Source: Sutcliffiella horikoshii
GTDB taxonomy: Bacteria > Bacillota > Bacilli > Bacillales > Bacillaceae_I
Assembly (NCBI RefSeq): GCF_019931755.1
Contig: NZ_CP082918.1
Coordinates: 3,948,001-4,012,000, forward strand
Direction: 5' to 3'
DNA: 64,000 nt
Part shown: piece after piece, positions 1-64,000 of the stretch
How the letters are laid out: the number at the start of each line of letters is the position of its first letter
Numbering within the stretch: position 1 is the stretch's first letter
The notes under the pieces: generated by a model
What the model was told of the DNA's origin: nothing
The model's database searches: none
Seen by the model: only the letters and a program-made list of their open reading frames with translations
Translations under genes and position numbers: made by a program

Positions 1-2
1 TA

Positions 3-530
3 GAGATGGACCAAGATGAAATCTTGAAAGCATTAAAGTACAAAGAAATAGACATAGCATTCTCCCCCTTTGATATAGAAGAGCTAAAAAATGCAAATAT
101 GCAGGATTCAATGGTTTTTGACTTAATTTATACAGGGCATGCATGTGTATATGTTAGCAAGCATTCAAGTCTCTATCACAAGGATATAATCTATACAGAA
201 GACATCAAGGATGAAAAAGTGGTCCTCTATAACTCTAAACGAGCACAACTTCTGAACGAAAAATTCTTAAAAAATGTGCAACCTTTCCTTACTTCTAATA
301 ACGTCGAGGTTTTAAGGACATCTGTTTTATATGGACACGCTATTTGTATTATTTATGATTTTTCATTCAAAAATAATTCAGATGTAAAGAATGGGAATTT
401 AGCTGCCATTCCATTGGGAAATCCTAACCTAATAAATTTTGATTTCTGGTCAATTCGCCCCAATAATACAGGAATTTCTGTTGAAGTCAGCAATTTTCAG
501 CACAAGGTAATCAAGTTGCTCCGTGCTTGA
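3..530 (+). CDS. LysR-family regulator, C-terminal part (cut by window edge)
   Basis: The reading frame is open to the left edge, so the N-terminal helix-turn-helix lies outside the window. What remains is about 175 residues resembling the effector-binding (periplasmic-binding-protein-like) domain of LysR-type regulators: a strand ending in DIAFSPFD, then a hinge-like segment with YVSKHSSLYHKD followed by a second alpha/beta lobe. The first ATG in view, at position 6, is not a credible start because the upstream codon is open and no ribosome binding site can be seen. The DNA target and effector cannot be inferred from this fragment. The family call is moderate because the diagnostic HTH is missing. 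Confidence 0.6.
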   Translation, partial: EMDQDEILKALKYKEIDIAFSPFDIEELKNANMQDSMVFDLIYTGHACVYVSKHSSLYHKDIIYTEDIKDEKVVLYNSKRAQLLNEKFLKNVQPFLTSNNVEVLRTSVLYGHAICIIYDFSFKNNSDVKNGNLAAIPLGNPNLINFDFWSIRPNNTGISVEVSNFQHKVIKLLRA

Positions 531-753
531 TTGTTTAACTCATATCTGTAAGTACGATTTACATTAATTATCAAACGACTACAATTATAAGCTCTCAACT
601 AATTGATGTAAATTCAACAAAAATAAACATAAGTTAACTTTTAGTTAATCTATAATTGTGCTAAAAACGACTTACTAGGTTTAACCTCCCTCTTCTCAAA
701 AAAAATTCTCCTCATATATATAGAAGTAAATTGATTTTTGAGGAGCGAAGTAC
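531..753. other. intergenic region, AT-rich
   Basis: This gap separates the LysR-type gene from the LD-carboxypeptidase gene. It has a TATAAT hexamer near 650 preceded by a TTAACT-rich stretch, which could be a promoter for the downstream gene, but no good -35 at standard spacing is visible. A ribosome binding site (GAGGAG) sits just before the ATG at 754. No gene is seen. Confidence 0.35.
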
Positions 754-1689
754 ATGGCTATTAAACCACTTGCGCTTCAAAGAGGAGATACAATTGGTTT
801 GGTTACTTTGGGGAGTCCTCTTGCTGCGACGACAATAAATACGCGGGTGCAATATCTGAGGAACATGGGGTTTAACGTTGTGTTTGGAAAATACGTGTAT
901 TCCATTGATGGCATTGTCTCCGCTCCTGCTGACAAACGGGCCGAGGATCTCATGGATATGTTCAAAAACCCTAACGTGAGAATGATCCTTGCAACACGCG
1001 GAGGGACCGGGGTACAAGGGATTCTTCCTTACCTTGATTTTGATGTCATCAGGGAAAACCCAAAGTTGATTTCAGGATACAGTGATATCACCGTCCTTTT
1101 GAATAGCCTTTATCAGTTTAGTGATCTCATTACCTTTCACAGTCTGATGCTTATTGATTTTCGAGCGGAAACTCCTTCTTATAGTTTCAATCAATTTTTT
1201 GCAGCGACCTCTACGTTTACCTCTCCGCGTGCCATTATCAATCCACCGGAAGTTGTGCGAATGGGGATAAACCCTGGAAATGTGACCGGGCCAATTGTTG
1301 GGGGAAATATCACTTCCATCGTTAATGCGATTGGAACGCCGTATGAAATCAATACAAAAGGTAAAATTCTGTTCCTTGAGGACACCCATACACCAGCCAA
1401 CATGATGCTTCGTTACTTTACCCAACTGTCGATGGCGGGTAAATTTAACGATTGCCTCGGCATTATTATGGGGGAATGTACGAATTGCCCTGTGGCGTAT
1501 AACACTTCCTATGCAGACCTAATTAATACGGTTCTCGTTCCTACTAGGAAACCATTAATCACCAACTTTGCCACCGGCCACGGGAGATTTAAAGCCGCCA
1601 TTCCGGTTGGGGCTAGGGTGAATATGAACGCCACGAACAATACCATTACGGTGATGGAGCCTGCGGTGTCGTGGGAACAGGCACGCTGA
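754..1689 (+). CDS. LD-carboxypeptidase (peptidase family S66, LdcA/MccF type)
   Basis: Cytoplasmic serine peptidase family that removes the terminal D-amino acid from L,D-linked peptidoglycan tetrapeptides during recycling; some members (MccF) give immunity to microcin C7-type nucleotide peptides. The 311-residue length is typical. Family landmarks are visible in order: N-terminal GDTIGLVTLGSPL, the ATRGGTG loop, GYSDIT holding the presumed nucleophile serine, the LFLEDTH glutamate, and ATGHG holding the histidine. The start follows GAGGAG with good spacing. No signal peptide is seen. The last codons and the stop lie inside a dispersed REP-like repeat (1673-1692), so the natural C-terminus probably ended near EPAVS and was extended by the repeat. 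No operon partner is evident. Confidence 0.9.
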   Translation: MAIKPLALQRGDTIGLVTLGSPLAATTINTRVQYLRNMGFNVVFGKYVYSIDGIVSAPADKRAEDLMDMFKNPNVRMILATRGGTGVQGILPYLDFDVIRENPKLISGYSDITVLLNSLYQFSDLITFHSLMLIDFRAETPSYSFNQFFAATSTFTSPRAIINPPEVVRMGINPGNVTGPIVGGNITSIVNAIGTPYEINTKGKILFLEDTHTPANMMLRYFTQLSMAGKFNDCLGIIMGECTNCPVAYNTSYADLINTVLVPTRKPLITNFATGHGRFKAAIPVGARVNMNATNNTITVMEPAVSWEQAR

Positions 1690-1692
1690 CCC
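1673..1692 (+). repeat. REP-like repeat copy overlapping a gene end
   Basis: This copy reads GGGAACAGGCACGCTGACCC. It matches the GGGACAGGCAC..GACCC family found elsewhere in the window and supplies the final codons and stop of the LD-carboxypeptidase gene. Confidence 0.6.
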
Positions 1693-1718
1693 AGTTGTTT
1701 GGGGGAAGAGCGTGTTGC

Positions 1719-1739
1719 GGGGACAGGCACCGTGACCCA
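1719..1739 (+). repeat. REP-like repeat copy
   Basis: A GGGGACAGGCACCGTGACCC copy lies 46 bp after the previous one. It precedes a ~120 bp TTTATTG-rich element by about 40 bp, the same order as at 26217-26400. Confidence 0.65.
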
Positions 1740-1781
1740 GTTAGGATGGAGCAATTTATGGTACTCGAAGAGTTCTTCTGA

Positions 1782-1905
1782 GAATATATGGATTATCGTT
1801 AATTTGAATGGTTTTATTGAATAATTGGGCGGTTTTATTGATTAGTTTATGTCATTTATTGAATAATTCGACTCGTTTATTGTATAATTCAGCTCGGCTT
1901 ATCTA
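1782..1905 (+). repeat. ~120 bp TTTATTGAATAATT-rich interspersed element, copy 1
   Basis: The element begins GAATATATGGATTATC and contains several TTTATTGAATAATTCG-like units at roughly 25-bp intervals. Two related copies lie at 26277-26400 and 31022-31140 in the same orientation. No coding potential is evident. Confidence 0.65.
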
Positions 1906-1976
1906 GCTACGAGATCCCAACCAACCATTCACCACAACTACTCTATAAACACAACATTATCTCAATATACCATGCC

Positions 1977-2051
1977 AAAATAGTCGATATTTGGCATACT
2001 CTCCTCAATCCTAATCTCAAGCCACGAAAAATATATTTATCCAAACGTTTG
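1977..2051 (+). repeat. two-box dispersed element, copy 1
   Basis: Box 1 is AAAATAGTCGATATT (1977-1991) and box 2 is CAAACGTTTG (2042-2051), separated by exactly 50 bp of dissimilar sequence. The same boxes with the same spacing recur at 21287, 23893 and 26474. It follows the ~120 bp element by about 70 bp, as at 26.4 kb. Confidence 0.65.
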
Positions 2052-2087
2052 ATTAAATTTTACTATACAAAAATAACGGCAGAACAA

Positions 2088-2104
2088 GGACAGGCACCGT
2101 GACC
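2088..2104 (+). repeat. REP-like repeat copy
   Basis: GGACAGGCACCGTGACC, closing the composite repeat region 1719-2104. Apart from these repeats, the 490 bp between the LD-carboxypeptidase and DUF3889 genes contain nothing recognisable. Confidence 0.55.
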
Positions 2105-2180
2105 TTCCATTCCATTCTCCTTACATAAACTAAAATCTCTCTAGTTTGGACACCATAAATCCTAAATGGAGGGATTATCG

Positions 2181-2543
2181 ATGAAAAAGATTACTGTACT
2201 TTTATGTATTGCTTGCTTCTTATTGTCGGGCTATCAATCTGCTTCATCAGCAGCTGCCACACAACCATCCACCCAACAAGTTCCAAGTTACGCAAAGTGG
2301 GGGCAGCTCGCGATGAAACGGACAAAAGAAGCCTATCCAAAAGCAGATATTGTGGACTACCTACACATAGGCAGACAGGAAGGTCCAGTATTAACAACAG
2401 AAAAATTTAGATTGTGGCTAAAAGAAGGGGACAAAGAGTTCGGGGTCAACGTCACGATTAGTTTTTATAAGGAAACGGAAGCGGTTAAAGAGGTTAAGAT
2501 GGAAGAAATAAAGCGGAAAGCCAAACGTAAAAAGCGTAGCTAA
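2181..2543 (+). CDS. secreted DUF3889 protein (YqzG/YhdC family)
   Basis: A 120-residue protein with a Sec signal peptide (MKKITVLLCIACFLLSG followed by an Ala/Ser-rich stretch) and one DUF3889-type domain: YAKWGQLAMKRTKEAYP, then a beta-rich part ending in EFGVNVTISFY. There is no lipobox cysteine, so export by signal peptidase I is likely. Function in B. subtilis homologues is not known. An ATG at 2166 lies in frame, but the ribosome binding site GGAGGG falls between it and 2181, so 2181 is the start. The C-terminus is a very basic KRKAKRKKRS tail. A strong hairpin follows directly. Confidence 0.8.
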   Translation: MKKITVLLCIACFLLSGYQSASSAAATQPSTQQVPSYAKWGQLAMKRTKEAYPKADIVDYLHIGRQEGPVLTTEKFRLWLKEGDKEFGVNVTISFYKETEAVKEVKMEEIKRKAKRKKRS

Positions 2544-2553
2544 TGGTAATCAA

Positions 2554-2582
2554 GCGCAAGGTTAAAGCAACTAACCTTGCGC
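2554..2582. terminator. strong hairpin between convergent genes
   Basis: Perfect 11-bp stem GCGCAAGGTTA / TAACCTTGCGC with a 7-nt loop between two convergent genes. The U-tract is poor on both strands; it probably stops transcription from one or both sides. Confidence 0.6.
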
Positions 2583-2605
2583 TATCGTTCTGTCAAGCAA
2601 CCCCA

Positions 2606-3706
2606 TTAAAACTTCCTCAACTGCCAATTTACCTCATCTTTATCAAACTCCACGTACCCTTGCATCTCTCCCCACTCTTTTGTCTGGCGGTAATCGGGAT
2701 GCTTGGAGTCTTTAATGATAGAGAGAAATACCTCATACCCCATCTCTCCTCCTACATCTTCAGGAGGTGGGTTTCCTTCACCGTCCGTACAGATCGGGAA
2801 GTTGACGGTGTAATCGTTTATGACGTCTTCTACTTCAATTATGTGCTTCCAATCATCGCCGAAATCATAATTGTACACAATTTTGCTCCCTGTAAAATCC
2901 TTCAGTTTATACCCGTCCTCCATTTTCATGGGAACCTCTCCTTGATAGGAAAAGGCTTCCTCATGACAGACCAAGTTTAAGCTGGGTTTTTCCTGCCATC
3001 CAGAGCTACCTTTTCTCTTTTCAAAAATTTCAAAGTCATGAATATGGCTGTTCTGCCAAGAGAAAGCAGTCTGTAGTACGTCATGTAGCTTAGAAAATGT
3101 AATACCGGCAGGAACAGTAATTCTCCTCCAAACCGAATGCTGAGAAAGGTCCAGCGTCACCTTCAGAACAAGTGCTTCCGTATTGAAAACAGGTTGACTT
3201 GAAAACTCCTCTAAATCCTTATACATCTGTTCATTGGGATTAAAATAGTCCTTTTTTCCATCTCCAACCAACATCGAACTAATACACTTGCTCATCTCCA
3301 CTTGAACGATGGAACTCGGATCCCATAAGTCTTCAGCAAAGTGAACCGCTTCACAAGCCTTATTTAATCTTGCCACTAGCTTCCGGTCCCTGGTTTTGTC
3401 ATACACCATTGCGGATGTAGCCTGCAGATAGTTTTCGATGACCTCATCCTTGATTGATTCCGCCTGAAATACCTCACGAATCGCTTCCTTTACTAACGTG
3501 TCAAAATTCTTTTTATCCTTCGCCTTCAATCCATAAAGCACAATGGCGTATCGGTTTTTATCATTCACTAAGACAATAAATTTGTGTCTACCGATTTTAA
3601 GAAAATTCGCGTGCCATGCTAAAAGTAGGTTGGTTTCTTCACCCTCTTGAAGCGCAGGAACAATTTTCAACTCATCAAAAAGCTTTTTCGTGCATTGAAT
3701 AATCAT
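2606..3706 (-). CDS. plasmid pRiA4b ORF-3 family protein with N-terminal DUF6933-like domain
   Basis: A 366-residue protein. The N-terminal half (about residues 1-170, starting MIIQCTKKLFDELK) resembles the DUF6933 type. The C-terminal half (about 185-366) is the PRiA4_ORF3-type domain: VLKVTLDLSQHSVWRRITVP, FSKLHDVLQTAFSW, and YNYDFGDDWKHIIEVE. These proteins are widespread in mobile and chromosomal contexts, and their biochemical role is not established. The start follows AAAGGAGAA. It appears to be a single-gene unit on the minus strand. No signal peptide or membrane segment is seen. Confidence 0.75.
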   Translation of the reverse strand: MIIQCTKKLFDELKIVPALQEGEETNLLLAWHANFLKIGRHKFIVLVNDKNRYAIVLYGLKAKDKKNFDTLVKEAIREVFQAESIKDEVIENYLQATSAMVYDKTRDRKLVARLNKACEAVHFAEDLWDPSSIVQVEMSKCISSMLVGDGKKDYFNPNEQMYKDLEEFSSQPVFNTEALVLKVTLDLSQHSVWRRITVPAGITFSKLHDVLQTAFSWQNSHIHDFEIFEKRKGSSGWQEKPSLNLVCHEEAFSYQGEVPMKMEDGYKLKDFTGSKIVYNYDFGDDWKHIIEVEDVINDYTVNFPICTDGEGNPPPEDVGGEMGYEVFLSIIKDSKHPDYRQTKEWGEMQGYVEFDKDEVNWQLRKF

Positions 3707-3779
3707 AAGGTTCTCCTTTTTAATCGTGTTGCCTTGATTTTAACATAGGAGAAGGAGGAAGTAGAATGGGGTGAAAAGT

Positions 3780-3798
3780 GGGTCGGCGTGCCTGTCCT
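3780..3798 (-). repeat. REP-like repeat copy (reverse orientation)
   Basis: GGGTCGGCGTGCCTGTCCT is the reverse complement of the family motif. It lies just beyond the terminator of the exporter gene. Confidence 0.6.
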
Positions 3799-3814
3799 CT
3801 CACCCCCCCAACCC

Positions 3815-3848
3815 ACAAAAAAGAGGCGCCCACCCAAGGACGCCTCTT
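3815..3848 (-). terminator. intrinsic terminator of the RND exporter gene
   Basis: On the minus strand an 8-bp stem AAGAGGCG / CGCCTCTT with a 12-nt loop is followed by TTTT, only a few bases after the exporter stop codon. Confidence 0.85.
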
Positions 3849-3854
3849 CACTAT

Positions 3855-6800
3855 TTAATTCTCCTGCACTTCTCTACGATTCTTCTTAAACATTTTCGAC
3901 AACACCTCATACACTATCGGCACAATGATCAGCGTCAACAGTGTAGAACTTGTCAGTCCACCAATAACAGTAACACCGAGTCCTTTGGAAATCAGGCCTC
4001 CCCCACCGTCAATTGCCAGTGGAATTAGTGCTCCGATAGTTGCGATAGCTGTCATCAAGATTGGGCGTAAACGGGTTGCGCCTGCTTCTAGGATGGCTTC
4101 ACGCATTGTCAAACCGTCGCGTTCCATGTGGATGATCCGGTCGACAAGTACGATCGCGTTCGTTACGACGATACCAATGAGCATGAGTAGTCCCATCATA
4201 ACTGGTACAGAGATTGTCTCTCCTGCTAGCAGTAGGCCGACAAAGGCACCGATTACGGCAAATGGTAAGGAGAATAGGATTGCAAATGGTGCAACTCCTT
4301 CACCAAATGTCACAACTAGGATGAAGTAAACAATCGCAATCGCTGCAAGCATCGCAAGACCGAGCTGTGTGAACGTTTCTTGCATGTCTGCTGTCACGCC
4401 GGCAACTTCCATAGTTACGCCGTTTGGCAGTTCCACCTCACTGATGGCTTCATCCACTTCTGCAGTTGCTTTGGAAACGTCATCGCCAATGACCGTACCG
4501 CTCACAGAAGCGTAGTATTCGCCTTTTGAGCGAGCCAACGTGTTAAGTGTCGTGCCTTCTTCCACTTCCACTAGCTCTGAAAGTGGCATAGCGGTTCCCA
4601 TAGCAGTCGGAACTTCTGTTTCTAATAATTCATCAATCGATTTTGGCTGCTCTTGTTGTTCTTGTTTGACAATCACATCAAGGGTTTTGCCGTCTTTTTC
4701 TACATTCGTCAGTACTTCTTCAAATTGCGGACTTAGCATCATAACTATTTGACCTGCTGTCAGTCCGTATTGAAGCAGCTCATCCTGGCTTACTTTCAAC
4801 GTATGCTCAACATACGCTTCCTCGGCAGTGGACGAAACATTTTCTAGTGAATCTGTTCCGCTCATCGCGTCTTCTACCTTTTTCACCGCTTCATTCAAGC
4901 TTTCAAGGTTTTCACTGGAAAAAGTATAGCTGATTTCATTGGATGCCATCGCTCCTCCAGTTGCGAAGTTTTGGCTCTTCCATTCACCGGATTGAGCGAT
5001 ATTGAACACATAGTCTTCCACTTCCGTTCTTGCTTCAGGGAAGTTTTCCATGTCTTTATCAAAAATAAGGTACATCAACACACCGTCAGAGCCGCCGCCC
5101 ATCATGGCCATTTGTTCATTGGCTCCGTCTGTGACAGACAGCTGAACGATATTGATATCGTCCCGTTCCATCATCGCTTTCTCGACTTCTTCTACATTTT
5201 CCAGGGTCTCTTCTTGTAGTTCCCCTGCTTCTGGTGTGTACGTTAAGTACATCACTTTTTCTTCTTCGCTTCCTAAAAAGCTGAATCCGATAAGTGGTGT
5301 CAGTCCAAGACTTCCTACCAATAATACAACCGCCAGGATAGAAGTAATGATTTTATGGTTTAAGGACCAGTTCAAGGCACCTTTGTACCAGTTTGCGAGT
5401 TTGCCAACTTCCTTATGGCCGCTTTCTTTCTTTTCGCTATAAAGCTTTTTCTTGAAAAGGAAATGCGACATCGCAGGTACGATGGTTACCGCCACAATCA
5501 GTGACGCTCCAAGAGCGAAGGTCATCGTCAAGGCGAACGGCATGAACAACTCGCCTACCATTCCTCCAACAAAGATCAGCGGTGCGAATACGGCAACCGT
5601 TACGAGCGTCGAGGAAAGAATAGGCTTGAACATTTCAAGCGTTGCTTCCCGGACAAGCGCGCGTCCTGTCAGTTTTTCTTCCTTCAGATGCAATCTGCGA
5701 TATATATTTTCCACAACAACGATGGAGTCATCAATAACACGACCGATTGCGACGGTTACCGCGCCAAGCGTCATGATATTTAACGTAATATCCATCCAGT
5801 TTAAAAGTAAAAATGCCATGAAAATCGACACTGGGATGGACACGATGGAAATCAGGGTGGATTTGATATCCCTTAAGAATAAAAGGATAATCAAAATCGC
5901 AATCGCGCCACCAAACAATGCTTTTTCCACCATGGTTGTGACGGATTTTTCGATAGGTTCCCCTTGATCGAGTGTGACATCGACCACTAAACCGTCGATA
6001 CGTTTTGCTTCTTCTTCCATTAATTCTTTAACTTCGTTCACAACATCCACCGTGTTTGCTTGTGGGTGCTTTAATACTTGGATCGCAATGGCGTCTGCTC
6101 CGTTCGTTCTGGAGACAGATTCCACTTTCCCGATTACTTCTATTTCAGCTATATCACTTAATTTTACAAAAGGAACTTGAACCGTTTCGGACGGAGTGAC
6201 AGGAATCAGCATTTCCTCTAGTTCCGCTGCGGTCATGAATTTCCCGTCGACGGAAACCGCTTCCTCTCCCTCTTCAAACTCATAAAGTCCTAAAGAAACA
6301 TCCATGTTACTCGCTTGGATCATCTGTTTGACGTCGTCTTCGGTTAACCCAAGTTCCGTCATTTTTTCAGTGTCATAGCGAAGCTCGACTTCTTCTATAT
6401 GCTGTCCGGCAATGGTCGCAGACGCAACGCCTTCAAGCTTTTGGATTTTCGGAAGCAAGGACTCTTCTACAGTTGCCGAAAGTTCCACGATATCCTCTGT
6501 TTCACTGCTCGCACTTAACGCAACAACAGGCATCATATTCATGCTGATCGAGGTAACCATTGGCTCCTGGGCACCCTCAGGGAGTTCCACATCATCCAAT
6601 GCTGAAGCTAATGCTCGCTTCGCTTCATCCATATCTGTTCCATATTCATATTCAATCTGTAAGTTTGCCATGTTGGAATACGAGTTGGAATAAACAGCTT
6701 TTACATTGTCTAATCCTTCCGCCACCTGTTCAAGCGGGATCGAGACATCCTCCATCACAGTTTCTGGCGTTGCTCCAGGATAAACATCCATCACCATTAA

Positions 6801-6935
6801 GAATGGGATCGAGATATCTGGAATCGTTTCCGTTTTCATCTTTGTACCAGAATAGATTCCTGCTACGGTAATAATAATAGTCAGTAACCATACTGCCAGC
6901 TTATTTCTAATTACAAAATTGACTAACCCTCTCAC
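3855..6935 (-). CDS. swrC: RND-family multidrug/surfactant exporter (SwrC/YerP-like)
   Basis: Cytoplasmic-membrane proton-driven exporter of the AcrB/HAE1 superfamily, 1026 residues, close to the usual size for B. subtilis SwrC, which exports surfactin and is needed for swarming. The first transmembrane helix (about residues 10-30) is followed by the PDISIPFLMVMDVYPGATPE porter motif, a first large extracytoplasmic loop, a helix bundle with the VIDDSIVVVENIYRR signature, a second loop, and a closing bundle containing GIVVTNAIVLVDRI. This is the duplicated two-half RND topology. The gene faces a TetR gene whose B. subtilis counterpart YerO is linked to yerP/swrC. The symbol is given by family and context; the substrate is not proven. 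Confidence 0.85.
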   Translation of the reverse strand: MRGLVNFVIRNKLAVWLLTIIITVAGIYSGTKMKTETIPDISIPFLMVMDVYPGATPETVMEDVSIPLEQVAEGLDNVKAVYSNSYSNMANLQIEYEYGTDMDEAKRALASALDDVELPEGAQEPMVTSISMNMMPVVALSASSETEDIVELSATVEESLLPKIQKLEGVASATIAGQHIEEVELRYDTEKMTELGLTEDDVKQMIQASNMDVSLGLYEFEEGEEAVSVDGKFMTAAELEEMLIPVTPSETVQVPFVKLSDIAEIEVIGKVESVSRTNGADAIAIQVLKHPQANTVDVVNEVKELMEEEAKRIDGLVVDVTLDQGEPIEKSVTTMVEKALFGGAIAILIILLFLRDIKSTLISIVSIPVSIFMAFLLLNWMDITLNIMTLGAVTVAIGRVIDDSIVVVENIYRRLHLKEEKLTGRALVREATLEMFKPILSSTLVTVAVFAPLIFVGGMVGELFMPFALTMTFALGASLIVAVTIVPAMSHFLFKKKLYSEKKESGHKEVGKLANWYKGALNWSLNHKIITSILAVVLLVGSLGLTPLIGFSFLGSEEEKVMYLTYTPEAGELQEETLENVEEVEKAMMERDDINIVQLSVTDGANEQMAMMGGGSDGVLMYLIFDKDMENFPEARTEVEDYVFNIAQSGEWKSQNFATGGAMASNEISYTFSSENLESLNEAVKKVEDAMSGTDSLENVSSTAEEAYVEHTLKVSQDELLQYGLTAGQIVMMLSPQFEEVLTNVEKDGKTLDVIVKQEQQEQPKSIDELLETEVPTAMGTAMPLSELVEVEEGTTLNTLARSKGEYYASVSGTVIGDDVSKATAEVDEAISEVELPNGVTMEVAGVTADMQETFTQLGLAMLAAIAIVYFILVVTFGEGVAPFAILFSLPFAVIGAFVGLLLAGETISVPVMMGLLMLIGIVVTNAIVLVDRIIHMERDGLTMREAILEAGATRLRPILMTAIATIGALIPLAIDGGGGLISKGLGVTVIGGLTSSTLLTLIIVPIVYEVLSKMFKKNRREVQEN

Positions 6936-6984
6936 GGTTGCACCTACCCTTTTATTGACTTTATAAACTCTATTTCATATACTA

Positions 6985-7000
6985 ATGACTATCCGGTCAT
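6985..7000. promoter_or_regulatory. candidate TetR operator in the divergent promoter region
   Basis: Inverted repeat ATGAC-TATCCG-GTCAT lies in the ~90 bp between the exporter and regulator starts, where a TetR-family repressor would block both promoters. The dyad is seen; the function is inferred from position and from the habit of the family. Confidence 0.5.
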
Positions 7001-7029
7001 ATGTCAACGTATTAGATAGGAGAAAATAC

Positions 7030-7863
7030 ATGTCTAAAAAACAACTAATCATGGAAAAAGCCACAGAGCTCTTCGCCAATCAAGGCTTTGAAGCAACTTC
7101 TATCCAGCAAATAACCGAGCAATGCGGCATTTCAAAGGGGTCTTTCTACCTGTCTTTTAAATCAAAAGACGAGCTAATCATGGAGATGCTCGATCACTTT
7201 TTCATGGAGGTCACAACGGAAACTGACCAGTTAGTCAATTCGGGTAAAAATGATCCCAATCTACTTTTTAAATTCTACCAATTGACATTTCACTTCTTTG
7301 CAAAGCACGCCGATTTTGCAAAAGTCCTTATAAAAGAAATGCCCCATTCACTCAATCAAGAATTACTCATAAAAACCCGGACCTATGATGTTCAGACTTC
7401 TAAAAACATTTTAGAAATGGTGGAGAGTGTATATGGGCAAAGGGTTCAGGCAACCAAGTATGACCTTGTGTACTGCATAAAAGGATTTCTGCGGATTTAT
7501 TCGGAGTTGTTTCTTTTTTACGAAGTGGACTTGGACATGGATTTGCTATGTCATTCACTTGTGGAAAAAACGGATAGCTTGGCAAAGCATTCTAACATTC
7601 CATTTATTACGGAAGAGCTTGAGTTTTATTTGAAGAATGCAGATAAAATTGGGGACTCAGAGGAAGAAGTGCTTGCTTTGGTTGATAAGCAGGCTGGGGA
7701 AATGGAAGATCCAGTGGTTAGGGAGTCGTTGGAGATGCTACGAGAGGACATTTTGGATCCTTCGCTGCCGCTTGCGGTTCGGAGAGGGTTGATTGAAAAT
7801 GTGCGGGTGCATGCTGATGGTAAGTGGCTGGCATTGGTGTTGGATAGGTGGTTTGGGTTTTAG
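7030..7863 (+). CDS. TetR/AcrR-family repressor (YerO-like)
   Basis: A 277-residue TetR regulator. The N-terminal HTH spans about residues 1-50: KATELFANQGFEATSIQQIT, then CGISKGSFYLSFKSKDELI, the canonical TetR recognition motif. The rest is an all-helical ligand domain, longer than usual because of a C-terminal extension of about 90 residues (from EEELEFYLK through the ...WLALVLDRWFGF end) that resembles a repeat-like helical tail. The ATG at 7030 is chosen because AGGAGAAAA precedes it; an in-frame ATG at 6985 lies inside the operator dyad and has no ribosome binding site. Its divergent position suggests control of the RND exporter. Confidence 0.85.
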   Translation: MSKKQLIMEKATELFANQGFEATSIQQITEQCGISKGSFYLSFKSKDELIMEMLDHFFMEVTTETDQLVNSGKNDPNLLFKFYQLTFHFFAKHADFAKVLIKEMPHSLNQELLIKTRTYDVQTSKNILEMVESVYGQRVQATKYDLVYCIKGFLRIYSELFLFYEVDLDMDLLCHSLVEKTDSLAKHSNIPFITEELEFYLKNADKIGDSEEEVLALVDKQAGEMEDPVVRESLEMLREDILDPSLPLAVRRGLIENVRVHADGKWLALVLDRWFGF

Positions 7864-7897
7864 GGTGTAGGTTTTAGGCTGTAGGTTTTAGAGACAG

Positions 7898-7940
7898 GGC
7901 CAGGCACTGCGCCCCAGCTTGGGGTAAGCGTGCCTGGCCC
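7898..7940. repeat. palindromic REP-like element
   Basis: GGGCCAGGCAC ... GTGCCTGGCCC form an 11-bp perfect stem, with an inner CCCCA/GGGG pairing in the loop. It is a palindromic relative of the GGGACAGGCAC repeat family, located between convergent genes, and could also act as a terminator. Confidence 0.6.
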
Positions 7941-7995
7941 TGCAACTCGAGTGCTTACATCCATCATTCCTGTTACACCATCTCGAATACTGTAA

Positions 7996-8952
7996 CTATA
8001 TAACTTCTTCCAGTGTTGGAATGGCTGTAATAGCCCCTACTTTTGTACAAACCAAGGCGCCTACTTTATTGCTGAATAAGATAATCTCTTCAAGAAGTTG
8101 AAAATCTTCCAGTATCTTTTCAGCGTTATTCCCTTTGGAAAATTGAAAAAGTGCGGCTCCCACAAATGCATCACCTGCTCCAGTCGAATCAATGGATTCT
8201 ACGGGAATACTAGGTATAGTTTCTTGTTGCTTTCCGTTTGAGATCAATGTGCCTCTTTTCCCCAATGTTATGGCTACTATTTTTGCTCCCAGTGCATGAA
8301 GAATTTGCACACCGCTTTCAAGCTCCTCGGTACCTGTAATGATTTTTAATTCTTCTTCACTGACTTTCACAAAATCAGCCAATGAGATTCCTTGTTTCAC
8401 TAAATCGACAAAAATACTTTCTCTTCCTTTCCAAAGATCCAACCGATAGTTAGGATCAAAGGATATAAACTGTCCCCTTTCTTTTGCCGATCGCAAGGAG
8501 TTATAGTAGGTGGTTCTGAAAGGTTCTTCCAATAGAGCGGTTGCCGAACCGAAATGCAGGATGGCAGCTTGCTCCATTTTGTCTTGATCAATTTCCTCCT
8601 CCAATAAAAAAGCATCTGCCCCCCGATTAAAGACAAAGTCTCTTTCGCCATTTTTCTTTAATGACACAAAGGCCAATGTTGTCGGGTTGATTTTATCCAA
8701 TACAAGCATCGACGTATCTACCTTTACCTCGTCCAATGTATTTTTCAGAAAGTGTCCAAATGGATCATTCCCCACCTTTCCACTGAACAGCGCATATCCT
8801 CCCAATTTCACAATGGTTGCACATACATTGGCAGGAGCTCCCCCTGCTTGCTTTTCAAAGTTTTTTCCTCTTACTAAATCAATGTCCACGTCTGTACAGA
8901 AAAAATCTATCAACAGCTCTCCCATACAAATGACCGAAGTATTTTCATCCAT
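7996..8952 (-). CDS. fructokinase (PfkB/ribokinase family)
   Basis: ATP-dependent sugar kinase, probably phosphorylating the fructose released by the upstream GH32 enzyme. PfkB landmarks are present: N-terminal [10 protein letters not shown], the [16 protein letters not shown] sugar-binding motif, and the [14 protein letters not shown] anion-hole/catalytic motif (catalytic Asp about residue 261). The length, about 318 residues, is typical. A longer frame exists, but AAGGTGG sits nine bases before the ATG at 8952 while the upstream ATG has no ribosome binding site. It is the last gene of the fructan locus, separated from the GH32 gene by a hairpin that could reduce its expression. Confidence 0.88.
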
Positions 8953-8985
8953 TAAGATTTCCACCTTTCCATCCATAATTGAAAA

Positions 8986-9011
8986 GCTCTAATCAAAATT
9001 TCGATTAGAGC
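8986..9011 (-). terminator. intercistronic hairpin/terminator between GH32 and fructokinase genes
   Basis: On the minus strand GCTCTAATC / GATTAGAGC form a 9-bp stem with an 8-nt loop followed by TTTTC. It lies between the two genes and may be a partial terminator. Confidence 0.65.
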
Positions 9012-9029
9012 CCTTCTTTACTTTACTCT

Positions 9030-10505
9030 TCACTCACTCCAGATTGATTTAAGAGGTGTAAGTGCTAATTGACGTATGTTTGCCGTTCCTTCTTTTGAAA
9101 ATAAGTTCATCTTATCTGCTTTTTCATGAGGAAAAAGCAGGCTGGTAACTGCGATCCTTCCATTGTTTGCAAAGACCTCAATGGATGACGCGTCCAGGAA
9201 TACTTGAAGATTTATTGTTTTGCCTTCCATGTTCAATGGGGCTTCCTGGATAGTAGCGAATGATTCTGAGAAGCTATTATCACCTGCAGCCGTACGATCT
9301 ACGATTAACACTTCCTTCACTGCATCATAACTGATCGTTGTCTTTTCCTTCTTGGAATGAAGGATAGATAAACCGAAAGTTTCTGCGGTCTCCTTTTCAA
9401 ATTCAATTTCTATCTCTGTTAATTCACTGATTTTGTAAGAAATCGGTTCCTTTCCATCAAGAGCTATATTTCTAAATGTCTCCGCTCCCCCGCGAATGCC
9501 ATTGATTTCCGCCACAGGTAACTGCACGATTCGCAGACCTGTGGACGTGGTGGTTAAAGATAATTCTCTTGGTAATGTCATTGCACTGCGCCATTCTTTT
9601 GTGGGCACTTGATTAGCATAGCGCCAGTTGCTCATCCAGCCAATATAGATTCGTCTGCCATCCTCTTGTGGAATATCAGACCAACTGACACCTGCATAGT
9701 TATCTCTGCCATAGTCCAGCCAAAGAACAGTTTCTTCAGAATGTTGATTCAGAAAGGTTGTGCCGTCAAAGTCTCCGATAAAATACTGCGTTCTGGATCC
9801 TTCTTTGAATTTCGGGTTATCTCCAATACTTACAAGCATGACCCATTTCTTGTTTCCCTGATTTCCATCAATGGGCAATTGGAATAAATCCGGACATTCC
9901 CAAACTCCGTCATGTGACCCTTCATTCATTCCAAACAGACTGGCAAATTCCCACTCTTTCAAATTGTGGGATGTGTAAATTGTAACGGTTTGACCTGTTG
10001 CAAGCACCATCACCCATTTGTTTGATTCTTCATGCCAGAACACTTTTGGATCTCGGTAGTCTGTAATATCCACATCAGAAAGGACTGGATTCCCTTCGTA
10101 AGTTACCCATGTTCTTCCATCATCTTTGCTATATGCCAAGCTCTGACGTTGTCTTGGCCGCTCTGTTCCTGGATAGTTATCTGCATGTGTAAAAATTGCA
10201 ACCAACCCCGGGGAGTTCTCAAAAAATCCCGTAGTATTGTTCCAATCCACAACCGCGCTTCCGGAGAAGACGGCACCATGCTCATCCGGGTATAATGCAA
10301 TAGGAAGTTCTTCCCAATGGACCATATCTTTACTTACGGCATGGCCCCAATGCATCGGCCCCCATGTCGTACCATGCGGGTGATATTGATAAAATAAATG
10401 ATACTCTCCATTGAAAAACACCAATCCGTTCGGATCGTTCATCCATTTTTCCTTGGGGGAAAAATGAAATTGCGGCCGATGTTTCTCTTTATATTGTACT
10501 GTCAT
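9030..10505 (-). CDS. glycoside hydrolase family 32 (fructosidase: levanase/sucrose-hydrolase type)
   Basis: Hydrolyses beta-fructofuranosyl links in sucrose, inulin- or levan-type oligosaccharides. The three GH32 catalytic blocks are visible: WMNDPNG (nucleophile Asp, about residue 24), the DYRDPKVFW transition-state stabiliser and WECPDLF (acid/base Glu), followed by a C-terminal beta-sandwich module. There is no signal peptide, so it acts in the cytoplasm on imported oligosaccharides. AAAGGAGAG precedes the ATG at 10505; an in-frame ATG 39 bases upstream lacks one. It sits directly after the ABC importer genes, which suggests short fructans rather than PTS-delivered sucrose-6-phosphate as substrate, although SacA-like activity cannot be excluded. 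Confidence 0.9.
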   Translation of the reverse strand: MTVQYKEKHRPQFHFSPKEKWMNDPNGLVFFNGEYHLFYQYHPHGTTWGPMHWGHAVSKDMVHWEELPIALYPDEHGAVFSGSAVVDWNNTTGFFENSPGLVAIFTHADNYPGTERPRQRQSLAYSKDDGRTWVTYEGNPVLSDVDITDYRDPKVFWHEESNKWVMVLATGQTVTIYTSHNLKEWEFASLFGMNEGSHDGVWECPDLFQLPIDGNQGNKKWVMLVSIGDNPKFKEGSRTQYFIGDFDGTTFLNQHSEETVLWLDYGRDNYAGVSWSDIPQEDGRRIYIGWMSNWRYANQVPTKEWRSAMTLPRELSLTTTSTGLRIVQLPVAEINGIRGGAETFRNIALDGKEPISYKISELTEIEIEFEKETAETFGLSILHSKKEKTTISYDAVKEVLIVDRTAAGDNSFSESFATIQEAPLNMEGKTINLQVFLDASSIEVFANNGRIAVTSLLFPHEKADKMNLFSKEGTANIRQLALTPLKSIWSE

Positions 10506-10557
10506 GAACACTCTCTCCTTTTCGGGGCTTTCTCCAGTTTTCAAGGAAAATGCCGGA

Positions 10558-10602
10558 CACCTCCCAATCTACTGACAAAGACCGTCCGTATTCCGGGAGG
10601 TG
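10558..10602. repeat. hairpin / REP-related sequence
   Basis: CACCTCCC and GGGAGGTG form an 8-bp stem around a 29-nt loop between the binding-protein and GH32 genes, followed by GACAGGCAC, which matches the dispersed REP motif. It could moderate read-through into the GH32 gene. Confidence 0.4.
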
Positions 10603-10621
10603 ACAGGCACTTGTATAATGA

Positions 10622-12223
10622 TTACTGTCTATCGAATCCTGCTTGTTTAATTTCAAGCCATTCAGATAAACCTAAGCGCTCTAATTCTTCTAGATATTCC
10701 GGCCATTCCGCTTCTATTTGTCCATTGGTAATCCATTCTGCACGCTTTCGGTTTACATATGGAAGCAAGTCCGCTTCGATCTTGGAAAGGCGATCAAGTT
10801 CCTCTTTATCGAAAAATACTCTCGGGTAGATATTTTCTGCTTTCATGTGTGGTACCATGACTTCTTTCATCAAGTTCAATCTCCACGCAGCATCGTCAGG
10901 CTTGGTTGTAACCGTACCATAGTAGCTGTCTAAAATCGCAAGAGGTCCACCGACAGAGGTTTTTTCACGCAATTCAACAGGTGCAGTACCGTCGAGAGGC
11001 AAGTGTCTTAGCATTTCTTCCTCTTCATCCCACTCAAAGATGTTTTGTTGTTCATCATCACCAAATGTGCCCCAGTTGTTTTGTACAGATTGTGCTGGAT
11101 CATAAAGTTCGTCAATCCATTTTGCTGTCAATTCAAGATTTTTATTGGCACTTGTAATAACCATTCTGGAGCGGTCAAAGCCCATTCCATTGGTTCTTGT
11201 GACGTTCTTGTGGCCATCTGGTCCGAATAGAGGAGGCATTAAATCGTATTTGTCGTTCATTCCCGTAATATTTCCTTTATCCCATGTGAAGTACATTCCA
11301 TAGCGTCCTTCTTGTCCTTTGGCCACATATGCAGGCCATTCATGCTCAAATCCCTCAATATCAAGAAGTCCCTCATCATACAAATCGTTCATGAATTTGA
11401 TTGCTTCGATATAACCTTCGTCCGCTGCAGTCAATTTTACTTCTCCATCATTCGTCACTACTGTGCGATCCCAGTTATCGCCGAGGCCAAATGCTCCAAA
11501 TAAGAAGCCTGGATCTTGTCCACCGTCATTGATGATAAATGACATGGGAATTGTTTGACCATCTCCTGCAGGATCGTTATCTCTAAAAGCAATCAATACT
11601 TCTTTCAATTCATCAGTCGTAGTCGGCATTTCCAGCCCTAATTGGTCAAGCCACTCTACATTGATCCAAGGAAAATTATCGACAGAATGAATGCTTTCTT
11701 TCCCTTCTCCTAATTCTTCAATCCAAGGAAAGGCATAAATATTCCCGTCAGGGGCTGTCATCATCGCTTCATATTGGGGAGCTTTCTCCAATACAGCTTT
11801 CAGGTTTGGCATATAATTTTCAATCAAATCGTTAAGTGGAATAATGGCCTCGTCTTCTGCAAGCTTTAACAGTTCATAATCGCTGAATGCAGCATTTTTG
11901 ATTGCATCCGGCATTTCGCCAGTAGCCATCGCAAGGTTTCTTCTTTCTCCAAACACTTCACCTGTGAAGTTTCTCCACTCAATGTGAACGCCTGTTTTCT
12001 CTTCTAATCTTTCATAAATCAATTTTTCGTTCGGATCATTAGGAGCCAGCGGAGAGCTGGAAGTCATAATTTTTAATGAAATATCCTCTTGCTCTAATGG
12101 GAATGTAATATCTTCTAACTCATAATTATCTGACCATGTCTGTTCTGCATTTTTAGAGCAGCCAGCGATCAATAATACACTTGCCAGCAAAGAAGCCATC
12201 AGTACTTTGTACATTTTTTTCAT
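10622..12223 (-). CDS. extracellular sugar-binding lipoprotein of the ABC importer (LplA-like)
   Basis: A 533-residue family 1 solute-binding protein, anchored outside the membrane. It has a lipoprotein signal peptide with lipobox LIAGC (Cys about residue 22), then a long two-lobed domain with motifs such as PNEKLIYERLEEKTGVHIEW near the start and YAFPWIEELGEGK, typical of LplA/YtcQ-type binding proteins working with LplB/LplC permeases. It follows the two permease genes with about 30 bp between them, so it should be co-transcribed. The ligand is inferred as a fructo-oligosaccharide from the GH32 enzyme and fructokinase downstream. Confidence 0.88.
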   Translation of the reverse strand: MKKMYKVLMASLLASVLLIAGCSKNAEQTWSDNYELEDITFPLEQEDISLKIMTSSSPLAPNDPNEKLIYERLEEKTGVHIEWRNFTGEVFGERRNLAMATGEMPDAIKNAAFSDYELLKLAEDEAIIPLNDLIENYMPNLKAVLEKAPQYEAMMTAPDGNIYAFPWIEELGEGKESIHSVDNFPWINVEWLDQLGLEMPTTTDELKEVLIAFRDNDPAGDGQTIPMSFIINDGGQDPGFLFGAFGLGDNWDRTVVTNDGEVKLTAADEGYIEAIKFMNDLYDEGLLDIEGFEHEWPAYVAKGQEGRYGMYFTWDKGNITGMNDKYDLMPPLFGPDGHKNVTRTNGMGFDRSRMVITSANKNLELTAKWIDELYDPAQSVQNNWGTFGDDEQQNIFEWDEEEEMLRHLPLDGTAPVELREKTSVGGPLAILDSYYGTVTTKPDDAAWRLNLMKEVMVPHMKAENIYPRVFFDKEELDRLSKIEADLLPYVNRKRAEWITNGQIEAEWPEYLEELERLGLSEWLEIKQAGFDRQ

Positions 12224-12254
12224 AACCTAACCCCACTTTTCATTTTATAAGTAT

Positions 12255-13157
12255 TTATTTTAATGACCCAACCATAACTCCTTTTTCAAAATACTTCTGG
12301 AAGAACGGATACATAATCAATAAAGGTAAACTTGCCACAACAATGGACGAGTACTTAATCATTTCTGCGATTTTCTGCATCTCCGCACGAGCCAGTTGAT
12401 CGGCAATCATGCCGGGCTGTACCTCGTTCTGGATGAGTATTTCACGCAATACAAGTTGAAGCGGATAGAGTGAACGGTCATCCAGATAAATCATCGCTTG
12501 GAAATAAGCATTCCATTGACCGATAAAAGCGAATAGTGCCAGTACAAAGATAATCGGTTTGGCTAAAGGCAAGACGATTTTCCAGAAAATCATCAAGTCT
12601 GATGCACCATCTATCCTTGCGGCCTCTTTCAGCTCAATTGGTATCGCTTTAAAGTAGGTCCTTGCCAATATAAGATTCCAAACTCCCACTGCGCCCGGGA
12701 GAATAATGGCCCAAGGTGTATTCAGCAATCCCAATGAACGGACTACTAAATAGGTCGGAATCATTCCACCATTGAAAAACATGGCAACTAGGAAGAAGAT
12801 AACGAAGAACTTTTTCCCGACCAGATCGTCCACTGATAATGCATAACCGGCAAGAACGGTAAAGCTGATGGCTACAAATGTAAATCCTGATGCATAGAGG
12901 ACAGAGTTGAAGAAGCCTCTCATAATCGTTCCATCTTGGAAGATTCGAATATATCCGTCAACCGTCCAATGATCAGGGTTGAAGGACAGTCCTTTTGTAG
13001 CCAGGATTTGCGGCTGTAAAAACGAGCCAAGTAGGACATATAAGAGAGGGACTGTAACAACCACTACAACCAGACCCAACAAGACTTTATTGACCAGAAG
13101 AATTATCCGGTCTGTTTTTGAGCTGTTTAGTAAATGGGTACTTTTAGAACTACTCAT
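12255..13157 (-). CDS. ABC sugar permease, LplC/YtcP type
   Basis: A 300-residue inner-membrane permease of the carbohydrate uptake ABC family (MalG/AraQ group). Six membrane segments can be picked out, and the cytoplasmic EAA loop reads ELKEAARIDGASDLMIFWKIVLPLAKP, the contact point for the ATPase. Its partner permease ends 15 bp upstream, and AAAGGAGG precedes the ATG. No ATP-binding subunit is encoded nearby, so a shared MsmX-type ATPase is likely, as is known for related B. subtilis systems. Confidence 0.9.
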   Translation of the reverse strand: MSSSKSTHLLNSSKTDRIILLVNKVLLGLVVVVVTVPLLYVLLGSFLQPQILATKGLSFNPDHWTVDGYIRIFQDGTIMRGFFNSVLYASGFTFVAISFTVLAGYALSVDDLVGKKFFVIFFLVAMFFNGGMIPTYLVVRSLGLLNTPWAIILPGAVGVWNLILARTYFKAIPIELKEAARIDGASDLMIFWKIVLPLAKPIIFVLALFAFIGQWNAYFQAMIYLDDRSLYPLQLVLREILIQNEVQPGMIADQLARAEMQKIAEMIKYSSIVVASLPLLIMYPFFQKYFEKGVMVGSLK

Positions 13158-13172
13158 CGTTTTCCTCCTTTC

Positions 13173-14156
13173 CTAATAAAGCGTTTCGCCTTTAAGTTTT
13201 TTCACTACTTGATTCGCTGTTGCTAGTAATACAAGACCAATCACGGTATTGAATAATCCTACCGCAGCACCGAAGGACCAATCTCCTGCCAGGAGCCCCC
13301 GCTTATACACATACGTATCGATAATTTCAGAAGCTGGCAAGTTCCGATCTGTTTGTAACAAGTAGGCTTTTTCAAACCCGACGCCCATAATTCCTCCAAT
13401 TGCAAGAATGAAAAGAACCGCCATCACCGGTTTCAGTACTTGCAGATCAATATGCCAAATTCTCTGTAAGAGGGAGGCACCATCGATTGTTGCTGCATCA
13501 TGCAGCTGTGGATCAGAATTGGATAGTGCCGCAACATAGACAATAGATGCAAAGCCTGCCCCCTGCCATATACCCGATGTAATAAAGATGGTTCTGAAGT
13601 AATCAGGTTCCGACATAAATGAAACAGGTCGATTCATAAATAATCCAAGCAATCCATTAATCGGTCCTGCCGGAGATAAGAAGAGAAACAGCATCCCGGC
13701 TATAACTACCGTTGAAATGAAATAAGGTGCATAGATAACCAACTGGATGTTCTTTTTGATTCCCGACCTTCTGATCTGATGAAGCATAAGAGCCAATATG
13801 ACCGGGACAGGAAACCCGATCAGCAATTCATAAGAACTCAGCTTTATCGTATTCAGGAAAATCTGTAGAAAGTTTGGTGAGGTCAGGAAACTGGTGAAAT
13901 GGGCTAAACCAACCCAGTCGCTTCCCCAAATCCCTTTTGTCACACTAAAGTTCTGAAAAGCAATCAGCACCCCATACATTGGTATATAGTTGAAAATAAA
14001 AACAGATAATAAAGCTGGTGCCAAGAACAAATAAAGAACCCAATTTTTCTTTATGTAGGCCATACGGTTCCTCTTCATTTTTTTTGTTTTAGGAATTTTC
14101 GTGACCTGACTTGTAATGTCGACCGGCTTGTCCAGAGGTTCTAAGCCCTGACTCAT
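13173..14156 (-). CDS. ABC sugar permease, LplB/YteP type
   Basis: A 327-residue permease of the MalF/UgpA group. Membrane segments start with VLYLFLAPALLSVFIFNYIPMYG, typical for LplB proteins. The EAA-type loop (DAATIDGASLLQRIWHIDLQVLKP) is near the C-terminal third. The start at 14156 follows AAAGGGGTGAT; a longer frame to 14210 lacks a ribosome binding site. It is first in the transport operon, right behind the paired operator/cre region. Confidence 0.9.
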   Translation of the reverse strand: MSQGLEPLDKPVDITSQVTKIPKTKKMKRNRMAYIKKNWVLYLFLAPALLSVFIFNYIPMYGVLIAFQNFSVTKGIWGSDWVGLAHFTSFLTSPNFLQIFLNTIKLSSYELLIGFPVPVILALMLHQIRRSGIKKNIQLVIYAPYFISTVVIAGMLFLFLSPAGPINGLLGLFMNRPVSFMSEPDYFRTIFITSGIWQGAGFASIVYVAALSNSDPQLHDAATIDGASLLQRIWHIDLQVLKPVMAVLFILAIGGIMGVGFEKAYLLQTDRNLPASEIIDTYVYKRGLLAGDWSFGAAVGLFNTVIGLVLLATANQVVKKLKGETLY

Positions 14157-14269
14157 CAATATCACCCCTTTATATATTTTGTAATTTGTTCTCCAACCTG
14201 CTTCATACATAAAGCAGATTTAGATAGCGCTTTCTTAGTTCAAATATAGCGTAATTAAAGAAAAGAATA

Positions 14270-14325
14270 GTTTAATATTTTTGGGTTAAGTGTTTTAATA
14301 TTTTCGGTAGTTGAAACCGGTTACA
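14270..14325 (-). promoter_or_regulatory. operator direct repeat plus cre site upstream of the importer operon
   Basis: Read on the minus strand, CCGAAAATATTAAAA and CCAAAAATATTAAAC are direct repeats with starts 23 bp apart (14270-14307). On the upstream side, after a 4-bp gap, comes TGAAACCGGTTACA (14312-14325), a full match to the CcpA cre consensus TGWAANCGNTNWCA. The same arrangement precedes the YesL gene. The direct repeat is the natural candidate target of the AraC-type response regulator encoded upstream. The motif is seen; regulator assignment is inferred. Confidence 0.7.
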
Positions 14326-14393
14326 CCCCTGGCAAGCATAAAAATAAAAACCCTCGCTAAACACGAAAGGTTTTCTCAAAATCTTGAATTATA

Positions 14394-15038
14394 TTAAAGA
14401 ACTTCAGAGGGAAATCTCTCAGCATGTGAAGCTTTCTCTTTTCTCGGAAAGGAATAGGAAGCCACTTTTGTCATGAAATAGGCTGCAAGACTTATTCCGA
14501 AAACCAACATTAAAGCTGGAATTATTATATAGGCGTAAGCAACCACTGCTAGCAGTGCAAGCAGGTAGATGGTATGAAACGGTTTTGCAATAGCAAGAAT
14601 CACCGCATGTAATGGGTACTGCAAGAGCTTCAATTTAAAATGAACGAAGATCGGGACTATGTACAATAGAGTCAAGAGATAGAGAATACCTATGACAACC
14701 GTTGCACTTGCCAAAGCCAATGGAAGAATGCCATTTTCCATCTCCTGCAGCACTCGGATATCCAGATATAAGATAAATCCCATCACCATCAGCAGATACC
14801 CAATTATGTTTGACTTGATGAAATCTGATTTAAAATGACCCCAAAAGGATTTAATAATAGCTGGATTCTCATCCTCCATTATCATTTGCTTTAAAACTGC
14901 AAACATTGCCGCAGTTGCGGGAAAAATCCCAGCTATCAAAAGACCTGATATAGAAAATAAGATCCATAAAAAGTTGAGTAATACTAGATTAAACGCCCAA
15001 TTTCCTAATCGAATATACCATTGAGACATATCAAGCAT
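14394..15038 (-). CDS. YesL-family membrane protein (DUF624)
   Basis: A 214-residue integral membrane protein with about five to six hydrophobic helices. The N-terminal signature (YIRLGNWAFNLVLLNFLW then GIFPATAAMFAVLKQ) matches YesL proteins that accompany LplABC-type carbohydrate importers and YesMN-type two-component systems. Its molecular role is unknown. GGAGGTG precedes the ATG. It has its own promoter region carrying the same operator/cre pair as the importer operon. Confidence 0.85.
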   Translation of the reverse strand: MLDMSQWYIRLGNWAFNLVLLNFLWILFSISGLLIAGIFPATAAMFAVLKQMIMEDENPAIIKSFWGHFKSDFIKSNIIGYLLMVMGFILYLDIRVLQEMENGILPLALASATVVIGILYLLTLLYIVPIFVHFKLKLLQYPLHAVILAIAKPFHTIYLLALLAVVAYAYIIIPALMLVFGISLAAYFMTKVASYSFPRKEKASHAERFPSEVL

Positions 15039-15115
15039 AGGATGTACACCTCCATCACAATGACGGAAAACACTCCGTCTTCACTCTCACTTTATCAAAA
15101 ATGACCAGGATGATA

Positions 15116-15171
15116 GTTTAATATTTTTGGTTGCAGACTTTTAATATTTTCGGATATTGTAAACGCATTCA
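15116..15171 (-). promoter_or_regulatory. operator direct repeat plus cre-like site upstream of yesL-like gene
   Basis: The minus strand shows CCGAAAATATTAAAA and CCAAAAATATTAAAC, again 23 bp apart (15116-15153), and after 4 bp TGTAAACGCATTCA (15158-15171), which matches the cre consensus with one mismatch. Layout and spacing are the same as at 14270-14325 although the sequences between the boxes differ, which argues for selection. Confidence 0.7.
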
Positions 15172-15205
15172 AAAACCCCCAATAGTTTTATTGGAGGTTT
15201 ATATC

Positions 15206-16528
15206 TCATTCATTCGTCTGTAAGACATTGTTTATCTTCTCAACCGCTTCATCTGCCGCTGCTTTTACATTCCTACCTTTAATACCCACATCTTCAAATA
15301 ATACCTTGACTGTATCGCTAATTACAGAATAGTAGGGGGTAACCGGCCGGTTTTTGGAATGATTCTGACCTTGTTGAATAAAGATATTTTTGGGATACTC
15401 GTTAAACTGAGGAAGTGCTTCTGCAACTGAATATCTAGCAGGAATTTCCCCCGTGATCTCGGCAAACTTTTTGGAGCCCTCATAACTTGTCAGGAATTTT
15501 ACGAATTCCCAGGCCTCTTCCGGATACTTCGTTTGGGACGATATCCCTACAGCCCAGCCTCCGCCAGGAGCCACCTGATACTCCCCCCTCGGCAACGGAG
15601 CGACTCCAAAATCCTCTTCTAGTGAAAAGTCTTGAATGTTTTCTAACTGTTGCAAATCCCAGGATCCCAAAATGGTCATCGCAAGCTTCCCCGTTTCAAA
15701 AGATGCTGGGGGCAATTGCATCGTAGCCACATTATGTTTGAGATAGAGGTCTTGATAGAATTGCAGTGCTTTTAAAGATTCTTCGGAGTTCAAGTAACCT
15801 TCTGCTGTGGTTCCGTCGGGACTCAGTACACTCCCGCCGAACTGCCATAGAATAGGCATTTTGAAATAGGCGGGACCCTCGCCATCCGAGAATCCCTGGG
15901 CTGGATCTATTCCATATACTTCTTGATCAGGATTATTTATTTTTAGTGCAATCTCCAAAACCTCTTCCCATGTCAAAGGATTATCAGGGTCTTGTGACGG
16001 AAAAGGTATACCCGCTTTTCTAAATAAATGCTTATTGTAATACAAGGCAATGCTGGATTCTACAATGGGTGCAAGATAAATTTCCTCTTCAAAGGTTAAT
16101 CCGGCAATGGTCGGCTTTGAGATGTCATCAATATTGCCTTCCTCTTTCATGTACCGATCCAAGGATAAAAGTGATCCTGCATTGGCATAGAGCCCTAAGT
16201 TGGGACTGTCGATTGTCATTATATCCGGGTGGTTTTCGGCAGCCAATTCCGTACGAAGACGTAATTCATATTCCTGTCCCCAATACTGTGCCTGCATATT
16301 GATTTTTATATCGGGATGTAGCGCTTCAAAGTCCGCTACTAATTGTTCATACGCAGAATTAAATGACGCATTTCCTAGATTGCGCCAAAAGGTGAGCTCT
16401 ATTTGTTCTACACTTTCCGCTTCTTCCCCGTTTTCCACCCTTTTATCAGAGAAGCTATTTTCAATCAGGACATACCCTGCTGCTATGACCAAAGCTAACA
16501 TTACAAGGATAAGGGCTATCTTTTTCAT
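15206..16528 (-). CDS. membrane-anchored solute-binding protein linked to the two-component system
   Basis: A 440-residue family 1 (MalE/UgpB-like) binding protein: LTFWRNLGNASFNSAYEQLV near the N-terminus, then a typical APLPRGEYQVAPGGGWAVGIS hinge region and EAWEFVKFLTS. The N-terminal hydrophobic segment (KKIALILVMLALVIAAGYVLI) has no lipobox cysteine and no clear cleavage site, so it is probably held by an uncleaved anchor. It directly follows the response regulator gene and is separated from the importer genes, which have their own lipoprotein. It may therefore be a ligand sensor for the kinase rather than a transport component. The start at 16528 follows AAAGGTGAT; the longer frame to 16564 lacks such a site. 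Confidence 0.82.
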   Translation of the reverse strand: MKKIALILVMLALVIAAGYVLIENSFSDKRVENGEEAESVEQIELTFWRNLGNASFNSAYEQLVADFEALHPDIKINMQAQYWGQEYELRLRTELAAENHPDIMTIDSPNLGLYANAGSLLSLDRYMKEEGNIDDISKPTIAGLTFEEEIYLAPIVESSIALYYNKHLFRKAGIPFPSQDPDNPLTWEEVLEIALKINNPDQEVYGIDPAQGFSDGEGPAYFKMPILWQFGGSVLSPDGTTAEGYLNSEESLKALQFYQDLYLKHNVATMQLPPASFETGKLAMTILGSWDLQQLENIQDFSLEEDFGVAPLPRGEYQVAPGGGWAVGISSQTKYPEEAWEFVKFLTSYEGSKKFAEITGEIPARYSVAEALPQFNEYPKNIFIQQGQNHSKNRPVTPYYSVISDTVKVLFEDVGIKGRNVKAAADEAVEKINNVLQTNE

Positions 16529-16553
16529 AAGATCACCTTTCTTTCTATTTACC

Positions 16554-18146
16554 TCAACTGTCACGGTTTATGGATTTACGATAATCTGCAGGTGAATAAC
16601 CAAATTGCTTTTTGAAAACTGTACTGAAATACCCTGAATTGGAGAAGCCGACAAGGTGCGCAACGTCTATGATCTTAAGCTGTGGATCTTTTAAGAGCTT
16701 TTTGGCATTCTCCATTCGCAGGCAATTTAGGAAATCACTAAAATTTTGGCCTACATGATTTTTAAAAATCTCGGATAAATAAGCACTATTAATATGGAAT
16801 TGTTTTGATAAGCTGGAGAGTGTAATCTCGCTAGCATAATGAGACTCGATGAATCGTCTTACATTTTCCACCAATTCAGAACCACTTGAAGAAGATCGGA
16901 CTTCCTTTACCTTCTGTACAATGGCTTGGGCCAATTGTTGAAGTTGCTCTTTCACCCTGATTTGAGAATTAAGTTCCCATATGCTTTGCTGGCAATTCCA
17001 GATTCTATCTTTCACCTCCACCGTATCCACGTCATATTTTCTGGAAAGTGAGCCTAATAGAAATAGAACCCGGTTGGCCAGAAAGGAAAATGCCATCATG
17101 GAGAGATTTCCTCCTAAAACATCTTGAAGAGAATCTTGGAATGCCCTTTGGTCAGCATTTTCAATGGCATTCGTCAGTTTCTTCTCCACATCCAAGGTGA
17201 AGTTGAATACCTCGTTTTGAGCCGTCCCTTCCATCACCTGTGAATGACCCCCAACCTGACTTTGACTCCAAGAGAGCAGTGCGGAAATATACCCATTCTT
17301 AAATTGCTGAAAACCTTTGACACCCTTCCCGATGCCGATAACCGTTTCTACTTTCAAATATTCTTTTACTTTGGCCTGCAAGTTTCTGATAAAATTCGAT
17401 GAATGCGTTAAGGGTGCAACAGGCTTTTGATGTATGAAGTGAATCATATTAGAATAACCTGCATCATAGAAGAAGTGTGTACCTTCATTCCTTTCAGCAT
17501 ATTCCTTGCAGAGCATCTTAAATGGTAGCAGCAGCTCCTTCAATTCATCGGGGTTTCCTTTTGCACTTCTCATTTCAACCGTTACGAATTGAACCTCGGT
17601 GTTTTCCTGTGCCAAAGTCTCCAGTTGCAACTGCTTTAACCTATCCTTGGCTACATTATATTCCGTAAATTCCTCTTTCACTAAATACAGCAAATACTGT
17701 TCGCGCATCTCCTCCAGTTGGTTAAGGACAAAACGGCTTATGCGCTCCGATTCCAGTCGTTTTTTCTTTTCCATATCTGCTTCGCTGCGGATTCGTTGCA
17801 GTGCATCCGCCAGTTCATCAGGAGCAACAGGCTTTAGAAGGTAGTCTTTTACTCCAGCCTTCATCGAGGATTTGGCATATTCAAAATCAGAATAGCCCGA
17901 TAGCACAATCACTTTTATATCCGGGTACTCCACATGGCATCGCTTGACAAATTGCATCCCATCCATGATGGGCATGCGAATATCTGTAATAACGATGTCC
18001 ACCTCTTTTTCTTTCAGGATCTCAAGGGCTTCCTGGCCATTTGCTGCCTCAGCTACAATTTCAAATCCTGCCTGTGCCCAATCCATTTTCATTCGCAGCC
18101 CTTTGCGTATTTGAATTTCATCATCACTAATCAGCACTTTCATCAT
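16554..18146 (-). CDS. response regulator, receiver plus AraC-type HTH (YesN-like)
   Basis: A 530-residue regulator. The receiver domain covers residues 1-120 (acidic DDE at 8-10, phosphoacceptor Asp55 in TDIRMP, Lys in LLKP). A long poorly conserved middle follows, then a C-terminal AraC double HTH (about 430-530: ITLSSLSKQFHINSAYLSEIF and IIDVAHLVGFSNSGYFSTVFKK). The ATG overlaps the kinase gene by 20 bp, so the pair is translationally coupled. It is expected to act on the direct repeats at 14270 and 15116 in response to the sugar signal. Confidence 0.92.
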   Translation of the reverse strand: MMKVLISDDEIQIRKGLRMKMDWAQAGFEIVAEAANGQEALEILKEKEVDIVITDIRMPIMDGMQFVKRCHVEYPDIKVIVLSGYSDFEYAKSSMKAGVKDYLLKPVAPDELADALQRIRSEADMEKKKRLESERISRFVLNQLEEMREQYLLYLVKEEFTEYNVAKDRLKQLQLETLAQENTEVQFVTVEMRSAKGNPDELKELLLPFKMLCKEYAERNEGTHFFYDAGYSNMIHFIHQKPVAPLTHSSNFIRNLQAKVKEYLKVETVIGIGKGVKGFQQFKNGYISALLSWSQSQVGGHSQVMEGTAQNEVFNFTLDVEKKLTNAIENADQRAFQDSLQDVLGGNLSMMAFSFLANRVLFLLGSLSRKYDVDTVEVKDRIWNCQQSIWELNSQIRVKEQLQQLAQAIVQKVKEVRSSSSGSELVENVRRFIESHYASEITLSSLSKQFHINSAYLSEIFKNHVGQNFSDFLNCLRMENAKKLLKDPQLKIIDVAHLVGFSNSGYFSTVFKKQFGYSPADYRKSINRDS

Positions 18147-19914
18147 GTATATCCCCCTTAATTTTTATACATAATGTAATCTTCGTTCCTTTATTTACCT
18201 GAGAATCAATATGAAAGCTAAAATCGTCCCCATAATAAAGCTTCAATCTACCCAGGACATTCTTCAACCCGATACTTGTCCCCTTACTTGCCAAAACATT
18301 CGTGGAATCATTCATATCTGCATTCATCAAATCTAATTTGACTCCATCTGACATCCCGATGCCATTATCTTCAACCGAGATGAATACCTGGTCCTTTTCT
18401 TTAACTGTCTTTATCATTATTTCTGCATGGGTGTTCTCCATAAAGCTGTATTTGGCTGCATTTTCCACAAGCGGCTGTATGATAAATTTGATTATCGGCA
18501 ACGATTTTGTTTCAGGTTCCTCCACAATACTAATCGAAATAGCATCTTCGTACCTGACTTTGAGAATGTCTGTGAAATTGCGTATATAATTAATCTCCTG
18601 ACCCAAAGGTACAACATCGGTATGGGTATTCAACGAATAGCTCATCATCCTCCCTAAATAGACACTGACATTGATGACGTCTTTGTTTTTCCCCTGCGCT
18701 GCCAATCCTCCAATAATCTCAAGCGTATTATTCATAAAATGGGGATTGATCTGGAGAAGCAATGCTTTATACTCTGCATCTTTTCGTCGAAGATTTGCCT
18801 CATACTCAATTTTTATCAGTTTATTCAACCGGTCAACGGTCTGGTTAAATACTTTAATGTGATAGCCAACTTCGTCGTTTGGGGTCTTTATTGTAGGCAT
18901 ATAGTGTGTTGCACCTGTGAAATCTCCCCGCTCGATATATTCCATCGCTTTGGTCATCTTTCCAAGAGGTCGAACGATGTTGGTGGAAAACAAATAGGAA
19001 GCGAGAATCGTCAGAATAAAAATGAGTCCAGAAGTATAAAGCAATCGATTTTGTAATTGATCTACTTTGGAAAACAACTCTGATTTGGTGATTTCACTGA
19101 AGAGAATCCAATCCCCTACAGAGAGTTTTTGATAGAAAACGAGATATTCCTCCCCATTGTGAGAACTTTCTATCAGGCCCTTACTACTTGCACTATTCAC
19201 TATTTCTCTTAAACTATCGTCTAGGACAACCTCCGGAGTGCTTACGCTTCCTGTCAGAACATTTTCACCGGTGCTGCTCAATAAATGTACTCGGCCATTT
19301 TCCCCTAGTGTAACTTTTTCTAGGGCTGTTTCTAGCAAGGTCGATGGCAGATTCACTTTTATTACTCCGGATTGATGAAGCGTGTAGATATCATATAAAG
19401 GGATTACAAAACTATTTACATAGCTTTGTACATAAGTTTGCTGATAGGCGTCTGTATGGGCTTTGATCCATCGCCGGTTTTTCCCTGAGTACTCTTGAAA
19501 CCACTGGACCTCAGAGAGAAAGGGATGATTTGTCCATATTCCTGTGCCATCATTCAAAAAAACTGAAATGGACATGGTATTGGAATTATTTAAGGCCATG
19601 GTGGACAGCCAGTTTTTAAATTCATTTCGAATAAAATGGAGCTCGGCCAAAGAAGCACTGTCGTTCTCTTCCAACTGTAGCCATTGTTGGGTGGTCTGGT
19701 TCACTAACACCTGCTTACCAAGATCCTCTGCTTGTACAGTTACAGAATCCAAATATAATGAATATTGATCCATCATATCAAGGGTGTTGTTTTTAGTCTG
19801 ATCTTCAATAACCGAAGTAAACCAGCTTGGTATAATAATGGATAAAACAATAAATGGAACCGTTAACAAAAGTGTAAAAATAAAAAATAGTCGATTTCGT
19901 AAGGAAAAAAACAT
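18127..19914 (-). CDS. sensor histidine kinase (YesM family)
   Basis: Membrane sensor kinase of about 595 residues. It has a first transmembrane helix near the start (RLFFIFTLLLTVPFIVLSII), an extracytoplasmic Cache-type sensor of about 250 residues, a second helix (GLIFILTILASYLFST), HAMP (about 310-370), a His_kinase region LLLQINPHFMNNTLEI (His about 392) and a HATPase domain with N, G1 (VEDNGIGM) and G2 (GTSIGLKNV) boxes. The usual NPHFLYNTL is NPHFMNNTL here. The ATG at 19914 has GGGGG five bases upstream; the ATG at 19938 has none. First gene of the kinase-regulator-binding protein operon. Confidence 0.9.
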   Translation of the reverse strand: MFFSLRNRLFFIFTLLLTVPFIVLSIIIPSWFTSVIEDQTKNNTLDMMDQYSLYLDSVTVQAEDLGKQVLVNQTTQQWLQLEENDSASLAELHFIRNEFKNWLSTMALNNSNTMSISVFLNDGTGIWTNHPFLSEVQWFQEYSGKNRRWIKAHTDAYQQTYVQSYVNSFVIPLYDIYTLHQSGVIKVNLPSTLLETALEKVTLGENGRVHLLSSTGENVLTGSVSTPEVVLDDSLREIVNSASSKGLIESSHNGEEYLVFYQKLSVGDWILFSEITKSELFSKVDQLQNRLLYTSGLIFILTILASYLFSTNIVRPLGKMTKAMEYIERGDFTGATHYMPTIKTPNDEVGYHIKVFNQTVDRLNKLIKIEYEANLRRKDAEYKALLLQINPHFMNNTLEIIGGLAAQGKNKDVINVSVYLGRMMSYSLNTHTDVVPLGQEINYIRNFTDILKVRYEDAISISIVEEPETKSLPIIKFIIQPLVENAAKYSFMENTHAEIMIKTVKEKDQVFISVEDNGIGMSDGVKLDLMNADMNDSTNVLASKGTSIGLKNVLGRLKLYYGDDFSFHIDSQVNKGTKITLCIKIKGDIHDESAD

Positions 19915-19938
19915 ATTGGCCCCCAGGGAAGATATCAT

Positions 19939-20274
19939 ATTAAGTAATAATTCTATTCTAATGGAATAAAGGTCTCATTTATAAGGTAATATTTTGCTAT
20001 CATACTATTCTTATAAATTAACAGATGAATCGGTGGCTGTCACTGTGGCATTTAAGGTGCAACATTTAGAGGAGTTTGTTTCAGCAGATTTAATCCTAAA
20101 TCACATATTAAGAATGTCCAAATACCGACAAAAAAAGAACAATATTCTATTAAAAGTACGCGTTTTTCTATAAGACACCACTATTGCTAGTGACAAAGAA
20201 GCATTAACAAATAATTGCTCACCTAGATTTTCGGAGAGACGGGTCGGCGTACCTGCCCCCTCAGCCCGCCCCCC
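19939..20274. other. intergenic region with one REP-like copy
   Basis: AT-rich leader of the kinase operon on the minus strand side. A REP-like copy, GGGTCGGCGTACCTGCCCCC, lies at 20241-20260 next to the NERD gene stop. No convincing promoter and no small gene is seen. Confidence 0.45.
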
Positions 20275-21134
20275 TCAAGACACCTTAGCAGTATACTTAC
20301 AACCAGGATACCCACTACACCCATAAAAAGATCCATATTTGCCTTTTTTGATTGAAAGCTGCCCCCCACATTTCGGGCACAACTCGGTGTTCGCTTCGAT
20401 AAAAGGTGCTTTTTTTACTACCGGTTTTATAGTCGCCTTCTCCCTCTGCTTATCCCTTATCGCTTCCACATGCTGCTTATGTACAATTCTCTTTTGTTTC
20501 CCATCATGGATGACTAATTTCTCCAAGGCTTTATTAATCCCTCGCAGCTCCACCTCACTTATTTGACGGTTTAACGATTCCTTTATGACCTTGTTTAGCT
20601 GAGGAATATGAATAACTCTTGCCGAACTGAAATCGACTTCAAATTTCAACGTGGACTTACTGGAGAAGGCAACGATAGATTGAAAGTTATAATGTTCTCC
20701 AAGGTACCCCTTCAATGCTTTGATATGCCCATGATTTTGCCATATCGGATTTAAAAACTTCTCTTTTCGCTTATAAATCACCTGCGTCCAATTGCGCTGG
20801 TTTTCCTTCCCGAAAATCCACCCATCATAATGCTTGGTTTCAATAACAAAGATTCCAGTGGGAGAAGTCACGACATGATCAACTTGCGACGTACCACCAT
20901 TCTCAGTTGGAACATATAAATCATGATACACGTTATACAACGGGCCCAGCTTCTCTAACTCCTTGTTCACTGCCCGCTCCCAACAGCCCCTTTAATTCTT
21001 GGTAAGTTTGCTTTCAAATAGAGCATTCCAGCTAAAAAAAGAAATGGCAGAGCTAGAGGAATTATAAAATACAACACTGGTAATAAAATAGAAATAGCTA
21101 ATAAAAATACTGCAGTCTTCTGAAGATTGGACAA
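20275..21134 (-). pseudogene. NERD-domain protein with C-terminal zinc ribbon, frameshifted
   Basis: The 231-residue downstream frame contains most of a NERD (nuclease-related) domain (QVDHVVTSPTGIFVIETKHYDG holds the conserved D and E-x-K) and a C-terminal topoisomerase-type zinc ribbon (CPKCGG ... CSGYPGCKYT). Upstream, in another frame, a segment beginning with TTG at 21134 encodes two membrane helices (LLAISILLPVLYFIIPLALP and LFLAGMLYL) and KGAVG. One extra G in the GGG run near 20982 would join KGAVG to ERAVNKELEKL, the normal NERD entry motif. The gene is thus split by an apparent one-base deletion: either a recent inactivation or a sequence error. Function in the family is unknown. 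Confidence 0.75.
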
Positions 21135-21286
21135 AGAGACACCTCATTTTCATTTGGAATAATTAGTATAATTCCAATGATAGGTTAGTGAGTGGAATAA
21201 ATCTAGTATAAAATGGGAATAAATAGTTATTATGAACTATTTTTATAGATTTAACCCTCCGAAAAACTATTTCACTAAACTATGCG

Positions 21287-21361
21287 AAAATAGTCGATAT
21301 TACTCGGTTCCTTATCAACCCAATCATACCAACACCAAAAACAAATTTAATCATACGTTTG
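21287..21361 (+). repeat. two-box dispersed element, copy 2
   Basis: Box 1 AAAATAGTCGATATT (21287-21301) and box 2 CATACGTTTG (21352-21361), separated by 50 bp. A GTTTAAAAATAATTAT tail follows, as in copy 4. The rest of the 21135-21400 gap holds only AT-rich sequence. Confidence 0.65.
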
Positions 21362-21394
21362 TTTAAAAATAATTATGTGGGGAAATTATGATGC

Positions 21395-21423
21395 AAAAAA
21401 GTCTGAGGAAATTCTCCTCAGAC
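21395..21423 (-). terminator. intrinsic terminator of the padR-DUF2812 operon
   Basis: Minus-strand stem GTCTGAGGA / TCCTCAGAC with a 5-nt loop followed by TTTTTT, about 60 bp after the DUF2812 stop. Confidence 0.8.
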
Positions 21424-21450
21424 CTTACTTTAGTGCCTTAAAGGGAAGAC

Positions 21451-21470
21451 GGGTTGGCGTGCCTGTCCCC
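21451..21470 (-). repeat. REP-like repeat copy
   Basis: GGGTTGGCGTGCCTGTCCCC, reverse orientation, directly before the DUF2812 stop codon region. Confidence 0.6.
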
Positions 21471-21480
21471 TCAGTCCTTT

Positions 21481-22029
21481 CTACCTTTTCCACTTTCTCA
21501 CCCGATACACATAACCCAAGTAAGGCAGTCCGGTAAATATGAGGCCGATTAGTGCTATCGCTTCAATGACAGTAAAGGTTAGTTTGATTGGTGTTTCATA
21601 GATTTGGTAGAACGATGCAGTGGTGAAAAGATAAAACACGACGGTAAGGGCAATGTTTACGAACAGCATCAAGAGTGCCGCTTTCCCCATCGACTTTTTC
21701 TCGATTTGGTACTTTTCTAGAATGGAAGATTGGTCCGTATAGATCGGCGCAATGCCCTTTGGCGCGCTGAACAGATGAATGTATCCACCTGATGTCCCTT
21801 CATGCTTCCATCCGGCCTCTTCAAAGTATGCAAAATAATCTTCATCTGCTTCCTTTCGATAATCCAGGGCATATTGCAATTCCTCAGGGGAGGACTTTCT
21901 CAACTTATATCCCAGAAACGAAAATTTCTCAAACACCCAACCTTTTCGTGCAAGGTCTGCCAGCTTTCTCATATCCTTTTCTTCATCAAATGCCAACCCA
22001 CCTGATGATATATATTTTGTTTGTGCCAT
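21481..22029 (-). CDS. DUF2812 membrane protein
   Basis: A 182-residue protein with an N-terminal DUF2812 domain (residues 1-105: LADLARKGWVFEKFSFLGYKL and YFEEAGWKHEGTSGGYIHLF) and two C-terminal membrane helices (AALLMLFVNIALTVVFYLF and VIEAIALIGLIFTGLPYL). DUF2812 proteins are habitually paired with PadR regulators, and here the stop and start codons overlap with the padR-like gene. Its job is unknown; a role in membrane stress or antibiotic response is only a guess from the family habit. Confidence 0.85.
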   Translation of the reverse strand: MAQTKYISSGGLAFDEEKDMRKLADLARKGWVFEKFSFLGYKLRKSSPEELQYALDYRKEADEDYFAYFEEAGWKHEGTSGGYIHLFSAPKGIAPIYTDQSSILEKYQIEKKSMGKAALLMLFVNIALTVVFYLFTTASFYQIYETPIKLTFTVIEAIALIGLIFTGLPYLGYVYRVRKWKR

Positions 22030-22367
22030 TACTCCTTCACTCCCCCGTTTAATATTTGCTTTGCGTGCTGGATCATCATTTCTCGCCTTTGAATATCTTT
22101 ATTCAATAAATCCAAGCCTTTTTTTGTAGCAATATAGGTTTTGCGTTTGTCCGCTTCCTCCGCCAATTGTTCAATCATCCCTGCAGCCAAAAGCTTCTTT
22201 ATTGTCGTGTACATAGATGCCGGTCCGATGGAAAATTCATTGTTTGTCAGCTCTTCAATGTTCTTCATGATTAAATAACCATGTCGCGCTTCCACTAAAG
22301 AGAGCAAGATATAAAAGGAAGTATCGGTAAGCTCCCCTGTCTCCAGTGCATCATTTCTCGCCATCAT
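22029..22367 (-). CDS. PadR-family transcriptional regulator
   Basis: A 112-residue small winged-helix regulator. The family motif is clear: SFYILLSLVEARHGYLIMKNIEEL, then GPASMYTTIKKLLAAGMIEQ (recognition helix and wing) and KRKTYIATKKGLDLL. AAGGGGTG precedes the start; a second ATG follows immediately and either may be used. It is first gene of a two-gene operon with the DUF2812 gene and probably represses itself through the dyads directly upstream. Confidence 0.9.
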   Translation of the reverse strand: MMARNDALETGELTDTSFYILLSLVEARHGYLIMKNIEELTNNEFSIGPASMYTTIKKLLAAGMIEQLAEEADKRKTYIATKKGLDLLNKDIQRREMMIQHAKQILNGGVKE

Positions 22368-22379
22368 TTCACCCCTTTT

Positions 22380-22428
22380 ATATCATTTAATGATATATCA
22401 TTAAATATAATATATCGTTAAATGATAT
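22380..22428. promoter_or_regulatory. two palindromic operators upstream of padR-like gene
   Basis: ATATCATT-T-AATGATAT (22380-22396) is a perfect 17-bp dyad. ATATCGTT-A-AATGATAT (22412-22428) is the same dyad with one change. Centres are 32 bp apart, about three helical turns. Position immediately before the ribosome binding site of the padR-like gene suggests autorepression. Confidence 0.7.
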
Positions 22429-22492
22429 AGTGTGTCAACTATTTTTTGGAGGGGTGTGGGGGACAAGTCACCACAACCACAAAATATTTCTC

Positions 22493-22521
22493 TTGCAAAA
22501 TAATTCAGAACATAATATTAT
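22493..22521 (+). promoter_or_regulatory. sigma-A-type promoter of the riboswitch transcript
   Basis: TTGCAA (-35, 22493-22498) and TATTAT (-10, 22516-22521) are 17 bp apart, about 50 bp before the riboswitch core. Confidence 0.6.
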
Positions 22522-22574
22522 AATCTTAATAGCACATGAGTTAGTGCTTCGCTCGATATGAGCCTATATACTCC

Positions 22575-22680
22575 AAAGGGGAGTAGCTGACAGTTATGTC
22601 GACAATACGTGATAGCAATATCACCGGCTTAACTGGCAACGTTAACGTTGTTTGCGAGACCTTTGCCATTATGGTAAAGG
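22575..22680 (+). promoter_or_regulatory. yybP-ykoY-family (manganese) riboswitch
   Basis: The RNA shows the family's conserved parts: AAAGGGGAGTAGC at the 5' side, a stem-loop with GTCGACAATACG, then GGCAACGTTAACGTTG and the 3' signature TTTGCGAGACCTTTGCC. P1 would pair AAAGG (22575-22579) with CCTTT (22660 on). The family is known to sense Mn2+ and often controls TerC/YkoY-type and MntP-type exporters. A terminator follows at once, and the first recognisable downstream gene is TerC, which fits a transcription-ON switch when Mn2+ is high. Confidence 0.9.
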
Positions 22681-22700
22681 GATATATTTGTGTATATTCA

Positions 22701-22732
22701 AACCTTTACCATTCAATTGGTAAAGGTTTTTT
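22701..22732 (+). terminator. riboswitch-controlled intrinsic terminator
   Basis: AACCTTTACC / GGTAAAGGTT (10-bp stem, 8-nt loop) runs into TTTTTT. The competing CCTTTGCC..GGTAAAGG pairing just upstream (22660-22680) shares the same sequence theme, so ligand-bound folding could prevent termination. Confidence 0.85.
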
Positions 22733-22827
22733 GTATTTTCCAAGGAGGGAATAACCATCTAAACATCACGATTGCAAATACCAATTTAAATTAAAAACTC
22801 AACCTAAAAAGGAGAAGAACGTCTAAA

Positions 22828-22968
22828 TTGAACCACCTTTCTGAGAAGAATATATTAATCTGGTTAACCTTCATTGTCACATTAAAACTGTATGCCGTAT
22901 CGATTTTAATCTTGGACATTCACAACCCACCAAGATCCTTGGCATTGCCGTCATCACCAGCCATTTAA
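22828..22968 (+). CDS. possible 46-residue membrane peptide between riboswitch and terC-like gene
   Basis: A TTG-start frame of 46 codons preceded by AAAAGGAGAAG. The spacing of about 14 bases is longer than ideal. The product would have one hydrophobic helix (ILIWLTFIVTLKLYAVSILIL) and a short polar tail. It lies inside the riboswitch transcript, about 60 bp before the TerC gene. No family is recognised. It may be a small Mn-related membrane protein or just untranslated leader. Confidence 0.4.
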   Translation: MNHLSEKNILIWLTFIVTLKLYAVSILILDIHNPPRSLALPSSPAI

Positions 22969-23030
22969 ATGAACCTTGTTTTACATGATGGACAAAAATA
23001 ATAGATTAATGGAGCGGAGGAAGATTTTAG

Positions 23031-23801
23031 TTGGATATTGGATTATTGCTTGAATATGGTTGGGTGTTACTTATATTGATTGGTTTGGAAGGAATTTTAG
23101 CAGCCGATAATGCGCTTGTTATTGCAACAATGGTAAGGCATTTACCGGAAAACCAACGAAAGAAGGCTTTGTTTTACGGATTAGCAGGGGCATTTGTGTT
23201 CCGATTCGGATCCTTGTTCCTTATCTCCTACCTTGTACACATTTGGCAGGTTCAGGCTGTAGGGGCACTATATTTGTTGGGGATTGCTATCTATCATCTT
23301 CTGAAAAAGCATGTATTAAAGCCTAAGCTCATAAAGCATGCGGAGGAAAAGAAAGGCTCCGGCTTCTGGATGACTGTTATCAAAGTAGAGCTAGCTGACA
23401 TTGCATTTGCTGTTGATGCAATCCTTGCTGCAGTTGCACTTGCCGTTATGCTTCCGACGACAAACCTACCGACAATTGGTGGTTTAGATGGTGGACATTT
23501 CGCTGTTATCTTAGCAGGCGGAATCATTGGATTGGTCATCATGCGATTTGCAGCCGGCTACTTTGTTACCTTGCTTGAAAAACGCCCTGGACTCGAGACC
23601 GCTGCCTTCTTTGTGGTCGGCTGGGTAGGGGTAAAACTTGGAGTGTACGCACTTTCCCATCCGGAACTGGCGATTCTTTCGGAGGGATTTGCTAAAGGAG
23701 CTCCATGGAAAATTACGTTTTGGGTTGTGCTTGTGTTAATTGGGTTGTTTGGGTGGATTCTTTCCAAAGAGAAACCAAAAGTGCAAAACGCAGAAATTTG
23801 A
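23031..23801 (+). CDS. TerC-family integral membrane protein (YkoY-like Mn2+ exporter)
   Basis: A 256-residue membrane protein with about seven helices. The TerC signature is visible: LIGLEGILAADNALVIATMV with the acidic residues E and D in the membrane, and VELADIAFAVDAILAAVAL in the second half. TerC proteins downstream of yybP-ykoY riboswitches are implicated in manganese efflux or metalation of secreted proteins. Start is TTG at 23031, preceded by GGAGG at ten bases; no closer ATG fits. It is expressed from the riboswitch leader and closes with a strong terminator. Confidence 0.9.
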   Translation: MDIGLLLEYGWVLLILIGLEGILAADNALVIATMVRHLPENQRKKALFYGLAGAFVFRFGSLFLISYLVHIWQVQAVGALYLLGIAIYHLLKKHVLKPKLIKHAEEKKGSGFWMTVIKVELADIAFAVDAILAAVALAVMLPTTNLPTIGGLDGGHFAVILAGGIIGLVIMRFAAGYFVTLLEKRPGLETAAFFVVGWVGVKLGVYALSHPELAILSEGFAKGAPWKITFWVVLVLIGLFGWILSKEKPKVQNAEI

Positions 23802-23807
23802 TGTGAT

Positions 23808-23843
23808 GGGTTGCAGGGACATGGTGTCCTGCAACCCTTTTTT
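23808..23843 (+). terminator. intrinsic terminator of the terC-like gene
   Basis: GGGTTGCAGG / CCTGCAACCC stem with a short loop followed by TTTTTT, seven bases after the stop. Confidence 0.9.
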
Positions 23844-23892
23844 CTAGATGTATTTCAACACCTTCCAGAAACTATCGCAACATACTATGCGT

Positions 23893-23966
23893 AAATAGTC
23901 GATATTCCTCGATGTAATCTCAGTTCATATTTACCAACTTCAAGAACGAAATTAATCAAACGTTTG
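23893..23966 (+). repeat. two-box dispersed element, copy 3
   Basis: AAATAGTCGATATT (23893-23906) and CAAACGTTTG (23957-23966), separated by 50 bp, followed by TTTTAAAAAAATTAT. This copy stands alone, without a REP motif or the ~120 bp element next to it. Confidence 0.65.
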
Positions 23967-24174
23967 TTTTAAAAAAATTATCTAAGAAAAATATGATTCT
24001 GGAATACTTCTTAAACCTTACTTTTTTACATTAAAGCGAAAATGGGTAGACATGTTTATCCCAACGACTCCTAATATCATCACTCCATAAACTCCCACAA
24101 CAACTACAACACACTTTATAAGAAACTGAAGATCAAGCACAAACAACCCAAATGTCCTCCATGGTACCCCGGCA

Positions 24175-24438
24175 ATGATTAGCGATTCCTTCTTCTTAGG
24201 CAGAAATGGACTTTTGCTTGGCCACAGCACGGGAAGTTTTGAGGAAACGGATCGCCTGTCCACTCACGGTGAAGTACATGCACTGCTTCAAAATAGAGAT
24301 GACATTGTGATTATCTCTCATTTTTACGAAGATGAGTCCACTGTTCCGTTGACAGGGGTGGAGGTTTTCAAAAAGAATTGGTTTGCCGGAGAATTTGCTG
24401 AGAAGAAAGTGGAATTAAACAACGAAGAAATAAATTAA
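24175..24438 (+). CDS. uncharacterised short ORF, possibly a gene remnant
   Basis: An 87-codon frame with a protein-like sequence (e.g. GEVHALLQNRDDIVIISHFY and VPLTGVEVFKKNWFAGEFAE) that I do not recognise. The first ATG lacks a ribosome binding site, and the frame is open only about 45 bases further upstream, so the 5' end is probably lost. A good plus-strand terminator follows at once, which suggests that the end of a once-transcribed gene is seen. An overlapping 81-codon frame on the other strand (24018-24263) has a hydrophobic stretch but no start signal. Confidence 0.3.
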   Translation: MISDSFFLGRNGLLLGHSTGSFEETDRLSTHGEVHALLQNRDDIVIISHFYEDESTVPLTGVEVFKKNWFAGEFAEKKVELNNEEIN

Positions 24439-24450
24439 ATGATAATAGCA

Positions 24451-24485
24451 AGCACCTTAGAAGCTGGGCTCTAAGGTGCTTTTTT
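24451..24485 (+). terminator. intrinsic terminator
   Basis: AGCACCTTAG / CTAAGGTGCT with a 10-nt loop followed by TTTTT on the plus strand. It ends the 24175 ORF and may also block the DJ-1 gene transcript from the other side. Confidence 0.8.
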
Positions 24486-24521
24486 GTGGAATGGAAAAGA
24501 GGACTGTCCCCCTACTTCCCC

Positions 24522-25151
24522 TTAAACCGATCTCATCAATTCAAAAAAATATTCTGGTTTTTGCGTTTTGTTAAGTTGATACCATGAGTTTAGTGTTTCG
24601 GGTGATAGTACTTCTAGTTTTTGGAGTACTTCCCTTGCGAATTCAAGGGGGGCGATGCCGGATGCGGTAATTAGGTTATCACTGGTAGTTGCCAGGAGGT
24701 CTTTTTCGTGAAAATTTTCTCCTTTATAATCGGGACATACCATCTTCAAATAATCCAAATTATTGCTTGTATGCTTTCTATTATTGAGGTATCCCATATT
24801 GGCTAGGGCTTCTGTTGCGCCACAAATTGCCGCAACGATGGTCCCTGTATCTAATGCTTTCCCTATTCTTTGTAGGATGGGGTGTTGTTCTTTTTCTCCC
24901 CAAGTAAATCCTCCAGGTAAGATGAGCAAGTCTGCTTTATTAAAAGTACATTGATCGAGGGAAAGGTCTGGCGTTATTTTCAATCCACCCATTGTGGTGA
25001 TGGTTTCTGTGGTTGTTCCTAGTGTCACAATGTTTAGAGGAGGGATGTCTTTTTTAAAATATCTCCCTGTGTTCAGTTCCGCTATTAAGTGACCATATTC
25101 CCAGTCTGACATGGTATCACATACATACAGATACGCCTTCTTTGTTTGCAT
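24522..25151 (-). CDS. DJ-1/PfpI-family protein (glutamine amidotransferase-like, YoaZ/YdeA type)
   Basis: A 209-residue cytoplasmic alpha/beta protein. The nucleophile elbow AICGAT places the conserved Cys at residue 110, with DLLILPGG upstream, as in the type-1 glutamine amidotransferase-like/DJ-1 superfamily. Members serve as proteases, chaperones or deglycases; the exact activity is unknown. It lies downstream of a WYL-domain regulator on the same strand, with a strong terminator between, so expression is probably independent. Confidence 0.85.
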   Translation of the reverse strand: MQTKKAYLYVCDTMSDWEYGHLIAELNTGRYFKKDIPPLNIVTLGTTTETITTMGGLKITPDLSLDQCTFNKADLLILPGGFTWGEKEQHPILQRIGKALDTGTIVAAICGATEALANMGYLNNRKHTSNNLDYLKMVCPDYKGENFHEKDLLATTSDNLITASGIAPLEFAREVLQKLEVLSPETLNSWYQLNKTQKPEYFFELMRSV

Positions 25152-25190
25152 TTTATATTCGCTCCCATCATCATTGATATCACCTAGTAT

Positions 25191-25231
25191 AATAAAACTT
25201 CCCTGACATCCGCTGTCAGGGAAGTTTTATT
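25191..25231 (-). terminator. bidirectional intrinsic terminator after the WYL regulator gene
   Basis: A perfect 18-bp stem, AATAAAACTTCCCTGACA with its complement around a 5-nt loop, ends in A/T-rich arms, giving U-tracts on both strands. The stop codon of the regulator gene lies in the stem. Confidence 0.9.
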
Positions 25232-26183
25232 CTTGGTGAAATTTTATCAATGTTGATAAGGTTGTTATCATTTCCTCTTTTAGACTTTGCGGTTCCTTGA
25301 CTTTGATTGAGGTGCCAAAAGGGATAAGTAAGGATGGAACATACTTGTGCAAGACTTCCTTCTCGAGAAGGAAAGTTGCTTGATTATCTGTTCTTTGTTG
25401 TAGGTAATTCTCAAAGAACCAATGTTGGCAAATATCCTTTAGTGCATGCATACTCCCTGTAAGTACGAGCACAGCAGTTTCTTCCTTATCAATAGATGGA
25501 AAAAGATTGTTTAGAAAGGCAGCGCTTGTTGAAAAATCCTCTGGTTGTGTAAACTGGTTTTCCGTTGGTACTAGCGTTTCTATTCGATCGACCCTAAAAC
25601 TTCGAATATCATTTCTAGAATGACAAAACCCGGATACATACCAATTGAGGTTCCAATGAATAATTCGGTATGGATCTATCGTCCGATTTGATGGTTCTTC
25701 CATTTTATTTTTGTATTTGATTTCTACGGAATATCCACCCAAAATAGCTTGTTCCAAGGCTTGGAGAGTGGACTGGGGGTGGGAGATTATACGATTTAAT
25801 ACTTCCAAACTAGTAAACTGTTTGGCTATCTTTTCTTCCTGTTCTTGATTTGTATAGTTGTTTAGCTTGGAAACAGCCCTAGCGAGCGCTTCCCCGCCAT
25901 AATATCCAGCTCCCTCTGCAAATGTGGCAGCATGTAGTAAGGAAGTTTGTTCTTCCTGATCAAAAAAGAGAGGGGATTCATAAAATTGACTCAGTAATGT
26001 GTACCCTCCATTATGTCCTGTATCTGAAATGATAGGAACACCGCTTGTAGAAAGTGTATCCATGTAACGATAGACCGTCCTTATATTCATTTCTAGCTTT
26101 TCTGCTATTTGTTTGGCCGTTATTTTTTCTCCTGTGCGAAGCATCCAAAGAATCGCAAGGGTATTGTCCGTTTTAGGGATGAT
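25227..26183 (-). CDS. HTH plus WYL-domain transcriptional regulator (YafY type), possible ATC start
   Basis: N-terminal winged HTH (ITAKQIAEKLEMNIRTVYRYMDTL) and a WYL ligand domain (RIIHWNLNWYVSGFCHSRNDIRSFRVDRIE) followed by a WCX-type C-terminal part. The first ATG (26144) would begin inside the first helix, because homologues carry about 13 more residues. In frame upstream lies ATC-ATC-CCT-AAA-ACG encoding the expected residues before TLAILWML, and GGAGGTG stands six bases before that ATC, directly after an in-frame TGA. So translation either uses a rare ATC (or inner ATT) start, or the original ATG has mutated and the protein is truncated. The listed span assumes the ATC start. Confidence 0.75.
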   Translation of the reverse strand: MIPKTDNTLAILWMLRTGEKITAKQIAEKLEMNIRTVYRYMDTLSTSGVPIISDTGHNGGYTLLSQFYESPLFFDQEEQTSLLHAATFAEGAGYYGGEALARAVSKLNNYTNQEQEEKIAKQFTSLEVLNRIISHPQSTLQALEQAILGGYSVEIKYKNKMEEPSNRTIDPYRIIHWNLNWYVSGFCHSRNDIRSFRVDRIETLVPTENQFTQPEDFSTSAAFLNNLFPSIDKEETAVLVLTGSMHALKDICQHWFFENYLQQRTDNQATFLLEKEVLHKYVPSLLIPFGTSIKVKEPQSLKEEMITTLSTLIKFHQE

Positions 26184-26216
26184 GTTTCACCTCCGTGGAG
26201 TGATTGTGTGGGCTGA

Positions 26217-26236
26217 GGGGACAGGCACGCCGACCC
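26217..26236 (+). repeat. REP-like repeat copy
   Basis: GGGGACAGGCACGCCGACCC, about 40 bp before the second ~120 bp element, as in the 1.7 kb composite. Confidence 0.65.
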
Positions 26237-26276
26237 ATTTTTGTGCATTTCAACGTATTGGACGACGCTTCTCTTG

Positions 26277-26400
26277 TAAATATATGGATTCTCGATCATT
26301 TGAAGTGATTTATTGTATACTTGGACGGTTTTATTGTATACTTCTAGGCTTTTATTGAATAATTCATCTTGTTTATTGACTAATTCATCTTTTCTCGGCT
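26277..26400 (+). repeat. ~120 bp TTTATTGAATAATT-rich interspersed element, copy 2
   Basis: Starts TAAATATATGGATTCTCG and carries several TTTATTGTATACTT/TTTATTGAATAATTCA units ending at a CTCGGCT similar to copy 1. Short frames crossing it on the minus strand are translated repeat, not genes. Confidence 0.65.
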
Positions 26401-26473
26401 CGATTGGAGAGATGCCCAACTCTCACACTCCTCATACCAAAGGAACCTATCAATATATCAATATACTTTGCAG

Positions 26474-26547
26474 AAATAGTCGATATTAGTCGTAAAGCTC
26501 TCCTTCTCTTCATAACAATACAATAATTCAGGTTAAACAAACGCTTG
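26474..26547 (+). repeat. two-box dispersed element, copy 4
   Basis: AAATAGTCGATATT (26474-26487) and CAAACGCTTG (26538-26547), separated by 50 bp, followed by TTTAAAAATTATTAT. The remaining 180 bp to the SUKH gene end contain nothing recognisable. Confidence 0.65.
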
Positions 26548-26728
26548 TTTAAAAATTATTATATGTAGAAAATTTTCGAGCAGAGCGTTCGCGTTCAGAA
26601 GGAAGGTCCTATCTTTAAAAACTATTTAGAATGTACCTACTTCGTGCAGGGATTTTGTGAGTTCCACTAATTAATGAGAGAAAAGAAGCAGAGGTTCGTC
26701 CCCTGCTAACTCTTAATCATACTTTTCT

Positions 26729-27148
26729 CTACCAGTTATCTATCGCTTCTTGAAAGCTGTCCTCTAAGTACTCGTCAAAGGAATGATACCTCTCAACTTC
26801 TTTCTTGCTGAATTCATCCCATCTGATTATGTTATAATTCTGTTCGGTATTAAGACAATTTATAAACTCGTCTACATTCTCAATAACTACATATTTATGA
26901 GGTACACCTAACCCTCTAAACTTTTTAGTAGTTTCCTCCACCGAAAAATAGCTTTCATTTTCTATTCCAAGTACACTAACGCTACAAATTCCACCTGATC
27001 CGAATTTTAGTAAAAACTCACGGTATTCATCTGGGAAAACAACTTCTAGCTTGCTTTCACACAATTCAATAATCTGGACCGAAACTTCGCCACTAAAGTC
27101 ACGTTTTTCCTTAAAGTTCTTAATCATACTTAGTAACTTTTGATTCAT
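26729..27148 (-). CDS. SMI1/KNR4 (SUKH) family immunity-type protein
   Basis: About 139 residues of the SUKH superfamily: VSVQIIELCESKLEVVFPDEYREFLLKFGSGG is the typical N-terminal motif. Members of this family neutralise polymorphic nuclease toxins. It is the last of four immunity-type genes behind the LXG toxin. Starts at 27148 (MNQKLL..) or 27160 are both possible; GAGG lies just before the ATG at 27160, and the sequence between also offers GGA at fair spacing to 27148. A longer frame to 27196 overlaps the previous gene. Confidence 0.75.
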   Translation of the reverse strand: MNQKLLSMIKNFKEKRDFSGEVSVQIIELCESKLEVVFPDEYREFLLKFGSGGICSVSVLGIENESYFSVEETTKKFRGLGVPHKYVVIENVDEFINCLNTEQNYNIIRWDEFSKKEVERYHSFDEYLEDSFQEAIDNW

Positions 27149-27182
27149 TTTAATTTCCATCCTCTTTGTTTTAACCGTCACC

Positions 27183-27632
27183 TTAAAAATCTTCATTCCA
27201 TGCTTCTTTTGCGTCTAATAACCTTTGAGATAAGAACTCGTAGAAATTCTCTGCTGTGTAGTAGTCATCAAGACCTCCAACTCTATTCCATGCAATAATT
27301 GGACATTCACCATTCTCCATTTTAGATGTATATAGACAATAAGCGTATTCTCCTGCATTTTCGATGACAACTAAGTCCTCTTCCATTCCTAAATCTCTGA
27401 ATCTTTTTGTATGAACAATAACAGGAGGACGGTTTGATTTACCCACTCCTTGTATATCTACTCCAAACATACCCCCGGAACCATAATTGGATAGAAACCA
27501 TTTATAACTCTCAGGGAGTTCCACCCCTAATTCATTTTGTACGAAAGTGATTTGCGCTTTATCTACTCCACCTGTGAAATCGTCTAATTCCTTGAACCTG
27601 GTAATTAAAGTCGTTAATTCCTTACAATCCAT
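27183..27632 (-). CDS. SMI1/KNR4 (SUKH) family immunity-type protein
   Basis: A 149-residue SUKH protein: ITFVQNELGVELPESYKWFLSNYGSGGMFG. It is visibly a diverged paralogue of the next gene; both share FGSGG/YGSGG and a KRFRDLG/KKFRGLG block about 35 residues later. AGAGGCAG precedes the ATG. Such tandem SUKH genes are common in polymorphic toxin loci, where they may protect against toxins of neighbouring strains. Confidence 0.85.
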   Translation of the reverse strand: MDCKELTTLITRFKELDDFTGGVDKAQITFVQNELGVELPESYKWFLSNYGSGGMFGVDIQGVGKSNRPPVIVHTKRFRDLGMEEDLVVIENAGEYAYCLYTSKMENGECPIIAWNRVGGLDDYYTAENFYEFLSQRLLDAKEAWNEDF

Positions 27633-27687
27633 CAGCTGCCTCTTTTCATCTACTTATCTATAAAGTTCAGACGGTTCGATATGCCTC

Positions 27688-28107
27688 TCAACCCAGTAAA
27701 TTTTCCTTTTCCCATCTATTCTGCTTTTCTACTGGACTAATTTCAGAGACATCCTCGTAATTATATTTTATGTTCACTTTCCCTTTGTGATTTAAAGTGT
27801 ATGTTAAGTAGGTCCACTCTTCTTGTCCTTGATTCTTAAACTCTTGTTGAAGTTGTAAGAAAGCATCATACATTTCATCTTCTAGCCTGTCATACTCTTC
27901 ATCATCCATTGAAAATAAATCAGGAATGTCTAGGCTATAAATATATTCAGAACTACTTGTTGAATAATAGTAAAAATAGCACTTTTTATAACCTTCTCTA
28001 ATTTCAGCATATAATAAGATTTTTTCCCACTCTTCAGGAATCATATCGTTCACAATATTTGCTATACTCTGGTACAAATGTTCAATTTTTTCAGTATTTA
28101 TGTTCAT
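27688..28107 (-). CDS. YezG-family (DUF600) antitoxin
   Basis: A 139-residue protein: IEHLYQSIANIVNDMIPEEWEKILLYAEI at the N-terminus and a WTYLTYTLNHKGKVNIKYNYEDV block are typical of YezG, the immunity partner of the LXG toxin YeeF in B. subtilis. GGGAGGAG stands directly before the ATG at 28107; a longer frame to 28128 starts before this site. Its cognate here may be the toxin at 28853 or a non-self toxin. Confidence 0.85.
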   Translation of the reverse strand: MNINTEKIEHLYQSIANIVNDMIPEEWEKILLYAEIREGYKKCYFYYYSTSSSEYIYSLDIPDLFSMDDEEYDRLEDEMYDAFLQLQQEFKNQGQEEWTYLTYTLNHKGKVNIKYNYEDVSEISPVEKQNRWEKENLLG

Positions 28108-28294
28108 GTTTCTCCTCCCAAAATTCACTCACAAAAATTCATAAGGTAGTAGGAGGTATCGGCTATCCTATCGAAATCACTTAAAGATATATAAAGGAAA
28201 CAGAGAATAATCCCCTGCTTCCTTGTGATAATTTCTTGAATGAATAAGTACTCTCTAATCTGTAATCAATATATTCTTTTTAACCTAGAAAAAT

Positions 28295-28834
28295 TTATAT
28301 AACGACTTTAAAATTACTTAATAACTCAACTAGGGTATCAGCTAGTACCTCTTGCTCTTGTCTCTCAAAATCCTCTATAGTTATTTGTCCTGTTTCATTG
28401 TCAAACATAACTGCCATGTCAACTGGTGAAACAAATCCTATTTGTATATATCTAAGTTCTCTTCCATTGCTCTCTTCATATTGCTTCATCACTTTAAAGA
28501 ATTCAATTATAGATTTACCGGGTTCAACGGGTTCAAGGTTAATTAACTTTGCCTCGTAGAAGCCTTGTAGATTTAAAAACCAATATGAATTGAAATATTC
28601 TTTTAATGTATGATGAATATTCAAGTCTAGTCTTTTTTCAATTTCCTCAAAATCCTCTAAATCATACTTTTCAATTGGTTTCCAACAAACATACTCTTCC
28701 TCGTCCGGTTCACTGACATATAATAGTGGATTTATGTCCTCATCTAAAGGTACTTTGGGATAGGTATTATACTCACTTTTCCACATAAGTATAAGATCAT
28801 TGAAATAATTTTCTAATGCTTTCTTAACTTCCAT
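28295..28834 (-). CDS. SecY-interacting protein Syd family, immunity-type
   Basis: A 179-residue Syd-family protein (SUKH superfamily): KALENYFNDLILMWKSEYNTYPKVP, with a YVCWKPI motif, and KEYFNSYWFLNLQGFYE. In E. coli Syd binds SecY, but in Gram-positives it is mostly found as a putative immunity protein next to polymorphic toxins. It starts 19 bp after the LXG toxin stop, the nearest of the four, so it is the best candidate for the cognate antitoxin. Confidence 0.8.
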   Translation of the reverse strand: MEVKKALENYFNDLILMWKSEYNTYPKVPLDEDINPLLYVSEPDEEEYVCWKPIEKYDLEDFEEIEKRLDLNIHHTLKEYFNSYWFLNLQGFYEAKLINLEPVEPGKSIIEFFKVMKQYEESNGRELRYIQIGFVSPVDMAVMFDNETGQITIEDFERQEQEVLADTLVELLSNFKVVI

Positions 28835-28852
28835 GTTCTACCTCCTAAAATG

Positions 28853-30739
28853 TTACTCTATAAATACCTGTAATCTTTCAGCTCTACTTTGGTCTTTCCC
28901 CCATACTCCTATTTGTTTCTCTATATTATGAATCCCCCCGCTTCCAGGGTGTAAAGGTTGTGGAATAGCCATCGCTTGCCCGCCTCCACCAATATGGTGG
29001 TGAACTAAAGGTTTTCCTTTTAATCCAACAATATCATATTGTGTAAAGTGTTTTCTAAAAACTGCATCATTTACAATCGCCCAACCATTATTAAGATTCC
29101 TAATGTTAGCGTTACTAAAATATTCAGGATGTAATCTATATAATTCCTTAAAATAATAATTGTTATCTCTTAACCAACCTTCAGAATTTGTATTTTGTTT
29201 CCCTTTTCCAACGTAAGGCATATCCACTACAAGTTTTTCATCGGCTGCTATCTGAGTAACAAACGTGCCTTTCCTAGTCACTATTTCATATTCTTTATTT
29301 AGCACAGTGTCATCTATATCACGATACACTCTCACAGGATGGCTTGCATTTCCTTTACCTTCTCCCCCGACAACCTTACTAAGAGTGGTCTTATTTAAAT
29401 CATTAATCTTTTCGTATAATCCAACACTGTTCATCACATTCGACGGCACACCAGCAAAGGCCATTCCCAACTGGTTGTTTGGGAACATGCCCCCCATCAA
29501 CTCACGCACCCGCTCCAACCCAGCTGCAGATGAGCCCTTCACCGAACTCATCACTTTCTCCTGCTGATCTTTCAGCTTGATATTAAGGTCTGTTTCCACC
29601 TTGGTACCAAGCTTCCCGGCAATACCTCCAACTTTGGAGAGTCCTTTGTCTCCTACGACGGAAGTTCCGATAATGGTGGTTGCGTAGCCTAGCCATTCGC
29701 CTCGGCTAGTTGCATCGCCGTGGATGACAGACTCGTTGAAGGAGTTGTAGAGTTCGTGACCGATTTCTAGCAGTATAGCTGGATCAGAGGCTACTGCGTC
29801 TAGGAATTCTATGGTTTCTTTTAGCACTTGGTCCGGTTCTGTCGCTAGGCGTTTAATGCCATCCCAGGTGTCTGAAGCAGCGTTGATGATTCCTGCTCCA
29901 AAGCCGTTGGTGAAGTCCCAGAATGCTTCTCCGGCGGTTTTCTTCTTCGGCTCCGGCCGTGCACAACCTGGATTTACCCATTGATCAAACGATGCCGCAT
30001 GCCCTATCGGATAAAACACACCAAGCTCTGGAAAATGTTCGCTGTTCCACCGCTGCATGACGGTCTGGTTATAAAGCTTTGTCTGCAGCTTTCCGTAAGC
30101 CTCGAGATCCTGAAGCATTGCCGGTGAGAAGTTGGCCAATTTTATCTTACCAAAAACGAATTGTTGGCTCATTTCTTCTATGTAACTCTGTATGAGAGAT
30201 AAGTCCTCCATTAACGCCGTGACTGACTGGGTTTGTTGGTGGTCGAAATGGCGCAGTTTGTCCACGGTTTGATTTGCTGATTGTTTGGCTTGTTGGATGC
30301 CATGGTGGAACTGGTGGTCTTGCAGCCTTGGGAGGTACACGATGTCACAGATACGGCTGAGCTGGGCATTTGTGTCTCCTGTTAGCTCGGTCACCATTCG
30401 GTTTATCTGATTCAAACCATCTTCTAGTTCACTTGTTAGGAAACCCTCATCAATAAATCCTCGGGAATTCCCCTCCAGCCCATCTAGTTCATATTGCAGT
30501 TGTTGAAGCTTAGATTGAAAGTTTGTCAGGAACGTTCGGAAGAATTGCAGGAATGGGAGGTGCGCATATTCATAGAACCGCCTGACCGCACTGGCCCCTT
30601 TGCCGCGGAAGGAATCCTTTGAGGAAACAAAAGACCGAATCCCATTCTCTACATGATTTAGCTGTTTCTCGAGTTCCGACAGTTGCCGGCTCATTCCCTT
30701 GATTCCACCGTGCAGGGAGGATACGTCTAAAACTTTCAT
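28853..30739 (-). CDS. LXG polymorphic toxin with C-terminal HNH/Endo VII-type nuclease domain
   Basis: A 628-residue secreted antibacterial toxin. The N-terminal LXG domain (about residues 1-230; VLDVSSLHGGIKGMSRQLSELE) is a WXG100-like helical targeting module for the type VII (Yuk/Ess) system. A middle pretoxin region follows (EAFWDFTNGFGAGIINAASDTWDGI). The C-terminal 160 residues hold the catalytic part with HHHIGGGGQAMAIPQPLH and GSGGIHNIEKQIG, resembling HNH/Endo VII-fold (LHH-type) DNases. AAAGGAGGAG precedes the ATG. No WXG100-like partner genes are found upstream, which is unusual for LXG operons. Confidence 0.88.
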   Translation of the reverse strand: MKVLDVSSLHGGIKGMSRQLSELEKQLNHVENGIRSFVSSKDSFRGKGASAVRRFYEYAHLPFLQFFRTFLTNFQSKLQQLQYELDGLEGNSRGFIDEGFLTSELEDGLNQINRMVTELTGDTNAQLSRICDIVYLPRLQDHQFHHGIQQAKQSANQTVDKLRHFDHQQTQSVTALMEDLSLIQSYIEEMSQQFVFGKIKLANFSPAMLQDLEAYGKLQTKLYNQTVMQRWNSEHFPELGVFYPIGHAASFDQWVNPGCARPEPKKKTAGEAFWDFTNGFGAGIINAASDTWDGIKRLATEPDQVLKETIEFLDAVASDPAILLEIGHELYNSFNESVIHGDATSRGEWLGYATTIIGTSVVGDKGLSKVGGIAGKLGTKVETDLNIKLKDQQEKVMSSVKGSSAAGLERVRELMGGMFPNNQLGMAFAGVPSNVMNSVGLYEKINDLNKTTLSKVVGGEGKGNASHPVRVYRDIDDTVLNKEYEIVTRKGTFVTQIAADEKLVVDMPYVGKGKQNTNSEGWLRDNNYYFKELYRLHPEYFSNANIRNLNNGWAIVNDAVFRKHFTQYDIVGLKGKPLVHHHIGGGGQAMAIPQPLHPGSGGIHNIEKQIGVWGKDQSRAERLQVFIE

Positions 30740-31439
30740 GGTTCTCCTCCTTTCGTTATTATTTTACAGATACTGTATATGCATAAATATGACGGTTCGA
30801 CATTGGTGGGGATATTCCTGCTTGGGTGTGGAAAATGGGAGGAATGGACTATGAAGGGGAATGATATGTGAGGGGATAATTAGTTCGCCTCTTTGCTTTT
30901 TTTAAGAAATTATTATTAAAATGTCCATCTATTTTTATTATTAGATTAATAGATGGTTTAGCGAGCACGCCGAACGTAATCGAGGAGAACATTCTATTAA
31001 AATTGGCGGACTTCACACTGTGAATATATGGATTATCAATAATTTGGACTATTAATTTGTATTATTGGTCGGTTTTTTTGTATACATTAATTCGATTTTT
31101 GATTAATTCACCTGTTTATTTGTATAATTTGACTTGGTTGGATCGAACGTTAATGTAAAAGTAAAATTAAACAGGTCCGTCGCCAAAGCTGGCAACGAAT
31201 TTGTTTTTATTCGACAGATTCCTTGTTACACGTTCACTTAATACTTTTCTCCCTAAACAATACCTAGTGTCCCCTTAAGCCAAAGGAAGTATAAGACCGT
31301 CCCTATGCTTCCCTTGGCTCCTAACTTTCAAAAATTCCACAAATGCCTAATATTTAGTAGTTATCTATCAAAATAAACCTATAATTGTCGATATTACTTA
31401 TATAAAAACAATACATATGTAGAAGGGGGCTCAGTAGAA
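30740..31439. other. intergenic region between divergent genes with a repeat copy
   Basis: About 700 bp between the LXG toxin and the plus-strand membrane protein gene. It holds one copy of the ~120 bp element (31022-31140) and a lone TTGTCGATATTA resembling half of the two-box element near 31387. Promoters are not clearly visible. Confidence 0.4.
31022..31140 (+). repeat. ~120 bp TTTATTGAATAATT-rich interspersed element, copy 3
   Basis: Starts GAATATATGGATTATC exactly like copy 1, then diverges more: TTTGTATTATTGGTCGG and TTTGTATAATTTGACTTGG units. Confidence 0.6.
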
Positions 31440-32075
31440 TTGAACTTACTAAATAATATCCAAAGCACTAGAAATGAAGTAAATAATATTATTAACATCA
31501 ATAAAAAGATTGGGAACTATTTTAAAGAACCTATCAAGATAGGATTCTCCGGTCATATAGGTGCGCTTTTAATTTCTTTTATTCTTTGGTTGGTGGCATT
31601 TTTACTTGTTGTTTTAATCTTAATTTATCCGTTAGAAATGATTTTCGGTGAAGATCTTGCACAATTAATTTTTAATGGTCTGGGGTTATTGCTGTTATTG
31701 GGGACAATTATAGGATATGTCTATCTTTATTCTGCCACTAATAAAAAAATAGTTGAAAGCAATATAAAAGCAGATGGAAATGAAGAGGTTGTTAAATTGA
31801 GACAGGACCGAGATAAATTATTATTATCCCTTAGTTCAAACTCAATTATTCCTAAGGATTATTGGACAATTGATGCTTTAAATACTTTTGAAAAATACAT
31901 AATTAATAAGAGAGCAGAAGATTTAAAGGAATGTATCAATTTATATGAGCAAGAAAGTAGACATGATGAACAAATGAGAGAAATTAGTGCTATGCAGCAA
32001 TTACAGGAAGCCACGTACAGAAGAGCTTCAGAAGCAACTATATTGAGCTATATGAATTTATTATTCAGAAGGTAA
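31440..32075 (+). CDS. uncharacterised protein with two membrane helices
   Basis: A 211-residue protein that I do not recognise. A soluble N-terminus is followed by two adjacent hydrophobic helices (about residues 43-65 and 75-97: LISFILWLVAFLLVVLILIY and LIFNGLGLLLLLGTIIGYVY). A C-terminal half rich in charged residues (EEVVKLRQDRDKLLLSL, then a helical EQESRHDEQMREISAMQQL) may form a coiled coil. The start is TTG with AAGGGGG eleven bases upstream. It is flanked by a repeat region and a decayed gene, and its neighbours give no hint of function. Confidence 0.65.
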   Translation: MNLLNNIQSTRNEVNNIININKKIGNYFKEPIKIGFSGHIGALLISFILWLVAFLLVVLILIYPLEMIFGEDLAQLIFNGLGLLLLLGTIIGYVYLYSATNKKIVESNIKADGNEEVVKLRQDRDKLLLSLSSNSIIPKDYWTIDALNTFEKYIINKRAEDLKECINLYEQESRHDEQMREISAMQQLQEATYRRASEATILSYMNLLFRR

Positions 32076-32101
32076 CTTCACAGGTTTAAATAGTAAAAAG
32101 G

Positions 32102-32823
32102 CTGGGCTGGTGGAGCAGACACAGTTGTATTAGTTAGAGGAGACGCTTTCCCAGATGCTCTAGTAGGTACACCACTGGCGAAAAAACTGGATGGGCCTAT
32201 CTTACTTACAAAAAATAATAAGATTGAGGATAAAACATTAGCAGAAATTGAAAGACTTGGTGCTTCCAAAGTAGTTATATTAGGTGGAGAAGCAGCCATT
32301 TCTACTGATGTGATGGAACGTTAAAGAAGAAGGGCTTAACGGTAGAGCGAATTTCAGGAAAATCACGCTATGATACTGCAGTAAAAGTAGCCGAACAAGT
32401 CGGCGGTCAGAAGTCCAGAGCCTTCTTGGTAGATGGAAAAAAATTCGCTGATGTCTTTTCGGTCGCTTCTTATGCGGCGAAGAACGGGTACCCAATCTTC
32501 ATGACACGCCAAGACTCCATGCCTAGTGAAACATATCAAGCTATCAAAGGGTATAGAGAAGTGGTAGTACTTGGTGGTCAAAGTGCCGTATCAAGCAACG
32601 TATTCAGTCAACTACCCAATAAACAAAAGACAAGAATCGGTGGCGTAAATCGCTATGACACTGCTGCTGCAATTGCCGGATTTTCGGATTAGACAATGGC
32701 CATCTTGTTGTAGCAACAGGCTATGACTTTGCAGATGCTCTCTCTGGATCTGCGTATGCGGTGAAGACTGTAATTTCGAGTGAGAGTACATTATTTCCTC
32801 TGGGTCTCCAAATAGGCCAGTAA
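32102..32823 (+). pseudogene. decayed cell-wall-binding repeat (CWB2) protein gene
   Basis: Three consecutive frames encode pieces of a CWB2 domain array. First GADTVVLVRGDAFPDALVG ... VVILGGEAAIS, ending in TAA at 32322. After a one-base shift comes VERISGKSRYDTAVKVAEQV ... VVVLGGQSAVSS ... RIGGVNRYDTAAAIA, ending at 32692. After a further shift comes HLVVATGYDFADALSGSAYA, ending at 32823. CWB2 modules bind surface polymers. Both ends, including any signal peptide and catalytic domain, are missing, so this is a non-functional remnant. Confidence 0.85.
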
Positions 32824-33642
32824 ACTCGTAACTTCTCTGCTTGAACTAAAAACATTTTTACCAAATAAGGAAGTTCCACTATTAAAATCTAATGAATTTT
32901 AGTTGTCAAATGGCGGCTCCACTATTCTTCTGTTAATATTAAAATTGCACGGGTAAGCAAAGGAATGTTATCGCTACTTGACTCTTTAAGCAATTTTTCC
33001 TTACAGATGTAATGTTTTTCAATTATTTAAGATGTTTCATTTGAATAGGAAATTACTTCTGTATAGGCTATAATTGCTCTTTTACGAAAGCTTGACTTCT
33101 TTTTTGTGATTTTTCTTATACAGGGAACCATTTTTATCTGTTATGGAGGTCAAGTACGATAAATTAAAGAAGTAATTCTATCATACGAAACAGACTTCTT
33201 GCTACCTAGTATTCCATAACTACACAGAAATTCAAGTTTGGTTTTCCTCTCAAACTATGAGGCAACAAATCCATAAACCTGCTGTTATCTATTCTATCTT
33301 TTTACAGAATAGAAAATCATTTATAGGTTTATTACTTTTGGGAAAAAGATTCCGGTTTAATGAAGAAAATAGAAATAAGGTATAACTCATCAGCAGATAT
33401 CAGAAGATACTATGGTCCGTTTTCGGAAAGCATTTGCCAAAGGTGACTATGTCGGATTAGAAGTAGTGAACACGGTTTATCACATCGTATGATGTGATTG
33501 TAAGAATGTAGACCCAAAAAGCAACCTTGGACATTTGTAGTAATATTAGAAAGGATTAGACTTTAAATTATTGAATAACACACTAACTAAGTTAACAACA
33601 AAAGTAAGTTATACACTTAAAACTACGATTTAAATCCATAAA
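32824..33642. other. intergenic region, no gene seen
   Basis: About 820 bp of AT-rich sequence. A 26-codon frame at 33412 has no ribosome binding site. No RNA gene or repeat is recognised. It may contain further degraded sequence of the adjacent CWB2 gene. Confidence 0.4.
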
Positions 33643-33666
33643 GGTTGAGGGACCTGTCCCTCAACC
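33643..33666 (-). terminator. terminator of the glyA gene
   Basis: GGTTGAGGGAC / GTCCCTCAACC 11-bp stem with a 2-nt loop; on the minus strand it is followed by TTTATGG. It is about 12 bp beyond the glyA stop. Confidence 0.7.
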
Positions 33667-33677
33667 CCAATGTTGGT

Positions 33678-34907
33678 TTAATATAATTCAAATCTACTTG
33701 TTAATGATTCTACTCGTTTGCTTGCTTTTATTAATATTTTTTTGTCTTCTGGGTTTCTTAGTGTAACAGAGATTATTGATGCTATTTCTTTCATCTCTTC
33801 ACGTTCAAATCCTCTTGAGGTTACTGCTGCTGTTCCTATTCTTATACCACTTGTAACAAACGGGCTTTCTGTATCGAAGGGAATTGTGTTTTTGTTAACG
33901 GTTATACCTACTTCATCTAAGACTACTTCTGCAACTTTTCCTGTTATGGCTAAAGATCTTAAATCCAGTAGGAGAAGGTGGTTGTCTGTTCCACCAGAGA
34001 GTAGCTCTATCCCCTCTTTTTTCAGACACTCACCTAAGTATTTGGCATTTTCAATAACTTTCTGTGCGTATTCCGAGAAATTTGGTTGAAGTGCTTCTCC
34101 AAATGCTACTGCTTTTGCTGCGATTACATGCATTAAAGGGCCACCTTGTAAGCCAGGGAAAATTGCTTTATCTATTTTCTTTGCATACTTATCTTTACAA
34201 AGAATCATCCCGCCACGAGGTCCTCTAAGTGTTTTATGGGTTGTGGTAGTCACAAAGTCTGCAAAGGGTACCGGGTTTTCATGTAGACCAGCAGCTACCA
34301 GACCTGCAATATGTGCCATATCAACCATTAGTAGTGCTCCAACTTCATCAGCAATTTCTCGGAAGCGTTTGAAGTCGATACTTCTTGGATAAGCGCTAGC
34401 TCCTGCTACAATTAGTTTAGGTTGATGCTTAATTGATTTTTCTCTAACATCTTCATAATCAATTAATTGAGAGTCCTGATCAACTCCGTACTCGACGAAA
34501 TTGTATTGTACTCCACTGAAATTCACAGGACTACCGTGTGTTAAATGACCACCATGAGAGAGGTTCATCCCAAGGACTGTATCGCCATGTTCAAGGACAG
34601 TAAAGTAGACAGCCATGTTTGCTTGAGCTCCAGAGTGTGGTTGAACGTTAGCATGTTCAGCATGAAAAAGCTCCTTGGCACGACTTATAGCTAATTCTTC
34701 TGCGACATCAACATGCTCACATCCTCCGTAATATCTTCTACCTGGATAGCCTTCTGCATATTTATTTGTCATAATGGAACCTTGTGCTTCCATTACAGCT
34801 TTACTCACAAAGTTCTCTGAAGCTATTAATTCTATTTTTCTTCTCTGACGAAGCAACTCATCTTGTATTGCATTATATATTGCTGAGTCTTGTTGTTTTA
34901 AATTCAT
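33678..34907 (-). CDS. glyA: serine hydroxymethyltransferase
   Basis: PLP enzyme converting serine plus tetrahydrofolate to glycine plus 5,10-methylene-tetrahydrofolate. The 409 residues match the bacterial family. Landmarks: [11 protein letters not shown] at the N-terminus, [16 protein letters not shown], and [14 protein letters not shown] with the PLP lysine at residue 225. AGGTGAT precedes the ATG. It is 40 bp behind folD at the end of the polysaccharide locus, not near the housekeeping neighbours known from B. subtilis (upp region), so it is probably a second copy. With folD it makes 10-formyl-THF, the donor of the formyltransferase encoded at 50.2 kb. Confidence 0.95.
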
Positions 34908-34947
34908 AGATATATCACCTGTCTTTGAGTATTTTACTTTTTATATG

Positions 34948-35781
34948 TCAATTGGAATTCTCTTTTTTCCTTTTACTGGCTGATAAAACTGTCTGATATA
35001 ATAGTGTTGCGATAGTAATTGGACCTACCCCACCTGGAACTGGGGTTATCGCACTCGCCTTTTCCAAACAAGACTCAAAATCCACATCTCCTACATTTCC
35101 TCCATTATAGCCGGCGTCAATGACAACTGCTCCCTCTTTTATCCAACTTCCTTTAACAAAGTTGGGCTTTCCAACTGCTGCAATAACTATATCAGCAGTT
35201 GAGACAATCTGTTCCAAACCTTCTGTATAGGAATGACATATCGTGACAGTAGCATTTGCATTTAGCAATAATGATGCCATAGGTTTTCCTAGGATAGGAC
35301 TTCTGCCGATTACCACTGCATGTTTTCCTTCTACTTGAATTTTATAATGTTTCAGTAGTTTCATAATTGCCGCTGGTGTACAGGATGGATTTGCATCCAT
35401 GCCCAGTGCCATATTCCCAAATCCGGTAGTTGTTACTCCGTCTACATCCTTATCTATATGTATTTTATTAAATGCATCTCTTTCATCTAGATGAGAGGGA
35501 ATTGGGTGTTGTAGCAAGATACCATCTACTTCTTGATCATGATTTAGTTTTCTAATTAGTTCTAATAACTCTTCTTGAGTAGTTTCAGTGTTAAGATGAT
35601 ATGAAATGGAATCGATTCCAACTCTTGCACAAGCTTTTACCTTCATCCTTACATAAGTCTCGGATGAGGGATTGTTACCTACTAATATAGTTGCTAACTT
35701 AGGTACTACTTTTGTTCTTGCAAGCTCTTCCTTAATATTTTTCTCTAATATCAATACTATTGGTCTACCTAGTAATAACAA
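34948..35781 (-). CDS. folD: methylene-THF dehydrogenase / methenyl-THF cyclohydrolase
   Basis: Bifunctional FolD oxidises 5,10-methylene-THF and hydrolyses the product to 10-formyl-THF. At 277 residues it is slightly shorter than usual, by trimming of the N-terminus. Landmarks: TYVRMKVKACARVGI with the Tyr43/Lys47 catalytic pair, DKDVDGVTTTGFGN, the dinucleotide site VVIGRSPILGKPMASLL, and PVPGGVGPITIATLL. The start is TTG, eight bases after AAGGAGAG. The usual folD neighbours (nusB, xseA) are absent. Pairing with glyA behind a sugar-modification locus suggests a dedicated formyl-donor supply. Confidence 0.93.
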   Translation of the reverse strand: MLLLGRPIVLILEKNIKEELARTKVVPKLATILVGNNPSSETYVRMKVKACARVGIDSISYHLNTETTQEELLELIRKLNHDQEVDGILLQHPIPSHLDERDAFNKIHIDKDVDGVTTTGFGNMALGMDANPSCTPAAIMKLLKHYKIQVEGKHAVVIGRSPILGKPMASLLLNANATVTICHSYTEGLEQIVSTADIVIAAVGKPNFVKGSWIKEGAVVIDAGYNGGNVGDVDFESCLEKASAITPVPGGVGPITIATLLYQTVLSASKRKKENSN

Positions 35782-35829
35782 ATTATCTCTCCTTTATTAT
35801 CAATTGCTTTCTAAGAAAAATGCCAGATT

Positions 35830-35867
35830 AAAGGACTCTTCAACAATGATATGTTAAAGAGTCCTTT
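35830..35867. terminator. hairpin between ugd and folD
   Basis: AAAGGACTCTT / AAGAGTCCTTT 11-bp stem, 16-nt loop. The longer U-tract is on the plus strand, but TTTAATC follows on the minus strand, so read-through from ugd into folD-glyA may be partial. Confidence 0.65.
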
Positions 35868-35874
35868 TTTTGAA

Positions 35875-37041
35875 TCAATCCCTACTAAAAATATCTCTAG
35901 TGTATACCTTATCCTTAACTTCCACTAAATCCTTAGACAATCGATTTGCTACAATGACATCTGATATCTTCTTAAATGCCTCGAAATCATTGACTACTCT
36001 TGAGTTATAGAAACGCTCTTCACTTAGGGCAGGCTCATACACAACTACTTCAATTCCTTTTGCTTTGATACGCTTCATAACGCCTTGTATGGCAGACTGT
36101 CTAAAGTTATCGGAATCCATCTTCATGGTAAGCCTATAGATACCTACAATCTTTGGGTTTCTTTGAATAATCATTTCGGCAATATGGTCCTTTCGGGTTC
36201 TATTTGCATCTACAATAGCCGTCATGATATTATTTGGCACGTCTTCATAGTTAGCCAGCAGCTGTTTCGTATCCTTAGGGAGGCAATACCCACCATATCC
36301 AAACGAAGGATTATTATAATGACTGCCTATTCTCGGGTCAAGCCCTACTCCATCAATAATTTGCTGGGTATTCAAATCCCGAATCTCAGCGTAAGAATCC
36401 AATTCATTAAAAAAAGCAACCCTCATCGCAAGATAGGTATTTGCAAATAGCTTTATAGCTTCCGCTTCTGTCGAGTTTGTAAATAAGATATCAATATCGT
36501 CCTTTACCGCACCCTCCGCTAACAAATTAGCAAACACTTCCGCACGTTCTGACTGTTCACCAACAACAATTCGCGATGGATACAAGTTATCATACAATGC
36601 TTTCCCTTCCCTCAAGAACTCCGGGGAAAAGATAATATTTTCCGTCTCGAACTTTTCACGTATCGCTTTGGTATAACCAACTGGCACGGTAGACTTAATC
36701 ACCATCACCGCATCCGGATTAATCGATAATACATTAGCAATAACAGCCTCTACCGTTCTCGTATTAAAATAATTCTTCTCAGGATCATAATTGGTAGGAG
36801 TAGAAATAATCACATACTCAGCATCCTTAAAAGCCTTATAATTATTCGTGGTCGCCGTTAAATTCAACTCTTTTGTAGCCAGAAATTCTTCAATCTCATT
36901 ATCTATGATTGGAGATTTCTTATTGTTAATCATATCTACTTTTTCTTGAATAACATCTAATGCGATTACTTCGTTGTGTTGGGCTAATAATACAGCATTT
37001 GATAATCCTACGTAGCCTGTTCCTGCGATTGTTATCTTCAC
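35875..37041 (-). CDS. ugd: UDP-glucose 6-dehydrogenase (E. coli Ugd-like)
   Basis: NAD-dependent oxidation of UDP-glucose to UDP-glucuronate for the polysaccharide. The 388 residues have the length of E. coli Ugd rather than the longer Bacillus TuaD/YwqF type. Long stretches look nearly the same as I recall for E. coli Ugd, e.g. [48 protein letters not shown] and [18 protein letters not shown] with catalytic Cys253. The open frame extends to a GTG at 37050, but AAGGA lies ten bases before the GTG at 37041, giving [15 protein letters not shown]-glucose would come from the GtaB encoded upstream. Confidence 0.92.
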
Positions 37042-37046
37042 AAAAA

Positions 37047-37955
37047 TCACATCCTTAGAAACTTTTTTATTAAACGTTTTAGTTCAATTACACGAAAATC
37101 AAAACTTGTTCCATAATGGTTTTGAAAATTCTTTAATATTCTTTTATTTATTTTTGGATCAGTTAATGTGCATTTTATTAAATTTTCATTCAATTTAACG
37201 TCGTAATGAGACGTAACCCCACTATGTGTTCCCGAACCATCCAACCCAATATTTTTTATTCGTGATTTAACGGGATAGACAGTGAGCAAGTTCTTTTTCC
37301 ACTGCGAGTAGCACCAACGAATTGCCCATGAATTTATATTCCCTTCCATTTGTGCATCTAACATATTTGCCATGTCCCTACCGCCACGATTAAACTGCTT
37401 TCTCAAAGATTTATTTTTTTTAAACTTTTCATAGTCTTCTACAAACCAATCTACTTGACTCCATCTATTTTCCCATGTTGCCCATCCCCAACTGCATCCT
37501 CTATATGAATAGTAAATCTCATCCTTATAATTTTCTGGAATTTTGATTGGTATATTATAACCACTAACTGACCAGATTTTTTCTAAATCCTTGTAATACT
37601 TTAACGCATCATTCATGTACGTTAAAAAATCAGGAGCGGAAATTAAGTCATCTTCTAAAACGATTACTTCTCCATACTCATTGATAATTTCGCTTACCCC
37701 TTCTATTACTGATTTAGCTAGACCTTTATTTAGTTCTGCTTTATTAATAGTAACTGATTTAAAATAATTCTTTTCTCTGATAGAGTCTATATAATCTCGA
37801 ACTGCTTGTACTTCTACAGAGTTTTCACTTCGTGCTGCATCCGAAAAAATAAAAATATTGGATTCTTTCGCTAATTTATTTGCAGATAGAGCTTCAATAG
37901 TTTTTATTGTATGTTGTGGTCGATTGTATACAAAAAGTACAACTGGAGCTAACAT
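37047..37955 (-). CDS. glycosyltransferase (GT2/GNT-I-like fold)
   Basis: A 302-residue GT-A-type enzyme: [21 protein letters not shown] at the N-terminus, [22 protein letters not shown] (an EDD metal-binding motif) near residue 100, then [15 protein letters not shown]. This pattern occurs in sugar transferases annotated as GT2 or hemolysin/HlpA-like. GGAGG precedes the ATG. Donor and acceptor cannot be told. It is cytoplasmic, acting on the lipid-linked repeat unit. Confidence 0.8.
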
Positions 37956-37977
37956 TATTGGCCTCCAATATTTTAAA

Positions 37978-39321
37978 TTATAGTTTTCTAATCTTGAATA
38001 GGTTTTTAGGTAAAAAAGCTTTAGTAATCATGACACTTGATATTCGGGTCTTTGCAAAAGCGGCTAAAATAATTACATTTGCAAAAATTTGAGCTATAAG
38101 AGTTGCAATAGATGCCCCAATTCCTCCATACACTGGAATCATAATATAATTTAACCCCACATTTACTATTAAACCAGCAAAAGTGTATACTAGTGTATAC
38201 TTTTGCAGATCTTCAATTAATAACCACACTGAACGAGCCGATCCTAATGTTGCAAAAGTACCAGCCCACACACTTATTATTATTATACTCGCTGCACTAC
38301 TGTATTCATCACCATATAAAACAGACACAATAAAACCAGAAGATAGAATAATAATTACACCAAATACTATACCAGTCCAAGCTACAATTGAATATAATAT
38401 TTGCATAGCATTCATATAACTTTGTTGGTTCTCTAATTTTTTCTTCATAATAATAGGCTTAAATGACGTAATAATAGCTAATGGAACAAAATACCACATA
38501 CTTGTAATTTGAGTTGCTGCTGAATATAAACCTAGTTCTTTTTTATCTATTAATAAAGAACCAAGCATTACCTTGTCTATTTGCATGTATAGAGTAACCA
38601 TAAGCCCTGAAAGAACCAAATACCAACTCTGTGATAGTATTTTTTTTGCATAAAGAAATTTGAATTTCCATTTCGTTTTTGAACTCCTATGTTTGAAATA
38701 TGCAACAACTAGTGCAATACCAATTATTAATGTATCGGACATATAAATGAGAGCTAGGTGGACTAAACTTCCCTCTAATACCACAAATACAACTTTAAGT
38801 ATAGCTGAGAAAACATATGCACCCATACGAATTAATGAAGAAATTTTTGATTTTTGGTATGCTTGTATCCAATATTCAATAACCTCTAAAGATTTAAAAA
38901 TCATGGTAAATGACATAACCAATACAAGTAAATGAACAAGAGTTTCATTGGGGGCGACAAACCGAATAACTATACTAGTAAGCAAAGTTAAAAAAAATCC
39001 ACCTAAAACCCTTAACAACAAACTTGTAAAAAGTATTGTCCCTTCTTCTTCTTCTTGCTGTACTATTATTTTTACTGATAGTGTTTCTAAACCAAGTGTA
39101 GACAAGGCTGTAAATAATGTTACGAAAGCTAACGCATAATTATAAATACCATAATTTTCGGGACCCAAATATCTAGCAACCAATGCCATTACTAAAATAC
39201 CGATAGCCATTGTAAAAACTTTGTCTCCAACTAGCCAACTTGCATTCTTAATAGTTTTTGCGAGAATAGCATTATCTTTAATTCTCGAAGAAAGTAATAC
39301 GATTTTATCTTTAATTTTCAA
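37978..39321 (-). CDS. Wzx-type oligosaccharide flippase
   Basis: A 447-residue membrane protein of the polysaccharide transporter (MOP) family, with about twelve to fourteen helices. The N-terminal NASWLVGDKVFTMAIGILVMALVARYLGPENYGIYNYALAF is typical (the GPENYG turn). It moves the undecaprenyl-linked repeat unit across the membrane. TTG start after AAGGAATAG. The flanking Wzy-like polymerase and glycosyltransferases support the role. Confidence 0.9.
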   Translation of the reverse strand: MKIKDKIVLLSSRIKDNAILAKTIKNASWLVGDKVFTMAIGILVMALVARYLGPENYGIYNYALAFVTLFTALSTLGLETLSVKIIVQQEEEEGTILFTSLLLRVLGGFFLTLLTSIVIRFVAPNETLVHLLVLVMSFTMIFKSLEVIEYWIQAYQKSKISSLIRMGAYVFSAILKVVFVVLEGSLVHLALIYMSDTLIIGIALVVAYFKHRSSKTKWKFKFLYAKKILSQSWYLVLSGLMVTLYMQIDKVMLGSLLIDKKELGLYSAATQITSMWYFVPLAIITSFKPIIMKKKLENQQSYMNAMQILYSIVAWTGIVFGVIIILSSGFIVSVLYGDEYSSAASIIIISVWAGTFATLGSARSVWLLIEDLQKYTLVYTFAGLIVNVGLNYIMIPVYGGIGASIATLIAQIFANVIILAAFAKTRISSVMITKAFLPKNLFKIRKL

Positions 39322-39324
39322 TTT

Positions 39325-40596
39325 CTATTCCTTCTTTTGTAAAATTTCTTCGTATATCTCGAATAAACGTTTGGTGTTGTTTAGTGGATTATGCGTTTGT
39401 AATGCATTTTCTCTAGCATTTCCAGAAAATTCTTTAGCCATAATTTCATTTTCGAATATTTCACATACATAGTGTGCTAACATATATGCTGCATCGTGTT
39501 GATATAAAAAACCTTCCTCATTATGTTTTAATCTATCAATTACTCCTCCAACATATGATGCAATGCTCGGTACACCAAGAATTTTGGCTTCACTTAGTGA
39601 ATTCGATTCATTTTCAATTATTGATGGTGATACAAATATATGCGACTTTAAGAAACGCTCACACATCTGTTTTTCTTGAAGAACCCCAGTAAAAGAAATA
39701 TGATTTATCAAGTTATTTCTTTCTATCAATTCTTCAATATACTTCGCATACGACGATTTTTTAAGTTTATCTTTTAAGGTTTTTGCTACTGTAACATCGG
39801 GTCCTGCGATGTACACCTTTGTCTGTGGGTATTTCTTTAAAATAGAGGGTAGCGCCTCGAGCACATGATGTAACCCTTTTATAGGATAAGATGCTTGACT
39901 CAAGAATATCGAGTATTTTTCGCAATTTTCATATACCCACTCATGCTTGTAAAATTCTTCCCTTAAAGTTTCATTGCAAAAATGATAGGCAACATTGGGG
40001 TTAATCTGAGCAGCGCATGCCTTATCCCACGTTGTTCGACCGATAATATGATTTGCTTTTTGAATTGCTTCGATCTCAAGTAATCCCCTTTTTTCAAACT
40101 GTTTTTGTTGAAGGAGAATATTACTACGTTTAACAAAATCTCTGAATGTGAATCTTGTTTGAACTCTTATTGGTATTCCAGCTGTATAATGTTTTGCAAT
40201 AACGGAAACAAGGCCCTGAATATTAATTACCGTTTTAATTCCCTGTTCCTTACAAATGTTTATCATTGCCAAGGAATGGGCAAACTCCGTCCCGAAAATA
40301 TGAACAAGGTCCGGCTTTAACTCTAATAGTATATTTTTTAGATATTTGTTTTGACGGACGGATTCCTTGTCCTTAAAATTTATAGCAGGAAAAGAAAAGT
40401 AATTAATTTTTTCTCCAGTAAGTTTTTTTATATCTTTTGATTGTGGGTTAGGAAATGCAATTGAAAGTTTTATATTATCCTTTGTTGACAAATTTTTCGA
40501 TGCTGTTATAAGCCAACCTCCAAGTGGTAGTGGATTTTCATTCATGAGATCACTTGCTTCAGGAAGTGGGATGTTGGCCAGCCATAGAACATTCAT
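39325..40596 (-). CDS. glycosyltransferase family 4-like
   Basis: A 423-residue GT-B enzyme. The N-terminal part reads MNVLWLANIPLPEASDLM with GGWLITASKNLS; the C-terminal half has VYIAGPDVT, ISFTGVLQEKQMCERFLKSHIFVSPSIIENESNSLSEAKILGVP and VGG, the usual nucleotide-sugar binding signature (E-x7-E). AAAGGAG precedes the ATG. Specificity is unknown. Confidence 0.87.
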   Translation of the reverse strand: MNVLWLANIPLPEASDLMNENPLPLGGWLITASKNLSTKDNIKLSIAFPNPQSKDIKKLTGEKINYFSFPAINFKDKESVRQNKYLKNILLELKPDLVHIFGTEFAHSLAMINICKEQGIKTVINIQGLVSVIAKHYTAGIPIRVQTRFTFRDFVKRSNILLQQKQFEKRGLLEIEAIQKANHIIGRTTWDKACAAQINPNVAYHFCNETLREEFYKHEWVYENCEKYSIFLSQASYPIKGLHHVLEALPSILKKYPQTKVYIAGPDVTVAKTLKDKLKKSSYAKYIEELIERNNLINHISFTGVLQEKQMCERFLKSHIFVSPSIIENESNSLSEAKILGVPSIASYVGGVIDRLKHNEEGFLYQHDAAYMLAHYVCEIFENEIMAKEFSGNARENALQTHNPLNNTKRLFEIYEEILQKKE

Positions 40597-40633
40597 ATTA
40601 TTCTCCTTTAGATTCTATTAAGATAGATAGTGA

Positions 40634-41920
40634 CTATTTTTTCTGTTTACTATAGTAAGATAGAATTAAAAACATTATTATCACTACCCAGGTGTGTGTG
40701 CTTGTTCCAATCCATCTCATTGGACTTTCAAAGATCATTAAAATAATCATAATATATGCGCCTTTGTAACCAAAGTTATTAGTTTTAAGCATTTTTTTAT
40801 AGATAACTAACGAGAGTATTCCAAACATTAATGAGCCAAGTATTACCCCTAAATAACCAAAGTCATAAAAAAATGTATATACCATGGTTGGAAAAGCATT
40901 ATAAATAGCACCTTCATTACTCACTGTAATATAGGTTTGATTATGTTCACTTATATAAGATGCAATAGGATTAATATCAAAACCAACAAATCTCAGAATG
41001 AAAATAAATACATCAATGATTCCCCCAAAAAAAGCACCACCGAAAAATATGGAGTCATCATTCATAGCAAGAGGAAGCATATTCTCAAAATATAGATATG
41101 GAGCAGTAAAGTATATTATGACGGTAGAAAGTACACCGCCAATTCCTCCGTCAGTTTCAAGTCTTTTTAGAGAGACAAAGACTAGAGATAAAAGAATAGT
41201 TATAATAAATACTTGCATTAATAATTTTTTTAGAAACTTTATTTGATTAATTTGCTTTCTGTTAATAAAATAGGCAGCAATAAAAACTATTCCAAATGAT
41301 ATAATTATACTTCTACCACCAGATGAGAAAACATAAAGTATAATGGATAGTATTGTCGCTATGACAACTAGCTTATTATATTTTTTTTGGAAAAACTGTA
41401 ATGATACAAATATAATGCTAAAAACAATTACTGGAAGAACAAATAAATTATTTATAAGATGATCGTAGCCGCTCATTATTGTTTCTTGTCTAAAGTAATT
41501 ATACCTTATTGCAATATAACTAACTCCTGACATTAACAATTGTAATGCCTTTACAGATCTAATAGCCAATATTGTTACCACTATTCCAAGTGACACTAAC
41601 AATAACTTCAAAAATAAATTATTAATTAACTCTTGACTGAATACTTGTTGTTTCTCTTCATTAATATACTTTGGCTGTTGCTTGAAACTTGATTTTTTCA
41701 AATAATAAATTAAAGGGAAATTAAATGATAAGATAGCTACTAACATAATAAAGTAAGTATATTCACTAGGAACATATATACCAAAAAAACCAAAATTCGA
41801 TATAAAAATTGTAATCCCCCACCAAAAATTAAATAAAATAAAAGGACTGTATATTCTTCTATCGATAATTGCCGAAACCATGATTAAAAAAAGACAAATA
41901 AAACTAGTTAGAATTGCCAT
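40634..41920 (-). CDS. Wzy-type repeat-unit polymerase (O-antigen polymerase-like)
   Basis: A 428-residue membrane protein with about ten to twelve helices and one large extracytoplasmic loop (around residues 265-330, containing YISEHNQTYITVSNEGAIYNAFP). This is the shape of O-antigen/capsule polymerases, whose sequences vary strongly. Several short Arg-rich turns (e.g. YSSGGRSIIISFG) fit. AGGGAG precedes the ATG. The role is assigned from topology and position next to Wzx. Confidence 0.8.
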   Translation of the reverse strand: MAILTSFICLFLIMVSAIIDRRIYSPFILFNFWWGITIFISNFGFFGIYVPSEYTYFIMLVAILSFNFPLIYYLKKSSFKQQPKYINEEKQQVFSQELINNLFLKLLLVSLGIVVTILAIRSVKALQLLMSGVSYIAIRYNYFRQETIMSGYDHLINNLFVLPVIVFSIIFVSLQFFQKKYNKLVVIATILSIILYVFSSGGRSIIISFGIVFIAAYFINRKQINQIKFLKKLLMQVFIITILLSLVFVSLKRLETDGGIGGVLSTVIIYFTAPYLYFENMLPLAMNDDSIFFGGAFFGGIIDVFIFILRFVGFDINPIASYISEHNQTYITVSNEGAIYNAFPTMVYTFFYDFGYLGVILGSLMFGILSLVIYKKMLKTNNFGYKGAYIMIILMIFESPMRWIGTSTHTWVVIIMFLILSYYSKQKK

Positions 41921-42080
41921 AATTACTCCCTAATTCTTTACTTAGATATCTGTTTATTACCTTGTTTTTGTTTTGTACTATATAATCCTTTAATATTTTG
42001 ACAAATACTAAAAAGTAAAGCAATTGAATTGAAAATAATATTTATTGACCATACAATAATAAATTTTATCTAAAACATAA
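41921..42080. other. 160 bp intergenic region inside the polysaccharide locus
   Basis: Very AT-rich, with no evident terminator or promoter; the largest gap inside the glycosyltransferase part. Confidence 0.4.
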
Positions 42081-43301
42081 TTAAAAAGTTGATTTACTTA
42101 AAAAATCAATGATTTTATGTGTCTGTTCTTTACTATTTTTTTTACTTATAATAAAATTTTGTGCTCTAGTTCCAAACCTCCCCAATTCTTTTTCGTCATT
42201 TCCAACAAGTTTAATAATCTTATCCTTTATTACCTCATTATTAAGTGTATCTACGGTATATAAATAATCGTAATACTCTTTAGGTATACCAACTAATTTT
42301 GTTGTAAGGACAGGAGTACCCGATGCCATATATTCAAACATTTTTGAAGGAAATGAATGCTTAGTATAAATATCATCTGGGTTCCTTAGATTTACAAGCA
42401 ACTTTGCTTTTTTTAGTTTTTCAAATGCTAAGTGTCGTGGCATAAAACCTAGATATTTAATACGTTTATCCAATTCTGCTCTTTTTTTAATTTCATTAGT
42501 CATATCACCTTTTCCAATTAACCATAATTCTATTGATTTATCTTCAATTAATTCGAAAACATCGAGTATTTTTGATATTCCAACTTCTTCATTTAAAGTG
42601 CCTGCATGGGCTATTGCGTTATTCTTTGGTGAAACAGCATTTAAATTGATTTTTTCACTATTGTATATACCCTCCATAATTAAGTAAGGTCTATTATTTT
42701 GGTTAACTACTTTATTCATTTCTTGTGAAAATAAAATATAAGCATTATAACTTTTTTGTAATTTATTCACAAGAAGTAAATACGGTTTAATTAACAATTT
42801 CTTGTACAACCTCATATTCTTTATTCTGTGTTTTGAATAAGTAAATAGAGATAAATCAGTAAATGTAACAACTTTTTTAATTGAGAATACCCAACCCATT
42901 ATTACTATTGCTAAAGAGACAGGTGGGAAATGGCAACTCGAATAAATAAATTTATTTTTTATATGTCTATTCTTTAAGGCCCAACTCATTATTTTAATAC
43001 AAGCTGATACAAAAAATGACATTTCTCTCATATAAGGGAAATTAATGAATTTTAAATAACTTAAATTCATTTCTTTCTTGTTTCTTCTGTTAAAAATAAA
43101 ACTAGCCTTCGGAAAATAATCAGTTTGGTGAATACTAACAATATCAATATCTACACGGTTATCTTTTAAAAACTCGTTAGTTAATGCTTTTTCAAACATG
43201 TACTGAGCAATAAAGTAAGGTTGTTGCTGTTGTTCCTTTTGAATAAATAATTCATCATCACAAATCTTTCCAAAATATAACATTTTCACTATTTTCACCA
43301 C
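42081..43301 (-). CDS. glycosyltransferase (GT4-like)
   Basis: A 406-residue GT-B enzyme: IAHAGTLNEEVGISKILDVFELI and IELWLIGKGDMTNEIKKRAEL in the nucleotide-binding half, then FPSKMFEYMASGTPVLTTKLVGIP, the family signature. The start is one of two adjacent GTG codons touching the TGA of the preceding gene, so it is translationally coupled. Very AT-rich codon use. Confidence 0.85.
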   Translation of the reverse strand: MVKIVKMLYFGKICDDELFIQKEQQQQPYFIAQYMFEKALTNEFLKDNRVDIDIVSIHQTDYFPKASFIFNRRNKKEMNLSYLKFINFPYMREMSFFVSACIKIMSWALKNRHIKNKFIYSSCHFPPVSLAIVIMGWVFSIKKVVTFTDLSLFTYSKHRIKNMRLYKKLLIKPYLLLVNKLQKSYNAYILFSQEMNKVVNQNNRPYLIMEGIYNSEKINLNAVSPKNNAIAHAGTLNEEVGISKILDVFELIEDKSIELWLIGKGDMTNEIKKRAELDKRIKYLGFMPRHLAFEKLKKAKLLVNLRNPDDIYTKHSFPSKMFEYMASGTPVLTTKLVGIPKEYYDYLYTVDTLNNEVIKDKIIKLVGNDEKELGRFGTRAQNFIISKKNSKEQTHKIIDFLSKSTF

Positions 43302-44159
43302 TCAATTTTTCCTAGAATAAAATTTAAAGATAGAATACGGGAGTGAATACAAAATTTTCGAATGGATTTCTACCATTTTATCTTTTTTATTTAGAAAATT
43401 AATCCATTTACTTAATAAGGTAGAAACTTTATATGCAAAAATGACTGGCCTCGGTAAAATACTCAACACACTTTTATTCTCTTTTATTTCTTTCCAAGTA
43501 CTTGCTTTATCATTAATTTGTACAAATGCTCTAAACCCCGCGTTTGATCCTCTTATTCTAAACCTTGTGTATATCCCGTTTATATATCCTATTGGATATT
43601 TCTCTGCTATTTGTTTATAAAAGTCTGTATCTTGTCCATATCTTTTCTCAATTGGAAAACGAATATTATCCTTAAACAAAATGTTTCTTTTTACAACCAC
43701 ACATGAAGTCTGCACTTTAAAGGAAATAAAACAATCTTTATAAACATTACCAGAGTAAATACTGGTATCAATTAACTTTGTTTTTTCTTTTCCTTCCCAA
43801 AACATCTCATATGAGTGATGACTCCAATGATAGTTATTTACTTCCATTGCACTTATCTGATCTGTAAGTTTATCCTGTAGCCATATATCATCAGAATCTA
43901 AAAAAGCAATATAGTCACCTGAGGATTTTTCAATACCTATATTTCTTGCAGAAGCTGGTCCACCATTTTGCTTGTAAACAAAATTAACACAACAATTATA
44001 ACTTTTCATTAAATCTGAAATATCTTCATTAGAGCCATCATTAATAACTAGAATTTCTTTATTCTCATAACTTTGGTTCAATACACTATCTATTGCTTCC
44101 TTTAGCCATCTCTGACCTGAATAAAATGGAATTACTACACTTACTAGTGGTTGATTCAT
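43302..44159 (-). CDS. glycosyltransferase family 2
   Basis: A 285-residue GT-A enzyme: LVSVVIPFYSGQRWLKEAID, LVINDGSNEDI, GGPASARNIGIEKSSGDYIAFLDSDDIW with the DSDD metal-binding motif near residue 88. The ATG at 44159 overlaps the capG stop (ATGA) and is preceded by GGAGGAAAG; the in-frame ATG at 44177 lies upstream of that site. Confidence 0.9.
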   Translation of the reverse strand: MNQPLVSVVIPFYSGQRWLKEAIDSVLNQSYENKEILVINDGSNEDISDLMKSYNCCVNFVYKQNGGPASARNIGIEKSSGDYIAFLDSDDIWLQDKLTDQISAMEVNNYHWSHHSYEMFWEGKEKTKLIDTSIYSGNVYKDCFISFKVQTSCVVVKRNILFKDNIRFPIEKRYGQDTDFYKQIAEKYPIGYINGIYTRFRIRGSNAGFRAFVQINDKASTWKEIKENKSVLSILPRPVIFAYKVSTLLSKWINFLNKKDKMVEIHSKILYSLPYSIFKFYSRKN

Positions 44160-45289
44160 TCTTTTTCTTTCCTCCAAACAACTCTATTCACATAGTCCGT
44201 ATAAGATAATATTATTCTAACAACTTTATCAGACACATTAGGCATGCTATAATCCCCAACAAGTCTTAAAGTTCCCGTTTCTTGATTTTCTAAAATCTCT
44301 AAGCCTTGTAGAATTCTTTCTTTAGTAAGACCAATCATCATTACCGAGGCTTCTTCCATCGCTTCTGGTCTCTCATGAGCTTGTCTAATATTCAATGCTC
44401 TAAACCCAAGTATAGAAGATTCTTCACTAATTGTCCCACTATCACTAAGAACCGCTTTCGCTTTAATTTGAAGCTTTACATAATCATTAAACCCTAATGG
44501 TTTCATTGTTTTTACTAATGGATTAAACTTTACTCCTTTAGAATTAATCATATTTCTAGTTCTAGGATGCGTACTCACAATTACAGGCTTTTGATACTTT
44601 TCTGCAATTGCATTCAAGCTTTCTATTAGATCTAAGAAATTGGTTTCTGAATTAATATTTTCTTCTCTGTGTGCTGAAACTACAAAATAATTTCCTTCCT
44701 CAAGCTCTAGTCTCTCAATTACATCCGATTTCTCAATATCATCTTTTCTAGAGTTGAGGACTTCGAACATTGGACTTCCAGTCTTAATAACTCGGTCTGC
44801 AGGGATTCCCTCTCTTAGAAGATACTCCCTTGCTATATCACTATAAGTTAAATTTATGTCAGCAGTATGATCAACAATCTTTCTGTTCGTTTCTTCGGGT
44901 ACTCTTTGATCAAAACATCTATTCCCTGCTTCCATATGAAAAATTGGAATTTGTCTTCTTTTTGCAGCAATTGCACATAAACAACTATTAGTATCACCAA
45001 GGACCAAGACAGCATCTGGATTTACTTCTTCCATAATAGGATCAATCTTAACAAGAATGTTGCCTATAGTTTCTACTGCAGTTCCAGTCGCTGCATTAAG
45101 AAAATAATCCGGCTTTTTTAAATTAAAATCATTAAAGAACACTTCGTTTAGCTCATAATCATAATTTTGTCCTGTATGAACAAGAGTGTGTTCTATTGCC
45201 TTTGATTTTTCTAATTTATTTAAGACAGCCGATAGTCTAATAATCTCTGGTCTAGTACCGACTACAGTCATGACTTTTAATTTCTTCAT
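44156..45289 (-). CDS. capG: UDP-sugar 2-epimerase of UDP-L-FucNAc synthesis (CapG/FnlC type)
   Basis: A 377-residue non-hydrolysing UDP-GlcNAc 2-epimerase-type enzyme: VVGTRPEIIRLSAVLNKLE, HTGQNYDYELNEVFF, DAVLVLGDTNSC, HMEAGNRCFDQRVPEETNRKIVDH and FVVSAHREENINSE. The RCFDQRVPEE variant and position after CapE- and CapF-type genes identify it as the C2 epimerase that completes UDP-N-acetyl-L-fucosamine, rather than the MnaA/ManNAc enzyme. GGAGGT precedes the ATG. Confidence 0.88.
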   Translation of the reverse strand: MKKLKVMTVVGTRPEIIRLSAVLNKLEKSKAIEHTLVHTGQNYDYELNEVFFNDFNLKKPDYFLNAATGTAVETIGNILVKIDPIMEEVNPDAVLVLGDTNSCLCAIAAKRRQIPIFHMEAGNRCFDQRVPEETNRKIVDHTADINLTYSDIAREYLLREGIPADRVIKTGSPMFEVLNSRKDDIEKSDVIERLELEEGNYFVVSAHREENINSETNFLDLIESLNAIAEKYQKPVIVSTHPRTRNMINSKGVKFNPLVKTMKPLGFNDYVKLQIKAKAVLSDSGTISEESSILGFRALNIRQAHERPEAMEEASVMMIGLTKERILQGLEILENQETGTLRLVGDYSMPNVSDKVVRIILSYTDYVNRVVWRKEKE

Positions 45290-45293
45290 TTAA

Positions 45294-46403
45294 TTATACC
45301 TCCATGAAATAGGTGTCTGGTTTCGCTGGATTAAAGTACTCATTCGCCCACATAATTGTAACCATATCAGAATCACCGAGATTCTCAATATTATGTGTGT
45401 AGCCCGTAGGAATATCTACGACTTCCAACTTATCTCCACTAACAAAGTATTCCAGAATTTCATCTTTATCAATTTTTCTAAATCGAATAACTCCATTCCC
45501 ACTTACCACAAGGAACTTCTCATTCTTTGTATGGTGCCAATGATTGCCCTTTGTTATTCCAGGCTTAGATATATTTACTGAAACCTGCCCTCTATCTTGT
45601 GTTTTTATAAATTCAGTGAAAGACCCTCTTTGATCTACATTCATCTTAAGGTCATAACTAAACTTATCTTTTGGCAAGTAGCTTAAGTAAGTACTGTATA
45701 ATTTTTTGGTGAAAGAGTCGGACATATTAGGAATTGAGCGTTCATCACGACTACTTTTGAATGAGTAAATCAAATCAACAATTTCTCCAAGTGTAATCTT
45801 GTGTACGACTGGAACTTTGCAATAATCTCCAATTATATTTGCCTTTCTATTTAGAGCATTTATGAATTCTTCTACTACATTATCAATATATACTAAGTTC
45901 ATTAGAACACTAGGATCGTTAACGTTAATTGGTAGTTCGTGAGCAACATTGTAACAAAATGTAGCTACTGCACTATTATAATTTGGTTTACACCATTTTC
46001 CAAATATATTAGGAAGACGGTAAACAAATACTGTGGACCCTGTTTCTTTCCTATATTCAAAAAGCAAATCTTCGCCAGCTTTTTTACTTTTACCATATGG
46101 ATTACTTAGTTCAGCTTGAATAGAAGAAGAAATTAATATTGGACAAGTATTTTGGTGCTCTTTTAACTTTTTCAGTAGTGTCGAAGTAAACCCATAATTA
46201 CCATCCATAAATTCAGACTGATCCTTAGGACGATTTACTCCAGCAAGATGAAACACAAAATCAGCTTCTTTACAGTATTCATCAAGTAATGAAGGGTCTG
46301 TTTTTCTACTGTATTCAAAAATATATCCATAATTTCGGTTTTTTAGTTCTGCGATTAGGTTTTTCCCCACAAAGCCTTTTGCGCCAGTAACAAGTATTTT
46401 CAT
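45294..46403 (-). CDS. capF: bifunctional epimerase/reductase of UDP-L-FucNAc synthesis (CapF/FnlB type)
   Basis: A 369-residue two-domain enzyme. The N-terminal SDR domain (residues 1-245: ILVTGAKGFVGKNLIAEL, FHLAGVNRP, NPYGKSKKAGEDLL) is followed by a C-terminal cupin domain (about 255-369: RGSFTEFIKTQDRGQVSVN, KPGITKGNHWHHTKNEKFLVV, YTHNIENLG). This fusion is specific to CapF/FnlB, which epimerises at C3 and reduces at C4 the product of CapE. Start and stop codons overlap with capE (TAATG). Confidence 0.92.
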   Translation of the reverse strand: MKILVTGAKGFVGKNLIAELKNRNYGYIFEYSRKTDPSLLDEYCKEADFVFHLAGVNRPKDQSEFMDGNYGFTSTLLKKLKEHQNTCPILISSSIQAELSNPYGKSKKAGEDLLFEYRKETGSTVFVYRLPNIFGKWCKPNYNSAVATFCYNVAHELPINVNDPSVLMNLVYIDNVVEEFINALNRKANIIGDYCKVPVVHKITLGEIVDLIYSFKSSRDERSIPNMSDSFTKKLYSTYLSYLPKDKFSYDLKMNVDQRGSFTEFIKTQDRGQVSVNISKPGITKGNHWHHTKNEKFLVVSGNGVIRFRKIDKDEILEYFVSGDKLEVVDIPTGYTHNIENLGDSDMVTIMWANEYFNPAKPDTYFMEV

Positions 46404-47422
46404 TATTTGTTCCAGCCTTTCAGCTCTTCACGAACATAATCAAGCATTAATAACTTATCTTTAATGGCTTCTATTGATAACCTGTCAGTATTATGTGAAT
46501 TATACTCATCTTCAGAAGATAATTTCTGATCACCTTCTACAAAGTATTTATCATAGTTTAGATCTCGCTTGTCAGCAGGAACACGGTAAAACCCTCCCAT
46601 ATCTTGTGCGACTACATGTTCCTCTCTAGTTAGAAGAGTTTCATATAACTTTTCACCGTGTCGGGTACCTATTACCTTTATTTCATTATCAACATTAAAC
46701 AATTCCGTTAACGCTTTCGCTAACTCGCCAATAGTCGATGCTGGGGATTTCTGGACCATAATATCACCCGCCTCGGCATTTTCAAATGCGAATACTACTA
46801 GTTCTACTGCTTCCTCTAAACTCATTAAGAATCTAGTCATACTTGGATCAGTAACTGTTAATGGTTGTCCGTTTTTTATTTGTTCAATAAATAGAGGGAT
46901 TACGGAACCTCTTGACGCCATTACGTTTCCATATCGAGTTCCACAGATAAGCGTTTTACTCGAATCTACAGTATTTGACTTTGCAACAAATACTTTTTCC
47001 ATCATTGCTTTTGAGATACCCATTGCATTAATAGGATAAGCTGCTTTATCAGTAGACAAACAAATAACTTTTTTTACGTTATTTTCAATAGCAGCAGTTA
47101 GAACATTTTCCGTACCAATCACATTTGTTTTTACAGCTTCTAATGGGAAGAACTCACAGGAAGGTACCTGTTTAAGTGCAGCAGCATGAAAGATGTAATC
47201 AACACCATACATTGCATTTTTTACACTAGCTAAATCACGTACATCCCCTAAATAAAATTTAAGTTTTTCGTTTTTATAAAGCTTTCTCATATCATCTTGC
47301 TTCTTTTCATCTCTTGAGAATATACGAATTTCTCTTATATCCGTATCTAAAAATCTTTTCATAACTGCATTTCCGAATGAACCTGTACCACCTGTTATTA
47401 ATAAAGTTTTATCTTTAAACAT
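46403..47422 (-). CDS. capE: UDP-GlcNAc 4,6-dehydratase/5-epimerase (CapE/FnlA type)
   Basis: A 339-residue SDR enzyme, first step of UDP-L-FucNAc synthesis. Motifs: LLITGGTGSFGNAVMKRFL, FHAAALKQVPSCEFFPLEAVKTNV, CLSTDKAAYPINAMGISKAMMEK (the Met-Lys variant of the SDR YxxxK site), and RHGEKLYETLLTREE. GGAGGG precedes the ATG at 47422; the longer open frame to 47473 overlaps the glycosyltransferase gene. Confidence 0.92.
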   Translation of the reverse strand: MFKDKTLLITGGTGSFGNAVMKRFLDTDIREIRIFSRDEKKQDDMRKLYKNEKLKFYLGDVRDLASVKNAMYGVDYIFHAAALKQVPSCEFFPLEAVKTNVIGTENVLTAAIENNVKKVICLSTDKAAYPINAMGISKAMMEKVFVAKSNTVDSSKTLICGTRYGNVMASRGSVIPLFIEQIKNGQPLTVTDPSMTRFLMSLEEAVELVVFAFENAEAGDIMVQKSPASTIGELAKALTELFNVDNEIKVIGTRHGEKLYETLLTREEHVVAQDMGGFYRVPADKRDLNYDKYFVEGDQKLSSEDEYNSHNTDRLSIEAIKDKLLMLDYVREELKGWNK

Positions 47423-47424
47423 AT

Positions 47425-48660
47425 TTAGCCCTCCAGTATTTCTTTCATCAAATATACATATTGTTGAGTACAATGTTCTTTAGTATACTTTTTAAGGAAA
47501 ACATCCCTACAATTACCGCCCATAATTTTACATTTTTCCTTATCATCACGAAGTTCTTTAATTGAATTTATTAATTTCGGGGTTTCCCCAACTTCCATGG
47601 CATAACCCGCATTATTTTCTGTTAAGTCCTTCGCTATATCAGAATCCTCTCCCATAATGGCTATAACAGGTTTGCTAGCCATCATATAACTATATGTTTT
47701 ACTAGGAACAGCTAAGCCAGTTAACCCTTTTACCAAACTTACTATGAAACAATCACTAATATTAAGTGCATCCTGAAAATCTTGACCATGTAAAAAATCA
47801 AATATACTTACATTATCTAATTTTTCTTTTAGTACTATCCCCTTCAAGATATCCATCTTATTTCCGTGTCCAGCAAATACAAATTGAACCTTCCTATCAT
47901 CTTTGAAGTGGCGAATTGCATTCACTAACGTATCAAGATCCTGACATATACCCATATTCCCAAAATAGGAGACTATGAGGTTGTCATCTTCTTTTATTGA
48001 ACGAAACAACTTGTTTTCTAAAGCATCTTTAGAATCAGAAATCCCTCTATCTTCATACCAATTTGGTATTACTTCAACTTGCTGTTCAGATAACTTTGTT
48101 CTATGTTTAAGTAGATATGCTTTCATCTCATTTGATAAAGCTACTACTTTATTTACATGTTTAAATACACCCATGTTAACTAATTTCATTGTTTTACTTA
48201 TAATGCTATGTTCCCTAATACTATTAGTAATATGAGCCATCTCTGGATATACATCGTAGCTTATGAATACAACCTTAGTATTAAAAAGCTTAGAAGCTAG
48301 AACTGCTATTAGTGGTAATACTGGTGGATTAGAATAAACAACTACTACCCTATACTTTCTTAATTCATTTAGGCGTAATGCAGCTGAGAGAGTGAAAGAA
48401 AAGTAGTTAATCAATCTTCCAACAATATTACTACGTTTTAGTTGAATATATTTTAATCTTTTGATCTCAATGCCTTTATGACTTTCTTTCAACGGGACAT
48501 TATTTTTAAGACTATATTCTTCAGGATAACCCACTAACGCGCCAACAGAAAATCCTGCTTTCTCAAGTGCTTCTGCAGTATCAAAAGGTAGTGTTGCAGA
48601 CGAAACATATTCAGGATAAAAATACTGACATAAAAATAAGACATCTTTCTTTTTATTCAT
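47425..48660 (-). CDS. glycosyltransferase, WbuB-like (GT4)
   Basis: A 411-residue GT-B enzyme: VLFLCQYFYPEYVSSATLPFD at the N-terminus, then VVVVYSNPPVLPLIA and VVFISYDVYPE, the WbuB-type signature. The C-terminal half has IVSYFGNMGICQDLDTLVNAI and VPSKTYSYMMASKPVIAI. WbuB-type transferases add L-FucNAc in O-antigen loci, fitting the following capEFG genes. Confidence 0.85.
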   Translation of the reverse strand: MNKKKDVLFLCQYFYPEYVSSATLPFDTAEALEKAGFSVGALVGYPEEYSLKNNVPLKESHKGIEIKRLKYIQLKRSNIVGRLINYFSFTLSAALRLNELRKYRVVVVYSNPPVLPLIAVLASKLFNTKVVFISYDVYPEMAHITNSIREHSIISKTMKLVNMGVFKHVNKVVALSNEMKAYLLKHRTKLSEQQVEVIPNWYEDRGISDSKDALENKLFRSIKEDDNLIVSYFGNMGICQDLDTLVNAIRHFKDDRKVQFVFAGHGNKMDILKGIVLKEKLDNVSIFDFLHGQDFQDALNISDCFIVSLVKGLTGLAVPSKTYSYMMASKPVIAIMGEDSDIAKDLTENNAGYAMEVGETPKLINSIKELRDDKEKCKIMGGNCRDVFLKKYTKEHCTQQYVYLMKEILEG

Positions 48661-48664
48661 TTTA

Positions 48665-49537
48665 TTACTCCCTACCTTCAGTACTCATAACTGATTCCTT
48701 AAAAGATACAGTCTCATAATCTAATCTCTTATTATTCAGCAAAGTCCCTGGACTACCTGGCAACTCTCTGTCATAAACTAAAGAGCCAAAGACTTTTCTA
48801 AATGTTTCTGACCGTTTAAGGCCTAATATTATAGCCCAATTAATAATGCTCGTTACTCTCAAAGGTTTCCCATGAGCATCTGCAATAGATTTTACTAATT
48901 TAGTGGAACTTATATAATCTTTGTTTTGCGGAAAGAATAATCCATCAACCTCGTATTTGATTAATAACCTAAGGAATTCAGATAAATTATCAATATAGAT
49001 CATGCTTCGCGCATTAACTGTATTAGGAAAGAATGGTGCTTTTAAAGCCAAAGTTGCTAGTCTACTATAGTTACCAGGACAATTCTTGCCATAAACTATT
49101 GGTGGTCTTAGAATGGATATGCGGAAGTTATGATCTCTTAGCTTTTCAAGTAACTGTTCCGCTTCATATTTCGACTTTGCGTAAGGTGTCTTTGGTACAG
49201 GGACTGTAGTATTTTTTATATGTCCTGTTTCCGTACCATAAACCCCCATAGTACTTAAGAAGATGAACTGCTTAACTCCTTCTTTTTTTGCTTTTTCAGC
49301 TAGTTCTATAGTAAGGTCTCTATTAATCTTATAGTATTGATCTGAATTATTTTCTTTCACATGAACAATAGCTGCCGTATGAAATATTACATCATACTCT
49401 TTAAATGTGCCTTCCTTCCATCGATTATCTCTTACACTCAAAGTTTCTACTATGTATTCATTTGGATATTGAGAAACCCAACTTTTAAAGGAGGTACCTA
49501 TATAGCTATTCGCTCCTGTTACTAGAATCTTCTTCAA
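48665..49537 (-). CDS. NAD-dependent epimerase/reductase (WbpV/WreQ-like 4-keto reductase)
   Basis: A 290-residue extended SDR: ILVTGANSYIGTSFKSWV, FHTAAIVHVKENNS, FLSTMGVYGTE, TPYAKSKYEAEQLL (YxxxK intact) and ILRPPIVYGKNCPGNY. Enzymes of this type reduce UDP-4-keto-6-deoxy-GlcNAc, made by WbpM/EpsC-type dehydratases, to UDP-QuiNAc or UDP-D-FucNAc for the initiating transferase. TTG at 49537 preceded by GGAGG gives LKKILVTG as the N-terminus and overlaps the preceding gene by 32 bp; the ATG at 49582 has no site. The substrate is inferred. Confidence 0.8.
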   Translation of the reverse strand: MKKILVTGANSYIGTSFKSWVSQYPNEYIVETLSVRDNRWKEGTFKEYDVIFHTAAIVHVKENNSDQYYKINRDLTIELAEKAKKEGVKQFIFLSTMGVYGTETGHIKNTTVPVPKTPYAKSKYEAEQLLEKLRDHNFRISILRPPIVYGKNCPGNYSRLATLALKAPFFPNTVNARSMIYIDNLSEFLRLLIKYEVDGLFFPQNKDYISSTKLVKSIADAHGKPLRVTSIINWAIILGLKRSETFRKVFGSLVYDRELPGSPGTLLNNKRLDYETVSFKESVMSTEGRE

Positions 49538-50192
49538 TGGAAACAGCCTCCTCTTTTGTAGCTGCCACTTCATTGTATTCATGTTTAATATTGACTAAAC
49601 TCTTGTCAAGGTATCTATCTTCCCCTAGCACAACTACTCCAATTGTTCTCATGATAATCTTTAAATCAAGCCATAAGCTATAGTTTTCTATATAATAAAC
49701 ATCCAGCTTGTACCTATCTTTTAAAGATAAATGAATATTTCCGCTCACTTGTGCTAAACCTGTCATACCAGGTCTCATGTCTAGTCTTTTAGAAATTTCA
49801 TCATCATAATCCACAAGGGAAGCAATTCTCTCAGGCCTTGGACCGACAAGACTCATTTCCCCTTTTAGTACATTTAATATTTGGGGAATTTCATCAAGTT
49901 TAGATCTTCTCAAAAACTTTCCAATATAAGTGATTCTGTCATCATCTTTCTTAACTTCTTGACCCTTAACCATTACATCTGACCCTGGTTTCATTGTTCG
50001 ATATTTATATACTTTAAATATTTGTTTATTGAGTCCTGGTCGATCTTGCAAGAAAAATATGGGTCCTTTTGAAGTTACTTTAACTAAAATCGCAATCGTT
50101 ACCCATATTAGTAGAAAAGGAATTAACACAACCAATGAGATTACAATATCCATCGTTCTCTTTATAGATCTTTGAATCTTTTTCCCTTCCAT
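49506..50192 (-). CDS. initiating sugar-phosphate transferase (EpsL/WcaJ/PglC-like)
   Basis: A 228-residue monotopic phosphoglycosyl transferase. One membrane helix near the N-terminus (MDIVISLVVLIPFLLIWVTI) is followed by the catalytic domain: GPIFFLQDRPGLNKQIFKVYKYRTM, LRRSKLDEIPQILNVLKGEMSLVGPRPE (D-E pair) and RPGMTGLAQVSG. It transfers a sugar-1-phosphate to undecaprenyl phosphate, starting the repeat unit. TAATG overlap with the formyltransferase gene. A Glu-rich tail of about 20 residues is unusual. Confidence 0.92.
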   Translation of the reverse strand: MEGKKIQRSIKRTMDIVISLVVLIPFLLIWVTIAILVKVTSKGPIFFLQDRPGLNKQIFKVYKYRTMKPGSDVMVKGQEVKKDDDRITYIGKFLRRSKLDEIPQILNVLKGEMSLVGPRPERIASLVDYDDEISKRLDMRPGMTGLAQVSGNIHLSLKDRYKLDVYYIENYSLWLDLKIIMRTIGVVVLGEDRYLDKSLVNIKHEYNEVAATKEEAVSIEEDSSNRSE

Positions 50193-51016
50193 TACAATCC
50201 CTCTATCTCATAATCTATTAATTTCAAATAACCGTCGCTAAGTTCTATTTCTCCATCAGTATCGCTTGTTTTACCTGACCAAATTCTAATAGTTTTATCT
50301 CCATCTTTGTAAAATGCACCTGGATACGGGTGTGTAACAGCTCTAATCAATTTATCTGCTTCATCTACAGTCATGTTACTTAGGATTTCGCCATCTTCAG
50401 GCTTTCTTCCAGGCCATTCAGTAGCAACAATATTATTTTGCTTTGTTAGTGTAATGTTATTATTAACAATATCTTCCCAATACTTTGCTATAAGTGTAAT
50501 ATGCATATCGTCAACTTTTTGATAGAGCTCTGTAGCTGTTGTAGTTTGATCCAGTTCTATTACCCCTTGGCCAATAATGTCACCAGTATCAACACCTTGA
50601 TCTAACTTAAACATCGTTACACCTGTTTCATCTAAGCCTTTAATAATTGCCCAGGGTATTGCTGCTCGTCCCCTACCAGTAGGTAATAATGTAGGGTGCA
50701 TACCAATACAGCCATAGGTAGGTGCTTCAAGAACTTCCTTTTTGGCTATTTGTGACCAACCGATAATGAATAGCCAATCTATTTGGTGATCTTTTAATGC
50801 TTGAAGTACATTCTGATCATTAATATTATTGATTTTTAGTAATGGTGCATCATGCTTAGTTGCAACCTCATCCAAATAGATTCTTCCCGACTTATTCCTT
50901 GCTTTCTCATCATGAAGAGTGATGAGTAAATCTAAGTTGCCACCTACGCGGTATATTTCTTCAATGCAACTAAGTCCTAACTGGACACATGTCGCAAATG
51001 CTATTTTTTTCTTCAA
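50192..51016 (-). CDS. sugar N-formyltransferase (formyl_trans_N family)
   Basis: A 274-residue enzyme of the methionyl-tRNA/ArnA-type 10-formyl-THF-dependent transferase family. Core motif: GMHPTLLPTGRGRAAIPWAI, then TGVTMFKLDQGVDTGDIIGQ. His107 and Asp143 match the catalytic His/Asp of ArnA with the same 36-residue spacing, but the usual Asn two residues before His is Gly105 here. A C-terminal domain of about 70 residues (AVTHPYPGAFY) resembles the ArnA/Fmt OB-like part. TTG start after GGATGAGG. It follows a PIG-L deacetylase by 17 bp, suggesting deacetylation and N-formylation of one amino sugar. Confidence 0.85.
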   Translation of the reverse strand: MKKKIAFATCVQLGLSCIEEIYRVGGNLDLLITLHDEKARNKSGRIYLDEVATKHDAPLLKINNINDQNVLQALKDHQIDWLFIIGWSQIAKKEVLEAPTYGCIGMHPTLLPTGRGRAAIPWAIIKGLDETGVTMFKLDQGVDTGDIIGQGVIELDQTTTATELYQKVDDMHITLIAKYWEDIVNNNITLTKQNNIVATEWPGRKPEDGEILSNMTVDEADKLIRAVTHPYPGAFYKDGDKTIRIWSGKTSDTDGEIELSDGYLKLIDYEIEGL

Positions 51017-51033
51017 TTTACCTCATCCTTTCA

Positions 51034-51714
51034 TTAGAGTCCTCTTCTTAATACACTTTCAAATGCCTCTGCATATATCATTCCCGCTTGTCCACCTCGG
51101 TATGCAGCTAGTCCTTTTATTGCCTCATTACTTCTTGGATGTGGAAAATCCCTCATCACACCACGGTACTGTGCTAACGCAGCTATTTTCTTATCAACAC
51201 TCTCTTCTCCCACTTCAACAAATGTATTTGGAGAGAATTGATTCATGGATTTGTTTAGCCCCCATTCTGTAGACGAAGGCACTTCCATAAACAATAATTC
51301 TTTTAGTGGCTTAACATCACTTCGGCGCTGGAATAACCTTGCTGCAGCCTGACATGCTAGTGATGTATGTAAGTGATCGTTATTTAAATCTGCAGGATGA
51401 TGCGTGAAAATCACATCTGCATTCGTTTCTATAATTGCTTTTTCAATAAATTGTACAAGCTTTAAATGCGGTACCATATTAAACTCAATATTTGGGAAAT
51501 CTCCATAAATTACTTTATCTACACCGATAATCTCCATAGAACTATCTACATCTGCATACAACTCTTCAGTACTTGGACGGTGGTTTCTCGCATTCACATC
51601 ACCTGAAAGAATACAAACATTCACAGAGTGACCTTCCTGTGCAAGCTTGTACATGGTAGCTCCTGCGCCTAACACTTCATCATCTGGATGTGCAATTACA
51701 ACTAAATATGACAT
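51034..51714 (-). CDS. PIG-L-family N-acetylglucosaminyl deacetylase
   Basis: A 226-residue zinc-dependent deacetylase (BshB/MshB/PIG-L superfamily). AHPDDEVLG (residues 8-16) and HHPADLNNDHLHT (about 107-119) supply the zinc ligands and catalytic Asp. It hydrolyses N-acetyl groups from amino sugars. GAGGT precedes the ATG. It lies between gtaB and the formyltransferase gene rather than in a bacillithiol context, so a glycan sugar is the likely substrate. A free amine made here would be the acceptor for the next enzyme. Confidence 0.9.
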   Translation of the reverse strand: MSYLVVIAHPDDEVLGAGATMYKLAQEGHSVNVCILSGDVNARNHRPSTEELYADVDSSMEIIGVDKVIYGDFPNIEFNMVPHLKLVQFIEKAIIETNADVIFTHHPADLNNDHLHTSLACQAAARLFQRRSDVKPLKELLFMEVPSSTEWGLNKSMNQFSPNTFVEVGEESVDKKIAALAQYRGVMRDFPHPRSNEAIKGLAAYRGGQAGMIYAEAFESVLRRGL

Positions 51715-51800
51715 TTGATTTACCTCACTTCTATTTCTTTTAGTAGCTTAGTACTTATTCGGAATACATAATCCAACGAACTACTAATCTACCAAAACAT

Positions 51801-51879
51801 AAAAAAACAGGGCATTTAACCCCACCTCACACCACACCATTGATAACTCCTCGTATCTAAGGTGGGGATTCCCCCCACC
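51801..51879 (-). promoter_or_regulatory. possible attenuator with three mutually pairing segments
   Basis: Read on the minus strand: segment 1 GGTGGGGGG (51879-51871), segment 2 CCCCACCT (51867-51860), segment 3 AGGTGGGG (51827-51820), then GCCCTG and seven T (51807-51801). Segment 2 can pair either with 1 or with 3, and the GGGG of 3 can also meet GCCC before the T-run. This is the logic of an attenuator between gtaB and the deacetylase gene. Structure is seen; function is inferred. Confidence 0.45.
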
Positions 51880-51908
51880 CACAGTGCAACCGAGTGCCTC
51901 CATTGATA

Positions 51909-51929
51909 AAGGTAAGGAGACATTACCTT
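51909..51929 (-). terminator. weak hairpin after gtaB
   Basis: AAGGTAA / TTACCTT 7-bp stem with a 7-nt loop, about 20 bp after the gtaB stop on the minus strand. No strong U-tract, so at most a partial terminator. Confidence 0.4.
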
Positions 51930-51946
51930 GTTATTACTTCCTTCAC

Positions 51947-52840
51947 TTATACACTTGTATTAGCCTTTTCCAACAACTGTTCCATATACATTAGAATTTG
52001 CTCTCGTAAATCCTCTCGCTCCAAAGCAAAATCCAACTGGGCCTTTATGAACCCAAACTTATCACCAACATCATGACGTACTCCACTGAATTCATAAGCA
52101 ACGACCATCTGTTTTTCGTTTAATTCTTTAATTGCATCTGTAAGCTGAATTTCTCCGCCAGCACCAGGTGCTTGTGTTTCCAAAATGTCGAATATCTCAG
52201 GGCGAAGTATGTATCTCCCCATGATGGCATGATTAGATGGTGCATCTTCCATCTTTGGTTTTTCTACTAAGCTATCAATATGGAAGCAATGCTCATCAAT
52301 TTCACCGTTCTTCTTAGAGATAACGCCATACTTGGATACATCCTCTATCGGTACTTGTTGTACACCTAAAACGGAAGAGTTAAAACGGTCGTATACTTCA
52401 ATCAATTGCTTCAAACATGGTTTCTCTGGGGAGTAAACAATATCGTCTCCCAGCAATACCGCAAATGGCTCGTCTCCGATAAAGCGTTTTGCACATCCAA
52501 TTGCATGTCCAAGCCCAAGTGGTTCTTTTTGACGGATGTAATGAATGTTTGCAAGTTTGGAGATTTCTTGGATTTCTTCTAGCTGTTCAAACTTACCTTT
52601 TTTCGCTAATGTCTCTTCTAGCTCATATGACTTATCAAAATGATCTTCAATTGCACGCTTGCCACGTCCGCTTACAATGATGATATCTTCAATTCCTGAA
52701 GCCACCGCTTCTTCAATGATGAATTGGATGGTAGGCTTGTCTACAATTGGAAGCATCTCTTTTGGCTGAGCCTTTGTCGCAGGAAGGAATCTCGTGCCTA
52801 ATCCTGCAGCTGGAATAATTGCTTTTCTTACTTTTTGCAC
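51947..52840 (-). CDS. gtaB: UTP-glucose-1-phosphate uridylyltransferase
   Basis: Makes UDP-glucose, the precursor for Ugd and other donors. The 297 residues match GtaB/YngB-type enzymes: [78 protein letters not shown] and GEIQLTDAI. Start GTG 15 bp after the dehydratase gene. A second housekeeping copy elsewhere is likely but cannot be seen here. Confidence 0.95.
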
Positions 52841-52855
52841 CTCTTCATCCTCCTC

Positions 52856-54691
52856 TTAAACCGAAACTTTTCTTTTATATAAGTGCTTTAAATCATCTTC
52901 TTTGTTATTCGCAACAGAAAGTAGATATTTTCTTAATTCAGGTTCACTCATCGTTTCGAAGTTTGTTAAGAAGTAACTTAATATTTCTTCCTCTTTTAAT
53001 GGTGCTTTCCCAATATGAATCTTAGGGAAGATATCCGCTTTATGGATTTCATTTTCGTTTAGTAGTTCTTCATACATTTTCTCTCCTGGTCTGATACCGG
53101 AGTAGTTAATCCCAATCTCTTCAATCGAATAGCCGGAAAGAGTGATAAGATTTTTTGCCAGATCGACTATTTTGACCGGTTCGCCCATATCTAAGACGAA
53201 TACCTCTCCGCCTCGCGCTAGAGTACCTGCCTGTATTACTAATCTTGAAGCTTCTGGTATAGTCATGAAATAGCGGGTCATATCGGGATGAGTTACCGTT
53301 ACCGGACCTCCAGCTTGAATTTGTTTTTTAAATAGAGGGATTACACTTCCTCTACTCCCAAGTACATTCCCAAAGCGAACGGCTACAAATTTTGTTTTGC
53401 TTTCCTGTGCGAGCAGCTGAACGACCATTTCGGCAAATCGTTTCGTAGATCCCATAATATTAGTAGGGTTCACTGCTTTGTCGGAAGAAACGAGCACAAA
53501 TGTGTTTACTCCGAATGTATCCGCCGCCTCTGCCACATTTTTAGAACCAAAGATGTTGTTCTTAACTGCTTCTTCTGGGTTGCGTTCCATCAATGGCACA
53601 TGCTTATGTGCTGCTGCATGGTAAACTACATCCGGCATATACTTTTCCATAATGTTGAAGATTTTGCTTCTATCTTGTATGTCTGCAATTTCAGTAAAGA
53701 TGTTAATAGTTGTATCGTATTTTGCACGAAGTTCTAACTCAATAGAATAAATGCTGTTCTCACCATGACCGAGCAATATTAGGTTTTCAGGTGTGAAGTT
53801 TGATATCTGACGACAGATTTCTGACCCTATGGATCCCCCTGCTCCTGTTACAAGGACTGTTTTTCCTGTAATGGATTCTGAGATACTTTCCATATCTAAT
53901 TTTACTGGGTCTCTTCCAAGAAGGTCTTCCACTTCCACGTCACGGAATTCATTAACGGATATTTTTCCGGACATGAGATCCTCTAGCATCGGTATGATTT
54001 TTGTTTTGGCATCTGTTTTTACGCATTCTTGATAGATGGTATTGATGTCTTTCTTACCGAGTGACGGGATCGCAATGATAATATTTTCTATTTCTAGCTT
54101 AGATACTATTGTTTCAATATCTTTCACACTACCGAGTACTGGAATCCCCAATACTTGAAGTTTATGTTTCTTTTCATCGTCATCCACAAAAGCAACTGGC
54201 AATAACTCAGCTTCTCTATTTTGCAGCAATTGCCTTGCCACCATGCTACCTGCAGCTCCAGCACCTACAATTAATGTACGTTTCTTATCGGTAGACTTTT
54301 TATAATAGAAGTCGCGATAGACTCTCCAGGAAAATCTGGAACCTCCGATAAAAATCATGTGGAGCATCCATGTGATTATCAACGCTCTTCCATACACATT
54401 GCCAACTACCAACAACTGTACAAACCCAGTTACTGCGACTGAATAAGTAACAGCTTTCAGAATTCCCATTAATTCACCGATGCTAGCGTATTCCCATGCT
54501 TTATGGTAAAGCTTGTATGTATAAGCAAATAAATGATGCCAAATGATTAGTGACAAAGAGCTTAATAGTAATGTTTGGGAACTAAAGATGTTGGTATCCG
54601 GGATCAACATCCAGAAACTCACATAAATAGAAGACAGGACAATTAGGGAATCAACTAAAATTAGGAATGAAAGCCGTTTTTTATACGTCAA
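52856..54691 (-). CDS. membrane UDP-GlcNAc 4,6-dehydratase (EpsC/CapD/WbpM type)
   Basis: A 611-residue protein. Four N-terminal membrane helices (residues 1-125) are followed by a first Rossmann domain (LIVGAGAAGSMVARQLL) and a C-terminal SDR catalytic domain: VLVTGAGGSIGSEICRQI, YHAAAHKHVPLMERNPEEAV, SSDKAVNPTNIMGSTKRFAE (Met-Lys site), and RYFMTIPEA. It forms UDP-4-keto-6-deoxy-GlcNAc for QuiNAc, FucNAc or bacillosamine. Here no aminotransferase follows, but a 4-keto reductase does. TTG start after AAGGAGG. Confidence 0.92.
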   Translation of the reverse strand: MTYKKRLSFLILVDSLIVLSSIYVSFWMLIPDTNIFSSQTLLLSSLSLIIWHHLFAYTYKLYHKAWEYASIGELMGILKAVTYSVAVTGFVQLLVVGNVYGRALIITWMLHMIFIGGSRFSWRVYRDFYYKKSTDKKRTLIVGAGAAGSMVARQLLQNREAELLPVAFVDDDEKKHKLQVLGIPVLGSVKDIETIVSKLEIENIIIAIPSLGKKDINTIYQECVKTDAKTKIIPMLEDLMSGKISVNEFRDVEVEDLLGRDPVKLDMESISESITGKTVLVTGAGGSIGSEICRQISNFTPENLILLGHGENSIYSIELELRAKYDTTINIFTEIADIQDRSKIFNIMEKYMPDVVYHAAAHKHVPLMERNPEEAVKNNIFGSKNVAEAADTFGVNTFVLVSSDKAVNPTNIMGSTKRFAEMVVQLLAQESKTKFVAVRFGNVLGSRGSVIPLFKKQIQAGGPVTVTHPDMTRYFMTIPEASRLVIQAGTLARGGEVFVLDMGEPVKIVDLAKNLITLSGYSIEEIGINYSGIRPGEKMYEELLNENEIHKADIFPKIHIGKAPLKEEEILSYFLTNFETMSEPELRKYLLSVANNKEDDLKHLYKRKVSV

Positions 54692-54766
54692 GGTGGAACC
54701 TCCTTTTTATTTGTATTTTTTTGTAAATTTAATAGGTTAAAAGTAACTAAAAAATCATAAAAAGAA

Positions 54767-54796
54767 GAGGAATAGCCCTTTTTGGCTATTTCCCTC
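54767..54796 (-). terminator. terminator after the tyrosine kinase gene
   Basis: Minus-strand stem pairing GGGAAATAGCC with GGCTATTCC around an A-rich loop, then CTTCTTTTT. It overlaps the last codons of the kinase gene and would separate the kinase pair from the rest of the locus, at least in part. Confidence 0.65.
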
Positions 54797-55496
54797 CATA
54801 ATAATAGTAGAGTGCACCGTCCGATTTCTTTTTACCATTTAACACAACGCCTAGTAGTTTAGCTTGTGCTGAATCTAATAATTCTTTGGCTTTTTGTGCA
54901 TTATCTTTTTCTGTTGCTCCACTTGCCACAACCATGATGGTTCCATCGCACTTGTTTGCTAAGATTTGCGCATCTGTTACTGCAAGTACAGGAGGAGTAT
55001 CAAAAATTACCATATCATACTGCAGATACGAAGCAGCCAGCATCTCTTCTAGTGCCTTAGAGCTTAATAATTCAGCAGGGTTTGGTGGGATTGGACCACT
55101 TGTTAGGATATCCAGGTTGTCAATTCTTGTGGTGTTGATAGTTTCGCGTAATAGTGACTGTCTTGTGAGGACAGTTGTTAATCCTGTTACGTTATTCTGT
55201 TGGAAAGTGTAATGTGCTGTAGGTTTACGCAGGTCAGCATCGATGAATAAAACCTTCTTGCCTTGTTGCGCAAATACTACCGCCATATTACTTGCGGTTG
55301 TGGACTTCCCTTCAGATGGACCTGAGGATGTCACCATGATGGAGCGCAGGTTCTTGTCCACAGATGAGAACTGGATGTTCGTTCTTATGGTTCTGTATTG
55401 TTCAGAGATCGGGGACTTCGGCAATTTGTCTGCAATCAAGTGACGACTAGTTGTAGCACTTGATTTTTGTTTTTTCTTTAAGTTCTTAAGAGCCAA
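54786..55496 (-). CDS. BY-kinase, protein tyrosine kinase (YwqD/PtkA-like)
   Basis: A 236-residue cytoplasmic bacterial tyrosine kinase. Walker [15 protein letters not shown], Walker A' [11 protein letters not shown], Walker [11 protein letters not shown], and a C-terminal tyrosine cluster ALYYYYGGK, the autophosphorylation site. [15 protein letters not shown] is typical of YwqD. The frame opens at 55562, but GAGGTGAG lies just before TTG at 55496, giving MALKNL as in the B. subtilis protein; this overlaps the modulator gene by 11 bp. It works with the membrane modulator upstream to control chain length and sugar enzymes. No phosphatase gene (ywqE-like) follows. Confidence 0.92.
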
Positions 55497-56232
55497 CGGT
55501 CTCACCTCTCGTTCTTGTAGCTTTTCTCGCAATTTTTTGTGCTTCTTGAATATCTTTATCATCTATTAGAACTACCGTTCCTAGAACAGGAAGACCTAAT
55601 AGTTTTTCAATGTCTTGTTCTGTTTTCACTGTGTTGTCTAAGAATTCTAGTAAGAAAGCTAGACCTACACCCGCCATCAATCCAACTACAAATGCAATGG
55701 CCATATTCAATACTGGCTGAGGCTTGACTGGTGAAGGATTTTCTCCAACTTGAGCTGCAGCTAAGATATTTACATTATCCACATTCATGATGGAAACGAC
55801 TTGCTTTTGGAAAACTTCCGCTGTTTTATTAGCGATATTTGCTGCCATAACAGGATCCGTACTTTCCACTGTTAACGTTAATACTTGAGAGTTTTGAACG
55901 CTTCCAACTGTAATCATATTGTTTAGTTCAGATGAATTATAAGCACCGTTTAACTCTTCACTTACTAGATCAAGGACTGCTGCACTTTTGATAATGACAT
56001 TATATGTATTAATCAACTGTATATTGGCTTGAATGTCGCCTGTATTATAGGCGGCTTGATCTGTCTTTTCTTGATTTACCAATAACTGAGTAGAAGATTG
56101 GTAGACTGGCGTTAATAAAAAGTAGCTCACAAGTCCGCTAGCCGTGGTTAGTACAACCGTAATGAGGACAATGAGCGAAAGACGTTTCTTTATCGTGTGA
56201 AATAATTCTTTGAGACTGATAGTTTCTTCCAT
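55486..56232 (-). CDS. Wzz-type kinase modulator (YwqC/TkmA-like)
   Basis: A 248-residue membrane protein with two helices (about 20-40 and 175-195) bracketing an extracellular Wzz domain; the [15 protein letters not shown] motif is near residue 50. The cytoplasmic C-terminus ([19 protein letters not shown]) activates the kinase. GGAGG precedes the ATG. It is the first gene of the locus, behind the region with Spo0A-box-like sites. Confidence 0.92.
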
Positions 56233-56310
56233 GTTAACCTCCGAAATTTACTCGTTACTGGTAAAGTTTATTTTTTCTACAAATTTATTCTTTTATTTCC
56301 ATACTGAACT

Positions 56311-56459
56311 ATTATAGGGCAATTTCTAACATATATCTACATAATAATTGTAATTTATCTGTAATAAAAGAGGAATTTCTTTCAAATCGTCATAAAGCCC
56401 TGTGTAAATATTTACAATTATATCGACTTTTGTCGAATGAAATGGGTATTTTGTCGAAT
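56311..56459 (-). promoter_or_regulatory. promoter region of the polysaccharide locus with two Spo0A-box-like sites
   Basis: Two identical TTTTGTCGAAT sequences (56428-56438 and 56449-56459) match the 0A-box TGTCGAA core and are 21 bp apart, two helical turns. A TATAAT hexamer on the minus strand (56316-56311) lies about 80 bp before the modulator gene start. Control by Spo0A~P is inferred from the motif alone. Confidence 0.55.
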
Positions 56460-56673
56460 ATATTAGAACATTGGGTTATTTGTATATATTTGGATTATGC
56501 ATTGTGTGAAGTTTGGGGGTTATTTATGATTTTAAAGAAAGAAGTAGAATTAAAAAGTGGTTAATTGTTGGTGGAATATTTTGTCGTGAGTTACTAAAGG
56601 TTGTGAACTAAGCAACTAGAACTTCGCGTCTCTTTACTAGAAACCCGAAGGGTTGCTTAAACACACAATAAAA

Positions 56674-56694
56674 GGGACAGTTTGCACTGCCCCC
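56674..56694 (-). terminator. hairpin after the lipoprotein gene
   Basis: GGGACAGT / ACTGCCCC stem with one mismatch, followed on the minus strand by TTTTATT. It resembles the GGGACAG-type repeats and probably terminates the lipoprotein gene. Confidence 0.55.
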
Positions 56695-56709
56695 GTTTTA
56701 TGAAAGAGA

Positions 56710-56940
56710 TTACTGCTGGTCTTCTTCCTCTTCCATTTCCATATCTTCTTCCATGTTCTCTTCGTCTTGCTCCATGTCTTCTTCCATGTTGTTCTCATCT
56801 TCCATTTCAGGATCTGCAGGTTCTTCCATTGGTGGCTCTTCTTCTGGCGGAGGAACATCCTGATTGTTTGCTGCACATCCTGTAATTAGCATCGCTGCTA
56901 AAGCAGTACCAGTTAATTTCAATAACCATTTGCTGTTCAT
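56710..56940 (-). CDS. small highly acidic lipoprotein
   Basis: A 76-residue protein with a lipoprotein signal peptide (KLTGTALAAMLITGC, lipobox ITGC, Cys about residue 21). The mature part is almost entirely Pro/Glu/Asp/Met (PPPEEEPPMEEPADPEMED, then MEED-type repeats). It would be a short acidic tether outside the membrane. The ATG at 56940 follows AAAGGAGAAGG; a longer frame to 56973 is not preceded by such a site. No family is recognised; metal or cationic-peptide binding is only a guess. Confidence 0.75.
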   Translation of the reverse strand: MNSKWLLKLTGTALAAMLITGCAANNQDVPPPEEEPPMEEPADPEMEDENNMEEDMEQDEENMEEDMEMEEEEDQQ

Positions 56941-57059
56941 ATAAACCTTCTCCTTTCGTAAATGGAATTTCAAGACCTGTTTAGCTCATGTTGCTTGGTC
57001 CCTTTTTATATTCCCCATTTTTTGAGAAAGCTTACATGTTATTTACAAATTTCTTCAAA

Positions 57060-57491
57060 TTACTGCTTTGGTCCTAGCGCAAACATCATTTCCAGTTCAC
57101 AAACAAGTTGTCCGTCAACCGTCGCAACTCCCTTGCCCTTCCCGATGCTGCCGCGTACACGAGTCATTTCGACCTCCAGGCGAAGCTGGTCCCCAGGAAC
57201 TACTTGTTTCTTAAAGCGACAGTTGTCGATACCAGTGAAGAATGCAAGGCGTCCTTTGTTTTCTTCTTTTTTTAGCATTGCTACTGCTCCAACTTGGGCT
57301 AATGCTTCAACAATAAGTACACCAGGCATTACCGGGAACTCAGGGAAATGTCCGTTGAAGAACTCTTCGTTAGCTGTTACGTTTTTGATGCCAATCGCAC
57401 GTTGTCCTTCTTCGATTTCAACGATTCTGTCTATCAAAAGGAACGGATATCTATGTGGAATGATCGCTTTAATTTCATTAATTTCAAGCAT
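57060..57491 (-). CDS. fabZ: 3-hydroxyacyl-ACP dehydratase
   Basis: A 143-residue hot-dog fold enzyme of fatty acid elongation. [20 protein letters not shown] and the catalytic [26 protein letters not shown] (His and Glu) are clear. In B. subtilis fabZ also lies on the flhP side of the mbl block. AGGAGGT precedes the ATG. Confidence 0.95.
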
Positions 57492-57549
57492 GTTTTTATG
57501 ACCTCCTACTAATAGTTACTTATAATTATATAGGAAGGCATAAAAAATA

Positions 57550-57571
57550 GGAAGTCCTTTGTCGGACTCCC
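57550..57571 (-). terminator. terminator after the EpuA-like gene
   Basis: GGGAGTCC / GGACTTCC hairpin followed on the minus strand by TATTTTTT, directly after the stop codon. Confidence 0.8.
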
Positions 57572-57868
57572 TTATTCTTTGTTAACCAGATCGAGAATAT
57601 GCTGCCAAGTTTCTTTGTTGAGTACATCCATCGGATTGCCGCCACCTAGCACCCCATACCCGAACATCGCCCCAGCAACTACCGCCACTGCCATGACAAC
57701 TACCATTATGATTAAGCGTAGCCATATTGGGATAAGTCGGATTCGAAACTTATATTTTTTGGGACGTTCTTCTGTTGCACTTACTTCTTCTTGTTGACTT
57801 GCTTTATTTTTTTGAGCTTTGCGCAACTCTTCCCTGGATAAGCTCTTTTTGCCTGTTTCTTGCTCCAT
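57572..57868 (-). CDS. EpuA-family small membrane protein (often labelled RNA polymerase subunit beta)
   Basis: A 98-residue protein: a charged Lys/Glu-rich N-terminus (SLSREELRKAQKNK), a basic KKYKFRIRLIPIWLRL motif, one membrane helix (IIMVVVMAVAVVAGAMFGYGV) and a short tail. This is the DUF/EpuA family, frequently annotated as a DNA-directed RNA polymerase beta subunit without basis. It follows flhP on the same strand. Function unknown. Confidence 0.8.
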   Translation of the reverse strand: MEQETGKKSLSREELRKAQKNKASQQEEVSATEERPKKYKFRIRLIPIWLRLIIMVVVMAVAVVAGAMFGYGVLGGGNPMDVLNKETWQHILDLVNKE

Positions 57869-57905
57869 TGCGCAACCTCTCCTTTTTCTTGGATTTCCTA
57901 AACGA

Positions 57906-58748
57906 TTATGATTTCAATCCGTTTACAAGTCCCATCATCTGGTCTGCAAACTGGACAGATTTAGCATTAAATTGATACGAACGTTGCATTAACGTCAGCT
58001 CCGTCATTTCTGAAGCAAGGTCAACGTTGGACTGCTCCAACACACCTTGCTGCATGCGGATATCCTGACGCGCTCCACCTTGTATGTATCCTACCACGGC
58101 TTCCGGGTCGGCAACATTTGCTAGAGGAAGCGCATAAAGAGAACCTGGTCTCGCCTCAAGCATCTGCGGTCTAATCACCTCTGCCATCCCAAGCTCACGT
58201 GCAATGGCTTGTCCATCTGTCATAATGGCAGAAAGAATGCCGCTTTCCTGAAGTTTGACTTCCTTCACATTTTCCGGCAGGATGATTGGCTGCTCGTCAC
58301 TATCCAGCACCGGATGTCCTTCAGAAGTAACAAGCATTACTTCTGCATTATTGATTGGCGACAAATAGAATACACCATTTCGTGTAAATTGTGTACTAGT
58401 TTGCCCATTTTGCGTAACTTGAACCGTAAAGAACTGATCTTCCTTTGTCAGTGCAAAGTCTAACATACGATCCGTCGCTTTCATAGGTCCTTGGGTTAAG
58501 TGAAGCTGTGTTTTACTTAATCCTGACCCAGAGCCAACTCTAATGCCTAGCTCAGATTGACGGGCCGTTTGGTTATCATATTGTGATAGTGGCTGGTTAT
58601 TCGATTGTTGGGCAAGTAACTCTTGAAAGGAAGCACTTCTCTGTTTATATCCAACTGTATCCACATTCGCCACATTGTGTGAGATTAAGTCCAATTGTTT
58701 TTGTAGCTGATTCATCGTATTTGTTGCATTTAGCATGATTCTATTCAT
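57906..58748 (-). CDS. flhP: flagellar hook-basal body (rod) protein
   Basis: A 280-residue FlgG/FlgF-type distal rod protein. The N-terminal NQLQKQLDLISHNVANVDTVGYKQ and C-terminal NVDLASEMTELTLMQRSYQFNAKSVQFADQMM helices form the conserved coiled termini of axial proteins. It is exported by the flagellar type III system and has no signal peptide. Order mbl - flhO - flhP agrees with B. subtilis. Confidence 0.9.
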   Translation of the reverse strand: MNRIMLNATNTMNQLQKQLDLISHNVANVDTVGYKQRSASFQELLAQQSNNQPLSQYDNQTARQSELGIRVGSGSGLSKTQLHLTQGPMKATDRMLDFALTKEDQFFTVQVTQNGQTSTQFTRNGVFYLSPINNAEVMLVTSEGHPVLDSDEQPIILPENVKEVKLQESGILSAIMTDGQAIARELGMAEVIRPQMLEARPGSLYALPLANVADPEAVVGYIQGGARQDIRMQQGVLEQSNVDLASEMTELTLMQRSYQFNAKSVQFADQMMGLVNGLKS

Positions 58749-58775
58749 TTATTTTCTCCCTCCGTTAAGGGCTTT

Positions 58776-59597
58776 TTAGTTGATGCGACCAATTTCATTT
58801 GCTGCTTTTTGCATGCTCATATCATAGGCTTGAATTACCTTCTGATTGGCTTCAAATGCTCTGTAGGCGGCAGTCATATCACTCATCGCTTGGGCGGTGT
58901 CTACATTGGATCGTTCAATATGACCTTGTGAAATGGAATAGTCCACTCCAGGTGCTCCTGCTGCATTTTGAAGAGGAGGAACATCTTCTGCAGTTCTGTA
59001 TAGGCCGTTACCTTCTCTAACAAGCTCATCTGGGTTATTGGCAAGTGCTATTCCAAGACGCGTATTTCGAATATCGCCTTCAAGAATCGTGCCGTCTTGC
59101 TGAACAAGCATTGAGCGTGACCTTATCTGAATACGGTTTTCATTTTCATCCAACACGTAAAGACCGCTATTTGTTGTTAAGTAGCCATCAGGATCAATGG
59201 AGAAGTTTCCGTTCCTTGTATAGCGCGGGGTGCCATCTACTTGCTCCACCGTGAAATAAACCGAAGCATTCTCGGGAAGGTTTTGGTTTAGGATTGCAAG
59301 ATCTGTATCATTTCCGGTAGGACGCAAGTCACCCTGTGTATGTTTAGGCTTCGTTTCTTGCAAGTACACACCAGTACTAAGTCGTACTGGATTATTCGGA
59401 TTCGACATAGGACTGAATGTTTTCGTACCGTTTGCTTGCTCCATTCGTTGTAAGAGTAAATCAGGGAAAGATCTTAATGAACCTTGATCCGCTTTATAAC
59501 CAGGCGTATTGGCATTTGCCAGATTGTTCGACATCATTTCCATGCGGCGCTGCTGAGAAATCATCCCCGCTGTAGCAGTATAGAATCCACGTAACAC
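58776..59597 (-). CDS. flhO: flagellar hook-basal body (rod) protein
   Basis: A 273-residue rod protein: MLRGFYTATAGMISQQRRMEMMSNNLANANTPGYKAD at the start, NTRLGIALANNPDELVREGNGLYR in the middle and NVDTAQAMSDMTAAYRAFEANQKVIQ at the end. GTG start after GAGGTGAAG. flhO and flhP are 27 bp apart and form one operon. Confidence 0.92.
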   Translation of the reverse strand: MLRGFYTATAGMISQQRRMEMMSNNLANANTPGYKADQGSLRSFPDLLLQRMEQANGTKTFSPMSNPNNPVRLSTGVYLQETKPKHTQGDLRPTGNDTDLAILNQNLPENASVYFTVEQVDGTPRYTRNGNFSIDPDGYLTTNSGLYVLDENENRIQIRSRSMLVQQDGTILEGDIRNTRLGIALANNPDELVREGNGLYRTAEDVPPLQNAAGAPGVDYSISQGHIERSNVDTAQAMSDMTAAYRAFEANQKVIQAYDMSMQKAANEIGRIN

Positions 59598-59643
59598 TCG
59601 ACTTCACCTCAAATTTTATAACGTACAGATTTTTCTAATTTCT

Positions 59644-59672
59644 ATTATAGTACAAATGTGAGTTTGTCGATA
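59644..59672 (-). promoter_or_regulatory. candidate promoter of flhO-flhP
   Basis: Minus strand: TATAAT at 59649-59644 with TCGACA about 15 bp upstream. The -35 overlaps a TTTGTCGAT sequence on the other strand, close to a Spo0A box. Spacing is short, so this is tentative. Confidence 0.4.
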
Positions 59673-59743
59673 TATGTAATTTTATGATTATTGGATTTTT
59701 TTAGGAATAACTTATACGCGGCAAGAAAAAAAGCCCGCTTCCA

Positions 59744-59908
59744 TCACTGGTAGGGGCTTAATTCCTGCATTTCATTCAGTTTTTGTCTATGATAGTTGAG
59801 TTTATTAATTAAATTCTTTCGTAATGTTTCATCCAAACAATCGTCAATTAATATTTCATGATAACTCACTCTGTAAGAATGCCATTGCCTCAAAATTCTT
59901 TGGTACAT
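59744..59908 (-). CDS. 54-residue uncharacterised protein
   Basis: MYQRILRQWHSYRVSYHE.. ending in KLNEMQELSPYQ: a short, mostly helical, charged protein with no membrane segment. TGGAGGTG stands at ideal spacing before the ATG, and the frame sits alone in an otherwise unexplained gap between flhO and the acyltransferase gene. It lacks the SQELD motif of Spo0E-like phosphatases. No family recognised. Confidence 0.65.
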   Translation of the reverse strand: MYQRILRQWHSYRVSYHEILIDDCLDETLRKNLINKLNYHRQKLNEMQELSPYQ

Positions 59909-60005
59909 GTTCTGATGCACCTCCAGGGTTTTGTGATGTATTCTTTCTATACCCTTCGTGGAGGATTTCTAACATGAGTGGGTAGTACTCAGGGTAGACT
60001 CTAAA

Positions 60006-62009
60006 TTATTTTTTCAAAACAGCGAAGAGTTCCTTTTTCAGAATAGGGGCCATCGTCCTAGCATATGTTGCTGTGATGTGGTGTTTGTCTCTATAGACCA
60101 GCACATTACCTTTAACCGGTTTGCAATAGTCCTCATCACACAAGTAATCCGTCAGATCCACATAGTGCACATTAGCTGGTACGTCCTCCAATTTACTGAA
60201 CGGACTTTCAGAAGGCAGTGCCTTTTCCCTCTCTTGCGCGCATTCTAAGGAATCTTCCCCCTTTTCCTCCACACAAGACGGAACATCAAATTCAAACCAT
60301 GCATTGTCTCTTAGTGCGAATACAGAGATGTCCGCTTCATTTAAAGTTTCCCACTGTTGTACAAACCCTTGTGGTACTTCTGCTTTTCGACCAACATCTG
60401 CTGTCGTAAACACAAGATCCGGTTTGGTTGATATTAGTGTCTGAATCAATTCCTTGTTCCACTCATAACAAGATTCAGATGTAGCTGCATTCACTTCTTC
60501 AGCAGTAAAACGACAAGCACTTTTCGTGTAATTGATAACCTTAATCTTTTCTTCTTGGGCAAATTCTTCAAGTGCTGGCAGCCATTGTGCTGAATGAGAT
60601 CCACCAACAAGAGCCACTGTATATTCAGCGTTATCAGTTTCTCCATACTCACATGCTATTACTTCCGAGTCCGATAAAGACTGATGACACTCGTCCTCAT
60701 AAACCTTTGGAAGATCGTTCTGTGCCTGTAGTGGTGTTGGCAAGACTGGGACATCTTCTTGGACATTAGTTGCGAAGACCTCAAGCGCACCAGGGTATTC
60801 CTCGTTCTCTACCAGGTTGGCAAGTTCCGCTTCTGCCTTTGAGATTTGATTTGCCCAAAGTGACGCCGTCAACACAACTGGCACCATGCAAGCGAAGACT
60901 ACTGATCCACGCTTCCACTTTGGACTTTCTTTTTTCATGGAACGGATCGGTTTTTCAATCAGGTCGGTTGTAATGTATGACAAGATTATTGAGGCAATGA
61001 TAATAATTAATCCATCTAGCAATGGAACTGCCTCTTTGCCTGAGATAATGAAATAAAAGACCAAGATTGGCCAGTGCCATAGGTAAAGGGCATAAGAAAG
61101 GTTACCGAGTTTTGCTAATGGCTTTAGGCTTAGGAATCTGTGGACTCCCAAAGTTCCTCCGTTATTGCCGGCCAAGATGATAAAGATGGCTGCAATGGTT
61201 GGCCAAAGTGCAGCGTATCCTGGGAATATGGTGGATACTTGAAGGATAATACCACATAAGACAATGGCAAGTAAGCCAATCCAGCCGATAATAAAGCTTA
61301 TGGATTTGCGTAAGACGATCTGCGAGCCAAGTACAGCGACTATACCGCCAAGTGCGAACTCCCATACACGCGTAAAAGTGTGGAAATAGGCAAGTGCCTG
61401 GTTGGTAGATGTGAGATAGATGGAATAGGTTAGGGATGCTGTGAAAACTGTTAGTAGTACAGTTGTGAGCGTCGTTTTGAGTTTCATGTTAAATAATTTG
61501 CGCATGATTAGTGCCAGTCCGAATACAACGGTTGGCCAGAGCAGATAGAATTGTCCTTGGATGGACATTGCCCAGAAGTGTTGGACCGGGCTTGCTTGGT
61601 TATTCTGCGCCAAATAATCAACTGCGTTGAAGGCTAGTTGCCAGTTTTGATAATAGAAAGCTGATGCAAATATTTCTTGGAGCGTCTGTGCCCACTGAAC
61701 CTGGGGGAGCCAGAGCATACTTGCTACTGTCACGACAAGCAACACAAAGAAGGCTGCCGGAAACAGGCGTTTTGTAAGGCCTAAGATGAAGTCTATTATG
61801 TCGATTTTTCCTTCTCTTTGTACCCTACCTAGTAAGGATGTGGTGATAAGGAAACCAGAGACAACAAAGAAGACATCGACTCCCCCAGAGACGTTGCCGA
61901 GCCAAATGTGATAGATTGCGACCAAGAGCGCTGCGATTGCGCGAAGCCCTTCTATTTCGGTGCGGAAGCGTTTTTTGGTTGGTGTTAGTGATTGGTTGAT
62001 GGATGACAT
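60006..62009 (-). CDS. OafA/OatA-type acyltransferase with C-terminal SGNH domain
   Basis: A 667-residue O-acyltransferase. The N-terminal acyltransferase-3 domain has ten or more helices: RTEIEGLRAIAALLVAIYHIW and GGVDVFFVVSGFLIT are the signature. The extracytoplasmic SGNH domain (about 440-667) has VALVGGSHSAQWLPALEEF (Ser block) and YRDKHHITATYARTM (Asp/His block). It probably O-acetylates peptidoglycan or a surface polysaccharide. AAAGGAG precedes the ATG. Its place between mbl and flhO is not the B. subtilis order; it may have been inserted, and the polysaccharide from 33-56 kb is a possible acceptor. Confidence 0.9.
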   Translation of the reverse strand: MSSINQSLTPTKKRFRTEIEGLRAIAALLVAIYHIWLGNVSGGVDVFFVVSGFLITTSLLGRVQREGKIDIIDFILGLTKRLFPAAFFVLLVVTVASMLWLPQVQWAQTLQEIFASAFYYQNWQLAFNAVDYLAQNNQASPVQHFWAMSIQGQFYLLWPTVVFGLALIMRKLFNMKLKTTLTTVLLTVFTASLTYSIYLTSTNQALAYFHTFTRVWEFALGGIVAVLGSQIVLRKSISFIIGWIGLLAIVLCGIILQVSTIFPGYAALWPTIAAIFIILAGNNGGTLGVHRFLSLKPLAKLGNLSYALYLWHWPILVFYFIISGKEAVPLLDGLIIIIASIILSYITTDLIEKPIRSMKKESPKWKRGSVVFACMVPVVLTASLWANQISKAEAELANLVENEEYPGALEVFATNVQEDVPVLPTPLQAQNDLPKVYEDECHQSLSDSEVIACEYGETDNAEYTVALVGGSHSAQWLPALEEFAQEEKIKVINYTKSACRFTAEEVNAATSESCYEWNKELIQTLISTKPDLVFTTADVGRKAEVPQGFVQQWETLNEADISVFALRDNAWFEFDVPSCVEEKGEDSLECAQEREKALPSESPFSKLEDVPANVHYVDLTDYLCDEDYCKPVKGNVLVYRDKHHITATYARTMAPILKKELFAVLKK

Positions 62010-62135
62010 GGTGGTGCTCCTTTTTATGGGACAATTATTGGTTGGTATGTTGTCATGGATTATGATAACGGAGATTTTTTGGGGTGTAAACTGGTAAGTC
62101 GTTTGGTGGTTGGTTTAAACATTGAAGAGCGTGAA

Positions 62136-62200
62136 GGGGTCAGTCCCCCGCAAGAGGGATTTAGTTTTTAAAAGGAGTTTTTAAAGGGGGACAGACCCCT
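62136..62200. repeat. inverted repeat related to the REP family
   Basis: GGGGTCAGTCCCCC and GGGGGACAGACCCC are near-perfect inverted copies separated by 36 bp, in the gap upstream of the acyltransferase gene. Confidence 0.55.
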
Positions 62201-62234
62201 GAGTTGTTGCTTTTGATATTGTATTTTTCAAAGC

Positions 62235-62266
62235 AAAAGGAGCTGCCCTTTCGGGGTGCTCCTTTT
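62235..62266 (-). terminator. terminator of mbl
   Basis: AAAAGGAGC / GCTCCTTTT 9-bp stem with an inner CCC/GGG pairing, 18 bp after the mbl stop on the minus strand. Confidence 0.8.
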
Positions 62267-62283
62267 GTGGTTGTTTTTAATTT

Positions 62284-63285
62284 TTAGGCGAAGCTTTTGG
62301 ATGGTAGGCGGTCGATGTGGTCGAGCATGATACCTGTTCCGATTGCTACGCAGTCCATTGGTTGTTCTGCTACTAGTACTGGGACTTTTAGTTCTTCTGC
62401 TAGGAGTTGGTCCATTCCGTGCAGGAGTGCTCCTCCGCCTGTCAGGATGACGCCGCGATCGATGATATCTGCGGATAGTTCAGGTGGTGTGCGTTCTAGG
62501 ACGCTTTTTGCTGCTTGTACGATCACTTGAACGGATTCTCGTAGTGCTTCTTCGATTTCTGTGGATGTGACTGTGATCGTTTGCGGCAGTCCGCTTACCA
62601 TATCGCGTCCGCGAATGTCGATGGATTCGTTACGGCCACCAGGGAATACTGTTGCAATTTCGATTTTGATGTTTTCGGCTGTGCGCTCACCGATTAGAAG
62701 CTTGTACTTCTTTTTGATGTACTGAAGAATTTCATTGTCGAATTTGTCTCCGGCCATTTTAATGGAGGAAGCAGTTACGATGTCGCCCATGGAAAGAACT
62801 GCAACGTCTGTTGTTCCGCCACCGATATCGACTACCATGTTTCCGCTCGGTTGGAAGATGTCCATGCCCGCTCCGATTGCTGCTACTTTTGGCTCTTCTT
62901 CTAGGTAGATTTTTTTGCCCCCGCTCTTTTCTGCCGCTTCTCTGATTGCTTTTTGCTCAACGGATGTGATGTTGGTTGGGCAGCAAATAAGGATACGCGG
63001 CTTAGATAAGAAGCCTTTTACGTTCAGTTTTTTGATGAAGTGCTTAAGCATTGCTTCTGTTACTTCGAAGTCTGCGATAACGCCGTCTTTTAGGGGGCGC
63101 ATTGCTACGATGTTTCCTGGGGTACGGCCAACCATCTTGCGGGCCTCTTCCCCTACTGCCAATACTTTGCCTGTGTTTGTGTCAAGTGCTACTACAGAAG
63201 GTTCGTTCAAGACGATCCCTTTTCCTTTTACGTGGATGAGTACGTTCGCCGTACCCAGGTCAATTCCAATATCCCTTGCAAACAT
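62284..63285 (-). CDS. mbl: MreB-like cell-shape actin Mbl
   Basis: A 333-residue bacterial actin that guides lateral wall synthesis. The sequence follows B. subtilis Mbl closely: MFARDIGIDLGTANVLIHVKG (phosphate 1), NMVVDIGGGTTDVAV (phosphate 2), GVILTGGGALLHGMDQLL (adenosine) and GRDMVSGLPQTITV. It lies downstream of spoIIID, as in B. subtilis, which separates it from MreB (mreBCD) and MreBH. AAGGAGG precedes the ATG. Confidence 0.97.
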   Translation of the reverse strand: MFARDIGIDLGTANVLIHVKGKGIVLNEPSVVALDTNTGKVLAVGEEARKMVGRTPGNIVAMRPLKDGVIADFEVTEAMLKHFIKKLNVKGFLSKPRILICCPTNITSVEQKAIREAAEKSGGKKIYLEEEPKVAAIGAGMDIFQPSGNMVVDIGGGTTDVAVLSMGDIVTASSIKMAGDKFDNEILQYIKKKYKLLIGERTAENIKIEIATVFPGGRNESIDIRGRDMVSGLPQTITVTSTEIEEALRESVQVIVQAAKSVLERTPPELSADIIDRGVILTGGGALLHGMDQLLAEELKVPVLVAEQPMDCVAIGTGIMLDHIDRLPSKSFA

Positions 63286-63461
63286 CTTTCTATTTTCCTC
63301 CTTGCGTCATTGCTTTTATTGGCGACTTTTATCTGAATGTTCTTTGATTGTTTGGTTGCAATTGCTAATGAACACTATCTTTAGTCCTAATTGTATATTC
63401 TATCACATTTTACAAAATAAAGGTGAAATTTAACAGTAGTTCTGTGTCATTTTTTTGAGTA

Positions 63462-63472
63462 TTTTGTCGAAA
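63462..63472 (+). promoter_or_regulatory. Spo0A-box-like site upstream of mbl
   Basis: TTTTGTCGAAA contains the 0A-box core TGTCGAA, 177 bp upstream of the mbl start. A single copy; functional meaning is uncertain. Confidence 0.4.
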
Positions 63473-63501
63473 GAGGTGGGGATAGTGAAGGTGTGAGTTT
63501 A

Positions 63502-63650
63502 ATGAAGACCTGTGTTGCTTGGATTTTCTGGGTGGAAGGTCTTCATTGGCTTGATGAAGACTTATCTTGCTCGGATTTTCGGCTTGGCAGGTCTTCATAC
63601 GCCTGATGAAGACTTCTCTTGCTCAAAAATCCCGCGTGGCAGGTCTTCAA
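63502..63650. repeat. three tandem 52-bp units, each a hairpin
   Basis: Units start at 63502, 63554 and 63606. Each begins ATGAAGAC and ends with a GTCTTCA sequence, so each can fold into a stem; the inner sequences (TTGCTCGGATTTTC and similar) are partly conserved. The array fills the gap between spoIIID and mbl. No coding potential. Confidence 0.75.
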
Positions 63651-63742
63651 GCTTCACCCGCTCCATGACTACATGAAATAGCGGTTCCCTCCGACTGCCC
63701 GCTTTTCATTCATCCTACAAACCTAGGAGCTTACACGCACCA

Positions 63743-63783
63743 AAAAACCAAAAATACCAGAGCATCTCCTTCGCCCTGGTATC
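63743..63783 (-). terminator. terminator of spoIIID
   Basis: Minus-strand ATACCAG / CTGGTAT stem followed by TTTTTGGTTTTTTGG, shortly after the spoIIID stop. Confidence 0.85.
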
Positions 63784-63789
63784 TCTGCT

Positions 63790-64000
63790 TTATTTTACGG
63801 CTTCTTCTTCTTTCTTGTACTTCATCTTGGTTGCTTCGCCGCCCCGTAAATGCCTGATGGATTTATGGTAATCAAGGATTGTTTTGACTTCGTTTGCTAA
63901 GTCTGGGTTGATCTCCGGCAGTCTTTCGGTCAGATCCTTGTGGACAGTACTTTTGGAAACGCCAAATTCTTTCGCTATCACGCGAACTGTCTTCTTTGTC
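63790..64000 (-). CDS. spoIIID: sporulation transcription factor SpoIIID (5' end outside the window)
   Basis: The C-terminal 70 residues of the mother-cell regulator: KKTVRVIAKEFGVSKSTVHKDLTERLPEINPDLANEVK then DYHKSIRHLRGGEATKMKYK. The HTH (VIAKEFGVSKSTVHKDL) and the basic C-terminal helix match B. subtilis SpoIIID almost exactly. The open frame runs to the window edge. It marks the organism as a spore former. Confidence 0.95.
   Translation of the reverse strand, partial: TKKTVRVIAKEFGVSKSTVHKDLTERLPEINPDLANEVKTILDYHKSIRHLRGGEATKMKYKKEEEAVK

What the first reader, a model, noticed from the sequence alone, without database searches (positions are those of the whole stretch)
50192..51714. Deacetylase-formyltransferase pair: an N-acetyl to N-formyl sugar conversion
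A PIG-L deacetylase is followed within 17 bp by a 10-formyl-THF-type formyltransferase and then by the initiating sugar transferase. No aminotransferase that could make a 4-amino sugar (as for Qui4NFo or Ara4NFo) is encoded in the locus. The likely amine source is therefore deacetylation of an N-acetyl group, giving an N-formyl sugar by group exchange, a route different from the well-known sugar N-formylation pathways.
Basis: partly seen in the sequence, partly recalled or inferred. Interest (0 to 1): 0.78.

Follow-up and report, generated by a model that had tools for sequence, protein, structure and literature searches.

The report
Acetyl-to-formyl sugar exchange gene pair
A bacterial slime-sugar operon carries a deacetylase and a formyltransferase gene side by side; comparison with relatives suggests the two swap the acetyl group of a building-block sugar for a formyl group, a route to formylated sugars that needs no aminotransferase but still has to be proven in the test tube.

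Summary
In detail: PIG-L deacetylase (51034-51714, -), 17 bp gap, ArnA-like formyltransferase (50192-51016, -), 1-bp overlap with a PglC-type initiating sugar transferase, no DegT aminotransferase in the window. The pair is a tightly linked cassette. In 397 genomes of the order the two close subtypes occur in exactly the same 8 genomes, always adjacent. In 24 related loci PIG-L directly precedes the formyltransferase in 24, the transferase follows in 21, an SDR reductase next in 20; FnlABC are in only 5. Five of 10 other genomes with the module have no full-length DegT aminotransferase; the window's own genome has one, in a second EPS locus 284 kb away. This supports N-acetyl to N-formyl exchange, most likely at C2 of the initiating 6-deoxy-HexNAc (QuiN or FucN). 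Distant versions sit in bacillosamine-type and legionaminic-type clusters, in three alphaproteobacteria and one archaeon. Unexpected: the catalytic Asn of the NxH motif is Gly in 240 of 240 listed homologs, so formyl transfer is inferred. No paper on such a pair was found. Chemistry is untested.

The parts
52856..54691 (-). EpsC/CapD/PglF-type UDP-GlcNAc 4,6-dehydratase (611 aa), presumed first step of the initiating sugar
   Evidence: Pfam Polysacc_synt_2 413.6 bits; closest solved chains are named WlaL (5bjw, E 1.7e-86)
51947..52840 (-). GalU-type NDP-sugar pyrophosphorylase
   Evidence: Pfam NTP_transferase 119.7 bits; the name GalU is by sequence look, not tested
51809..51928 (-). EAR element (epsC RNA, RF01735), directly upstream of the PIG-L gene
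   Evidence: Rfam 109.8 bits against gathering 42, full length
51034..51714 (-). PIG-L family deacetylase (226 aa), AHPDDE and HHPADLNNDH metal-site motifs present
   Evidence: Pfam PIG-L 71 bits; HPDDE in 120 of the 120 listed homologs, second motif in 119 of 120 by a relaxed pattern
50192..51016 (-). ArnA-like formyltransferase (274 aa) with G105-M-H107 in place of the NxH motif, D143 kept
49506..50192 (-). PglC-type initiating sugar-1-phosphate transferase
   Evidence: Pfam Bac_transf 213.9 bits; PDB 8e37 diacetylbacillosaminyl-1-phosphate transferase E 2e-40
48665..49582 (-). [quoted passage not shown]
   Evidence: Pfam Epimerase 81.5 bits; next to the transferase in 20 of 24 related loci; substrate inferred
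47425..48660 (-). glycosyltransferase, WcaI-like
   Evidence: Pfam Glycos_transf_1 38.6 bits; NCBIfam WcaI family 112 bits, below its cut-off of 276
44156..47473 (-). FnlA, FnlB, FnlC-type genes for UDP-L-FucNAc, a second amino sugar of the unit
   Evidence: NCBIfam FnlA 574 bits (cut-off 730), WbcJ-type reductase 436.4 (cut-off 500), wecB 241.8 (cut-off 210.15); all three found in only 5 of 24 related loci

Best explanation
The two genes form a cassette that swaps the N-acetyl group of an amino sugar for N-formyl before polymer assembly. In this clade the likely substrate is the C2 N-acetyl of the initiating sugar: EpsC-type dehydratase plus the SDR reductase turn UDP-GlcNAc into a UDP-6-deoxy-HexNAc (D-QuiNAc or D-FucNAc); the PIG-L enzyme removes the acetyl group; the formyltransferase formylates the free amine from 10-formyl-THF; the PglC-type transferase moves the sugar phosphate to undecaprenyl phosphate. 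Shown: gene content, order, co-inheritance, PIG-L metal motif, ArnA-like predicted fold of the formyltransferase. Inferred: substrate, order of steps (UDP-sugar or lipid-linked sugar), formyl as the group transferred, identity of the sugar.
For: Same 8 of 397 genomes for both close subtypes, with a wide gap to the next matches (FT 76% then 39%; PIG-L 83% then 44%), always adjacent. PIG-L directly before FT in 24 of 24 loci, transferase directly after in 21, SDR next in 20, EpsC-type dehydratase upstream in 17, FnlABC in only 5 of 24, other glycosyltransferases varying. Five of 10 other module genomes lack a full-length DegT aminotransferase. Over 398 genomes of the phylum, 13 of 14 GxH formyltransferases but 0 of 16 NxH ones have a PIG-L ORF in the same short locus. 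The link survives a flip in gene order; FT and PIG-L identities correlate, r 0.97 over 25 pairs. Closest solved sequences and folds are the ArnA formyltransferase domain, a UDP-sugar enzyme. In a genome of the same genus a locus with the same flanking genes holds another initiating module, aminotransferase-PGT-FT-PIG-L-acetyltransferase, and still has both genes (L122). A C2 N-formyl sugar is on record in a bacterial polysaccharide, GalNFoA beside QuiNAc in P. aeruginosa O6 (table row in PMC11706664, passage).
Against: The catalytic Asn of known formyltransferases is Gly here, so activity, donor and group are not certain. No formylated polymer from any carrier of this subtype is known to me. 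In 3 of 24 loci the pair stands without the transferase directly behind it (L012, L013, L016). In many of the distant clusters and in the three alphaproteobacterial ones an aminotransferase is also present, so there the formyl acceptor could be its amine. The own genome holds a DegT aminotransferase 284 kb away. PIG-L relatives at 36-44% identity occur in 19 further genomes of the order, none of which has a formyltransferase match at E 1e-36, so PIG-L as such does not imply the partner. The SDR substrate rests on context only; PMC4514872 (passages) reports that the B. cereus reductase Preq is not clearly related to gram-negative ones.
Confidence: 0.58

Rival explanations
1. The formyltransferase works on a 3- or 4-amino sugar made by an aminotransferase encoded elsewhere, and the PIG-L enzyme does an unrelated deacetylation.
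For: Own genome has one strong DegT match. All 14 genomes with distant GxH versions that were searched (14 of 16; G229 and G365 left out) have at least one, in several within the same cluster. Solved sugar formyltransferases of this fold have titles naming 3- or 4-amino sugars.
Against: Five of 10 other module genomes have no full-length DegT enzyme; one of the five is only 91% complete. The own DegT gene sits in another EPS operon with its own dehydratase, GalU, transferase and NeuD-type acetyltransferase. Co-inheritance of PIG-L and FT would be unexplained.
Confidence: 0.15
2. The exchange takes place on another residue of the unit, such as L-FucNAc made by FnlABC or a plain GlcNAc, not on the initiating sugar.
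For: FnlABC-type genes are in the window operon, and L013 keeps the pair with FnlABC but without the transferase directly behind it. In P. aeruginosa O6 the N-formyl residue is GalNFoA, not the QuiNAc (PMC11706664, passage).
Against: FnlABC occur in only 5 of 24 loci, whereas transferase plus SDR occur in 20.
Confidence: 0.17
3. The Gly-type protein is no formyltransferase: it transfers another one-carbon or acyl group to the deacetylated amine, or has lost catalysis.
For: Gly replaces the NxH Asn in 240 of 240 listed homologs (120 of each of two searches) and 49 of 49 aligned ones; Asn is present in 11 of 11 solved chains whose alignment was printed. Gly86 and Ser88 are invariant but differ in the aligned ArnA and Fmt chains.
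Against: His107 and Asp143 are invariant (49 of 49); predicted fold and the C-terminal RA..PxPGAF stretch are shared with ArnA. A dead enzyme would not keep this conservation.
Confidence: 0.15

Closest known systems
ArnA N-terminal formyltransferase domain (UDP-L-Ara4N formylation)
   Different: About 23-24% identity; Asn of NxH is Gly; no fused decarboxylase domain; the amine would come from deacetylation rather than from the aminotransferase ArnB (recalled).
Sugar 3-N and 4-N formyltransferases WlaRD, QdtF, FdtF, VioF, WbkC, Rv3404c
   Different: Entry titles name dTDP- or GDP-linked 3- or 4-amino sugars; their aminotransferase routes are recalled; here no aminotransferase in the module.
Deacetylase-acyltransferase exchange: NodB/NodA of Nod factors; teicoplanin N-acyl glucosamine; mycothiol and bacillithiol PIG-L enzymes (all recalled)
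   Same: Same logic: remove acetyl from a GlcNAc-type nitrogen, then put another group on it.
   Different: Those use a fatty acyl or cysteinyl group and other transferases. BshB1 scores only 42.5 against cut-off 182.5.
UDP-D-QuiNAc pathway of Bacillus cereus (Pdeg, Preq)
   Same: 4,6-dehydratase plus C4-reductase making a 6-deoxy-HexNAc in a Bacillus (PMC4514872, passages).
   Different: The paper's main text has no 'formyl' or 'deacetylase'; similarity of Preq to the window SDR was not tested.
2-formamido-galacturonic acid (GalNFoA) of Pseudomonas aeruginosa O6
   Same: A C2 N-formyl sugar in a repeat unit that also holds QuiNAc (table row in PMC11706664, passage), so the predicted kind of product exists.
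   Different: Different sugar, and there QuiNAc is N-acetylated; its biosynthetic genes were not compared here (a review asked for was not held).

Membership tests
Folate-dependent formyltransferases (PF00551) | Pfam domain over curated cut-off and formyltransferase fold | tested here: met
Folate-dependent formyltransferases (PF00551) | catalytic Asn-His-Asp triad (NxH plus Asp; triad recalled) | tested here: not met
   His107 and Asp143 invariant but Gly105 in 49 of 49 where Asn is expected
ArnA / PRK06988 / Fmt equivalogs | score over NCBIfam cut-off | tested here: not met
   PRK06988 159.3 of 316, ArnA 145.7 of 777, Fmt 100 of 201.5
Sugar N-formyltransferase (function) | formylates an amino sugar with 10-formyl-THF | not testable with these tools
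   needs an enzyme assay
PIG-L / LmbE deacetylases (PF02585) | domain over cut-off and metal-site motif | tested here: met
   71 bits against 28.2; HPDDE in 120 of 120 listed homologs
Bacillithiol deacetylase BshB1 | score over NCBIfam cut-off | tested here: not met
   42.5 bits against 182.5; three other PIG-L genes lie elsewhere in the genome
Aminotransferase-dependent N-formyl sugar pathway | a DegT-type sugar aminotransferase in the locus | tested here: not met
   none in the window; in 1 of 24 related loci within the stretch read (L106)

The most novel reading that the evidence does not exclude
A portable two-gene N-acyl exchange cassette, with a formyltransferase subfamily that has given up the catalytic Asn, reworks the GlcNAc-derived C2 nitrogen in at least three sugar families (6-deoxy-HexNAc, bacillosamine-type, legionaminic-type) in Bacillota, alphaproteobacteria and a haloarchaeon, yielding 2-N-formyl (or, in nonulosonic acids, 5-N-formyl) sugars without an aminotransferase step for that nitrogen.
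Probability: 0.4. Interest if true: 0.75.

Novelty: new variant of a known kind. Interest (0 to 1): 0.62.

Why it matters
If true, N-formyl sugars can be made by editing an existing N-acetyl group rather than by building a new amine. That would let annotators predict formylated polysaccharides in many environmental Bacillota whose enzyme is now often named 'methionyl-tRNA formyltransferase', and it would pose a clean enzymology question: how a folate formyltransferase works without its conserved Asn.

Tried and rejected
Housekeeping Fmt or PurN: rejected, both kinds lie elsewhere in the genome and keep NxH. Bacillithiol deacetylase: rejected. Chance neighbours: rejected. L-FucNAc as the general substrate: disfavoured (FnlABC in 5 of 24 loci). 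A strict tie of GxH to a directly adjacent PIG-L was weakened: in L024 a transferase gene lies between them, in the archaeon neuB does, and in Palleronia and S. meliloti the PIG-L gene is in the same polysaccharide cluster but about 12-14 kb from the formyltransferase. PIG-L was looked for by BLAST against the window protein (E 1e-6), so very distant ones would be missed, also beside NxH enzymes. The PIG-L structure model was poor (pLDDT 66.9, alignment too uniform) and was not used for a fold search. Docking was not possible. The SDR could not be tied to a defined reductase family by NCBIfam or PDB sequence search. The mirror correlation took 27 chosen loci plus the window and lost L122, L123 and L124, whose PIG-L proteins read HADDE or HNDDE and escaped my HPDDE filter; it includes close relatives, so r overstates independence. 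Literature: all 10 searches used; four combinations of formyltransferase or N-formyl with deacetylase or PIG-L gave nothing relevant, (GalNFoA with formyltransferase) gave six papers judged unrelated from the listing, (WlaRD) gave none, and names for C2 N-formyl sugars gave three papers, one of which lists the P. aeruginosa O6 unit. Most subscription papers are not in the library.

Full report
What is there. On the minus strand of the window an EPS-type operon runs Wzz, BY-kinase, EpsC/CapD-type dehydratase, GalU, an EAR RNA, PIG-L deacetylase, formyltransferase, PglC-type initiating transferase, SDR reductase, glycosyltransferase, FnlABC, two glycosyltransferases, a protein without Pfam family that I take for Wzy from its position and hydrophobic look, and another glycosyltransferase. 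The PIG-L and formyltransferase genes are 17 bp apart, and the formyltransferase stop shares a base with the transferase start.

Is it more than chance? In 397 genomes of the order, formyltransferase matches at 76-100% identity occur in 8 genomes and the PIG-L at 83-100% in the same 8, next to each other; the next matches are at 39% and 44%. The hypergeometric probability of identical sets is 7e-17, though the identity cuts were set after seeing the gap and genomes are related. As a contrast, 19 further genomes have a PIG-L at 36-44% and none of them has a formyltransferase match at E 1e-36. The genome-contig scan gave 16 loci; 14 were used, leaving out L018 (same genome as L102) and L019 (fragment). 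With 10 further genomes this makes 24 loci of the close clade, the window not counted. PIG-L lies directly before the formyltransferase in 24 of 24, the transferase directly after it in 21 (not L012, L013, L016), the SDR next in 20 (also not L111), a dehydratase upstream in 17, all of FnlABC in 5, an aminotransferase in 1 (L106, downstream part). Stretches are 9.7-19.9 kb, some cut by contig ends.

Amine source. Of 10 other close-clade genomes searched with PF01041, 5 have no match at E 1e-40 or better; their best matches at a loose threshold are partial (best E 1.4e-13). All 14 genomes with distant versions that were searched (of 16; G229 and G365 were not) have at least one. The window's own genome has one, 284 kb from the pair, in a second EPS locus (L116) with its own EAR, dehydratase, GalU, PglC-type transferase and, next to it, a NeuD-type acetyltransferase; I read that as the N,N'-diacetylbacillosamine set. 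So the own genome alone would not exclude an imported amine; the five genomes without the enzyme make it unlikely as a general rule. The 91% complete genome G161, whose locus L111 also lacks the SDR, is the weakest of the five.

Distant versions. Over 398 genomes of the phylum there are 30 formyltransferase matches at E 1e-30: 14 carry GxH and 16 NxH. A PIG-L ORF lies in the same 2.4-3.8 kb locus for 13 of 14 GxH (directly adjacent in 12, with the transferase gene between in L024; the remaining one, L025, ends with its contig) and for 0 of 16 NxH. In the order survey all 15 matches are GxH and all 15 have PIG-L as neighbour. Two further contexts appear: aminotransferase, transferase, formyltransferase, PIG-L, NeuD-type acetyltransferase in this order (L122, L124; bacillosamine type, the aminotransferase of L122 scoring 385.6 against the LegC cut-off of 420), and NeuC, formyltransferase, PIG-L in a row with NeuB and a NeuD-type gene (6 of 6: L115, L117, L118, L121, L125, L126; legionaminic type). 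The names rest on NCBIfam for L115 (LegC, NeuC, NeuB, NeuD over cut-off) and on BLAST to L115 for the others. On plasmids 186 records match the formyltransferase at E 1e-20, 73 of them Sinorhizobium and 61 Pantoea; the Pantoea rows shown are annotated arnA. I opened four chosen records. Labrenzia has transferase, formyltransferase, PIG-L in a row; the archaeon Halorussus has NeuC, PIG-L, NeuB and, on the other strand, the formyltransferase; Palleronia and Sinorhizobium meliloti have PIG-L beside a sugar transferase 12-14 kb from the formyltransferase in the same polysaccharide cluster. All four formyltransferases read GxH. In the three alphaproteobacteria a DegT aminotransferase is in the cluster too, which leaves the acceptor open there. 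What the contexts share is a GlcNAc-derived nitrogen at C2; hence my reading that this is the nitrogen edited.

Regulation. An EAR element (RF01735) lies directly upstream of PIG-L in the window, and 16 of 23 loci searched have one, 13 of 19 close-clade loci among them, mostly further upstream in the operon. EAR RNAs promote readthrough of long eps operons (recalled). The cassette thus belongs to a regulated EPS operon.

Literature. Searches combining formyltransferase, PIG-L or deacetylase, and N-formyl or polysaccharide gave no paper on such a pair; the one hit (PMC6957218, listing only) is a Rossmann-fold survey. PMC11431627 (passages) describes a haloarchaeal plasmid sugar formyltransferase without any deacetylase. 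PMC4514872 (passages) gives the UDP-QuiNAc route in B. cereus. PMC11706664 (one passage) lists the P. aeruginosa O6 unit with GalNFoA and QuiNAc. Most subscription papers are not held, so absence in print is weakly tested.

Verdict. The logic of deacetylation followed by new acylation is known; its use for formyl groups with this enzyme subtype appears to be a new variant.

Noticed in passing
window 51809-51928 (-): Full-length EAR (epsC) RNA element, 109.8 bits, between GalU and PIG-L; the only Rfam match in the window at gathering score.
   Followed up: partly
L116 (G000:C1:3704000-3723900): A second EPS locus in the same genome with EAR, EpsC-type dehydratase, GalU, PglC-type transferase, NeuD-type acetyltransferase and DegT aminotransferase, with no formyltransferase-PIG-L pair in the stretch read.
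   Followed up: partly
L122 (same genus) against the window: Same flanking genes (Wzz 77%, BY-kinase 84%, dehydratase 84%, GalU 89%) but the initiating-sugar module is swapped for aminotransferase-PGT-FT-PIG-L-acetyltransferase.
   Followed up: partly
L111, ORF starting at 11037 (486 aa): Close-clade locus in which the gene after the transferase is a 486-aa protein with a radical-SAM-like cysteine stretch instead of the SDR (reading of the sequence, no family search).
   Followed up: no
L128 9066-9788 (-): The archaeal cluster has a second, NxH-type formyltransferase beside the GxH one, so two different N-formylations may occur in one sugar pathway.
   Followed up: no
public names of the homologs: Many members of this subtype are named methionyl-tRNA formyltransferase, very probably a misannotation.
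   Followed up: no
window 49500-49590 (-): The SDR ORF as listed overlaps the transferase by 77 bases; the true start is probably the TTG near 49537.
   Followed up: partly
L008 3864-3978 and 6982-7094: Two EAR elements in one operon, one before the dehydratase and one before PIG-L.
   Followed up: no
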